DNA of 64,000 nt from Polychytrium aggregatum (taxonomy: Eukaryota > Chytridiomycota > Chytridiomycetes > Polychytriales). A program made the translations under genes and the position numbers. A model generated the notes under the pieces. The model worked only from the letters and a program-made list of their open reading frames with translations. It was not told the DNA's origin and ran no database searches. Location: positions 1-64,000 of the forward strand of contig NW_026516370.1 of the NCBI RefSeq assembly GCF_025602895.1, in the 5' to 3' direction. This document shows positions 1-64,000 of this stretch, piece after piece; the stretch's first letter is position 1; the number at the start of each line of letters is the position of its first letter.

Positions 1-821
1 TTTTTTGGCGACGACAACGGTATGAGGTTTGCGATCGATGCAAGCCCAGCTGTACCATGGCAAAAGACGAGGGAGAGGCTGAGATTCAGTACGAGCTGCG
101 GCGGATGGGAGAGACGCTGGGCCGATGACGAGGGCCATGAGCGGCCAACCGCCGACACACACAGCCCACCGCCGACACAGCCAGATACAAGCGCAAGCCG
201 ACGGATAGATTGTTGCCAGAGAGCAGAGCACACAGCAGAGTTCTCGAGCCACGGGGGCGGTCACAGAGGCAGGGTATGCCAGCAGATGCCAGCAGATGCC
301 AACGGAAGCCAGGTGTAGCCCAAGCCACTTACGCAAGCAACGGAGACACCGGGCTTGGAGGGAAGCGGCGTTGGCGGGGGGGGAGTTGAGATGGAGGGCA
401 AGAGGGCTGGCGTGGCTGGCGGGCGAGCGGGCAACGAAGGGATTGGCCAGGGTCGCGAGTTGGGCTTGTCCGGGCAGCGCAGCACCGTCGACCCCGGTTG
501 CGCCGGTGATCGGGCAAGTCCGATGGAAAGACGGACGCAGCCAGCAACGGAATGCGTTTGTTGGGTGCTGCTGTTGCCCGGGCGGCAGCGAGAAATTTCC
601 CCCCCAAGCCCTCGGTCTCGCCCGGCAGTGTATCTGGCAAGACAGCCCGATCCCGCACTCGAATCACTCCCGGACCCACCGGGACAGGCCGTGCCGACAT
701 GGATGGATCGACATCAGATTGCAGAGAGCCTTGTTTCTGTTTGTACAGGCCAACACCCTCTAGATCCGTGATAACCATCGCGGCCAACTGAACGGTCGCA
801 TCCGCCCTCGATCGCGGCCCT
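1..821. other. Intergenic, no gene recognised
   Basis: I see no supported gene here. Several overlapping open frames of 80-170 codons exist on both strands, but their composition is Arg/Pro-rich low-complexity, typical of GC-rich non-coding DNA, and none shows a domain. The right end is the 3' flank of the PFK-2/FBPase-2 gene. A direct repeat of gccagcagat lies near 280-300. Confidence 0.5.
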
Positions 822-3001
<2,180 letters not shown>

Positions 3002-3020
3002 AGCGGCGGGGACGGGTTTC

Positions 3021-3070
3021 GAAGCAATCGAGGAAGCAATCGAGGAAGCAATCGAGGAAGCAATCGAGGA
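3021..3070. repeat. 12-bp tandem repeat, about 4 copies
   Basis: Unit caatcgaggaag repeated about four times just upstream of the preferred PFK-2/FBPase-2 start. If the upstream ATG at 3421 is used it encodes (SSIA)n on the minus strand. Otherwise it lies in the 5' leader. Confidence 0.8.
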
Positions 3071-3504
3071 TACTGCAGGGGCAGTTAGAATCGCTGGATG
3101 AGAATCGCTGGATGAGAGGGCAAGGACAGCGTATCCCCCGATACCAGAACCAAAATCAAAGGCAGGGACAAGGACAGCCGGTGCAGCTTGGATCGGCTTG
3201 GCGGGGCGGTGGTTGCTGAATCTGATGGAGCCAGCCTGGGTGCGGGCCAAGGCGGCGACGGCGCGGGTCGGAACAGCGGCGGAGGGCAACGGGGCAGGGC
3301 GGTCACGTTGGGCTCGCGTGCGGATGGCTGCGCGGACATGGGGGTGCGGCAGGCTGGATGCAGTCGCCGGATGCAATGTATTCGGGTCAAGCCGGCGATA
3401 TAGATAGGGGCCAGAGACCATCGTCGTGGCTCAAGCTGTGGTGCTCTGTCGTGGGGGACTCGCAGTATGGATGCCCGAGTCGAGCAGTTGGGCTACGAGC
3501 TCGG

Positions 3505-4104
3505 TCAAATGCATGGTTCACGAGCGTTCTCGAGCAGCTCTGGGGCCAGTGATTCCAGCTGCCGGCGATAGCTCTGCACCATTCTTGCGTTGGCCTGGGC
3601 CTCGGCCTCTATCAATCCTTCGACGACACGATCGATAATTTTGACGATGGTCGGATCGCGGTCCTTGGGGCCGATCACATGCTGCTTGCACAGAGGACAA
3701 GTTCGATGTCCGTCGCAGGGAACCAGGCTGTTGCCCAGTCCCGCGTCCAGTCCAGTACCGCCCCAGCCATCTCGGTCGGAAGGTGCAATGGCGATCAGTG
3801 AATGGCTCCCTGAGGCGCTCATTACTGTCCTTGATGAATCGGAGGTGGAGTTGGCCGATCCCGGATGGAGCCACAAATCGATACATGACTGATGGAAAAT
3901 GTGATGGCAGCGAAGCTGACGGACTCTGTCTCCAGCAGTAAACGGCTCGAAGCAAATGGAGCAGTACTCTTCGTCTATCGGCTGGCTTTCGGGATCTGCC
4001 AAAGATCCTGCGGCGGAGTCGCCAATAAGAGGAGCTGTTTGCGCCTGACTGGCATCGATACCCGGACCTAGTAGAAGGGCAGGGGAGTGAAGAGTCCAGG
4101 GCAT
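3505..4104 (-). CDS. RING-H2 finger protein with split RING
   Basis: Probable E3 ubiquitin ligase of about 199 aa. The RING is visible as CSICFEPF, then CHHIFHQSC, then CPLCKQ, i.e. the C3H2C3 ligand order. The last Cys pair is separated from the rest by about 45 extra Ser/Gly-rich residues (normally around ten). That insert could be real or an in-frame retained intron: a GTAATG donor and a CAACAG acceptor lie inside it. The C-terminal part is helical with Glu/Arg-rich segments. The frame is open upstream of the ATG at 4104 only through a non-ATG codon at 4149, so 4104 is the first ATG; a further 5' exon is possible. No transmembrane segment is seen. The substrate cannot be predicted. Confidence 0.72.
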   Translation of the reverse strand: MPWTLHSPALLLGPGIDASQAQTAPLIGDSAAGSLADPESQPIDEEYCSICFEPFTAGDRVRQLRCHHIFHQSCIDLWLHPGSANSTSDSSRTVMSASGSHSLIAIAPSDRDGWGGTGLDAGLGNSLVPCDGHRTCPLCKQHVIGPKDRDPTIVKIIDRVVEGLIEAEAQANARMVQSYRRQLESLAPELLENAREPCI

Positions 4105-4204
4105 TAACGGCCGGCGTGTGAAGGAGGATACGATACGGCATGCATACAATGCTCGACGACCGTCCTTGATATTGTCAAGTCGACGGCTATGACTCTATTC
4201 CTGA

Positions 4205-5020
4205 CTAAGGCCACTGGCGTTCTCCATTCTCCGCCATCGGTCGCGTTGTTCTAGTCGCCCTCATCAGCCAGTTTTTGGTCATACATTGCTGTTTTGCAGA
4301 GGCCAAATCAGGCCAAAGCACCACTTTGAGCTTGCTCAGCTCCATCTTGGTCAGCCCGTGGATTATGGATGATGCGGTCGGCTGATGGTTGGAGGTGGTC
4401 GAGGTAGAGAACCGAAAGATACAAAAGACGATAATCTCGACGTAGCGTGAGAAAATCAGCCACATTGCCAAAAGCTTGACCCACGTATGGCACTGCTGCG
4501 ACCCGGCGATCCACCACTGGCCGGCGAAAAAGTTGAGGAGATCGAGTGACGAGTGAGCCATGAGGGCACCAACACTGAGCGAAATCCAAAAGTTTGAGCT
4601 TTGGTAGAGCTCAGGACATAGCCGGGACTGGACGACCACACATATAAATCCCCCAATAATCATCAGATCCAGGAGAGCCTTGATCATCAAATAGAGGTCG
4701 ATGGGACGGTCGCAAACATATCCGGCCTCAAAGAAGTAGACGTGCCAGAGGACAAAGATGATTGCCCCGATATGAACGAGCATGCCGAAGGCTTCCTGGG
4801 AGAGATTGGCGAGTTCCTCCGGGTTGTCGATCGGCCATCGCTGACGGTGTTCTTCGACGATCTGGTGGAACTCGGCAACAGCTGCGAACCACAGCGAAGC
4901 AGTCACGCTACTGAATTTGCTCCAATGACTCAGGATTTTACGTTGGATAAACGATTCGTTTCCGGGGCCGACAGCGGCGGGCGGCGCCAGAGCGAGGCGA
5001 GTCTCCTGAGGCGGCTCCAT
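4205..5020 (-). CDS. Multi-pass membrane protein, family unknown
   Basis: Single-exon frame of 271 aa from the ATG at 5020; the longer open frame upstream begins with GTG at 5086. Four or five hydrophobic segments are visible, for example MLVHIGAIIFVLWHVYFF, LLDLMIIGGFICVVV, the WISLSVGALMAH region and LLAMWLIFSRYVEIIVFCIF. The N-terminus is polar and the C-terminal tail is basic (LMRATRTTRPMAENGERQWP). I do not recognise the family and assign no function. Codon use and a frame free of stops support it as a gene. Confidence 0.6.
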   Translation of the reverse strand: MEPPQETRLALAPPAAVGPGNESFIQRKILSHWSKFSSVTASLWFAAVAEFHQIVEEHRQRWPIDNPEELANLSQEAFGMLVHIGAIIFVLWHVYFFEAGYVCDRPIDLYLMIKALLDLMIIGGFICVVVQSRLCPELYQSSNFWISLSVGALMAHSSLDLLNFFAGQWWIAGSQQCHTWVKLLAMWLIFSRYVEIIVFCIFRFSTSTTSNHQPTASSIIHGLTKMELSKLKVVLWPDLASAKQQCMTKNWLMRATRTTRPMAENGERQWP

Positions 5021-5726
5021 CGTCGCGAGAAGAGTAGGAGATTTGAATTTCAGTCCACAGCTCCATCGGCCAATTTCAAAAAGCACACCGGCTCGAGTTG
5101 GTGCGGATGCTGTGGGGATTATTGCGTGTTCCCAACATATGTAGACTGGCGGATGTCGTCACAGGCTCCGTTTCTGATCGGCTTTGTTTGGCATATCAGG
5201 CGACGCACTGGTATGCCCATAGCAGTAGAGCACAGTACCGATCCAGCTGGATACGACAGCGACCCACAGGATGCGACAGGTGACCACCCAGGTGCGATGC
5301 ATGACCTCGGTTGGCCGGGCCGCTTCGGTAGCTCATGCTGATGAGAAGCGCACGTGGTCTGCAGCCACGCTGTTGCCAGCCACAGGGTCATCGCGACTCA
5401 GTGTCGGTGGCGCGCGCACACGCGCACAGCGTTCAAAACGGGCAAGCACCAATAAGGGCTGCCGCCGCGACCGGCCAGCAACCCCAAGGCCCTGCCTCCC
5501 CGCAGACCCGCTTCCTCTGCCAGCTTGACCCCGGACTGCCTCCCATCCAGCAAACCATCCGCAGAGAAATCGTGTCCAGACAGCAGCACCAGGTATGTAC
5601 GCAGCCCCTCGTCGGCGGGCCGATGCGCAGGCAGCGCGAGAGTAGCATAGTGCAGCCCAGCGGCTGCACAGTCGGCTGAGCGCCGGGATTGACCTTGCAT
5701 CGTCCTTGGTGTCTGTCCAGACAAAC

Positions 5727-7967
5727 ATGAGCGAGGCCGAAACAGCCCAGGGATTCAAGAGTTCCATTGTTCTGGGCGATGACGCATCCCACGCCGAACA
5801 GCGATATTTCACGACCTCATCTAGAGAGGCTCAGACCGCAGCAGCGGAGCAAATTAAGGCCACTGTGTTAGCTACTGGTACTGAATTCAAGAGCTCGATT
5901 GTGATCGCTGACGACCACTCGCACAAGTCGCCTGCTCGGTACTCCAGTGTCACTCGCGAAGCCCAGGAAGCTGCCCTCGCCAATCCGGTGTCTCAGCCTG
6001 TTCTTGTCCAAGGCAACGGCTTCAAGAGCTCCATCGTCATCGCCGACGACCACTCGCACAAATCACCGGTCAAGTTGTCGAGTGTCACCCGTGAAGCCCA
6101 GGAAGCAGCCCTTGCCGAGCCTATTACAGCTCCCGTTCTTGTTCATGGAAATGACTTCAGAGGCTCGATTGTGATCGCTGATGACCACTCACACAAGTCG
6201 CCTGCTCGGTACTCCAGTGTCACTCGCGAAGCCCAGGAAGCCGCCCTCGCCAATCCGGTGTCTCAGCCTGTTCTTGTCCAAGGCAACGGCTTCAAGAGCT
6301 CCATCGTCATCGCCGACGACCACTCGCACAAATCACCGGTCAAGTTGTCGAGTGTCACCCGTGAAGCCCAAGAAGCAGCCCTTGCCGAGCCCATTACAGC
6401 TCCCGTTCTTGTTCACGGCAATGACTTCAGAGGCTCGATTGTGATCGCTGACGACCATTCGCACAAGTCGCCTGTTCGGTACTCCAGTGTCGCTCGTGAA
6501 GCTCAGGAAGCCGCCCTTGCCGAGCCCATTACAGCTCCCGTTCTTGTTCATGGAAATGACTTCAGAGGCTCGATTGTGATCGCTGATGACCACTCACACA
6601 AGTCGCCTGCTCGGTACTCCAGTGTCACTCGCGAAGCCCAGGAAGCCGCCCTCGCCAATCCGGTGTCTCAGCCTGTTCTTGTCCAAGGCAACGGCTTCAA
6701 GAGCTCCATCGTCATCGCCGACGACCACTCGCACAAATCACCGGTCAAGTTGTCGAGTGTCACCCGTGAAGCCCAGGAAGCCGCCCTTGCCGAGCCCATT
6801 ACAGCTCCCGTTCTTGTTCATGGAAATGACTTCAGAGGCTCGATTGTGATCGCTGATGACCACTCACACAAGTCGCCTGCTCGGTACTCCAGTGTTGCTC
6901 GTGAAGCCCAGGAAGCAGCCCTTGCCGAGCCCATTACAGCTCCCGTTCTTGTTCATGGAAATGACTTCAGAGGCTCGATTGTGATCGCTGATGACCACTC
7001 ACACAAGTCGCCTGCTCGGTACTCCAGTGTTGCTCGTGAAGCTCAGGAAGCCGCCCTTGCCGAGCCTATTACAGCTCCCGTTCTTGTTCATGGAAATGAC
7101 TTCAGAGGCTCGATTGTGATCGCTGACGACCATTCGCACAAGTCGCCTGTTCGGTACTCCAGTGTTGCTCGCGAAGCTCAAGAGGCAGCTGTCTCAAAGG
7201 CCAACTTCAAAGGACCGGTCCGTGCATATCAGATCAATCAAGGATTCAAAAGCTCGATTTCGATTGCCGATGACTCAAACGCACCGCCACTCTACAAGTC
7301 TGTTGCTCTTGAGGCTTCGGAAGCTATCTTGGCCACACCTCCGCTTTCCCCCCCTACTCGCTTGGCCCGAAACGAGTTTCAGAGCTCATTCGATATTCTC
7401 GACAGCCCCCAGCGACGCGCAGATCGAACCCTCGGCGAGAGTGCTCAGAGGCTGAAGCGACTGTCTCTGGGCAACCTTGGTGATATCAAACAAGCACAGG
7501 CTGCAGCCGGAGACGACGCCTCACCTTTGAAAACTGGCAAGCGTCTATCTCATGGGCTCCACAGAAACAGTTCCTCGGTGAGTAGCTTTGCGCTGTAAGC
7601 GTTTCTCTTTCCGGGGGTTGCTGTGATTTGGCCCAGCCTCAGTGGATTAAATCCTCTTGTCTCCCTCTTGATTCGCCAGATCTCATTTATACCCCCTCCG
7701 AATGTCTTGACGCCGCGACGCTCGCATCCCAACCTGACGTCGTCGATTGTGTTTGGCGATGACGGGGCTACCGTTGCGCCCTCCAAGGCCGCCCGAACGC
7801 CCTCCAGGCGCAGGGTCTCTCCGCCTGGGCCCCCCGCCTCAGTGTCTCTGGCCGAGTTCACGGGCGCAGCCCAACAGGATGCTCCTGATTCCCGCAGGAG
7901 TGCCCGCCTCAGCCCCACGTCGCTTCCTACGGCCGGGCAGTCGACTGGCAAGCATGGAATATTCTAG
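5727..7967 (+). CDS. Tandem 45-residue repeat protein (2 exons)
   Basis: 712 aa in two exons, 5727-7577 and 7680-7967, with a GTGAGT donor and a CCAG acceptor. The ATG at 5727 is the first true start in frame. The core is ten nearly identical 45-aa units (positions 5886-7244 in DNA, 135-bp unit, the last 144 bp), each starting F(K/R)(S/G)SIVIADDHSHKSP and ending in one of two linkers (NPVSQPVLVQGN or EPITAPVLVHGN). A diverged copy precedes and two or three follow, and the motif recurs as SSIVFGDD in exon 2. There is no signal peptide or TM segment. The conserved core (SSIV-ADD) plus a Ser/Thr- and Lys/Arg-rich linker suggests a repeated docking or phosphorylation motif, but that is inference. 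The family is not recognised. Confidence 0.75.
5886..7244 (+). repeat. Ten coding 135-bp tandem repeats
   Basis: Near-identical 135-bp units inside the repeat-protein gene. Nucleotide differences are few and mostly shared between non-adjacent units, with a higher-order alternation of two subtypes (ARYSSVT/NPVSQ and VKLSSVT/EPITAP). This fits recent unequal crossing-over or gene conversion of a two-unit block. Confidence 0.9.
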
Positions 7968-8364
7968 CGAGCTTTTGGCGTTTGCCAAAGTGAAACGGGA
8001 CACCTGCATTTATGGCTTCTGTTGGCATCTATCATTCAGAACGACCACTCACAGTCTACGTCAGTGCATTCCAGAGCACTGAGAGGCTCCCTTTTTTTTT
8101 TCGATTTCGAGGCAATGGCCATCGGTACCTGACCGCGCTGGCAGTTTGGCATCGCAGGATGGAAGAATACAGCGAGAGAAAAAAGAGCACGGCCGTTGGT
8201 CCGATCGCCTTCCTATGCCTCCACGTGTTGGGTATTGGTTCGGGCTGTCCCCAGGGCCCTGGGACGTGGAAGCCGCGAGCTTATAAGCCCATCCAGCTGC
8301 TTCCTGTCATCAACTGAAAAGCCCAGCCGCAGATCCCCTCCGCACACTCCATCTCGACGCACCC
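7968..8364. other. Intergenic, upstream of F-box gene
   Basis: No gene seen. It contains a T run (about 8091-8102) and, near its right end, a TATA-like element. Confidence 0.6.
8281..8287 (+). promoter_or_regulatory. TATA-like element of F-box gene
   Basis: TTATAAG about 80 bp before the ATG at 8365. Spacing is typical for a core promoter; inferred from sequence only. Confidence 0.4.
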
Positions 8365-9294
8365 ATGTCTCAACCTCAGCCCGCGACACTGCCCGATACT
8401 GCCGCTCTCGGCCATACAGCAGCGCCATCCGAGGCGGGCTGCTTTGCTCTGCCACCCGAGGTTTGGATGGCCATCATCGACCGCATCGGGGCTCCCAGGC
8501 ACCTGGTCGCCCTCGAAAGCACATGCAAGTCTTTCCGCAGCGCATATCGGCGATACATCGACTGGCGCATCTGGGTTTGGTTCCAGTCGCAGGTATCTAC
8601 GAAAGACGGCCGACCCGTCCAGCCATATGTTCTGGCTGCAAGGCACGGATGCTTGCGGGTCCTTACGGCCTGGGTCGACAGCGATCTCAATCCCGATTCG
8701 TCTCTGCCAACGCCGTCTCCAACCCCTGAGGAGCTTTTGGATGCCCTGCGCTGGGCGTGCAGCAACAACAGCGTCCCCATCGTCAAGATCCTGCTGCAGA
8801 GCCCCCGCTTTGCCGCCATCCAGGGCTATCGAGAGCCATCCGAGGCGCCCCACCCGGCTTCTGCCGCACTCGACTGTAATCGGCCCGTTTCGATCGCAGC
8901 GACATTTGGCCACACCGAGATTCTCAGGCTGCTGCTGTCTTCGCCATGGTTTACCCTCGATCGCAACAACCGGGCCGTCATCATGGCGTCGTACCACAAC
9001 CAGGTGGAGACTCTTCAGACGCTGATCGAGTATGGTGCCAACATCCACGTCAAAGACGACGAAGCATTGGTGCGGGCCTGCGAACGAGGTAGTATCGAAG
9101 TCGTCCGGGTCCTTGTCGAACACGGGGCAAACATTGCCGCTCGGAAAGGCGAGGCTCTGAGGCTGGCCAAGAAGAACCGTCACTACCAAGTCATCAGTTA
9201 CCTCAATCAATGCTCTCCACAGCAGAATGTCACCAGTCAGCTGCTATCGTTTGTCACCGGCATGGTGAGCGGCAACTCGACGGCCCAGAGCTAG
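8365..9294 (+). CDS. F-box and ankyrin-repeat protein
   Basis: Intronless, 309 aa, ATG at 8365. Residues about 27-65 resemble an F-box (ALPPEVWMAIIDRIG, then LVALESTCKSFRSA), the Skp1-binding element of SCF ubiquitin ligases. It is followed by degenerate ankyrin-type units: AARHGCLRVLTAWV, RWACSNNSVPIVKILL, ATFGHTEILRLLL, NQVETLQTLIEYGANIHV and CERGSIEVVRVLVEHGANI. The last two are canonical ankyrin helices. Likely an SCF substrate adaptor with ankyrins as the recognition surface; the substrate is unknown. F-box/ankyrin proteins often occur as expanded families in early fungi, but no second copy is seen here. Confidence 0.75.
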   Translation: MSQPQPATLPDTAALGHTAAPSEAGCFALPPEVWMAIIDRIGAPRHLVALESTCKSFRSAYRRYIDWRIWVWFQSQVSTKDGRPVQPYVLAARHGCLRVLTAWVDSDLNPDSSLPTPSPTPEELLDALRWACSNNSVPIVKILLQSPRFAAIQGYREPSEAPHPASAALDCNRPVSIAATFGHTEILRLLLSSPWFTLDRNNRAVIMASYHNQVETLQTLIEYGANIHVKDDEALVRACERGSIEVVRVLVEHGANIAARKGEALRLAKKNRHYQVISYLNQCSPQQNVTSQLLSFVTGMVSGNSTAQS

Positions 9295-10678
9295 GAATCC
9301 GTCTGTGTTCTGGAGTGGAGTGCATCTGGCCTGCGCTGGGGAAGGAGAACGGGGATCGTACGGATTCCAAAGGCCTGCGGTCTGGACAAGCACCTTCGTC
9401 AAGACATGTGCGAACACACACGAGCAAGGACCAGCCGCTCGAATATGCATATCAAGCCGCATTTGCATGAGTTACTTTCGGTATTCGGAAACGGAAGAGA
9501 GGCATCTCGTTTGCCAGAGTTCTGGCCATGCATTGCAGACGAGCCTCGCTGTATCTTGTCGACTGGTCCACATTTTGGATGGGAATACACACCGTCCATC
9601 ATCCCATCTCAATGCAGCCAGGGACACGTCGCGATTTGCGGGTCGGCCATGGTTCATGTATATCAACCATGGGAATTGTGAAATGCGACACCATTGGGCA
9701 CTACGGCCAAGACGGATGGTCAATGACAGCAACTGTGGCGGCGAGTCTGTGGTTCTCATCGTAGCAGAGCATCGGTCTAGCTCCCCGCACAGCACTCCTG
9801 TTCGTATTCCATCTGGCCGGTTCATGGTGGGCGACACCGGACCCGTTCCTGGCAGCGAGTTTCCCTCAGCACGGCCACACATGCATGTCTGAGAGTTATT
9901 CATCTATCGCAGGCCAGGCTTGCGATGCCATTCGTGCATGCGCGGCATCGATATTCTCGTCGGTGCGTCCAGATCCTGCCAATGCTTCCAGAATCACAAC
10001 TCTATCCGCCACTGGATCATGCGTCAGACTCGGGTCAGAGCCTCCGCGAATTCTCTCCAAAGCAACTCTAACCCTCTCGTCGCAACATGGTCCTCGAGCC
10101 ACGGTGCCTTCCAGGGCTGACGGCGGCGTGGTGATAGAGTTGGTGCGGCGACAGTAACTATCGACCCGGTGGAACCTTTCGGCCAGCGATTTCTTGGAAC
10201 AGACCTCGCTCGTCCGCTTCGCCGTCATTGCACCTATCCTCACTTGGCTGTCCACGTTCACCGACCTCCGCTAGAGCAGCGCCGGTGCTCTGACTGCTCC
10301 GACGTTGGTCGAATTCCAGTGTTTACACTCTGAGGGACCATGTCGGGATTCCGAACCGCATCTGGGCTCTACGCCGGGATTACAGTTGCGTCCGCTTCCT
10401 CAACACGCACTTTCTTTGCTGCGCTTGCATCGATAGTCCGAGTGGAGTATAAATGCCCTGGTGGTTCGCCCACACCGGTCGCTCGTCAGCGAGCCAGCCT
10501 TCACTGCCCTGAGACGGCTTGTCGATGCCGGCCCTTGATTTCGCCAAGAGCCTCACTATCTGACGCCGCGGCTACTTCCGCTGACTGCTGAAGCAGCGAT
10601 TTTGGCCCACCATCTTTGCGACATAACAGCGCATCTCCGCCACTATATCAAGTACGCAAGCAAGCCAAAACCATCGTA
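9295..10678. other. Long intergenic region
   Basis: About 1.4 kb with no gene I can support. Short frames exist on both strands (for example 10228-9896 minus, 110 codons; 10340-10591 plus, 83 codons), without recognisable domains and overlapped by equally long frames on the other strand. A TATAAA at 10448-10453 could belong to the small secreted gene downstream. Confidence 0.5.
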
Positions 10679-11423
10679 ATGCACTCAAATTGGCTTGTCG
10701 TCCTGAGCTGCCTGCTCGCGGTGCTCGGCCTGGTCCAGGGTGTTCCCGCCAGCCCCAACATTGGCTGCCATTACTGTAAGATCAAATGACTGTGGTCTCG
10801 TTGTCTGTCTGCTCCCGTCGAGCCGTCCAGGACCAGCATTTGCGCCGATAGTTCAGTTCTCAGTTGAACGATGTGCATCAGTGTATGCTCACTGATCAAG
10901 GCTGACATCGGTGTCCTTACTTTGACACTCCATGCTTCGTGTTGACAAAAACCATCCGCCATCGCTGGTCTCCCATTGTCACGCTGCGCTGTTCGACGAC
11001 CGTATTCGTTGCCGTGACGAAACCGTCGCTGTTGTCTTCCAATGCCGCAACGTTGCCTATCGCTTGGTATCTCAACAATGCCCCTCACTCCAAAACCAAC
11101 ACCGCTCGGCCTGACCACCTGGGACACAACTCCACCACGATTCCTCCGCGCTTCGACTCTGCCCGATTCCACCTGGACCCACGATCCGATCTTCCAAAGT
11201 GGCAAAGTCTCCGGAGCAGTGCGAGCTCGTCCAGCCGACCCTGAAGCGAGAAAAGTGCTTTGTCTTTGGCTTCAGGTCCCAGGAACAGTTTAACTGTCTG
11301 CAAGTGATCGATCTCGTGTACTACAAATGCCTCAAGGAAACGGCCGACTTTGGCGAGTTCTGCTATTCGCTGGACGTCGAGGTGCTTCTCCGCTCCAAGT
11401 CGCTGCAGGAATCGTACAGCTGA
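10679..11423 (+). CDS. Small secreted Cys-containing protein (exon structure tentative)
   Basis: Exon 1 (10679-10775) encodes a clear signal peptide (WLVVLSCLLAVLGLVQGVPA) and stops at a GTAAGA donor. The last exon ends with TGA at 11421-11423 and reads CELVQPTLKREKC, then FGFRSQEQFNCLQVIDLVYY, with five Cys. Joining 10775 to 11200 through a TTCCAAAG acceptor keeps frame and gives about 106 aa; the intron would be 424 bp, unusually long for this window. A Cys-bearing frame at 10932-11066 (CRDETVAVVFQCRNVAYRL) ending at a possible GTATCT donor could be a middle exon, but I could not join it to exon 1. Probably an extracellular effector-like or adhesion protein; family unknown. Confidence 0.45.
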
Positions 11424-12223
11424 ACCGATGCGCTATGGAGGGCCCTTTGAATTAATAGCCGCCCTCGGTTACAGCAACTGCATCAGACCATGTATTTTGA
11501 TATACATATGATATTTCTACTCGCACTTTAGTCGATATAGTCATAGTCACAGTCATAGTCTCTCCCACATCATGTACCTTACTCTCCCGAGAGTCGCAAG
11601 GCACCCAGGACCGGCTGGCTATCGCCATAATGTTGAGCAGCGTTCGCCAAAGGCTCCCACTGTTGGATGGTCTGCCCTCGATGGCAAACTCTGTGCCAGT
11701 GTGGTTTTGAATAGACACATCTGCTCTGTATGGGCGATAATTGACCCGCTCACGATAACCCCTTTCATACTGTATGACAGTGCTGTTTCGGGGGACGGTG
11801 CAAGTACAGAAACCACTGCAACCACCGGATTATCGCGTGTGTATTCAAAAAGCAGCATGACTGCCGCCAGCTTCTAGAAGAGTTGCTCACGCTCTTGATG
11901 CAGATTGTCCGCTCCTTTGGATAGAGTGCACATCACTCACTCTGTGAGCACAGGGCAAAGGATATGCGCCGAGTTCCCGTCGCTTTAGATGCATCATGGA
12001 CTCGAGCAGGTCCTCATGTATTTCGAGCAGGTCCCCATGTATTTCGAGCAGTCCCTCGTGTATTTCGAGCAGCTTCACCGCCACCAGAGTAATGGGTATT
12101 TCAGCCAAGATGAAATCGCAACGATTTGGTATTCTACCGAAGAGATTGACAGGTGTATTCATAATCGATGAATGCACTCATTGATGGCGGGGGGGGGAGG
12201 GACAAACGCCATTTGTGTGAATC
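11424..12223. other. Intergenic region with short repeats
   Basis: No supported gene. It holds an 'atagtcacagtcatagtc' direct repeat near 11535-11565 and a roughly 21-bp tandem repeat at 11997-12075. Minus-strand frames of 79-96 codons are present but show no family signature. Confidence 0.45.
11997..12075. repeat. About 21-bp tandem repeat, four copies
   Basis: Units of the type tatttcgagcaggtccccatg, four imperfect copies, downstream of the phenoloxidase gene. On the minus strand it would read LLEIHEG-like, but no gene is supported. Confidence 0.8.
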
Positions 12224-15200
12224 TCAGAATCGGTCCACCCAGCGAATGACGATATCCCGGGATGCAAAGGTGCTGGTGGCCTTGATACTTTCTTCGATGG
12301 AAGGCGTCTTCCAGCGAGCATGGAAGGGATATCCCATGGGCCGAGTATCGGGGTACTTTTCCTTGGCGCCGCAGAAGGACATGCTGCCGCACACCTCCTT
12401 CTGAGGTACCATGTCGATGTTCCAGTCTGTGGCCAAGACAACTAGGCGATAAGCCTGGCCTTGCTTGGTACCTCGGGGAAGCAGCAGGTTGTAGGGCCAG
12501 CCGCAGTCGCAGTAGGCATCTCTGCGTTGTGAAATGGAGGGGGAGGAGAGTCGTCAGTACGAACAGCTGTGATAATGTGGAAGGCAGAGTCGCCAGCGCC
12601 AAGTTCCGCCTCACTGACCCTTCAGATCCGTTGCAGCGTTGCATCTCTGTGATTGTAAAGCGATGCTCTGACGAGTCTGTGTCTGTGGATCAGAGACTTA
12701 CCCGGTCCGGTCTTGGCGGCCAGTGACGCCGTTGTTGAGCTCCTGAGGAGTCTTCTGAGCCGGTTTTCGAATGACCGACGACTGGTCACAGCGACGTGAG
12801 ACGACGTACTTGGACTTTGCCGGGACGGTGACCTTGAACTTGTCCATCTCAATGTAGGCGCGGCGGTTGTTGGCCTGGGCGACGGGCACAAGGAACACTC
12901 TGAGAGTAACGTCGACACTCTGGAGCGCGCCGTTCAGCAAAGAAAGCAAGCGGACAAGTCAGCGGGACATCGAGTGGACGGGCGAGTGTGTGGGCAGGCA
13001 AAGTACGGCGGACGATCCGACTGGGGCGGACTACTGCTCGGCCATTCCTCCAAAGCTTACCTTATCGGCAGCGTTCTGGATCCTGAAAAAGTAGTAAAAG
13101 TCTCTGGGAAGCATGTAGTCCAGCATCTCGGTCTTGCCGTCGTCGTCGACATAGGTGTAGGCTCGCTGGAGCATGGTGGTCTGGAGCTCACTGGTTGCTT
13201 CCTTGGCAAGCTTGGCAATGTCGGCCTGGTCGAAGTTGGCCCCGCCAAACTTGGATTGGCCCCACTGCTGGACAGCGTCGGCATTGGCGGCGTTGACGCC
13301 AGCCTGCTGCAGTACATCAGTAAAGGCAAAGATAATGTCCTGGGATGCGTGGACGCCGGCGTTGATGGACTTGCGGATGGAGATGCTCTTGGGGGCGTCG
13401 CCAAAGTCAATAGGGGCCTGGCGCTCCTGCCAGCGGAAGAAGAGATCGTCGATCATGGAGTGCCATCTCCAGAAAACAGGGTCGCGAACGGCGGTACGGG
13501 TTTCGTACATCAGACCTATAAGCAGAGAGCCATGGATACAGGGTATGATTCGCCCATTAGGTTAGGGACGGGGAGGGTGGTGCACTGTTTCGGCGCAAAG
13601 AAACCTCCGAGTCTCAACAAACTTGCATCAGCGATCGCTTTAGCAGAGGTGGTGCGCGGGCTTCTCACCGGGTGCAACATTGGGGTCCTGGTAGTTGCGC
13701 GGGCTTGAGATGTAAGCGATGATGACATGGCCCATGTTGTGCAAGTTGCCGTATGTGTTCGAGTCAACTCCATCGACGCTGGCCTCAAGAGTCGAGCCCA
13801 GGAGGTGCGGCGTGATGACCGTGCCGTTCTGGAAGCGACCGGCGTCGATGGCCTTCTCCAGGTTGGACTTCCAGGTCCACAGCTGCGACACCGGAAGATA
13901 ACCCTTTTGACCAGAGACGCCGAGATCGGTCATCCTCAAGTTATTGGGACGCGGGGTAAAGCCCTTTCCGTTGATGCGGAGGTCGTCCTCGGGAATGTCC
14001 CCCTCGAGGGCGTCGGTGAGGAAGTTGGTAAGGGCCTTGACGGGCGGGAGCGAAGAGGCCAGGCGCTCGGCATTGTATCGCGCAATCATTTGCTGGTGCA
14101 TATAGATAAAGATTTCACCCTGACGGTCTTTGGCCGAGCTGCAGCGCAATGCGAGGGAGAGCAAGAACAGTGGTAGTGGCGGCAGTGGTGGTGGTTAGTT
14201 CCGGTTCACGGCACTGGCGTCTGCTTCGATGTATTTCCGCACGCCGTCGAGCACTGAACATACCGGCCATTGGGGTTGCGGGGGTTTGGGACACCAGACG
14301 ATGGGTAGACAACATGCCAGTGCTCGTGATGCTCGTTGAGGTTGACATCGTCGCGCCAGTAGTCCAGCACATCCTCGGGAGTGAGGTTAGGGCGGTTGTT
14401 CAGAGGTATCTGAGCACCCGAACGAGCAGCAGCCTGAGGAGCCGAAGCAACAGCGGCCTGAAGAGCAGGCGCAGGAGCAGGAGCAGGAGCCGAAGCAGGA
14501 GCTGGAGCTGGAGCTGGAGGCGAGACCTGAGTGTTGCGCAGAGCCGAAGTGATGCCACCGACCCCGCTGGAAATCGGACCAGCAGATGCCGATGGTCTCA
14601 CCTTGGCTGTAACGACAGCACCAGCACGCGCGCCCAGCGAGGGAATAACCAAGTGGGCACTCTGGGCCAGGGGGTGATCTGTTGGAGGGGGGAGGCAGAG
14701 CCGGAGATGTTACAGCCATCGTGGATGCAGCCTGGGATGTCCCGGGCCTGGGAGTCTCGGTAACCCGATAGCCGCCTCGCAATCGTGTGCCCAGATCGCG
14801 GGAGATGGACCATGGCGACCATCGAGTCAATCACATGGAACCCCGCTTGAGGTTCGAGCATGGGCCTGTCAGCGTGGGGTGCAACCACATACGTGTCAAG
14901 AAGATCATCAATCCTTGGCGGACAACTTCGGGATCCATGGTCCTGGCGAGACTCTCGGCCTCATCCATGACTTTCTGCATTCGGCGATATCCAGGCAGTA
15001 TTGTCGGAGCACAAGAACCGTTGGACATTGGTCAGCATAAGGCGGCCGAGATCCAGGGGCGGGAAACGAAAGCGGCACGATCTGCAGTGTACACAATATG
15101 GGAGAAAGACCCACATTAAGATCATGGGTGGAGTTGGCGACTCTCATGAGATCGGCGGCGACATCGCTGGCTTGGTCAGCTTGCTTCTTGTCAAAGACCG

Positions 15201-15324
15201 AGAAGCCCTTGGGGTTTCCGGCTTGGGCAGCCTTGGCTCGGAAGTTCGAGGGCACGGTGAGAAAGGCATTGACGCGCTGTTGGATAGCAGCAGAACCGGG
15301 TGTGGTGGCTTGGGCAGTGAGCAT
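12224..15324 (-). CDS. Hemocyanin/prophenoloxidase-family type-3 copper protein (7 exons)
   Basis: 715 aa. Exons: 15324-15115, 14974-14893, 14678-14264, 14138-13669, 13515-13061, 12919-12702, 12521-12224; every junction is GT-AG and the frame closes. The N-terminal helical part leads to FLTHHPLAQ. An Ala/Pro-rich linker follows. Copper site A has His-x3-His in NEHHEHWHVVYPS and the third His in GEIFIYMHQQMIARYNAERL. Site B has LHNMGHVIIAYIS and DPVFWRWHSMIDDLF. The C-terminal Ig-like domain carries VTLRVFLVPVAQ, CDCGWPYNLLLPRGTKQG and CGAKEKYPDTRPMGYPF. This is the arthropod hemocyanin/proPO architecture, not the fungal tyrosinase fold family. All six His are present, so it should bind oxygen and probably oxidises phenols. 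No signal peptide is seen. The frame is open upstream of the ATG, but that extension is low-complexity. Confidence 0.92.
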
Positions 15325-16795
15325 GCCGGCACAATGGATATATCGCAGGCGGCGGTTCGATGCAACGAGGCGGCGAGGTGTGCAGCGAAGACGCTGGTCC
15401 GAGGGGAGGCTTGGTGCAGGAGCTCGGTGCAGTGCGACGAACTGGCAAGAGGGTCGATATTTATGCGAAAATGAGGACGTTTTGGGTTGGAGGCGGCTGG
15501 CTTGCTTGGGGCTGGATGGTGCGAATGGCAGCCCCAGGAATGCCAGGGTGGGGTGCACATGGAGTGGGGGAGTAGCCGTTGATCGATAGAGTTTGGTGGG
15601 CGCGGGAATTTTGCGAGTGATGCGGTGGCGAGAGGTGAGCAGACAGCACGACCAGCAAGCCGGGGGGGCCGCACCAAGCGCTGATGCCAGCGGGACGGAC
15701 GGCAAAGGGATGCTGGTCGGCTTTCCCATGCCTGCTGGAGATCGGGTTGGTCTGCCGGTCCTCGCAGCCGATATGTGGCCTCGGGCTGGTGCAGCAGAAA
15801 CGGGTTGGCGTGGCCGTGGGAACTCTGTCAGGAACTCTGTCAAGCCGAAGCAACGGCGCGAGGGACTGAGTGCCTTGATGCGCAGAGCGAGGACTTTGGG
15901 CCAGCGGCGTTTGCTTGGTGGAGAGGGAGAGCATTGTCTTCGTGCATGCCGGACCCGATCGAGGGACTCGGAGTGGGACATGGACGGGTCGGCTGGGTGG
16001 ATGGGTTCGGGCGGCAGATACGAGAACCGCACGAGTGTCCAATCAACGATGTCTGAGGAATCCGACAGTGGACCGTCAGGCAGAGGATTTGTACAATCGA
16101 CAGCCAGTCCAAGTTCAGCAGATAGTGCAGCCCGAGAACACCAGTTGTCCAGCAACCGGCAGTATAAGATTGTGGGAGAGGCGATGCATGGCTGCTGGAG
16201 CTTACAGCAAATCCAGTGCAAACGGGACAGGACGGAAAACAATCGCATGGCTGGCTCACTGGAGCCTACGGAAGTTCAGTAGGCTTCGGGCTTCTGCTGC
16301 CAGAGAGTGACTGTCCCGTTTCTTTCTGGATTGACTGTATCAACAGCCATGAGGCCGATGTGTCGTGTCGATGCTGCACTTGCGCAGGGGTTGGCGGGAG
16401 AGGGGACAGATTGTATGTAACGCTGGCCCAACGACAAGCGCTTTGTATCGTTCTGCACGTTCTATATTACGATGACGAGGGGATAACCACTTGGTTCATG
16501 TGCGATTGCTCAGACGGCCGGGGACAACAGAGTGGAGGGGAGATATACAAGGGATACACCGCTGGGAGTGGGTGGAGGCGACTTGGGGGTCGCAGGTCAG
16601 GGAGAAACGGGGCGAGGGCGGACACGAAACGGACGGCATCGGGATTGTCAAAACTTTGCACCTGCCAGAGTCGTATATCGGCAGGGGCACAAAATATCAG
16701 GCGGAATGGGGTAACGTTGTGTAAGGCAGGCCAAAGGCGCGACGGTGATTCTCGTCGAGTTTGGGTGGTCGCTGAGCTGGAGCAGAAGCAGCTGA
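15325..16795. other. Intergenic, upstream of phenoloxidase gene
   Basis: About 1.5 kb between two minus-strand genes. Long open frames on both strands (for example 14908-16248 minus, 15593-16282 plus) are Pro/Arg/Ser-rich and show no domain. I treat them as chance frames of GC-rich DNA. Confidence 0.5.
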
Positions 16796-18244
16796 CTATT
16801 GCACCGCTGGTTCGGAAGATTGGGCTTGGGCTGGGTCCTGGACTGGGTCCTGGGCCGAAGTCGTCGCCACGGCTGCTGCCGCGACACCTGGAAGTGTCCG
16901 AGGAATGGGCTCGATCGGAGAGAGGATGATGGATTCGCCGGGCAGCTGGCTGACACTACCGGACCGCAACTCAATGCTCTTCTTGTAGGCGTCGGAGAAG
17001 GGGGCGGTTTGGAAGGCGGGGAAGCTCTTCATGACACCCTGCTCGGTCGTTGAACGGCTGTGCTTGCCGATGGCAGTGACGTCCGTCAGGGACGACGACG
17101 ACGAGACTGCATGGGACGGGGAGTTCACGTGGGTGGAGTTAGCACATGCAAATGTTGGATAGACCTACGGAGGTGCCCAACGGGCAGTGTGATTGCAGCC
17201 GAGAGGCCACTTGGACACATGGGTGCCGAGGCGGGGTTATCAATGGGTGCGGCAATAGAGCAGCCTACCTCCGGCGACCTTGGTCGATGGCAGATTCTCG
17301 TGGACGTCGCCTTGGTGCCAGTCCTTGTTCGGAGTGTCATCATGCGGGATACTTGGAAGGGCCGGGAGGTGCCTGGTATGGCGAGCCCAGCCAGAGACCG
17401 GCCAGAGACCAGGACGCGGAGACCAGACGAAAAGACACGGGCAAGGGAGCAAGCGACATGGGTGAGATGAGGCGATACGACGACAGGATGCAGCGAGACA
17501 GGGTTGATGGTGGGGGCAAGTTGGGTATCAACACAAGGAGCAGGGCTGGGGAGAGAAGCCAAATCATTGCAGTGATCTCTGGAGCCGCTGCATACGTCCG
17601 AGAGCGGGCAGCGGGCGAGGGAAGGCCTTGAAGGCTGCCCAAGTAGTGCTGGTCCGCAGGAGAATCGTCGCAGTGGTGCTGGTTCGGCAGCATACAACGC
17701 CAGGGAGACCGATAGGCTGCAGTTGCCACAGGCGAGACAGGGGATCGCCGGGCCGAACGCACAAGACTCACCATGTAAAGTCTTCTGGGGACGGGGGAGC
17801 AGCGGACCAGCCGTATCGAAGCGCCAGCAATTCGTAGACGATCCAGGCTATCCAGGAGATATAGGTTTCGACAATAAGGGCAACGCTTGTGTAGAACAGG
17901 ATCGAGGCGCAGTCCCCTGGCGAGAGATCGGGGCTGGGGTTTGGAGCGGTGTTGTAGGTCTCCCACTGGCCGACGAGCCAGGTAAAGACGTTGACGACGA
18001 AGACGACGGACCAGAGTCCCTGGATGTAGGTCGAATACTTGGGCAGCAGCAGATGGTCGCAGATGTACTGCATGAAGATGCGCGGGATGTAGATGCAGTG
18101 CAGGGTGGCCGAGATGACCAGGTAGGTGAACAGCGAACAGGACGAGTACAGCGACGACGAATGCAGGATCAGGACGATCAGCAGGCCAGCGGCCACGAGG
18201 ATGTTTTCGAGCACGGCCACGACGAGCTGGAACTTGGGAATCAT
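16796..18244 (-). CDS. Multi-pass membrane protein, family unknown (3 exons)
   Basis: 295 aa from exons 18244-17772, 17372-17269 and 17106-16796, all GT-AG, frame closed. Exon 1 carries about five hydrophobic segments: LVVAVLENILVAAGLLIVLI, LFTYLVISATLHCIYI, IQGLWSVVFVVNVFTWLVG and ILFYTSVALIVETYISWIAW. The tail is hydrophilic and Ser/Ala-rich. The in-frame sequence upstream of the ATG (TPFGPPSVFTPLPG) also looks coding and is preceded by a possible acceptor, so a 5' exon may be missing. I do not recognise the family. The neighbouring SH3 membrane-protein gene diverges from it across about 870 bp. Confidence 0.6.
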
Positions 18245-19115
18245 GCCAGGCAGCGGGGTGAAGACGGAAGGAGGACCAAAGGGGGTGCGGTTGTCGATAG
18301 CGTCTGGACTGGCGGTGCCTCAGTCGAGAGCGAATGAGCGAGCGTGCGAGCGAGAGCCAACGGAGTGGCCGAGGCAGTCGAGGCAGTCGAGGGAAGGCGA
18401 GAGAGTTGAGACAGACGAGACAGACGAGACAGACGAGAGTTGAGAAGCCGAGATGGCCGAGAAAGACGACGCTGTTGAGGAAGACCAAACCCAAAGAGCG
18501 ACTTTGGTCTTCTTTGGAACGCCGCGGATCGGGAGCATGAGTGTGTGTGTGCGTTGTCTGTGTCCGTTGTCTGTGTGTCTGTGTCGGCTGCTTGTCCAGG
18601 GTGTTTGCAGTGTGATCACACCGCTGTTTGTGATCACGCTGTTGCTGCGCATCTGCACGACATCCGTGCGACGTTGTGTCCAGCGCGCGCTCGCACGGGC
18701 CACGTGTCCCCCGCCACAGACGCCTTTGCCAGGCGCGCTGTGGGACATGTGCTCTGTGTGCGACGGTGCAGGCAGCAAGGGTCGCACGCTGTGTCACCCC
18801 CGTGCGTGGTCGACGGGGCCGCTGTACAGTGCTGCCGCTGCCCGCCACGCACCGCCACGGTGCCACAGCGCCGGTGCACGAGACGCGCCCGTGTCTCACG
18901 ATGTCACACGACGCCGCCCCCGCCTTTCCTGCGCGACTCGGCCGTTTCTTTCCGTCGCCTCGACACCATCTTCGACATCATCTTCGACACCATCTCGCCA
19001 TCAAGTCCTCCGATCCGCCTGTCCAGCACCCGTCTCGCCAGCGCGCTGTCTGTCGAGCGCTCCCCAAGGCTGGTCTTGTCCTCCGTCTTCCGCATCCACC
19101 GGGGACCAAAGCCCA
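18245..19115. other. Divergent intergenic region with simple repeats
   Basis: Between two genes transcribed away from each other. Contains agacgagac repeats (about 18412-18437), a GT-rich tract (about 18540-18600) and catcttcgacac repeats (about 18965-18995). Promoters of both genes probably lie here. Confidence 0.5.
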
Positions 19116-21683
19116 ATGCCCCGTCTGCTGCTGGTCCTGGCAATCGCCTTGCTCGCCGCCCTTCAGGCGTGGGCGGCCCCACAAGCCCCCGTGGGCGCTG
19201 AGCAATCCGTTTCTGTACCGCCCAGCCAGCCGTCTGCTCCAGCACCCGCAACTACAGGCTCGTCTCCAACACCTCTCGTCGGCTCTCTTCCGTATTCGCA
19301 CACGGTGCTTGTTCTCGGTGGCCTCGGCACCGGCAGCGTCCTGTTGGTGTTGTCGCTGACCTGCGGCTGCGTCTCAAACAACAAAAAGCCCGCTCAGTCG
19401 GCCGAGACCACCAAAGCCTCCGCTGTTGAGCAGCCCCAGTCAACGATCGTCCATCTCGATGGCTTCAAGGATGCCGATCTCGCAAAGCTTCCGCCAGAAG
19501 AGCTCTCGATCGAAGCCATGTCTCGTCGCTCGCGTGTCATATCCACCCGCCGAGCCTCGCAGGAAACCCTGTCGATGATGCCGCCCACCCCGACGCTCTC
19601 GGTTCGTGCCGAGCAGCTCCCGATTCCGGAAGAAATCACCATGAACTCGTTCGTTGTCAGCTTTCCGACGATTGCGTGGCGATTCAGGAAGAACAGCACC
19701 GGCGAGTGGATGGCGGTAAGGCTGGCAGCAATCTGGTCGAGTGTGTACAATCGCCACGTCGGGCAATCAGCATTTCGTGCTGTCGGCCAGTCCGTGGCTG
19801 GAGCGCTGGCGTTTCGCATGCTTGGCATGTGAGATCTGCAGATGGGCTACCTGACCAGCAGCACGCCAGCAGCACGCCAGCAGCACACCGGCAGCTTCTC
19901 GCTTTCCATACCACGCCCACAGCAAGCTCATCTTTGCTATTCTTTCTCCATAGACCCTCATGGACTTGACCACCAAGCCCGGTGCCTCCTCTCCCGAAAC
20001 CGTCATCGTCTCCACCATCGAGGGCGCTGCCTCTGCCTCCGAGTCGCCCATCTTCTCCCTCAACGACTCGGCCCTTGACAACATTTGCTCGCTCAACCAG
20101 AGCTTCCTGCGCTACGGTGCGCATCCGCCCATCAGCCAGCTTCCTCTCGACCTGCACCACAACCCAGCCCTGATTGACTTTGCCCTGAGTCTCGAGCGAA
20201 TCCTGTCGCTGCTGCCGGAGCTGATGACCACTCCCTCGGACGATCCCAAGCATGCCGGGTGCTACCAGCATCTCCGCGAGCAGCTGAAAGACCTGGGCGC
20301 TACCACCGAGGCCCTGATCCAGTCTGTCGCCAAAGATACGTTGGTCATTGGGATGCGCGTCAAGATCGGATATGCTCCTCGAGCCTTCAACGAGATCGAG
20401 CTCAAGAAAGGCGATCGGGTCGTCATCTTTTGCAACCTCGGAAGCGAGGCTGTCTTTGGCTTCAACCGTAAGCTACCAGTGTCGTGTCGGGACCAGACCA
20501 GGCTCAGCATGTGTGGCGTTGCTACTTTGAATCTCTGGTATCGACCGTCTGCGCCCGCCCGAGTCGCACGGTGGCGGGCCATATGAATCAACCATGCTGA
20601 CTGCTTCTTGGCCCTGCAGATACGACCAAGCAACTGGGCTTTTTCCCGTCCCAGCACGTCGAACGACGTCCACGCAGCCGTCGAATGTCCCTTGCGGCCT
20701 CACCGCCTTTCAGTCATCTCCCTCCCCCCAACGAGCTCAATATGCAGTACGAATCTATGACGGCACGCGCTGGTGCGCCGCCTCCGTTCCGATCGCCCGC
20801 GATCCATCCCGCGCTGCAGAACTCGGGCAAGCCGCCCTACCGATATCTCCTACAAGAGCCGCCGTCGGTCCTCAGTAGCCCGATCCTCAGCTCTCTGAAT
20901 GCTCTCCCGAGGGATCGCAGCATCCTTTACCCGATTGCGGAACAAGCCTCTCCCATTAGCTCGCCGGTGTCAATCCATCGTGCCAAGACTAGCCATGGTC
21001 GGTCCGAGACCCAGAGGGCCCCTGCCTCGCCGGTCTCTCTTGCGCGCTCGCGCTCAGATCCATTCGGACGAGGCCGAGTCAATGGCCTTGACATGATCCC
21101 GCAGCGCTCCTACTCGCCGTCAGGCCCGCCCCAAAGTCCCCTGCCGGAGCTGCCCTCCTCCTTTGAAGACAATCCTGTCCTGTCCCAGTCGGCAGCTGCC
21201 CCGCTGCCGCTGATCCAAACTCGCATGCGGCAGCCGCTTCCCCGAGATGGTCCCAGCAGCGAGCCCAATTCAGTCACGCCGTCCATTGTCAGCCCGAGAC
21301 AGGATGGATATGCTAGTCGGCGCCAGATGAAGCTTGCCCCGCCTCCCCCGGATATCAACCTCAAGCCCCCCGCAAGTGCCGGCTCGACCCCGGTGCTCAA
21401 GGGTGACACACCGGTGTCGGCCATGTCGGGTCCGTCTCTCCCCTTTTCGGTCTCGACCCCTGCGGCTGCCCATGCTGCACCAGCGCCTGGCCACCACGCG
21501 TCTCCTCCCAAAGCCCCGCTGCCGGAGCTGCCTGACGAGCCCACCATTATGGATATTCTGGATTCCCCATTAGTATCGCCTCAGATCGAGGCGCTGACGG
21601 CTGAGTATATGGCCCTCAGCGACCACGAGAGCGAAGAGACTGGCAATACGCCGACTCGAGATGCAGACGCCGAGGTCCGATAG
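19116..21683 (+). CDS. Type I membrane protein with cytoplasmic SH3 domain (3 exons)
   Basis: 725 aa from exons 19116-19715, 19954-20467 and 20620-21683, all GT-AG and in frame. Order: signal peptide (LLLVLAIALLAALQAWA), a short Ser/Pro/Thr-rich ectodomain, one TM helix (HTVLVLGGLGTGSVLLVLSL, about residues 68-87), a juxtamembrane region, an SH3 domain at about 328-388 (FNEIELKKGDRVVIF, then QLGFFPSQHVE), then a long Pro/Ser-rich tail with many SH3- and proline-binding type motifs (PPPFRSP, PLPELP). The first exon alone ends in an in-frame stop at 19832, so the SH3 part would be missed without the intron at 19716-19953. The architecture recalls fungal surface sensors that recruit actin or MAP-kinase partners (Sho1-like in logic, not homologous in TM layout). 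The SH3 lacks the usual Trp pair. Confidence 0.78.
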
Positions 21684-22530
21684 AGCCCAATCACTGTGTG
21701 CAGACCGGCCCATGCAGACCGCCCGTGCCTCGCCCTCTTTTTCTTTCTTTTCTCTCACTCATTGGGCTAATAGCCGCCACCAGCGTATCTTTCTGTTTGG
21801 CATGTCTATCACGCATTCGCATTGTTTTTTCCGCAGTTGTTATGGTTCTCCTATGATCTGATCTGACTCTTCGAACGCCTCTATCGGCCGATTGCATCTG
21901 TCTTCCCTCTTTCCCTTCCGCCCTTTCTCGCTGCTGTATCCACCTGGTCTTTCCCACACTCCTTATCGGATCATTCTCAACGTCTCCCCCTCCCCTACCG
22001 CGCGCTATTCGACTCAGCTCTGCTGCGCTCTGTTATGTTATGTTCTGTTGTGTTACGCCCATTCTGTTCTCTGCCTAGCGACAATTGCGAGATGGGTGAC
22101 TGCCCAGCTATTTCTGTCCAAATCCACTTGTGAATACTACTTTGGCGATGGCTTGCTATTGCCACCGCCGCCGCTACCTCTTCCGCGACGACAATTTTCG
22201 CTACTGCGAGTGACTGGCCACCCCACCCCTAGCTGAGCGGACGATGCGAGTCAGCTGGAGGAAGTGATCAAGTTCATTCGAGCAAACAGTGGCATTGGAA
22301 GCCGTGCCAGAAAGCGATTGCAAGGGCGAAGAAGCCAGGAGCAAAAGCGAAGGGGGGGAAGGGGACAAGAAAATGCAATGCATGCATCGCGCAAGCCGAG
22401 AGAAGCGCCCATGTTGAGCGCAAGAGCACAACAAAGATCCCATACGGCATCAAGGGTTGCGGCTATGGGATGGGAGTGGGATTGGCGAGGAAGGGACAAG
22501 CAGCGAGTTTGGCTGGAAGACCAAATAGGG
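21684..22530. other. Convergent intergenic region
   Basis: 3' flanks of the SH3 gene and the TBC gene. CT-rich with 'tgttatgttatgttctgttgtgtta' style sequence near 22030-22055. No gene seen. Confidence 0.6.
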
Positions 22531-25028
22531 CTAGCTTGACTGGGACGCCAGATACGGAATCACATATTCCGTCATCTCCATGGCATCCTCCACCCATTCC
22601 TCCGGATTGGACTCGTACGACTTGAAGATAGCGCTGGTCTTCAGGACACCCACGATGGCCTCCATGTCTGAGAGCTCAAACAGCAGCGACTGGTTCCGGC
22701 GCAAGAGTGCGAGCGAGAACCGCAGCAGAGTCTCAAAGGCGTTTTCGCTCAGGATAATGTCCATGATCCGGAGCACAAACGGGATCGGCACTTGATACGA
22801 AAACAGCGTCAGGAACCATGTCTGGGCATACTTGGTGGCATCGATCTCGTGCCGCTCGAAGTGCTCGTACAGCACCGGCAGGCGAATCTTGACGAGCTCG
22901 TCGTGGAACCTGAGGATCTGGTGCAGACCCACGAGTGACTCGATGAAGAGCGACCGCAACGGGAACTTGGACCTGCCCGTGGCTGAGGAGATCTTGATGT
23001 CCTCCATCAGCCGGATCAGAACCGAAAAGGCCTCAACCTCGGACATCTGTGCCAGCAAAGCGTCAGAATAACGAGGCACATTCATGTTGTGTGTATCTGG
23101 ACATAAACTAGACGATGGACAGACAGCCGCAGTACAGAGATGGATCGGACGCGATCGTCCCGCTGCCTGCTCCACCGCGCGATTCACTCGCAAGGGCACG
23201 GATGACTTACGCCTTCAATGATCAAAGGAGCCACAACGCAGTTCAAGCCTTGGCAGTATCCGCATTCTGTGTCATAGACACTGAACGCCTTCAGGACATT
23301 GGTCAACCTCGTCTGGCCCACGCCTTCCTCCTCGCGGAAGATCTCGGCGCTGCGGAAGGTTCGCTGCACATCGACCTTGATGATGCGCTCCAGCTCTGGG
23401 TCGATCTCCTGCTTCAACAGGTTGTTGTAGACACTGCCCCAGTGGTCAGTGTCGGCATCGCACATCACGCGCCAGAGCCGGCGCCGCAGATGCGAAGGAA
23501 TGCCCGCGCGGATCTTGGTCTTGAGCATGTACGGATATTTGCGCGCCTGTTCGTGATAGTCTTGCAGGATCGACTCCCAAATCTCGGCATCGGACTTGGA
23601 CTCGGGCGCAGCAGATGCCTTGGTCAGCTGGCGCAGCGTATCGTGGCCAGTTTTGATGGTCCCATGGGAAGCGAGAACGGTCTTGGGGTTCCTCTGCAGT
23701 TCCAGATTGCGCTGGTTCAGCTCTGCAATCCACTTGAGCTCCTCCTCCGTCTGGGGGGGCTCTGGATCGGCCTCGGGAGCATGGGCCTGGACATGATCTG
23801 CATGGGCAGTAGGCCGGTCGTTTCCATAGTACTCCTCGTCTTCGGATCCGTCGCCATCGCCAAACAATGAGTCGGTGACTTGGCTGATATACCCAAACCA
23901 CGACGTCGATGAGCTCGGCTGCGCGGGCTGGGGCGCAGTCTGAGAGCGCACCAGCGGCTCGCCGGGTCTGATACTGGTGGGCTTTCTCGAGGAAATCGGC
24001 GATGGTGAGGCCGGCTGCGCCTCGTCATCGCCTTCCACTGCAGAGGACTGGCCAAAGAAGCTCAGCCACGTCGATGTGCGCGACACGGGATTGGGCGAGC
24101 CCTGGCTCTTGGCTTCCGCAGGGTCGGGTTTCTTGGGAGCGCTGTATTTGCGCACCAGCCTGGACGCGGGTGGCTGCAAGGGAGTGGGCTTGAGGTTCTC
24201 GACCGGGGACGGGATGAAGACGGGCGGATCGGAGGTGAACGTCACGGTCTTCTTCTGCTTGGACAGACCGCTCCTTGGACTCGCACTGGCGCTTGAGGAC
24301 GCAGACGAAGCAGCCGACTGAGGCGCTGTGTTGCTCGGGGCTGCAACGGGCCCTGGGTCTCGAGCCGATGGGATGGGGCGGGTGGCAGGCGGCGGCAGCG
24401 GCGGGGGCGGTCGAGTTGCAGGCGGTGGCAGGGGAGGAACAGGTCCAGCATCGACCACCGACACGACAGCAGGAGCGGCTGCAGGGAGCGAATATGCAGG
24501 AGACACGGACATGTCGGCATTGGGCGGGCCAGCAACGGCCGATGTTGCTGTCGCTGCTGTGGTCGTCGTGGTTGTTGTCGTCGTGGTCGTTGTCGTCGTG
24601 GCAAGGGTAATGACTGGGGTCGTGGTGACCGTTTCCGTTTCCATTTCCACTTTGGTCTCTGCTTTGGTTTCCGTTATCATTTCTGCTGCGATGCCTTGGA
24701 GCTGAGGCAAAAGTGTCGTTGGTTGGGTGAGATATGGCTTGACCGGCTGGATTGCAGAGGCGCTCGGTGCTCCGCGAGCCGGGTTGTTTCCTCCTTCACC
24801 CTCATCCTCGGATGGAACGGGAGAGGCCGTGAAGCGCTTGCTCTGGGCTGGGAGTCCCAGGAGCGAAGAGCTTGCAGGGTGAGAGCTCTCTGACTCTAGA
24901 AGAGGCGCTGCGTCGCTCGGCCCTGGCACAAGCTCGCTGGACGCAGGCGTCGATATGATTTGAGGGGTATCGGATGCTGCAGGCACCGCGGGAACCAGCA
25001 CCTTACGACGGCCGCCAAGGCTGCTCAT
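22531..25028 (-). CDS. TBC-domain Rab GTPase-activating protein (2 exons)
   Basis: 777 aa; exons 25028-23211 and 23046-22531 joined by a GTAAGT...CAG intron. The first about 450 residues are disordered and Pro/Ser/Thr-rich, including a run of Thr near 24535-24605 and a polyproline stretch. The TBC domain follows: RAGIPSHLRRRLWRVMCDAD, IIKVDVQRTF (the IxxDxxR arginine finger) and TECGYCQGLNCVV (the YxQ glutamine finger). Exon 2 continues with FSVLIRLMED and WFLTLFSYQVPIPFVLRIMD. Both catalytic fingers are present, so it should accelerate GTP hydrolysis on a Rab; which Rab cannot be told. It shares an upstream region with Noc3, transcribed the other way. Confidence 0.92.
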
Positions 25029-25401
25029 GGTCGTTCACCGGCGGCAGAGGGAGAGGTGTGAGTGCAGAATGCGCAGCGGATGGACCGAGTACTGGTCGAC
25101 GGCAGATGGACGGATGCGGTCTGCAGCTGGGCGGCGAGCGGACGGACGAGCAGATGGGCGGCAGGACGGATGGGCAGGACGGATGGGCAGGACGGATGGG
25201 CAGGACGGATGGATGGACGCTGAATTCAAGGCGGGCATCCTGGTGGCGGTGCACTGCGCCAGAATTAATTGGCTGCGCACTTTGCTTCTTTTTTCTGGCC
25301 GGGCCTTGCAGCTCGCCAGCGAGCCAGCACATCGGCGGATCTGCAGCGTCCAGCACCAGCGCACCGATCTCCAAGGCTCCCCGACAGACGACTCGCCGCA
25401 G
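25029..25401. promoter_or_regulatory. Bidirectional promoter region of TBC and Noc3 genes
   Basis: 373 bp between two divergent ATGs. Contains about four copies of aggacggatgggc (about 25160-25215). No clear TATA element seen. Confidence 0.4.
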
Positions 25402-26095
25402 ATGCGCAAAAAGTCAAAGGCCGGAAACAAGGTGGGCTTCAGCTCGCCGCCATCGGCACTGCGGATGCGTCGGCGCGAAGATTCGCAGAGGCAGCATGCT
25501 TCGTGCCGCCTTGCACTGTCGCCTTGCATCGTCGCCATGCTCGATGCTGTGTTCGCTGACAATGATTCTCGCTCCCGCATACCGTGCCGCGATACCGTCA
25601 CGAACCGGCCGATAGCGCTTCACGGACAAGCCGCGGGCGCACGAGCTCTACAACGACGATGTCGAGCTCGACGATGAGGACATGGAGTTCTTTGAGCAGT
25701 ACGGCAACTTTGCCAACTTTCTCTCGGGCATCAATCCCGACGCACTGAGCCAGATGGTCGAGAAGAAGGTGCTGCCAAAGCCCGCTCCCCGGAAAGCCGA
25801 TGTCCTCAGCGACTTGGACTCGGAGGCATCAGAGGACGACTCTGATGTCGAAACAGCCTTTGAGCAGAAGCCGCGCGAGATTCGAGTCGAGTGGGAGCAA
25901 GCCGAGAAAAACTCCAACCGTCTCCCCATTAAAACCGAAGACGGGCGGCTGCGTCCCTCGCAGATCGTCGTGATGAACTCAAAGGCGAATGAAGCTACGG
26001 TATCGGCAAAGCCGAGTAGCCAAGCTGGATCGGATAGGCTCGCTGACGATAACGAAGAGGGCGTCGAAGGGGATGGCGACGACGATGGCGATCAT

Positions 26096-26129
<34 letters not shown>

Positions 26130-29100
26130 ATGAAGCCGATGACGACGAGGATGATCATGGAAAGAAAAAGATGCAGCCACGACAGAGGGCTGCGACATCA
26201 GCAGCTGTACAGCCCCCTGCAAAGCAGAGCCGGACGTCTCGTCGGGTTGATGCTCAAGAGCAGTTTGCTGCTCTTGCTTCGAGTATTATCGAGAATCCAG
26301 AGGAGAATGTACGTGCGAGCGCGTTTGGGCCAATGTTCGGCACACGGTACAAGCAGCGGGAGAACAGCGCATCATTGGATTGACGGCGACCGATCAGCTG
26401 CTGGCTTCTATCAGGATCTAACGCCTCTGAGCCATGCTTTCTTTTTCTGTGACCAGATCGGCGAGCTTCGTGCCTTGCGCGAACTATCGAACAGCAGCGA
26501 TCCAGTCATCCAGAAAGTCGGCATCCTCACCCAGCTCATGGTTTATCGCGATATCATCCCTGGATACCGCATCCGCAAGCTCACAGACAAGGAGCTGGCC
26601 GTCAAGGTCTCAAAGGATGTCAAGAAGCTGCGCAGCTACGAAGAAACGCTTCTGAGCAACTACCAGGCTTACCTGCAGTCCCTTGACAAGATCGTCAGCA
26701 GTAAGCGCGGGCGTGGAACCGACTGAACGAGCCTACGGCAGCGCACTGGCCACTATCGGCGTCTCTGAGCTCACGACGACTATCGGCCAGCGCACTGCAG
26801 CGGTTGGAGGCATACTTATGCCTGACGTGACGGCAATAGCCCGAAGGCTCACGACCCGGTCTTTTCTTGATTTCACACTATGATGCCGCCTAGCCAACCT
26901 GCCATCAAAGAAGGAGGACTCACCGCATCGGGATTCGTCGCTGGCGGTCGCTGGAGTTCAGTGCCTGACCGAGCTTCTGACGAGCGTGCCGCACTTCAAC
27001 TTTCGCATCAACATAATGACCGCTGTTGTCTCGCGGATGGTGGTGAAAAGCCCGCCCGAGATCCCTCAGCTGTGCTGCGATGCCATCTCGACCCTCTTTA
27101 GCAAGGATGAGGAAGGCGAGCCCACGCTGGAAGCGGTCAAGCTGATCTCCAAGATGATCAAAGCTCGAAACTATGTCGTTGGTGATAACGTAAGTATACA
27201 GCCCCGACGTGTTGGGCATCACGGATAGATCGTGGACCGAGTCGCTTTGCATTGGTATGGCCTGTTCCTCGAAGTTTAGGCATCGGCCCAAAAGTGGACA
27301 TGTTCCAGGGCTCCTGGTATCTTGAATATCTAGCACACCTGTGGGCGTGTTCCAGGGAGCCCAAAGTATGTATCAAGGGCTGCCCTGGCTGACACCGCAG
27401 ACTTGGGCATTTGCAGGTCCTCAAAACTTTCCTCACGCTGCGGCTCAAAGATGAACTGGTGCCAAAGAACGACTCGAAGCAGAATGACAAAGCAAGCAAG
27501 AAGCGGAAGAAGGAGCAAGAGCACGTATCCAAGAAGATGCGCAAGATCGAAAAGAAGGATAACGAGGTCGAAGGCGAAATGAAAGAAGCCGAGGCTGTCT
27601 TTGACAAAGCGGAGAGAGAAAAGAAGGTAGCTCTGCCACTCAAAGCAGCGTATCGCAGTTCCTGGTAGCGCCGTCACTCTGCTCCATTCTGATCGCGTCT
27701 TTCGGCTCGGCATCGACATTAGCAAACAGAGACCCTCAAGTTTGTCTTTGTGACATACTTCCGCATCCTCAAGAACGCCACATCCTCGCCGCTCCTGCCA
27801 GCCGTTCTGGAGGGCCTTTCGCAGTTTGCGCACCTGATTAGCGTCGACTTTTTCGCCGACCTGCTCAACGTTCTGCGCAAAATCTCGCTCGAGCAGTACA
27901 GGCAGTACATGGAAGGCAAGGCCGACCTGGACCCACGCAGCTCGCTCCACTGCGTCGTTGCGGCCTTCCAGTTGCTCAGCGGTCAAGGCGAGGCCATCAA
28001 TATCGACCTGAAGGACTTTTGCGCGACCATGTACAGCCAGATGATGCGGGCACCGCTGAATCCGTCGGTGGCTTGGACCGGCAGCGACCACATTTCCGAG
28101 AGCAAAGCCCGCAGCCTGATCGAGCTGATTCTGCTCGCGTTCGACTTGCTTTTCTGCAAGCGCAAACAGGTCTGTTCTGAAAGCGCAATCTCCGTAGAGC
28201 TCCCCCACCCTGCTCCTGCAGCACACATCTGGTGGCACTGCCGGCAAACTTGGGTCGACTCGGACACTGTGATTGGATCGAGACCGGATTGAGACAAGCA
28301 GCTCCGCTGCGAGCATTGACTGGGCGACGAGCTATACGTTGAGCGCGCGCTCTCTTGGGTCCGATTCCTCCCCCGTGTCCGGGCTCATTTTCTCATACTT
28401 TCTTGCGTTCGACGCCATGTTTTGACCAGTTGTCGATGGACCGTGTATCTGCCTTTGTCAAGCGCCTCGCCGTAATCTCCATCCATCTGCCCTCCAATGC
28501 CCTCCTGGCCTGTTTGCACATGATCCGGGCACTTGTTATTGTAAGACCCTCGCCGAACTCTCGGCGGTGTGTATGCTCTGTCCTCCCGTAGCATGCAGCT
28601 CAGGCACAGCGCATCCAACGATATCTCACTACCAAATTCATTCTGCGTCGCTATTCTTGATATTTGCCCAGAAATATCCCAAGCTCGAATACCTTCTAGA
28701 CACCGAGCGGCTCGGGACGGGTGTTTACCGCCCCATGTTGGACGACCCAGACCTCTGCAATCCATATGTCACAAACCTGTGGGAGCTGGCGCTGTTGCGG
28801 GTGAGTCATGTCGTGCAGTACGGATCATGCGTCTGGAGAGCATCGGCCGGGTGGATCGCCAATCCATCCTGCAGGTCAATATGATGTCGTGTGTCGTTAT
28901 TGAGCGAGCCTGGCGATTGAAGGGATTCTGCACTTGCATGTTGAGGCGATGGCCCATGCTCACCATGTGCCCAAATACCGTCGCCATGTGCCCAAATACC
29001 GTCGCTAGAATCACTTCCATCCTCACGTCCGCACGCTCTCCAAGTACATTGGCGATCTGACGACAACCTCGATCGGCACCGACAATGCATCTCACTCGAT

Positions 29101-29611
29101 CAAGCTGCTCCCGCCTGATCTGTCCATGTCCCCGCTGGGCATCATTGCCGCGTTCGAGCCTTTCCCGACGCGTCCGGCGGCAGACTTCCGTCTCAAACCC
29201 GTCGTCACGGTCGCCTCGTCGATGCTGGCGCAGATCAGCCGCAAGCTCGAGCACGGCATCCCCCAGCGTCCGGAAGGCTGGAGCGCCGTGAACCAAACCG
29301 AGTTCCTGGAGGAGTGTCTGAGGATCAAAGACGAGGTCGAGATCGTCGAGACCGATCTCGAGCAGTTCGAAGAGGATGTCGAGCGCGAGGAGCTCGAGGA
29401 GCTTGTTTCCATCGAGCGGGGCCTGCGCAAGGCCGTCGATGTGGCACGAGCTCAGTATGAGCATTGGCGGGCTGCTCAAAAGCAGAGCCGAGTCAAGGCC
29501 GCGCCAAAGCGGGATGCGCGGATCTCAAAGGCTTCAGCGATCGCTGGCCAGCGTCCTGGTGGCCAGTCGCAGCCCAAAGGAAAGCCTTCCAGGCACAAGC
29601 TTCGTCGCTGA
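25402..29611 (+). CDS. NOC3: Noc3, nucleolar complex protein 3 (9 exons)
   Basis: Ribosome-biogenesis factor that with Noc2 accompanies pre-60S particles from nucleolus to nucleoplasm; Noc3 also has a reported role in replication initiation. 920 aa from exons 25402-25431, 25616-26308, 26457-26700, 26894-27189, 27417-27626, 27723-28169, 28430-28540, 28672-28800 and 29009-29611; all junctions keep frame. Seen: a basic start (MRKKSKAGNK), an Asp-rich tract at 26095-26155, ALASSIIENPEEN, DIIPGYRIRKLTDKELAVKV and KDVKKLRSYEETLL (the Noc3 signature), PHFNFRINIM, a Lys-rich coiled segment, YFRILKNATSSPLLPAVLEG, then NHFHPHVRTLSKY. The tail is charged and coiled, ending in basic residues (KPSRHKLRR) that fit a nucleolar protein. 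Confidence 0.93.
28966..29007. repeat. Short tandem duplication in a Noc3 intron
   Basis: The sequence atgtgcccaaataccgtcgc occurs twice in a row in the last intron, just before the acceptor. Confidence 0.8.
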
Positions 29612-30156
29612 GTGCGACAGGATGTTGCGTCCATCGTTTTGGATGGAGTGAGACCGCAGTATGGAGACTAGGTGGTCTCCTGGTCGCTGTTGCGATGTCT
29701 GGGGCGGTTGAGGCAGTCGATGCCCCCGAAATACATACAGCCACGACACAGTGGACACAATAACCCTTCCTGCGCACACAGACAGCAGATGAGTTCGGAT
29801 TAACTTGCCACGGTTCAGGAGAGGCCCTTCTTGGCCAGGCTATATTCTTGCAGCGAACAAAGCGCAGGCGCTCATCATGTCCGCTCATTGGAGGCGAGAG
29901 CAGTGTTGCATCTCAGCATGTTTCCAGCAATGAGCATCATCTCAAGGGCAAGCGGGCAAAGCTGATGGAGGGAGTGGCCGCAAACACCAGGCCAGAGGAC
30001 TGCTGACAAGTCATCCGGCCCGGGGTGCGATTGTCGCTGCTGCGGTCCCACAGTTGACTCGTTTGAAATGGCTTTCGAATGGTGTGATGGTGGTATGGTG
30101 TGATGTTGATGATGTTGATGATGTTGATGATGTCGTTGGCACGAGGCGAACAGATG
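29612..30156. other. Convergent intergenic region holding SPS 3' UTR
   Basis: Lies between the stop of Noc3 (plus) and the stop of the selenophosphate synthetase (minus). It contains a GATGTTGAT microsatellite (about 30100-30135) and the candidate SECIS hairpin listed separately. Confidence 0.6.
29870..29950 (-). promoter_or_regulatory. Candidate SECIS element in 3' UTR
   Basis: Read on the minus strand, ATGA (29940-29937) is followed by a T, then GCTCATTG (29935-29928). Its exact complement CAATGAGC is at 29890-29883, followed by G and then GA (29881-29880). This places a tandem G.A/A.G quartet at the base of a nine-pair helix (eight Watson-Crick plus T.G). The helix can extend by GG/CC past two mismatches to an AAA bulge (29923-29921), 13 nt after ATGA. 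Above it a small hairpin is possible (GAG-at-GCA / TGC-t-CTC). This matches the form-2 SECIS plan. A lower helix I is not convincing by eye. It sits about 217 nt after the stop of the Sec-type gene. Confidence 0.45.
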
Positions 30157-32282
30157 CTACTCGGGGTCGAGGAGTCGCCGATAGTCGACGTCGACAACTT
30201 TGAGATCGTCGGATAGGCTTGCGGTCCGGTTGCCTGGGAGCCCGACAGCAGGGGATGCGAATCAACACATGCATGGAAAACACATGCGCGCAGGTTCGTC
30301 ATCATGCTCCGGAGCAACAGGTCAAACCATACCTTCCACGACATCGCCCACGATCCATGCTGGCCAGCCGTCAGTGTCCTCGATTTCTTGAACAAACAGT
30401 TTGGCTTTGTCCCGGGGCATGGCAATGAGCAGGCCGCCTACCCGTGACAGACAGTTTCCGAGGCGTTAGCGACATGAACGGTAGCGCAGCAGGGCAATCA
30501 TTCGGCCAGCTGAAGACTGGATGGACGAGCATGGGCGATGGGCGTCCCCCAGAAGTCGCATAGCGGGCTGTTGGAGATCGTTCAATATCCAGCACCCCGG
30601 ACGCCAGCCGCTGGACACAGTGCCTACCGGACGTTTCGGCTGAGAATCCCAGAGACAGCCGGAAACTAACTTTGGCGTCGACCTGCCACATTTTCTTGAT
30701 GACCGGCAGGGTGTGGATCATGAACGACACCTCGGCCTCCTGATTGGAGGCCAGGTTGCGCACATGGCCCAGGATGCCAAAGCCCGTCACATCCGTTGCT
30801 GCATGGGCGTCTGTAGATCCGGCTCGGAGTGTTAGTCGGGCCAGCGATATCGGCAGGGCTCAGGGCGCCGGACGCTCATCATGAACACATACCATATTTG
30901 TGCATCAGCCGAGCGCCGGTCTGATTCAAGCGAGCCATCGAGAGAATAGCGGTCTCGTATGCGCCTTCGACTGGATGGACATAGTTGGCCGATTCGGGAG
31001 GTCAGTGTGGGGTTTAGCAAGATCGAGGCCAAGTTCGCCATCGCCATCGAGCCCAGTTTGCCACATCACAAACCAACATGGTGGGCGACGATGCAACAGA
31101 TCAGCGGCTCCATGGTTCTACGGGCTGGAGCAGACGGACTCGACAAGTTACCTTCGTCGGGAGAGATGAAGTCGGCAACACGGGCGTACTTTTCCGGGTG
31201 GGTGGCCTGCATCGACAGCCACTGATGGGCGTTGACAGCGAGCTGGGTGCCCAGGGGCTTGGTCAGGACCAGGACATCGCCAGCGACGGCGTGGGTGGGC
31301 ATGATGATCTCGCTTGAGCTCACAACGGCCGAGGCGACGCCGCCCATCATGTACCCTGCATGGAAGCATACGGACCACAGTTAGGGTCGGCTGGACAGGC
31401 ATCTCGCTTGCCGATGTACAGCAATGCCAGGCAAGCACAATCGCAGAGAGCAGCACATACAGGGACTTTGTACGGTCTGGCCGCCGGTAACAGCTGTGCC
31501 AGCTTCTCTGGCGAGATCTGGAAGGCAGTGGATGGACGAGCCAGAATGAGCGGGTGAGCGAATGAGCGATCATGCAGCCGGACACATCGAGCAGGGTTGC
31601 AGGCGTAATTCAGATCGGCCGGCAGCTATAGCGGATCAGTCTCCGAGACGATGCAGGCCGCCTCGGCGCACACCCAGGACGACTGACGCACCGTGGAAGC
31701 CCCTCATGAAGTGGGTGGTGACGGCGTCCTTGACCTCGGGCTCCATTTTGCGGGCGACGCCCAGCAGCATGAGCATGTTGTCGCAGTCGGCTACGCCCAT
31801 GGCGTACAAGTCTGAAAGGACGTTGGCACAGGTGATGCGGCCCTGTAGGATGGCGCACCCGGAGCGTTAGAGCGTCATATCCCGAGCGTCATATCCCGAG
31901 CGTCGTATCCCGAGCGGCTGACCCTGGAGCCTGTGTCGTGCTGATGGGAAGCAGTAACCGACGCCACAAGCAACAAAGATGCATCGACGAGGTGCCCGAC
32001 CTGCACATATGGATCGTCGACAAGCGGATAGAAAAAGTCGGTCGTTTGGACCAGCGATATCCCTGGGAACCGAGTTGGGGTGATGCTCGAGTCCATGCCC
32101 GGGTGGGCGCCTTGAGGGGTGGTGGAGGTGATGGTGTTGAAGTTCGAAAGCCATTTCAGCAGAGTCTCCTGCGGGACCTTGCAGCCTCACCCTTTCATTT
32201 CAGCCCACTGGGTGAACTGAAAGCCGGCGGGAAGACCCATCCGGGCCGGGTCGAAGCGGCGCAAGGGCCCGGGAGCGACCAT
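30157..32282 (-). CDS. SPS2: Selenophosphate synthetase (SPS2/SelD), selenoprotein with in-frame TGA (8 exons)
   Basis: Makes monoselenophosphate, the selenium donor for Sec-tRNA, from selenide and ATP. Exons: 32282-32001, 31842-31692, 31517-31461, 31355-31152, 30970-30893, 30810-30628, 30437-30333 and 30233-30157, giving 379 codons including stop, i.e. 378 residues counting TGA as Sec. All GT-AG junctions keep phase. Codon 32 is TGA (32189-32187) in the context AEMKG-TGA-GCKVPQE, exactly the family's catalytic Sec/Cys site, with the essential Lys three residues on. Other family blocks: [83 protein letters not shown] and GDVVEGNRTASL. A normal stop cannot be meant, since more than 340 conserved residues follow. 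An ordinary annotation would truncate it or start downstream. Confidence 0.93.
31862..31915. repeat. 17-bp tandem repeat in SPS intron 1
   Basis: Three copies of gagcgtcatatcccgagc-type sequence within the first intron of the selenophosphate synthetase gene. Confidence 0.75.
32187..32189 (-). other. Selenocysteine codon (TGA) of SPS
   Basis: In-frame TGA at codon 32, between AAA GGG and GGC TGC AAG. In other SPS proteins this position is Sec, Cys or occasionally another residue and lies in the glycine-rich catalytic loop. Confidence 0.9.
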
Positions 32283-32622
32283 GGCGGCCGAGGCTTCGAT
32301 GTCGTGGGAGAACGGTCCAGGAGCAGATGGATTCCAGACGAACCGAGTCAGAGCAGCGTCAGCCAAGACCCCAAGCTTTTGCGTAGTGCCACAGCGCCAG
32401 CGAGGCTGGTTCGAGCCGCATGGCTGGTGACGCCGCCGCTGATTCGTCGGACAAGCAAAATTTTTTTGGTCGACAAACACCTGGCCAGCCCGGCGGCGAT
32501 CAAAACGGCAGCGTGCAGGCCTCTTGCTGGTCTGCCGCCTGCTCTGCCCCGCTCAGTCCAGTCCAGCCCAGCCCAGCGCACTGCATCGCCTACGCCGCCA
32601 GAGCATCCCTCCCCCATCCACT
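32283..32622. promoter_or_regulatory. Bidirectional promoter region of SPS and PRMT3
   Basis: 340 bp between divergent ATGs. It has an A/T tract (aaaattttttt, about 32457-32467). Two tandem 'cagtccagcccagcccag' type motifs lie near 32560-32580. Confidence 0.4.
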
Positions 32623-35934
<3,312 letters not shown>

Positions 35935-36146
35935 ACCAGCGGCATCCTCTGTCCGAGTCTGTGGTTGGTTGGGTTGCTCATCACACCGGCAAGCACTCGG
36001 GCCAGAGATAAAACATATCGTCTATATTGAAATGCGATCGCCGGCACCGTGTGGCCTCGAGCGCACACGCCTCGTCCACATCATCTCCCCTCTGTTTGCC
36101 ACCATTCAGCTGGGACCCAGCCCGGAAACGGAGCAAGCGAGTGCGT

Positions 36147-37121
36147 CTAGTACTGCGTGAACTTTGAGGCCTGGGATCGTAGGAACTTGTCGGCATCCCA
36201 GTCCCCAGGACCGATGCATTCCAGACCGCCGATCCAAACGTAAACATCTGCCTCAACCTGGGTGCCGGTGTTGGGGCCGTCGAGGATCACAACGGCGACG
36301 GTGGTTCGCTCGTAGTCCTGTGTGTGGGCAAGGCGACGGAAGAATGGGTGAGCTGGACGAGGGAAGGACTCATCGATTCGAGCCAGAGCCAGAGCCAGAG
36401 CCAGAGATATCCACGGAAACGGAGCTGTAAACGCAGGTGGCACACCGCCAGGAGAAGCGGCATCGATCGAGGGAAAGGAAGCCGTACCGCGCCTTCGAAA
36501 AAGTCCAGGACCTTGACATGCTCGTGGCTGCCGACGTAGGTGAGGCGCCCGCGAACAGAATGGCCCTTGGCCGGAATGATACCAGGGTACTGTGCGCCGA
36601 TGATTCGGTGTCGTCGGAAGTCCTGGTGGGATGTAGACGAGACAGCATGAGCACAGCGCAGCGCAGTGGCTTCGACGAGAGGACGGCTTGGTGGCGTTCT
36701 GCCCCCATCGACTCAACGACCATCACGCACGGAAACGACCACCTGCCATCAGCTGTGCCGGAACGCCGTCTGGGAGTCTTGCGTCCAGGCCGGATCCGAA
36801 CTGGGTCATCTGTGCCGGCAACCGGGGGATGTAAGCTTTGCGGTGCCTGCTGGACAAACGCTGGACAAGCGCTGGGCAAATACAGGGCAAATGCAGGGCA
36901 AATACAGGGCAAATGCAGGGCCGTGGTCCGGAGCACGAATGCCAGGCAAGTGCTGCAGAGATAAGCGGCCAGAATCAGCCGGTAGACAAGCCCCGGATAC
37001 CGACTGTATTTCCCCAGATCTCCGGGGACATGAGCGTGCCATAGCAGAACACCGGCCGGGGTGTGCTTGGGTCCTTCAGCGGGGCGGCTGTGATTCTGGA
37101 GCCGATTCGTCCGGGCAGCAT
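36147..37121 (-). CDS. AIG2/gamma-glutamylcyclotransferase-like protein (one junction unresolved)
   Basis: Exon 1 (37121-37001) has the family start RPVFCYGTLMSPEIW. Exon 36622-36488 gives DFRRHRIIGAQYPGIIPAKG, then LTYVGSHEHVKVLDFFEGA. The last exon (36317-36147) gives DYERTTVAVVILDG, then VEADVYVWIGG and the stop. These are the characteristic blocks of the AIG2/GGCT fold (YGTL loop, YPGIIP, FEGxxY, YVW). The piece between exon 1 and 36622 is not resolved: a tiny exon near 36701-36688 (RHQA) would restore phase. Enzymes of this fold cyclise gamma-glutamyl amines; the substrate is unknown. The catalytic Glu is probably the one in FFEGA. Converges with PRMT3 (212 bp between stops). Confidence 0.8.
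36862..36922. repeat. Tandem repeat in AIG2-like intron
   Basis: Units of ggacaaacgct and gggcaaatacagggcaaatgca repeated several times within the presumed intron of the AIG2-like gene. Confidence 0.75.
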
Positions 37122-37985
37122 GGCGAGCAGGATGGCGAGCAAATGTTGGAGAGATGGCGCCAGCGACTTTGGTGGGGAAAGCCGCCTGTGCGCAGCAGCG
37201 GCGGGTGGCGGGAGCGCTGCGCACCGTGGCAGCGCGCGGAGCGGCACGCGTCGACGCCGTGCGACACAAAAGGGGCGTGTGCGACGCGGGGTGTGTTGGG
37301 GGTCGCCCCAGCTGCACAGCCCCGCTGGCAGCGCACGTTGTTGCCTGCTGTGTTGCCAATCGACATGAACAGTGGGCGGCAGCGGCACCGCGTTGTGCTG
37401 ACGCGCTGCTGCGCGTTGTGTGGAGCAGCCCTTGTCGCGTCGACCTGCCGTTATAGTGTGGAATGGCACATTTTGTGGAATGGCGTGTTGTGTAGAGTGG
37501 CGCGTTGTGTAGAATGGCGCGTTGTGTAGAATGGCGCGTTGTGTAGAATGGTGCATTCGCTGCCTCGGCTCTGCTTGATGATCAAGATAATCGATACGAA
37601 CGATACGAACGATACGAACGATACGACCGAAACGATCGATACGATTGGGACGATCAAGATAATCGATACGACAGAGACACCGAAGCAGCCAGCCAATTCT
37701 CCAACAGACACATGCTGTTCGCCCACGCCGTCGCCCAATTCGCTCGACCCTCGTGTTGGTTCCAGAATCGCGTCTGGTCCCCAAGCCCGCACACAGATCC
37801 CTGCGCGCATCGCTCTGCCCCTTTGTCTCGCCCCCTTGTCCTGTCCCCCGCCCTCTCTTCTCTCGTCTTGGCCTGCCTTGGTTGCTCTCGCCTTAAAAAC
37901 CCCATCCTTCTGCTTCTGGACTTGCTTCTGGACTTGCTTCCAAACCGCTGCCCCTTTCTGCCCCGAAGGTTCCTCGCCGTCAGCC
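37122..37985. other. Intergenic region with tandem repeats, upstream of GH16
   Basis: Divergent region between the AIG2-like gene and the GH16 gene. The left part is very GC-rich. About five copies of tggcgcgttgtgtagaa occur at 37490-37552 and a gaacgatac repeat at 37595-37625. The GH16 frame is open back to 37548 through these repeats, but the encoded sequence (NDTNDT...) is repeat-derived and not convincing as protein. The GH16 promoter, with a CT-rich tract at 37790-37870, likely lies here. Confidence 0.5.
37490..37625. repeat. Two short tandem arrays
   Basis: A 17-bp unit (tggcgcgttgtgtagaa, about five imperfect copies) is followed within 45 bp by a 9-bp unit (gatacgaac, about four copies). 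Confidence 0.8.
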
Positions 37986-39173
37986 ATGCCTGCCTACACC
38001 CTGACCGACCCCTTCCCCAAGGGCCTCTCCTTCTTTGACCACTTCACCTTTTACCAGAAAAAGTCCACCGCCGATGGCGGCTTCGCTGCCTACGAGAACC
38101 GCACCACGGCCACCAGCCTCGGCCTGATCTCGGCCGACCCGGCCACCAACGCCGCCATCTTCAGGGCCGACAGCACCTCCGTCTTCCAGGCCCAGAGCAA
38201 CCCCCTCGGCCGCCCCTCCATCCGTCTGCACTCCATCGACGTCATTAGTTACGCCCTCTACATCTTCGATGTTGCCCATGCCCCCTCCGGCTGCGGCACC
38301 TGGCCCGCCATCTGGTTCAAGAAGACCACCGCCCAGGACCCCAATGCCTCCGAGATTGACATCTTCGAGACCATCAACGAGCGCCCCAGCTTTGCCGTCG
38401 GCCTCTACGACAACGGCAACTGCTACAGCTCCACCTCGTCCTTTGCCCAGTTCCACTCTGGACCCTCGATCAACTGCGCCGTCAATATCCAGAACGGCTC
38501 CCAGGGCGGATGCACCGCTTACAACCAATTCCCTGCCCCTGCTTCGGGTCCTGCGTTCAACCAGCAGGGCGGTGGTGTCTACGCCATGGAGTTCACCCCC
38601 AATACCCTGAACTTCTGGTACTTCCCTCGCCCCAGCGTCCCGGCCGATGTCGCCAGTGGCGCCTCCTCCATTGATACCACCACCTGGGGCGCTCCCTACG
38701 TCGATTTCCGCTTCGACTGCTGCTCGCCCGACACCTTCCTCAACCTCAACATTGTCTTCAACATCAACCTTTGCGGCAGCTGGGTCGGCGGCGACTCTAA
38801 CGCTGGCCAGGATGGCACCTGCGCCGGCCTCTGGACTGATGAGGCCTCCTGCAACAACTACGTTGCCGCCAACCCGTCTGCCCTGACCGAGGCCTACTGG
38901 TCCATCAATGCCCTCAACGTCTACCAGAAGGCTCCCGAGGCCTTTTCTCCAAACACCTCCGTGGTTTGCCCTGCCGGTGCCGTCGCCACAGCGACCATCT
39001 CCCAGGCCTCCCTTACCGTCGGTGCCACTGTGGCTCCCACCACCACCACCACCAAGAAGTCCTCGGCCACTACCACCGGCTCTAGCAAGCCCACCAGTGC
39101 TGGCTTCTCGGCCACGCCCCAGCTCCTTCCCCTGTTCGTCCTGCTCATCCTGCTCTTCAAGAAGCTTTTCTAA
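37986..39173 (+). CDS. GH16 beta-glucanase/transglycosylase-like, GPI-type tail
   Basis: 395 aa, single exon from the ATG at 37986. A jelly-roll GH16 enzyme with the catalytic motif SEIDIFETIN (Glu123 nucleophile, Asp125, Glu128 acid/base), plus CGTWPAIWF and WGAPYVDFRFDCC. The fungal subfamily resembles mixed-linked glucanase precursors or glucan-modifying enzymes of the wall. A Thr/Ser-rich stalk and a C-terminal hydrophobic segment (LLPLFVLLILLFKKLF) resemble a GPI-anchor signal. Oddity: the mature domain begins right after the ATG and no N-terminal signal peptide is seen. The secretion signal may be in an unrecognised upstream exon; in-frame upstream sequence includes hydrophobic SSWPALVALAL. 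Codon use is strongly biased to C-ending codons, suggesting high expression. Confidence 0.85.
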   Translation: MPAYTLTDPFPKGLSFFDHFTFYQKKSTADGGFAAYENRTTATSLGLISADPATNAAIFRADSTSVFQAQSNPLGRPSIRLHSIDVISYALYIFDVAHAPSGCGTWPAIWFKKTTAQDPNASEIDIFETINERPSFAVGLYDNGNCYSSTSSFAQFHSGPSINCAVNIQNGSQGGCTAYNQFPAPASGPAFNQQGGGVYAMEFTPNTLNFWYFPRPSVPADVASGASSIDTTTWGAPYVDFRFDCCSPDTFLNLNIVFNINLCGSWVGGDSNAGQDGTCAGLWTDEASCNNYVAANPSALTEAYWSINALNVYQKAPEAFSPNTSVVCPAGAVATATISQASLTVGATVAPTTTTTKKSSATTTGSSKPTSAGFSATPQLLPLFVLLILLFKKLF

Positions 39174-39662
39174 GCACTTTGCCTATTCTCTGAACCCGCC
39201 TCCAGTCCGCCATACAGCGTCAACACACCCCAATACACTTGACCTGGCTTGAATGTCGACCGATGGACGTCTCACTCACTTTTTAACTCACTCTCGTAGA
39301 TGAACAGCGACTGCTGGTCCATCGCAAATGTCAGATGGACTCGGTCTGCATCAATAAACTTGACTGCCATTCCATTGTCTTGGGCTTGCCCTTGTACCTG
39401 AGCTTACCCTTGAGCTGCTTCGTCTGTTCTGCGTGTGTCTATGCCACTCTTTCGGGAGGAAGCCAGGACATGCTTCCCTTTTCATAATCTGCCGTGTGGG
39501 TTCTCGCTGACCCTCCAATCTGCTGTCATGAGCCCTCGCTTCGACACGTGAGGCCAAGTGTTCAGGGTGCCGATTTCTGTCCGTCGTCCAGGCTCGTCGA
39601 CTTGCGATTGCATCTCTCGCGAGCCAATTCAGTGGCATCTTGGCCTGCGAGCCACCCTCGCC
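39174..39662. other. Intergenic
   Basis: 3' flank of GH16 and 5' flank of Hir3. No gene seen. Confidence 0.6.
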
Positions 39663-42600
39663 ATGGTAAGCAGCCTCTCTACCTCTCCGAAACGCAAAGG
39701 CGAGGCATCTTTCTGGCCCACACTCCGTCTTCCATAGCCATCTGCCTCGTCGACCAGCACCATGATCGCCAGCCAGATTCCTCGCCGCCATCCAGCACCA
39801 ACCCACTGCCCCGGCTTACCTTGACAGAGCTCGTCTTGGAACGTCCTGAACGATGACAATCAAGACTCAGAACGGCACGAACTCTATCTCCAGCGCAAGG
39901 CACAGGTAGGCCCATCTATGTGCCCGATCCTGTCGGCTCTTCGTATTCGCCTAGATCTCCCCTGTGGTGGCAAGAGAATCGTTGAAGCGATCGCAATGGC
40001 GGACAGATCGAAGGGAAAAGACAGCATCGGTGTCGAGGCGCTCGACCTATCCAACCGACTCGGCTTCCACTCTACTCGAGGATCTTGGTAACACTCCTTT
40101 GCTGCCGTCTAGATCGAGAGCTTCCTGAGACTCTATAACGACGCCATAGCGCACCGGCTTCGCGGACGTTCTGCGGAAGCCAAGTCCTTTCTCGAGACCC
40201 TCGTCAAGGAATCCTTTTTCAAAGAACAGCTCGATCCAGTGAGTGCGGTTTGGAAACGACGCAATCAGCCTCACCATCGGTCTGCTGCTGCTGCTGCTGC
40301 CGGTCAGAGACTGGGCATCGCATGCGCAGAGACATCCCAAAGCACAACGCCCATCGGCCAACCATATCCCTTTTGTGATGGCGACTTCCCGGACCAGATC
40401 AACGATGTGCAAACGTCACAGCCTCACCAACTGCAGTATGTCGTGTTCAAGAACTATGCTCGATATTTGGAGGAAGATGGAAATCTGGATCAGGCGCTGT
40501 CGTACTACAAAAAGGTGTGCTCATCCGCCAAGACACTTGGCCGTTTGATATTTGGTGCGAAGGAGTCACTGGACAGTCTACTTGATAATCAGTATGGCTG
40601 CTGAATGCAATGGCTGGCTTGTATACCGAGCCTTCCTCCACGGCGCTGACTGCGCTCGAGCAATCCAGCGGAACATAGTGGTGACTTATTCGAATACATT
40701 CTCTGTACGATAGGCACACCGGCTCACTAACCGCGACGAAGCGCTTGCTCTCAAGATCGCGCGGATCATGATGCAGCGCCGACAATATGAGGGTGCAGTG
40801 GCCCTTCTGAAGCAGGTCTATGCCGACGCACTCATGGAGGAGCACCGCCAGAACGCCTTGCGAGCCATGTGCGAGGTCTTTTTCCACGTCGGCGATACAG
40901 CGGCGGCTCTCAAGTACACCAAGCTGGCTCTTCTTGACGACGACGGCTGGGCCACGGGCATATGGATATTCAAATCGATCATCGATGGACATCTGCAAGC
41001 CTTGGCGTCCTTGGGGTAATCGATTCATCTTGCGTATCTTGTCCATTGAATCGCTGTCGCAAAACCTCCTTGTGGAGTTGCTTTTGTCCTTTCTTTCCCA
41101 TCTCCGGTCTCAAGACATTGTCGGGATTAATTACGCCGGTGTGTCGCAATTCCCACAGATACCTCAACGCCGATGTCAATCCCGAGGATCTCCGGCTCTA
41201 TGCCGTGCACAAGAGCAGATGGGAAGCTCTCTTGAATGCGCACCCAGAAGCCCGCATCTCCCGCCGCCCTGCGGTTTCAGGTATTTCTTGGTCCTGTTGA
41301 TGCGATCCGGCTGCATGCACCCGGCAGCGATCTTGATTCTCACCGAGTGCCTTGACATCGATTGGCAGGAAACCACGATACACATGTTGCTCCCTGCGAA
41401 CTATACCTTGAGGATGCGTCCTGGCTCGGTCTCGGCCGTCTTCTCCTCAACCATATCCGAAGGTAGGCCCTGGGGCATGGGACGAGAAATTCCAATGCGG
41501 ACACCTGGGGCATCTGGAGCATCTGGAGCATCTGGAGCATCTGGAGCATCTGGAGCATCTGGAGCATCTGGAGCATCTGGAGCATCTGGAGCATCTGGAG
41601 CATCTGGAGCATCTGGAGCATCTGGAGCATCTGGAGCATCTAGGGTATCTGAGGCACCGATCATCATGCCTCCGACATATTGGCATCGAGCAGCCCATAC
41701 ACCTCACGAAGGTCGTTCTAACAGCCCCATGAAACCTCGATCGCTACACTCCGTCCAGCGACGGCCCACAGCTGTCAGCGGCGGCTGACGCACAGTGCAT
41801 TGTCATTCGAATCGGCTCGGAGCTGAGGCTAGGACTACCTGGAATCGATGTCGACATGGCTATGAGTGCGGCAATGCCACAAACGCCCCCGCCGCAGCAG
41901 CACCACTATGACAGCGACCCAGTTGCATCTGGGCTGTCGGAAACGGAGCGCCCTTCATCGCCGCAAAAGCGCAAGGCTGCCGACGCATCGGGATCTGCTC
42001 AGAAAGGGTACGAACTCGGCTGCACATGCACATGCACATGCACATATCCTTGACCTGTGCCGATCTCCGGTCTTGGGTATGTGAATCCTACTCGGTGTGT
42101 CCATGCACAGCCGTTGGCCTAACGCCAAATGCCCATAGGGAAACGCGCACATCGAAGCGAACCAAGGGCAAGTCCTCGCAGCCCGAACAGGATAAGGCTA
42201 CCATGGCTGACCTGGCCATGCTGGATCCATGGCTGCCTTCTCGGTATCGCTTCGATCCGGATAGCGACTCACTGCTTGCATCCGCTGAATCACTCAAGAT
42301 CACGGAGGCATTTGCCCGCCGACTTTCGACAGCCGATTTGGGTCTGGCACGGCGGCGTGGGCGAGGAGCGCCAAAGTAAGCCTAGCTTGATGCAACAGTT
42401 GGCCCGAGTCGCACAATTGCCAAACAACATGCTGGACGGCCGCGTTATCCATCTGTCGTAGCGCTGACCATGAGTTTCCCGTCGCGTCCACAGAAAGTCA
42501 GACTCGCCCGTCAAATCAGCCGAGCCCCCCGCCCACTTAGGGAAAGACGACTTTGTGGACTTTCCCGATCTTACCTTTGCCCAACTGGCTGCGTTTGTTG

Positions 42601-45600
42601 ACGGTGTTAACCAGGGCAACTCTGGTGCCTTGGACGTGGCTTGGCGGCTCATCACCTTTTTGCTGGTGGGGGAATCGCTCGCCGACTTGGCCGCCAGAGT
42701 GTTTTTGAATCGCACGTGGCCGCCCTTACTGGCATCTACCGTGGCCCAGCTGATACGAGAACTCGAGCGCTCTGGAAGCGGGCTTCAGTTCGTAGAGTCA
42801 CAGCTCGGAAGCATCGCAAAAGTATGCGGCGAAGAATCAAGCGAGGCAACAGCCGAAGCCCAGCGACTGCTTCATGTATGGAACTGAAGGACACAATGAG
42901 CATGTCTGCGGGGGGGGGCAACCGGCCACGTATGTCGTTAATCCCCATGCGTCATCTTACAGATCAACCTGAGCATATGCGAGCTGCTTTTCGATGCGCA
43001 TCGTGCCGAAGATGATGTCACTGGAGCGCAGCAGACGATCGCCGGCGACGACAACCAAAACCCACTCCACCAAGTACTCTGGAAGCCGTTGTTCATTCGC
43101 TGGCTCAGCACCGCATCTGAATGCGTGGACCTGTTGGGTAGATCACTCTGTGCGGCGGAGGAGCTCACGCGGTAAGCATTTCTGACCGGAGAGAGCACTT
43201 GCCATCGATCTCCGTGCCGTCCAACCGAGTCCCTGGACCGTGATTCGCACTGAACCGCCACCAAGTCGTCTTTGTTTGTGCTCACCTGTGATCGACTATT
43301 TTGGCGTGCGTTTACTATACCCCCAGATTCAATCGCCTCCAGATTGCGGCGCATTTTCTGGAAGGCCGTCTTGATCAGGCCAACACACTGCTTCTTGAGT
43401 GCATGGAGGGACAGCACAGCTCAAGCGAACTGAAAAATTGGTGAGCGTCGATGGGTTGAATCTTGGCCTGTGGCTCAAAATGTGCATGCTCTGTCCCACG
43501 CTCAGTCGGAGCAGATGCAACGTCGATCGCACCGTGAAACAGTGCCCCGATCACCGGGGTGTGCTCGTCTTGCTGTTACGATAGAATCCACGAACGCCTG
43601 ACTTGTACTGATCCAATGTGTCTCCGACCGTTTGTGTCGATACAGCAACTACGACCCCTATCTCGACCAACGGCTACTGATTGAGCTTCGCCAACAGATC
43701 CAGACCGAAGAATACCTCGTTGCCGTCAACACCGCCTTTGACCAGGCCCAATATCAGCTTGTTGTCGATAAACTCGAACCGATGTTTCTGCTGCGCGCTG
43801 TAGACCAAGCGACTCTGGATCCAGAGCTCGCGGGCATTTTCAAGTTCCTGCACGACGGCAAGCGGTCCGACCTGCGGATCCAGCTGAACGATAAACTGAG
43901 CAAGGTAAGGATGAGCACCAGAATTCAGCCAGGGGTGGGCGGAGAGCCGTTTGGTGTGGCCAAGGCATTCTGGGAAACCCCCCTCCCTCCCAAATTTACC
44001 GTTTTTGACTGGCTCGCCTCGTTTGCTTTCAGTGCTATGCTGAACTGGGCCAGGATGCCAATGGTCACATTGTGCTCGTTCGAAAATTCATCGACTGTCT
44101 CAACTGGCCGCTTGACCTCGAATATCTGCTCTACTTGGAGCGCCTCCAGCCGCTGCTCGATGGGCTCCTTGCGATCCTGGAAGACTCGAGCCATATCCTT
44201 TCATATGTCTGATATTGCGCGGATGGCTTCACCCAGCTCCCGCCGAGTATATCCTTGACTCGTAGTGTCTTGATTGCGTTCACAATGTTTGACTGACAGA
44301 TTAGCTCTCTATGCGTCTTCGCCGCGGATGTCTGATGTCGATACGCTCCTGGATGAATGGACGTATTGTGCCTTTGTCTGTCTGAAGTTTGCGTGGTGTA
44401 TCCTTGGCCAGTCGCGCGAGCTGGTGCCGAAGAACAAAGAATTCGAATCGCTTCAAAAGCACACCAAGACGCAGGTTTCTTTCGTCATCACCAGCGCCGT
44501 TCTCTTCCTCCATGCCCTAGATGTCGCTCATCAGGGTAGGCTCCGAATCTGGTCTTGTTCAAGCTCTATGTGCATGTTGGGTGGCTCCCAGACTCGCATG
44601 CGACAACTTATACTTCTTGCAACAGGCCCAACAGCCCCAAGGCCGCAAGACTGTCGCAAGGAGGGCGATAGAATTGCCGAGTGTGTTGGAATGATTCATT
44701 CCCAGCTTGGACAGCTTCATTTGTGCTCAATGAAAGAAGGTACTTAGAGTCGCCACGGTGGCTGGTGACAGCCAGTGTCAAGTATCTGTTCCTGATACCG
44801 ATTTTGATTCGGATTCTGGCTCTAATTTGTTCTGGATTCTGGCTCGCCCAACTCCAGGTCTCTTCTTGCGGCATGCCGCAGCTCGGTTGAAGGATCGCTC
44901 AAAGTACACAAATTACCTGCAGCAATGCTATCGCTGCCTTCATGGCATCGAATTTGAGGTAGCATCGGATCCCTTTCCGATCGAGTCGCACAGATATGTC
45001 AGCTATCTTCGATAGGGTACTTTCGATGAGCTCTTGGCGCGGATCGAGACTCCCGACAAAAGCCGCTGTGCTGACTTTGCTGATCCTCTGTGATGCGTTC
45101 CCACCGGATAATGCACCGCCTGTAGGACTATGAAACTGTGGATCACGAGGTCGTCTCTATCAAGCCCAGGGCAGATGATCACCAGATCTTCGAGATGCTT
45201 GTGGACGATCTCCTTGCGCGACTGCGAGACAACAGTCGCTCCAATAACTGTGACAAGGAATATGTCGAGCGGCTTGCCGAGGTATTTAAAGAGTGTCCGA
45301 ACGATGGTAGGTATTATAACGCTCCCTGATTGACCGGGCGATGCTTCTGCCTCGGCACTGATGATCTTGAGCGCTTTGCTGATCCCAACACAAACCCCTC
45401 CGGCCGTGGCTAACTTGGCGTTTGTGTTTTTCACAAAACGCTCCCCTGGATCGCAAGAATGGATCCAGATCAACAAAGCCACTATCCAGGGCTATCTGGA
45501 CTCGCTTATCGATTTCGAATACGGATGGCGCAAAGTCGTCACCAGGCGGGTGACGCCGCCCTTCCTGGATCTGCGCGGCAGCAACACGCACCGTATCCCT

Positions 45601-48537
45601 GGTAAGCAGCCAAAGGCTCTGCTTTCTCCCTCACTGTCAGCTCCCGAGATCAGCTCGTGATTCCTTGGAGAATCATTCGTGAGTCATCGGTGTCCTCATC
45701 CCTGTGGCAATTCGATCAGAAATCTACTTCAAGGTGTACTACCTGTTGGGCAAGCACTCCATGGCACAGGTCACGGCTGTTATTCGTAGCGGCCGGCTTG
45801 TCAATCAAAAAATGCTCGATACCATGAACACCGCTGCCGAGTACCTCAAGGTGAGTCAAGACTCCGTACAGTCAGCGGCTGCCTTGACCACGCGGACAGA
45901 CAGCTGACGCACCGTCGCCTGCACAGCTGAACGTCTGCATCAACTGCTTCGACTTTGACTCGTGGCTCTGGCTGGGGCGCGTGTATGTTGCCATTGCGAA
46001 TGCGCTGCTTGTCTTTGATGCCTCGGCGCCCCTCAAGACCAAAGCCCACAACGAGATCGTTACGCATCAGCAGGCAAGTGTTCATCCCTGCATCCATGTG
46101 CGCTTCGAAGGACCTTGAGATTGACATGCTTGCCGTGCTAACTCGCATTGGATCATATGACTTGCATTATCATGTGCGACCGTGACAGTATGCATACAAG
46201 TGCTTTGTCCAGTGCAAGCTTTTGGTGCAGTCCGTTCGAGATCGGGATGTCCTGGAGTCGTATGGGTACGACCGCAAGGAGTGGGCCCAGTCGTTCTGGG
46301 CCGAGTGGGGGCACCTCTGTCAGGACATGCTCAGCGCGCCTCTCAAGGGCAATCGAGTGGTCAAGCTCGTCGACCAAGTCCACAAGACATGGGCCATGCG
46401 ATATGCCGAGCTCGAAGATACACACACAGACAGCACAGGAACAAGCCCTGCCCATCCTGACCCGATCGAAGCGTCGCTCACACGGAGCCATATCCGGCTC
46501 ATTGCCATTCGGTGCTTCCAGATAGCGGCCAAATGGGACCCATCCTGTTGGCGATATCCATATATGCTGGCGAATCTTCATTCCAAGCTTGAGTCGCATG
46601 AGCCAAAGGTTCGTGCCAACTGGCCCAGGCAGCCGTAGCTATCCTCGGATTGCTGATCGGAATGTCAGGGATACTGCCAAGGCGCTCCATCTGCCAAGAA
46701 CGTTCCACCCGCCAAGGCGCTCCATCTGCCTAGAACGCTCGTTTAACAAATCAAAGTCGCTCTCGTCGATTGCAGGTTGTCGTCCAGTTTTTCCGAGCAT
46801 CTATCGACCTCTTTGCTTTGGACAATCGAGGCAAGGATTCAAAGTCCGTGGACGCCAAGTACAAACTCGTCGCATATCTTTTGAAGATGTTTGTAAAAAA
46901 AGCCGTCAGCGTACGTCAAAAATGGCTGATCAAAAAAACAGGGTCGACTCGCTCTCCATCCGCTCGCTTCTGACACCTTTTGTTCATCTGTGCAGGCCGA
47001 ATACCTCAAAGAAGCGATTGCCTTGCACTCTGTTCCTGGACCGATGAGCCAGACCACGACAGGAGCAGTGCTTGTGGATTCGTGTGCCAGTACCGACTCC
47101 AGCCAACCCGGGGTCTGCGTGGACGATACAGCAGGAATACCCGTTGCTCATTTTGTAGCAAACAGCTCCAATGACATCGCAGCCGACAAAGAAGTCGAGG
47201 CCTACAAGCTCATCGCCGACGAGCTGCAGGAGCTCACGCGCATAGACAAGCATCACCACAAGCCCAAATACCGGGTAACTAATCGAGTAACGGACCTGTG
47301 CGGACATGCATTCTCGACAGCCTTTGTTTCCATTCGTGCATTCGATGCAGATGTATATAAGCCTGTCTGCACAACTCACCCTGGGCGTACCGTTGTTTGT
47401 CGCGAACGGAACTCTGCTCCTTTCCGGCGCCGCCTACGTCAGTATGCACGGCTTCTCTACGACACCCTTGGGGATGCAAAGGCCGCGTCGGTGCAGATGC
47501 AAAAGCTACTGAGCCTTGACGGAAGGGACTTTGTCAAGTTCTGGAGGACCGACATGGAGCGGCCGGGAAAGCACTATGTTTATCTCGACAAATACAGCCG
47601 CTTCCTCGTCAAGCTGCTGGTGGAGATTGGAGACACACGCGCTCTATACACGCTCTGCAAACGGTTGAGCAAGGCGGACGAGTTCCCGGACATCAAGGCC
47701 ATATGGAAGTTGGCATTCCATGGATATGCTCAGGTAGAGATTATTGCTTCAAACTTTGATTGCGGATCTTCGTTCGGCCGCGAGCAGCAGCGCCCTGTCG
47801 CTGCTTAATGACCATCGCTGAGGAAGCAGCCGCATCGATGCACAGATGGATCGGCCTCGACTGATCAGCGCCAGCATGTATGCTCCGTCGGCAGACCTTC
47901 CGCAGCGAGGTCGTCGTATCTCCAGAGAGAAGATTATGGGAAAGCAGCCTTTCAAAGGATGACTTTGACGAGCAGAGTCCATCGATCGAGTCCAAGATGA
48001 CGGAAGGAGACGCCCCGCACAAAATCCGCTGCCTCGAGTACTTGCGGCAGGTGTACGATCTCCGTCGATTGAATGATGAACTCGGTAGCCAACGAGAGTG
48101 GGATAACCTTGCCATCAACTGCTACACAACCCTCTACCACATGTGCGGCGGCCCGACCGGCATCGCCTCGGCTCGCGAAGGAGCCCCACCCCAGACCAAT
48201 CCCCTTCCGCAGCCCAAGAGAAAGCTCCTCCAAGCCGAGCTTCTCAAGCGGATCATCTGGTTCTGCAGGAGCCCGCCTGCGGTCGCCAAGACCGGGCCCT
48301 TGCTCGACGTGAGTTGGAAGGCTTTGTCGTGGGATGCACGATCGAGTAACATTCGGGCTGGTCGGCATTGGACATCGCATGGTCGTCAGCTTCGGGAGAC
48401 TCATTGGCGCTCTCTGTCCTCTCCCCTCGATTCAGTCTCCTGCTGCCCTTGCCGACGACGCTTTAGACAGGGAGTCAACTCCGACGGTAGCCACGACACA
48501 GACCGCCCAAACCGAATCGGAGAGCATGGAGCCGTAA
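39663..48537 (+). CDS. HIR3: Hir3/Cabin1 histone-chaperone subunit, about 25 exons (not all junctions solved)
   Basis: Large TPR-type scaffold of the HIR/HIRA complex, which deposits H3-H4 outside replication. Estimated 1,700-1,800 aa. The start is striking: ATG 39663-39665 is an exon by itself before a GTAAGC donor, joined to 39828-39905 (SSSWNVLNDDNQDSERHELY). Well supported exons: 40113-40238, 40422-40514, 40714-~41019, 41159-41280, 41369-41462, 42139-42375, 42494-42875, 42963-43171, 43327-43440, 43646-43904, ~47880-48308 and 48436-48537. Blocks seen: YVVFKNYARYLEEDGNLDQA (TPR), LEDASWLGLGRLLL, TRTSKRTKGK (basic motif typical of Cabin1/Hir3), WDPSCWRYPYMLANLHSKLE, then RPGKHYVYLDKYSRFLVKLL. 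Junctions near 41020-41160, 44210-44300 and 44540-45130 are uncertain. Confidence 0.82.
41508..41642. repeat. 9-bp minisatellite (gcatctgga), about 14 copies
   Basis: Almost perfect 9-bp tandem array, open in all directions: (GAS)n on plus, (DAP)n or (MLQ)n on minus. It lies directly after a well supported donor at 41463, so I place it in a Hir3 intron, not in protein. Confidence 0.9.
42024..42047. repeat. acatgc microsatellite in Hir3 intron
   Basis: Four copies of a 6-bp unit (acatgc) just after the donor of the intron ending at 42138. Confidence 0.8.
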
Positions 48538-49156
48538 CGACAGCGACCGGTGTCCCACAACCCGAATACAGAGACGCTGTACTCGGATCAACACACAGCC
48601 CGTTGGAGATCCGGAATACACACTCTTGGCGGTTGCTTGCTGTTGACTGCGTGGGGTGGCCAGAGCCCGGGCCGCCATGCTTGGCGATTGGTCATGGAAG
48701 ATGATGGGCGGTCGCAGAAGTCGGTGGACCACGGAAGACCGCCGGCTGCTGCAGAAGCCATAGATCCGTCGCCCCTGACGCGACCGATGTTGGCGTTTGC
48801 TTGTGCCAAACAAAGCCCGGCCTTGTTGGCCGCCACGGTACATCCATTTTTCCTTTCTGGCTGGCCCTGACATCCGCCAGCCGACTGAAATCCGATCATC
48901 CAGTGGCCGCCCCTCGCTATGACGAGATCTGGCAAGCCAGCCCGGCGGTTGAGCGTGGCGCCACGATTGTTTGTCAGCCTCAGGCGCCGGGATGCGGGCG
49001 ACCCTTGCGCATTTGAAATTGCCGGGGTATATAACGCGGGCAGATCCAAGCCCATCCCAGCCGCATATCAACCAGCGAGCAATCACCCCTTAGTCGCTAC
49101 CGAGCACGGCCAATCTCCCCGTCTATTTCACCCCCCGCCTCACAGCCCATCACACA
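48538..49156. other. Intergenic
   Basis: 3' flank of Hir3 and promoter of the oxidoreductase gene. Long plus- and minus-strand frames (for example 48475-49086 minus, 203 codons) show no domain and overlap each other. Confidence 0.55.
49028..49034 (+). promoter_or_regulatory. TATA-like element of oxidoreductase gene
   Basis: TATATAA about 125 bp before the ATG at 49157, followed by a CT-rich leader (ctccccgtctatttcacccc), a common fungal promoter layout. Confidence 0.45.
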
Positions 49157-50478
<1,322 letters not shown>

Positions 50479-50885
50479 TTCTTGTATACTTGATATCCGA
50501 CCGCATCCACCATTCGCGGCAGATATTCCGTTCCATTACCACACTTTTGACTGGCAAGCAAAATAAACTACGTCCTCCAAGGACTTTGGTTTCACTCACG
50601 CTGGCGGAGTCCCTGGTGGCCATCAACGACAGTTCCCGGATCCCCATGTGCCGTTTTTGCGAATCGGTTTCGTTCGTCACAGATATGCTTGCTCAAGAAT
50701 CAGGAGCGAGATGCACACCGGTGATGGTGATCGATGGTGCTGCCCTATCGTGCGGATGCACAAGCCTTGATTGCTGTGCTGTTGCTGTGCTGTTGTGCAT
50801 CACCCGACGCTGGTCCTCTGTTGATACCTCTCGGAGGTTCAGCGAGGATGCAATTGTACTATATTACACTGTTGTATTCGCGACA
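50479..50885. other. Convergent intergenic region
   Basis: 3' flanks of the oxidoreductase and of the minus-strand small membrane protein. No gene seen. Confidence 0.6.
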
Positions 50886-51591
50886 TCACTTGCTTTCGCT
50901 CCGGCGCAGAACAAGCAAGTCTCGCAGCGCAAGGTTTTCTTCCTTCAGTTCTTGCAGATACCGCTTCATGTTCAAGATCCGTGACTCCTTTGAATGCGAG
51001 CGCCAACGAGACGGTGTCAGAGACGAACAAACGAGGCAGCCTCGTAGTGATGGGATGATGCACAAGCCGTCCTATGTGCCTGGGTGTCCGAGATTCGGTG
51101 CGCTGCCATCTGTCTCGAGGGCACCTCGGGCCACGCCAACTGCGACCGGCCACTGATCCTACCTTTTCGTAGACATTGTATGCGTTCGCCAACACAACCG
51201 AAGCAATCACAAAGCCAACCATGAGGCTGGCGCTGTTGAAGACCGAGAGCCCATATCCACGGCGAGCAGTCGGCCGAACCTTGCCGATCTGGTATTTGGC
51301 CAAGATCCGGGACTGCATATCCCCCGATGTCGCCGGCGGCTCATCGAGTGGATACGCCTGTGGAGGGGGCTGGGGGATAACCAGGCCGCCCTGTGGGATC
51401 CAGCCTCTTGGGAAGCCAAACAACGTCGAGCGATCGCTGGGGACTTCAGGGAGCTTCTGCGATCTGGCTGCGGGTGCGATTGAGCCTGCAGCTGCCGGCT
51501 CTGTCGTCGCCGTCGACTGCCGCTGTGACTGCTGGTGCTTTTGCGCCGACGTCTGCTGAGATCGTGGTTGCGGCTGCGGTGGTTGGGCCAT
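50886..51591 (-). CDS. Small single-pass membrane protein with C-terminal coiled coil (2 exons)
   Basis: 176 aa from exons 51591-51163 and 50987-50886. N-terminal half is Gln/Pro-rich and disordered (QPPQPQPRSQQT), then IGKVRPTARRGYGLSVFNSA, a TM helix (LMVGFVIASVVLANAYNVY), and in exon 2 a charged helix (LNMKRYLQELKEENLALRDL) that looks like a coiled coil. Topology and size resemble small mitochondrial or ER tail-anchored proteins, but I do not recognise the family. Its ATG is 375 bp from the divergent TRAPPC13 start. Confidence 0.55.
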
Positions 51592-51965
51592 GGCGGCGGG
51601 TTTGGCGAACGACCAGATCAGATCAGCTTGCGGTCCAAAGACTGGGCCGAGATCAGGCCGTCCACAGCCAAAGCGCACTCTCGCGAGACGGCTCTCGCTG
51701 CCCCTCGTTGCTCTCGCTGCCCTCGCGGCCCTTGTGGTCGGCTGGTTTGCATCCGCTATCGTCAATCCCATCGCCATCCATCTCGACATCCATCTTGGCT
51801 CCGTCGTCGTTGGCACCGCTGCCGCCATCGCAGAGTCAGCAGATATTCTCCGGCCGTCTCGCAGCATCCGCCACCCCCCCCCGACCACGTCGATATAGGG
51901 CAGCGTCCTCGCTGAGCGAACACACATCCGCAACCGTCCCTCTCTGGCCCCTTGATGCGCTCGCC
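51592..51965. promoter_or_regulatory. Bidirectional promoter region, small membrane protein and TRAPPC13
   Basis: 374 bp between divergent ATGs, with CT-rich tracts on the plus strand. The TRAPPC13 frame stays open upstream to 51393, but the first ATG that starts a plausible protein is 51966. Confidence 0.4.
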
Positions 51966-53507
51966 ATGTCCGACCTCTCATCATCAAACTCGAATCTTGC
52001 CTACTCGACACCGAACGCGGCCGGATCAGCGCCCCACAGTGTGTCCCTGAAGGTCATGCGGCTCTCGGCGCCGGCTTTCGTGCAGACACACGGCTGCCCG
52101 TCTTTTGGCCCAGACTCCACGCACCCGCCTCCACCAAACCCGACGCACATCTTGGCCACCGCTCAAATCCCGGCAGGTCTCTCGGCTCAGCAGCTCTCCT
52201 CTGTGTGGATCGATGCCGCAAAGAGCGACATGACCACCCTCGGCTCCTATGCCCAAGACCCAGCCCTGCCGTCCGAGCTTGCCTCCGTGCGCGACTTTGC
52301 GCTCTCGGATCTGTTAGTGCTGCCAGCGTCCTTCGGCACCATCTACCTCGGTGAGACCTTCTCGTCGTATCTATGCATCAACAATGAATCCAAGGCTGCT
52401 GTCCAAGACGTTGGCATCAAGGCTGAGCTCCAGACCGGCACCCAGCGCTTCACTCTGATCGACACGCTGCAGCCCAGTGGGCTGGCATCGCTGACCGGGT
52501 CGGGACAGGACACCCCGCCAACCCGGGTATCGCTGCTGCCGTCACAGAATACCGAGTACATCATCCACCACGAGATCAAGGAGCTGGGCATCCACATCCT
52601 GGTGTGCTCAGTGCATTACACCGCTGGCATCGAGCGCAAATTCTTCCGCAAGTTCTTCAAGTTCCAGGTCATGAATCCGCTGGGCGTCAAGACCAAGGTC
52701 AACACACTCCAAGACGGCCGGCTCTTTTTGGAAGCACAGGTCCAAAACATTTCCTCCAGCTCCATGTATCTAGAGCGCATGCGATTCGAGCCGGCCGACC
52801 AATTCAACTTCCAGGATCTGAACGGCATCTACCGGCTCGCGTCCGACGGCCATCCCGCGGCTCCCGAGAGCGGCAGCGCAACCACCGACAAAGGCTCACC
52901 TCCATCGTCGTCGTCCGCCATCCTTAGATCGCTGGATCCTAGATTGGCGATCCCCAGCCAGCACATCTTTGGCGACGGCACCTATTTGGCGCCTCAGGAC
53001 TCCCGACAGTATCTGTTTATGCTGGGTCCGAAGAAAGAGCGCGACGCCCAAGCCCGGGCCACCCCTGGCCTTGGCAAGCTGGATATCTTCTGGTGCACGC
53101 TCTTTGGCCAGACAGGGCGACTCCAAACCTCCCAGCTGTCGCGCAAGGCACCTATTCTCGAGCCGTTCGAGATCTATGCGACGTCGATAACAACCGGACC
53201 TGTCGTGGCCGAGAGGCCATTTGTTCTGGCTTGCCGCATCAGCAGCAACACAAGCACCGAAACTTTGAACATCTCGGTGTCGGGTGTCAAAAGTCGTATG
53301 AGCAGCGTGCTGCTGCGCGGGCCCTCCGAGCTCACTCTCGGTCCTCTCGCCCCACTCCAGACGATCGACTTTGAGCTCGAGTTCTTCCCGCTTCTCACGG
53401 GGCTGCACAAGATCACGGGCTTGAGGATCAATGAGCTCAACTCGGGCACCAGCCATGACGTCGAGTCGATTGCCGATATCTTTGTCTGCCCCCTCGTGTC
53501 CGTCTGA
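51966..53507 (+). CDS. TRAPPC13: TRAPPC13 (TRAPP complex subunit 13)
   Basis: Intronless, 513 aa. Subunit of the TRAPP complex, a Rab-GEF that tethers vesicles at the Golgi. Family blocks seen: GTIYLGETFSSYLCINNES, LIIHHEIKELG-type segment (EYIIHHEIKELGIHILVCSV), YTAGIERKFFRKFFKFQV, NPLGVKTKV, EAQVQNISSSSMYLERMRF, LDIFWCTLFGQTGRLQTSQL and a C-terminal Ig-like beta part (GLHKITGLRI). An insertion rich in Ser/Ala lies at about residues 295-320. Start chosen at the ATG giving MSDLSSSNSN. Confidence 0.92.
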   Translation: MSDLSSSNSNLAYSTPNAAGSAPHSVSLKVMRLSAPAFVQTHGCPSFGPDSTHPPPPNPTHILATAQIPAGLSAQQLSSVWIDAAKSDMTTLGSYAQDPALPSELASVRDFALSDLLVLPASFGTIYLGETFSSYLCINNESKAAVQDVGIKAELQTGTQRFTLIDTLQPSGLASLTGSGQDTPPTRVSLLPSQNTEYIIHHEIKELGIHILVCSVHYTAGIERKFFRKFFKFQVMNPLGVKTKVNTLQDGRLFLEAQVQNISSSSMYLERMRFEPADQFNFQDLNGIYRLASDGHPAAPESGSATTDKGSPPSSSSAILRSLDPRLAIPSQHIFGDGTYLAPQDSRQYLFMLGPKKERDAQARATPGLGKLDIFWCTLFGQTGRLQTSQLSRKAPILEPFEIYATSITTGPVVAERPFVLACRISSNTSTETLNISVSGVKSRMSSVLLRGPSELTLGPLAPLQTIDFELEFFPLLTGLHKITGLRINELNSGTSHDVESIADIFVCPLVSV

Positions 53508-53764
53508 TGGCACAGTACAGTCGCTCCTGGATAGGCCCCACGTCAGATGGAAATACAGTTGCAGCCGATCCTACTCGAAGCAGACCGGCACACCTTTTTC
53601 GAGAAGGTCACCGGCTCCCTGGCCAATCCGTTTCGAGAGAATGCGATAGATGCGGAGATTTGGCACCGCCCGTGCATCCTGTAGACGCTATGCAAACCAG
53701 GCCGCCGATAGGCTTGACTTGGAATCCACTGTATTGTCACCATGCAGGCGCACGGCGGAATGAA

Positions 53765-56700
53765 TTAGTTCTGCGACGAAGCGATCATGTTCAAGGCACT
53801 GCCGGCCTTGAACCATTCGATTTGGTCCTCGCTAAGGGTGTGCTTGACGTCAAGGTGGAATGCTGTGCCGTTCTTGGGAGTGACGCGGATCTTCAGAGGA
53901 GAGCCAGGGGCGATGGTTCGGAGTCCGACGGTCTCGACAGTGCATCCCTCGGTGATCAAGTCGTAGTCGGCAGGGTTGGCAAAGGTCACGGGCAGAACGC
54001 CTTGCTTCTTGAGGTTGGTTTCTGTCGAGAGATTTGTCGCAAACGAGGACCGATTTCAGTCGGGTCGATAAACGAACGCATGGGCATCAACAAAAAGCAA
54101 TGTGACTGAGAGCAACAGAACGAGCCCGAAGAGAGCTCTGCGACACAGGATCACAAAGGCAAGGGGTGACCACTTGCACACAATCCTAGCATAGGCAGGA
54201 GTACTGACCATGGATGCGAGCAAATGATCTCGAGATGATCATCTTGCAGCCGAGATAGCGGGGTTGCTGGACAACGACACGCCGAGTTAGTGCTGCTTAT
54301 AGTAACGACGGTGGCGCAACCATGATCGAGGCGATGCATCGAGTAGCGCACCATAGCGGCGTGCTCGCGCGCAGATCCTTCGCCATAGTTGGAATCGGCC
54401 ACAACGACCCAGGGAACGCCGGCGCTCTTGTAGGCGCGAGCGACTTCGGGGATAGCTCCCTCCTAAAGGCCCCCCCCCAATCCAAAGCCCACAGAATCAA
54501 TGTTAGAGACTGAGGGAGGATGCAGATCGAGGCAGGGTTCCATGCTGTCGTTGGTGTCAGGGGTACTTGCCGATCCATCGAGCTCGTTGGTGACAACGTT
54601 CACTTTGCCGTTGAAAGCGTTGGTGGCCCCAATGAGGGTGTTGTTGGCGATGTTCTCGAGGTGGCCCTTATACTACGCCAGAGAAACAAGCACCGATCAG
54701 GGCTCTGCAGCCGCCGTGTCAGCCACGGATCAATCTGGGAGGATACATGATCTATAACTGACCTTGAGCCACTTTCCAGCAGCGCTGCAACAGGATTCGC
54801 AAAAGTGTCAGCCTAAATCGCCCCTTATCATCCGAGCATATGACCGTACAAGCTCAATGCATGTGGCCGGCAGTCGAAATCCCGAGACAGGGTACGAACC
54901 TAATGTGATCGGTTGTGCACTTGCCCTGAACTTTGACGAGGACCTTCAGGTCGGCAAACTCTTGGCCATCCCACTGAGCGAAAGGGTCCAGGATCTGCAG
55001 GCGCGACGATTGTGGATCGATGGTGATGGTGGTGTCCTTCTGGACAGTAGTCACCTGCAGAGACTCACGGCCTGGAGTAATCGGCGAGGACACGAAAAAG
55101 GGTAAATGACTTGTCCCAGAACAAAGCGATTGCAAGTCGTGTGCCTACCCTTGATGAATCCCTCGGAAGGAAGATCGCTGCCCTTGGGGGGCTCGAACTT
55201 GAAAGCGTTGCCCTGGGCATCCAGCAGCGTGTCCGTCACTGGGTTGAAGGAAAGCTTGCCGGAGAAGGCCATGGCGGTAACAATGTCCGGCGAAGCCAAG
55301 AAGTTCATGGTCTTGGAGAAGCCATCGTTGCGCGACTTGAAGTTGCGGTTGAAGGAGGTCAGGATGGCGTTCTCCTGGTTCTGGTCGATGTCCGTGCGCT
55401 TCCACTGGCCAATGCCTAGCAGACGATCGCAGAAGGATCAGAACCGGTGTCAAGCGACAGCAGCTTCGAGCCACACGAGATACCTCTGCTTGTGAGCGAC
55501 GGGCGGCGACAGAGACGTACAAGGGCCACAGGCGTTGGCAAGCACTTTGCCACCGACGCTGGAAAGAGCATCGGTTTGCCCGTCGCGCTCGACTGTTGCG
55601 CGAATTTGCTCTGAGCCAGGGGTGATAAAGAATCCGGTCTTGGTCTTGAGCCCCTTGTCTGCAGCCTGATGGGCGATTGACGCGGCACGAGACCTGCGCG
55701 GAGGACAGGCGCAGTGAGCGATACAGAAGAGAGCCTTGTGGACAAAGTGCACAGCAGCGCACGTTCTTACATGTCTTCATAGGAGCTGTTGGTGCAGCTA
55801 CCAATCAGGCAGACTTTGACCTCATCCTTCCAGCCGTTTTTCTTGACGAGATTTGCAAACTGCGAGATGGGGGTGGCGGCGTCTGGTTGCGTTGTGATCG
55901 AGCATGCTTAGAATATTGACTGAAGTCGGCCGATCGAGCGGTTCCGATCCACCCACTGCTTTGCTCGGCCAGAAAAGCATGCCCGACCAAAAATCACGCT
56001 CGGCAGTGATACCTGGAGTAAAGGGCCCGTTGATGTGGGGCTCGAGCTCAGAGAGGTTGATTTCGATCACCTGGTCGTAGTGGGCGTTCTTGTCGGCGCG
56101 CAAGAAGCCGAGCGAAGCTACATTGTCGACTGCCTCGGCAATGTCAGAGCGGTGAGTGGCTCGCAGGTAGCGGCCCATGCTCACAGAGTAAGGGAAGACC
56201 GATGTGGTGGCGCCAACCTCGGCTCCCATGTTGCAGATGGTGGCCATGCCGGTGCAACTCAGGGAATCGGCGCCCGGACCAAAATACTCGAGGATGTGGT
56301 TGGTTCCACCCTGCATCGCATAAGATTGCCGATTTTCGCCATCGGCAATCGGGATGATAATTAGCTGACCGTGCACGAGCTACTCGAGGCAGAAGCGCGG
56401 CATATCTAGCCGCAAGGTCACAGACACGTCGTTCATCCAGGGCTGCGATAGTACCGAGTCGACAACAGACCTGAACGGTAAGAAGGCCAGCTAGACGAAG
56501 GATCACATCTTTGGGTGAGGTCCAGCCGCTGAGCTTGCCGGTCAAATGAACACCGATGATCTTGGGCGCCTTGAGCTCCCAAGGGATGCCTGCCATGGCG
56601 TCGACGGCATCGGCGCCACCGACTCCGATGGCGAGCATGCCAAGACCACCGGCATTGGGGGTATGGGAATCCGTGCCGAGCATGAGCGTGCCGGGGGCGG

Positions 56701-57746
56701 CATAGTTCTCGAGGACAATCTGGTGAATGATGCCTGGGTTGGGTGGAAACGGTTCCCGACGAGCGTTACCGACCTGTCATATCCCAACAACAAACGCCTC
56801 GCCAACAGCCAAACTCGATCCCGTACCACTTCCAGGCTTCCAAAAGGAGATTCCAAACTTCTCAGCGGCGGACTGCAGGAAGTTGAAGATCTCGCCGCTT
56901 GACTCCAGAGAGCGAGCCACATCGCGGTCGCCACCTTCATATGCTTCAATCAGATGGTCGCAGTGAATCGAGCTGGGCACTGTAGCGATGCGCGAGAAAG
57001 TGTGATCAGCAAAATGAAGCACAATATTATCGGGAATCACAGAGAATCACAAAGCAGCGAAACATCGAGCACATATCAGCTTGGAAGCTGTTATGACAAA
57101 AATCGCCAGCATCAGGATGCCCGCGCCTCATACCGGCAGTGGACTTGCGACCAGAGAGCATAAACTGCAAGACAGCAGTTTGGGCGCTTGCATCTGTTCG
57201 AAAAGAACAATCAGGTTGGAGGTACAGCTAATGTTGGCATCTGTGCAGGCGGTGCCAGGCGGTGCCAGGCGCGCGACATGCACCACCGATGGGAACTCTG
57301 ATGCGAACCTTGCATGGCGACACGGTCTGGATTCCATCACCAGAGTGGAAGGGAAGCCGGATGATCGACGTAGAGTAAAGAGCATAGATGGATCAGCTGG
57401 TGCTTGAAACCGCGCTCGATGGGCAGATCAAGGCACTGGACTGCAAAGCTGCAGAAACCATTGATCCGTCTCAAAGCAAGCCCCGATTCTGTATCCAGAT
57501 CGCCACGGGGAACGCACCAGGATTCAGCTTAAGGTACGTTTCGCCACGGATGGGATTGCATCCCTTGGCTTCCGAAAGGTGCGAGTATAGGATCTTCTCG
57601 GCCAAGGTCAGGGGCCGATCTCCGACAGACTGGCGCACTACAGCCAGGTTGTCGACCAGGCGCTGATAGGGCGGAATCCCATTTCGGGCATGGGAAGCAA
57701 AAGCTCGCTGGGCAAGCGAGGCCTTGTGCTGCAGGATAGAGCCGTC
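53765..57746 (-). CDS. ACO1: Aconitate hydratase, mitochondrial type (many exons, 5' end open)
   Basis: TCA-cycle enzyme converting citrate to isocitrate with a [4Fe-4S] cluster. Blocks in order on the minus strand: [16 protein letters not shown] (transit-peptide-like), [119 protein letters not shown] (cluster Cys), NACGPCIGQW (cluster Cys pair region), [34 protein letters not shown] and SRSFARIHE. Terminal exons: 54462-54352, 54266-54209 and 54021-53765. The first visible exon begins at an acceptor (57748-57747), so the exon with the ATG is not located; one junction near 54470-54560 is also unresolved. Full motif set suggests an active enzyme. Converges with TRAPPC13. Confidence 0.9.
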
Positions 57747-58536
57747 CTGCGGTCAGTATTTGCGACCTCCTATGGATCGGCGGCGGTGCTGCTGCTGATA
57801 TCCAGTGCCGAGATGGAGGCGACATGGCAGAAGGCGGCAGCTCTCACGCCAACGGAGTGGACGAGGCGGCGAATGAAGCTCACGCATACGCACCAAGGCA
57901 GGCACATGGCGTCTGGACGCCAAAGTCAGGAAAGCACACGACATCGTAAGGCTCTCGTGCAGAAGAAAGTCGATGCTTGGAGATGGCCGGGACGGAAGGA
58001 GCGGGAGGGCGCCGGGTTTTTTATCGGGCCCTGTGAGATGGAGATACGGCAGATCTTGTGACACCCAAAATGAAAGGGCACAACATCTGTTGGAACCAAG
58101 ACATGTATACACCTACCCACTCATTGCCATCATGGCCAAACAATGTGTCCAAGGAGACTGAGGGAGTGGTTGCCTTTGGGAATGCATCCTGGAAGCAAGG
58201 GAAGGGATATGCATCCAGCCCACGGAGACTCAGGTTCGCTCGGTATTTTGAGCAGCTCATACACCACCAGAGACGGCCGGGTGTGCTTGGTGGACGAGTT
58301 CAGCACATCCCAGGTCTGCAATTCCTCCAAAGTAAACGATAAGGGGCCGATGCTCATCATTGAACATTCGTCTGGGGCCGTGGGGCTGCTCGAAAGAGAT
58401 GAATGGCTTTTGTCGAGGCATCCCATTTCAGCTTGCAAGCGCCGCAGTCGCGGGCAATGCCCCTTTGCTTAGATCTCCACAGGCTCGGATCTCCCTCCCG
58501 CCGTCTGTCAAGCTGCGAGGCTCTCCATCTCAGCCA
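57747..58536. other. Intergenic or unrecognised 5' exon region
   Basis: Holds the missing aconitase first exon and promoter, and the LYR gene promoter. Overlapping frames of about 100 codons on both strands at 58130-58470 (minus: SPWAGCISLPLLPGCIPKG; plus: LSSSYTTRDGRVCLVDEFST) cannot be told apart as real or shadow. Confidence 0.45.
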
Positions 58537-58827
58537 ATGCCTTCTCCTTCGTCCCCACTGCAGCTGTACCGCAGCGCTTTGCGGACAATTCGACTGTGGC
58601 CCGAATCTCACCGGCGGAGACTTGCTCTCAATGCACGGGAGCTGATGGAATTGTATCGGGACGAAACCGATGCTGCCGTGATCGAGGCCTTGGTCCGAGA
58701 CGGCCACTACGACCTAACGATCATCAGGAGCATCAGCCAACTGGATTCTGCCCGCCGGGACGCCCTGTTCAAAACTTTGGGCAAGCCCGAAGGACGACAC
58801 TGGCTTCCGATATCATGGGCTCGCTGA
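58537..58827 (+). CDS. LYR-motif protein (complex I LYR family)
   Basis: 96 aa, intronless, ATG at 58537. LYRSALRTIRLWPESHRRRL carries the L-Y-R tripeptide near the N-terminus and the trailing F/W-rich helix; RELMELYRDETD, IEALVRDGHYDLTIIRSIS and ARRDALFKTLGKPEG fit the three-helix LYRM fold. Such proteins are small mitochondrial matrix factors that bind acyl-ACP and help assemble Fe-S or respiratory complexes. Which member it is cannot be decided by eye. The neighbouring gene for the Fe-S enzyme aconitase is probably coincidental. Confidence 0.75.
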   Translation: MPSPSSPLQLYRSALRTIRLWPESHRRRLALNARELMELYRDETDAAVIEALVRDGHYDLTIIRSISQLDSARRDALFKTLGKPEGRHWLPISWAR

Positions 58828-59321
58828 AGATCCTACAGATCCCGACTGGGGACGATCCAGCGATCTCTGAGGTCCGCACCAGCCAGTCCAAGGCAGCAGC
58901 ATCCAGGACCCCAAGAGCCTCGACGGCGTCCATGTAGATTACTCCTTTCCCAAACCAATAGAGCGTTTGCAGATCGTACCGTGAATCAGGATACCCTGTG
59001 TTGAGTCGATGCCTAACATTTCCTGAATACAAGCTACAATCGAAACCACAATCGCATTCGCAACCACAATCGCTCGCCTCGCAGGCGCTGGCCAAAGAAC
59101 ATCCACTCCCGCTCCGAAAGGCGGCGCTCTGGTTGATCCTTTGGCCAGCCCGAAGAACACAGCGATCACCCATAGCGCACTTTGCCCGCCCCGCCGCTGC
59201 TGTGGCCGATCTGTTGTTTCCCGCCAAGGCGGCTTTGGCGGTGTCGACAGCTCCCGCCTATAAGATGCTGGCATGATCCGAGCACCATGGCACCGATCGG
59301 CACCGATAAGACAACGGCCCG
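58828..59321. other. Intergenic
   Basis: No gene seen. An ccacaatcgcattcgcaaccacaatcg repeat lies at about 59048-59075. The promoter of the secreted protease is at the right end. Confidence 0.5.
59259..59264 (+). promoter_or_regulatory. TATA-like element of secreted protease gene
   Basis: TATAAG 63 bp before the ATG at 59322. Confidence 0.45.
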
Positions 59322-60756
59322 ATGAACCCCGCCCCGCTTCGATCATGGATACTGGCTATTCTTGCCTTCTCGGCGCTATGGCCGCTCTGCATGGCTTTCC
59401 AGGTCCTCCATCTACAACCGCATTCGCTGATGACGGGCCGGCCCCGCTTCGATTTGGTGCACCACCCGCACAAACGGGGACTTTCGCCCGCCTCTCACCA
59501 GCTCGATTTCCATTGTGCAAACGGCACGGCCCAACTCACCACCTTCTGCAGCTTGGCCGAGCTGGCCGCCAACAGGGCACTCTCGAGAATCACTGCCGCA
59601 ATCCGCTTCCGTCGCCCGATACAGGTGACTTTCAACATCACCTCATTTTGTGCGAACAGCACCTCGGCCGACCCATCCCACTGTCTCCAATCCTCCAAGA
59701 CACTCGGTTTGGCATCGCCGACCAAGTGGTATAGTTGGGATCACCACACGACGGACACAGTCGCTGCGGGAATCGATGTCGACTATGTCTATCCTAGCGC
59801 ATTGGCAAAGCAGTTGCTCGCGCAGGACCCTGGCGGTCCAGCCAACGACGGCGACATCGCCGCAGTCTTCAATTCCGACTGCAACTGGCTGATGAAAGAT
59901 CACGATGGCCGGATTTACCGGTCCCTGGCGCTCCTGAATCGCACCAACCAAGCAGGGACATGCAGCGACAGCACTGTATCCTACGACCTGGAGCAGATCG
60001 TCCTCCACGAACTGATCCATGGGCTAGGCTTCCTGAGCAGCTGGTATCCCTGGCTCGGCAATGCTTCCGTTCTGCTGCCGTCGCAGCCAATCATGTCGAG
60101 CAACCATGCGGCCTACATCGGGCTGACGAAGCCGTACATCTTCAACAAGTGGATGGCAACGGTCGATGGCCAGTGGCTGCGTCGCTACGAGCTGGCCATC
60201 CTCCGGGCATCAGACGCTGCTGCCCAAACCAGCGCCGGCCCAGACAGAACCAGCGAAACTTGGATGGACGCCTTCATGGCCAGCCCAGGACGAGTCCTTG
60301 CCGAGAAAATGATGAGCAACTATGGGACACGTCCTGGCCGGCTAGTCGTCTGGTTCAATGACACCGAAACCCGCCGAGGACGATACGCCAGGCTCTTTGC
60401 ATCATCGCAGTTCCTCGATGGCTCCACGCTGTCGCACATTGATGCAAGCAGCTACCAAGGCACGGCCGAGTTCCTGATGAGTAAGTTCCATGGCCAGAGG
60501 CGGGAGCAGCATTTGGAACGCATATTCTCGCTCACGCACTTGGTTTGCTCTGGTGCTTGTCTGCGCTGGCTTATGTCATGATCGTTTAGGAGCGACCTCC
60601 ATACTCACACCGATGGTTTCTTGCGTGTGGACGAAAGGGCCGTATGCCACAGGCAATGTTCTGCTGGACGATTACATCCCCAGAGGCAGGCGTGGCCCTA
60701 TTGGTCGGATCGCCCTGAGTATCTTGGCGACAATGGGATACCCGATAGCCATGTGA
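59322..60756 (+). CDS. Secreted HExxH metalloprotease-like protein (2 exons)
   Basis: 441 aa from exons 59322-60480 and 60590-60756. N-terminal signal peptide (WILAILAFSALWPLCMA). The zinc motif is HELIHGLGFLSSW (His229, Glu230, His233), preceded by SYDLEQIVL. Several Cys and N-glycosylation sequons (NITSF, NRTNQ) fit an extracellular protein. It resembles the fungal secreted proteins with an HELTHGLGF-type motif, loosely metzincin-like, but the third zinc ligand is not obvious. The predicted product would be exported and may digest host or substrate protein. It lies immediately upstream of a fungalysin, in the same direction. Confidence 0.75.
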
Positions 60757-60975
60757 CGAGGGAATTGTCTACGGAGAGACGATTGTCGATGGAGGTGATT
60801 TTCTATGGAGCGGATTGTCTATGGGAGAGCGGATTGTCAGGAAGAGACGATTGTCAGGAAGAGAATAGGCTTGGCCAAGAGAATGCCATCCCCGAGATTG
60901 GCTTGGATTGTCCTCACCTCCCGTTGCTGGACGAGGGGCTGGCGCCAACAATGTGATCGGTATCTCAGAGACTGA

Positions 60976-60981
60976 TATAAA
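60976..60981 (+). promoter_or_regulatory. TATA-like element of fungalysin gene
   Basis: TATAAA about 70 bp before the ATG at 61048. The 200 bp before it contain repeated gattgtc(tatgg/agg) motifs (60765-60860). Confidence 0.45.
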
Positions 60982-61047
60982 CTCCAGGAAGGAGAGCGTT
61001 CGATTCTTCGAGGGTTCTGCTGCCGTACTTGTCAGAGCAGTTGGACG

Positions 61048-63792
61048 ATGAAACCATTCCTGGTTATCGTACTGTCGGCGGCGACGCTTGTCTCTCTAGC
61101 CCGCTCCGCCTCGGACGCATCTGCATCGCCCGGATCGTCCTCGAGTGGCCCGAATATAGCATATCATCAACCGCCGCATCGCACACTTGTCGATAGCGAC
61201 AGTGATGGTGAGTCGTTTCTTGGTTCGCCAACGGGCAAACTGAACCGACGCTCGTCAGGATCCGATCTGCAGCAACGGTTCCTCAAGTTCACTGCCGAGA
61301 CTTTTCTGAAAACCAACCTGGCCAGTGATACCGACCAGCCCGAGTTCGAGACAGCCACATCGTATGTAGAGATCCTGTTGGTTTCGAGTATCCTCACCCT
61401 GGGGAACCGACGATATGCATGCCGTGCGCTAGCGAAAGCGAAGATGTCATGGAAGAAGTGCTTGGCTGTGGGAACGGACGGGTTCGGATTGCCATTCCGC
61501 CTCCAGCCTCCAGCCTCCATGCCCAAGTGTGTCCATTCACCGCTTCGGTGCGCTAAACCTTTGATTTACACTCAGATTTCAAGACGCCCACAATGGTGTA
61601 TATCACCACTACGCCGTGCAGACCTACGATGGCCTTCCGATCGCAAACGCCGTCTCGGACGTCCACATCAATCCCAGGGGCTCGGTGTTCCTGGCGGGAG
61701 CGTCGTTCGTTCCAACGTCGAGCATCCAAAATCTGGCTCATAGGCGGGCCGATGTCGCAACCCTGACGCCGATCGAAGCCATCGAAGCACTCGGTCTACA
61801 TCTGGGCTATCCTGCCGGCAGCACGGCCAATGCTACGATCCAGTATCCGGTTGCAAACAATACAAATATCCTGCGCGTTTTCGGGGTGTCGTTTTCGACA
61901 TCCTCGGTGAGTGTCCAGCTCAAATACTATGCCCTCGATCAAACCCTCATCAAAGTCTGGGATATCAACACACCCATGGTCGACCCCGAACACTGGTATA
62001 ACGCCTTCGTGTCCGTTACGGACGGGTCCGTCGTTGCCCTGACAAACTGGGTCAACAAGGCCACCTCGTCCGTCCCAGACGCCTACTACGATGTCGTCCC
62101 CATTGAGAATCACTCGATTACCGAAGGCCGTGTGATGATCATGAGTCCATGGGATCTGAACTATTCCCCATATGGCTGGCACAGCAACTTTGACGATGGC
62201 AGCCCTGACTATTCCGCGAATGTCACAACGATCGGGAACAACGCTATTGTCCAGGAGAACTGGGCGGCACTAGCCGATCCCTTCTATAATTTCCGGCCGC
62301 GTGGCCTCAACAGGACGTTCAACTTCACTCTGGATCTGACCGTCGACCCGACGCAGGGTGGAAACGTAAACGCCTCGATTGCCCAGGCTTTCTATCTTGT
62401 CAGCCTCCTTCATGATATCTTTTGCCGGTTCGGATTCACGGAGGCAGCCGGAAACTTCCAGTTTGTCAACTTTGGCAATCAAGGACAGCCGCTGGATCCC
62501 GTGGTTGTCAATGTGCAAGATGGCAGTGGATTTAACAACGGTATGTCATTTGCGCATGATGCGCCCTGCCTCAGTTGACTGCTTCGCCTAAGATATCACC
62601 CATCGTATCGCTCATTGCCTTGCCTAACATATCGCCCATCGTATCGCCCATCGTATCGCCCATCGTATCGCCCATCGTATCGCCCATCTTGTAGCCAACT
62701 TTGCTACCCCGCCCGACGGCCAGCCGCCTCTGCTTCGGGCTTACATATTCACTGTGACAAATCCCCGACGGGATGGTGCCCTTGATAATAGCATCATGAT
62801 CCACGAATTTGGACATGGAGTCTCCAACAGATTGACGGGAGGCTCAGCCACAGCGAACTGTCTGACAACTCCCATGTCCCTCGGGTTGGGCGAAGGCTGG
62901 AGCGACTGGCTCTCGATCGCCCTCCAGAACAATCCAAACACGACCCGAAACGACCTCTTTTACATTGGCGCCTATCCGTTCAACAGATCGGTTCGGAACT
63001 ACCCTTACACAACCAACATGAGCGTCAATCCGAGCGTGTACTCCTTGTTACAAAACACAGGTCGGATTAACTACACCGAGCCCCACAGCATGGGCGAAAT
63101 ATGGACTTCGATGCTTTGGGAGGTCTATTGGAACATGGTCGACAGCAGCGGCTTCGCCGACCCAAAGTACCTGAACATGACTGCCGGAAACACACTTGCA
63201 GTAAGTCCGCCACGCATCTTGGGCCGACGTCCCGTCCGTTGCTCTGTACGCATGCATTCATATGTCATCTGCTGCTTTGGAAGTGCCAGACTGACACAAG
63301 TGCACGGCTCTAAAAATGGCATTGATGTTCTTGCACATTGCCGTGACGTCACAACGGGATATCGTTGGCTCTCCCTCAGCTGTTCTGGCTGGATCCGTAT
63401 CAAAGTATCTCATGGTCATTGATGGCTTCAAGCTTCAGCCCTGCAACCCTACCTTTGTGGCGGCTCGCAATGCGATCATCAAGGCAGATCAAGTCAACAC
63501 GGGCGGAAAGTACTTTTGCCATATCTGGAGAGGCTTTGCGAAGCGTGGCCTGGGATACTCCCAAGTCGATATTACTGCTGGCAGTGGAGGCTATGTCGAC
63601 TACTTTGATTTGCCGCCGAGCTGCAGTGGCCAGGCAAACCACACCGGCGCACTGACGCTGGGTTTACAGACCAATGAGCTGGCCTCCAACTCCAGCTCAC
63701 ACGGCCTATCCTCTCGACAAAGCAGCCGCGATTTCGTTGCCTTGTATATCGCAGCACTCGCTGCAGTCTATTTGATCCATGCCCGGAATTAG
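61048..63792 (+). CDS. Fungalysin, M36 metallopeptidase (4 exons)
   Basis: 723 aa from exons 61048-61361, 61576-62540, 62695-63200 and 63406-63792; frame closes. Secreted zinc protease made as a preproenzyme. Seen: signal peptide ([18 protein letters not shown]), FTP-type propeptide with [20 protein letters not shown], then the catalytic domain: [40 protein letters not shown], the zinc motif [16 protein letters not shown] (His463, Glu464, His467), the Glu ligand in [13 protein letters not shown], and [21 protein letters not shown]-terminal hydrophobic stretch ([19 protein letters not shown]) after a Ser-rich linker suggests a GPI anchor, unusual for M36. M36 families are greatly expanded in some chytrids, including pathogens of animals. 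Confidence 0.93.
62585..62690. repeat. Tandem repeat in fungalysin intron 2
   Basis: catcgtatcgcc repeated about seven times (last copies perfect) directly upstream of the acceptor at 62694. Confidence 0.85.
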
Positions 63793-64000
63793 CCGATTCC
63801 CAGAGGTTCACTGCTTGGTCGGAACGAAACGGGACAACGTGTCCCTGAGCGTCCTGAATGGCCTGTAGGCTCCAGTGAACAAGCCGTGCGATTGTTTCCT
63901 GTCTAGTTGACAGTCTCTCTGATTTCGTTGGCTTGGTCTTGAATACACTCGGTTGATCTCCTGTGGCGATGTGGGAGTGTAGTGCGTCCACTCGATGTGT
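63793..64000. other. 3' flank of fungalysin gene
   Basis: No gene seen; the window ends here. Confidence 0.6.

Follow-up and report, generated by a model that had tools for sequence, protein, structure and literature searches.

Introduction

Mariotti et al. reportedly showed in 2019 that early-branching fungi use selenocysteine (Sec), with nine such species. The other two of these Sec-using fungi, besides the Harpellales, are said to be Gonapodya, a chytrid, and Bifiguratus. A consensus SECIS is reportedly absent from most of the fungal selenoproteins in that work. The available text of one paper likewise counts nine Sec-using fungi (PMC6627142), and according to the accessible part of another, seven of the nine belong to Harpellales (PMC10386755). 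Sec machinery, SelenoH and expression are described for Zancudomyces, and SelenoH together with Sec machinery is given as common to Harpellales, both within the available portion of the article (PMC12611240). A survey from 2021, as far as its available text goes, presents fungi as being without selenocysteine (PMC8559351). Our search for literature joining Polychytrium with selenoproteins, in which subscription journals were thinly covered, found none, and Sec use in Polychytrium aggregatum has probably not been reported before. Because Sec use by early-branching fungi was already published in 2019, the finding described here is a smaller surprise than it may look at first.

The gene under study encodes a selenophosphate synthetase (SPS) of the chytrid P. 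aggregatum (Polychytriales). It is located in a window of 64,000 nucleotides (contig NW_026516370.1, positions 1 to 64,000), and positions given without a contig name refer to this window. We estimate at about 95% the probability that the locus is a functional SPS of the SPS2 type, i.e. one containing Sec. Like eukaryotic SPS2 (SEPHS2), the chytrid SPS is full-length, has a TGA before GCK in the catalytic loop and is followed by a stem in the 3'UTR; it differs from SPS2 in that Rfam does not recognise the SECIS-like element. With the early-branching fungi that use Sec, Polychytrium shares Sec machinery and a small number of selenoproteins. It differs from them in belonging to the order Polychytriales, in its two-haplotype gene set and in an SBP2 that is predicted to be joined to ankyrin repeats.

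Results

Structure and identity of the SPS gene

The SPS gene is on the minus strand (32282..30157) and consists of eight exons and seven introns; translation of the spliced CDS gives a product of 378 amino acids. Exon 1 (32001..32282) begins with the ATG at 32282-32280 and contains the in-frame TGA. Exons 2 to 7 are at 31692..31842, 31461..31517, 31152..31355, 30893..30970, 30628..30810 and 30333..30437, respectively, and exon 8 (30157..30233) ends with the true stop codon TAG at 30159-30157. The introns are 82-190 nt long and all seven have GT...AG borders. There is a single internal stop in the 1137 nt of the spliced CDS, namely TGA at codon 32 (32187..32189, minus strand) in the context MKG-TGA-GCKVPQ, which becomes KG-U-GCKVPQ when the codon is read as Sec; the alternative frames of the CDS contain 11 and 4 stops. 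The earlier note had described an eight-exon, in-phase, full-length SPS whose sole in-frame stop is the TGA of codon 32 at the Sec/Cys site. Its coordinates and exon count turned out to be exact, and both the spliced CDS and the alignments confirm what it said of the stop.

On the plus strand a divergent open frame is seen from window position 32623 onward, some 340 bases away from the start of SPS. We presume that it resembles PRMT3, a guess that Pfam, run on this frame, did not confirm.

Against TIGR00476 SelD (cutoff 125) the SPS protein reaches 247.8 bits, and the full-length product contains both AIRS and AIRS_C domains. When the genome was searched with the AIRS Pfam model there was one match (on C223); the SPS of the window was missed because its exons split the domain. 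The best solved relative is SPS1 of PDB 3fd5, which we take to be the human protein (E 9.7e-116, residues 9-369), and the TGA is aligned to its Thr in KG-T-GCKVPQ. In the alignment of relatives, Amphimedon and Hypsibius have Cys in the TGA column and Aedes has Arg, and Oscarella reads KGW-CKVPQ in this region. Identity to named animal proteins with near-full coverage is 50-56% among the matches listed. Chance is excluded as an explanation for a full-length conserved gene in which the only stop falls on the Sec residue. We infer that the gene is expressed and that residue 32 of its product is Sec.

The deposited protein and the fungal relatives

The annotated P. aggregatum protein P0001 (316 aa) corresponds to SPS residues 63-378 with 100% identity over 84% of the query, and this identity supports the downstream exon joins. 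P0001 begins at Met63, beyond the TGA, just as the earlier note had predicted in saying that a gene caller would truncate or mis-start the gene. The same start would be expected if the locus were a decaying pseudogene, or if the TGA were a true stop followed by a restart at Met63 that yields a protein without the catalytic loop. Against decay or restart, exon 1 shares conserved sequence with SPS1 already ahead of the TGA, beginning at residue 9, the stop falls exactly on the Sec residue, the frame and the splice sites are intact on two haplotypes, and the genes of the whole Sec pathway have been retained (see below). We therefore regard both forms of this explanation as very improbable and read the locus as a functional gene for a Sec-containing SPS.

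For a motif count of SPS relatives the best 120 of 5167 proteins were taken. The motif xGC[KR]V[PS] is present in 64 of these 120 and absent from 56, and at least one of the 56 (Oscarella) has a loop that is changed and not missing. Five fungal SPS proteins could be recognised by name among the matches listed: P. aggregatum, Synchytrium microbalum, Paraphysoderma sedebokerense, Endogone sp. and Jimgerdemannia flammicorona. CKVP is absent from all five, and three of them start exactly at MDS. The entries of Synchytrium, Paraphysoderma, Endogone and Jimgerdemannia (P0002, P0010, P0080 and P0109) are without the Sec/Cys loop. These four, which are known here from their deposited proteins, look as if they had been truncated at a TGA.

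The earlier note had called the gene fungal, and this description holds: the closest named relative among the matches listed is Synchytrium (66% identity over 83%), and in a tree of 15 chosen SPS proteins, built with no outgroup, the five fungi form one side of a branch with 100/99 support. Polychytrium pairs with Synchytrium in this tree (99/98). The tree fits vertical descent of the gene.

The second haplotype

Numerous loci occur at two places of the genome with equal or near-equal scores, as in a two-haplotype assembly. We compared the DNA of such haplotype pairs for SPS, for the SELENOH-like gene and for SBP2. The second SPS copy is at C408:720043-722488, and a comparison over 2451 bases gives 99% identity. 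Its exons, TGA and SECIS-like stem are all identical to those of the window, and the differences are confined to intron 1, which has a deletion of 14 bases, intron 2, with a single substitution, and a repeat of the 3'UTR, into which 9 bases are inserted. In SPS intron 1 of the window, the 14 bases at 31891-31904 form one unit of a short tandem repeat, and this unit is absent from the other haplotype.

As the TGA is found in two haplotigs, an error in a single contig is unlikely. If the TGA were an assembly error in place of a Cys codon, or if the contig came from another eukaryote, it would be hard to see why the same SPS TGA stands on contigs of 79 kb and 1.08 Mb, why two contigs carry another TGA at a Sec site in a SELENOH-like gene, why tRNA-Sec is also found on two contigs and why the SPS groups with Synchytrium. 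Nothing in the assembly speaks for error or contamination, which is, in our opinion, hardly conceivable, and we keep to a native SPS gene with a genuine TGA.

A SECIS-like stem in the SPS 3'UTR

Scanning and folding of the SPS 3'UTR pointed to a SECIS-like stem at 29879..29940 on the minus strand. Its layout is 5' ATGAT, an 8-bp helix (GCTCATTG/CAATGAGC), AAA, an upper hairpin and 3' GGAC; the AAA is on the 5' side of the apical internal loop, and the core is TGAT/GGAC. The scan covered 600 nt per 3'UTR and required a UGA/GA core that helix II closes, together with an apical bulge of AA or CC. It gave two matches in the SPS 3'UTR, 29940-29879 (-18.9 kcal/mol) and a weak one (-7.5). Dinucleotide shuffles reached an equally good score in 3 of 200 cases; the scan was devised once the helix had already been spotted visually, which makes this control lenient. 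Folding of 101 nt around the stem gave a z-score of -2.28 (4/200 shuffles as good) and a tight fold of 79 nt one of -1.65 (13/200); when folded by free energy, the core has its AUG paired to CAU. An Rfam search for such an element (1.5 kb, E up to 10) had no SECIS family among its matches. SBP2 is described as binding the GA_GA quartet of the eukaryotic SECIS in the available part of one article (PMC11227280). The stem at 29940-29879 would be the SECIS of the SPS gene, and the support for such an element is moderate.

Genes of the Sec pathway

A search for tRNA-Sec gave seven matches in the genome, two of them over the gathering score (68.3 bits versus 47), with a family that also matches all 14 control genomes and is over the cutoff in 5 of the 14. 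ARAGORN calls both top loci tRNA-SeC with the anticodon tca; the bodies are identical and lie on two contigs. The remaining five matches are tRNA-Ser.

SecS is found at two places, and the matches cover profile positions 7-285 and 325-388 save for small gaps. One SecS exon has E 1.3e-43 to a solved SepSecS, presumably a mammalian chain, and E 3.4e-49 to TIGR03531. Domain III of eEFSec was found on C223, where PF21208 is above its cutoff; none of the 14 prokaryote controls matches this family. One of the five SecS matches in each copy includes a TAG, and the eEFSec domain match contains a TGA and a TAA, all of which we have taken for intron sequence. A stretch upstream of the eEFSec domain has eEFSec, which we assume to be the human chain, as its best PDB match (E 8.5e-35 versus 1.3e-11 for EF-Tu), and further upstream there is a P-loop stretch, NINIGLLGHVDAGKT.

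Matches on C10 and C346 were first taken as possible PSTK. Their frame reads MPLVIFCGYPSSGKTTRAL, which we believe to be typical of KTI12. As these matches are KTI12-like, we searched for PSTK with TIGR03575, which gave a match on C24 (30.7 bits, E 4.3e-6, below the curated cutoff); the same model also matches 2 of the 14 controls, Corynebacterium glutamicum among them. When two exons were joined by eye, the match to TIGR03575 improved to E 1.2e-15, still below the full-length cutoff. SBP2 is present at C190 and C169, and with an E limit of 0.1 its sole PDB match is the solved SBP2, presumably human (E 1.2e-26).

The earlier note had held that the rest of the pathway is kept, and a genome devoid of Sec machinery was the outcome it named as contrary to Sec decoding. 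All the parts that it listed are present: tRNA-Sec (UCA), SecS, PSTK, eEFSec and SBP2, the proteins being recognised from exons or domains in SecS, PSTK and eEFSec and largely modelled in SBP2. The SecS, PSTK and eEFSec genes are presumably intact.

A SELENOH-like gene and other candidates

A second TGA gene, SELENOH-like, is carried by contigs C79 (~249100-250000, plus strand) and C166 (the allele), and is marked by CTS-TGA and a match to Rdx. Joined at the splice sites, it reads ...FTIEH-C-TS-TGA-GMFKAASDAFSQ-ILREAFPKAIISVNPVPPRKGAFEVTLNV... The Sec exon, of 46 nt, encodes CTSU, which we take to be the motif of human SELENOH. The joined protein of 194 aa matches Rdx at residues 102-181 (E 4.8e-11); the genome Pfam search for Rdx found one SELENOH-like exon only, below the cutoff. 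Over the part of the alignment displayed, C79 and C166 do not differ in the coding stretch. A longer reading of this gene, with an uncertain start codon, has by eye a hydrophobic N-terminal segment, which could serve as a membrane anchor.

The open SPS frame itself, and nothing more, would agree with a change of the nuclear code by which TGA encodes an ordinary amino acid (e.g. Trp) and not Sec. However, both TGA genes found have their TGA at Sec sites, and the Sec machinery is present, which makes such a change exceedingly unlikely. Decoding of the TGA as Sec, as the earlier note proposed, is supported by the full set of pathway genes and by the TGA on two haplotigs.

The SECIS scan gave no match in 600 nt of the SELENOH-like 3'UTR, and Rfam reported no SECIS family on this gene. 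A relaxed scan of the same 3'UTR gave four matches, the best being a stem of -31.5 kcal/mol beside CUGAC and GGAG, and the fold of positions 2040-2130 of the C79 locus (L029) is very stable (z -2.41, 5/200 shuffles as good). We do not call this stem a SECIS because CUGAC and GGAG pair with each other in the free fold. The motif GAGATGATG...CTGGAAA is common to the SPS and SELENOH-like 3'UTRs and was set aside because the latter has no match in the scan.

A GPx search of the genome found eight matches at four places, with no stops. The GCUG-stop pattern of Sec thioredoxin reductase was matched 58 times as compared to 26 times in the reversed control; the TRR of this poorly chosen pattern also admits TGG, and the counts therefore carry no information on Sec thioredoxin reductase. 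TIGR01438 had 13 matches in the genome. The best of them, on C13, was rejected as a Sec thioredoxin reductase: it ends ...HPTAAEELVTMR-stop, a C-terminus that we assume to be typical of glutathione reductase.

A predicted SBP2 with ankyrin repeats

The oddest result is a predicted SBP2-ankyrin fusion that lies outside the window. On both haplotypes the L7Ae domain of SBP2 is followed by ankyrin repeats in one open frame (C190, ~126300-130500, minus strand; the other copy on C169), and the repeats are followed by an acidic and then a basic tail. The reading is that of a genomic open frame, and as such it is a predicted one whose N-terminal exon is not fixed. Ankyrin similarity is entered about 25 residues after the similarity to SBP2 ends, and the joined piece of 1236 residues matches Ank_2 with E 9.1e-23 and L7Ae with E 2.8e-6. 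Over the L7Ae domain, the ankyrin repeats and what lies between them, the haplotypes show no indel; their length difference is located in the later acidic repeat.

The chytrid protein and human SECISBP2 have in common an RNA-binding domain of the L7Ae type (138 residues, E 1.2e-26). Human SBP2 ends without ankyrin repeats, whereas the chytrid frame runs on into them, and to our knowledge an SBP2 with ankyrin repeats has been described nowhere else. Of the candidates in two protein searches that used SBP2, none of 171 and 1 of 7999 were returned, and the single protein returned is an ankyrin protein for which an L7Ae domain is not listed. Neither search returned any SBP2, and therefore they have no bearing on whether the fusion exists elsewhere. 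A literature search for SECISBP2 and ankyrin together found neither term in the title of any paper retrieved.

Discussion

Sec decoding at codon 32 of the SPS gene would proceed as follows. SPS would phosphorylate selenide to selenophosphate, PSTK would phosphorylate Ser-tRNA-Sec, and SecS would then convert it to Sec-tRNA-Sec. eEFSec together with SBP2, the latter bound to the element in the 3'UTR, would bring Sec-tRNA-Sec to the UGA. An SPS that makes selenophosphate and carries Sec itself requires its own product for its synthesis.

There is also a tentative and rather doubtful proposal that the recoding apparatus as a whole is altered. The L7Ae-ankyrin SBP2 may serve the UGA genes, at least one of which (the SELENOH-like gene) has no consensus SECIS and might use another stem of its 3'UTR, e.g. 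the one at L029:2040-2130.

With genes for the whole Sec pathway, a chytrid of the order Polychytriales joins the short list of fungi that use Sec. Gene calling hides Sec genes, as seen in P. aggregatum: its deposited SPS protein is without the Sec loop, and so are those deposited for four other early-branching fungi. The SBP2-ankyrin protein is the unusual part of the system and merits a separate study. One UGA gene with a SECIS-like element, one that is apparently SECIS-less and an SBP2 predicted to be fused to ankyrin repeats would make UGA recoding in fungi directly testable.
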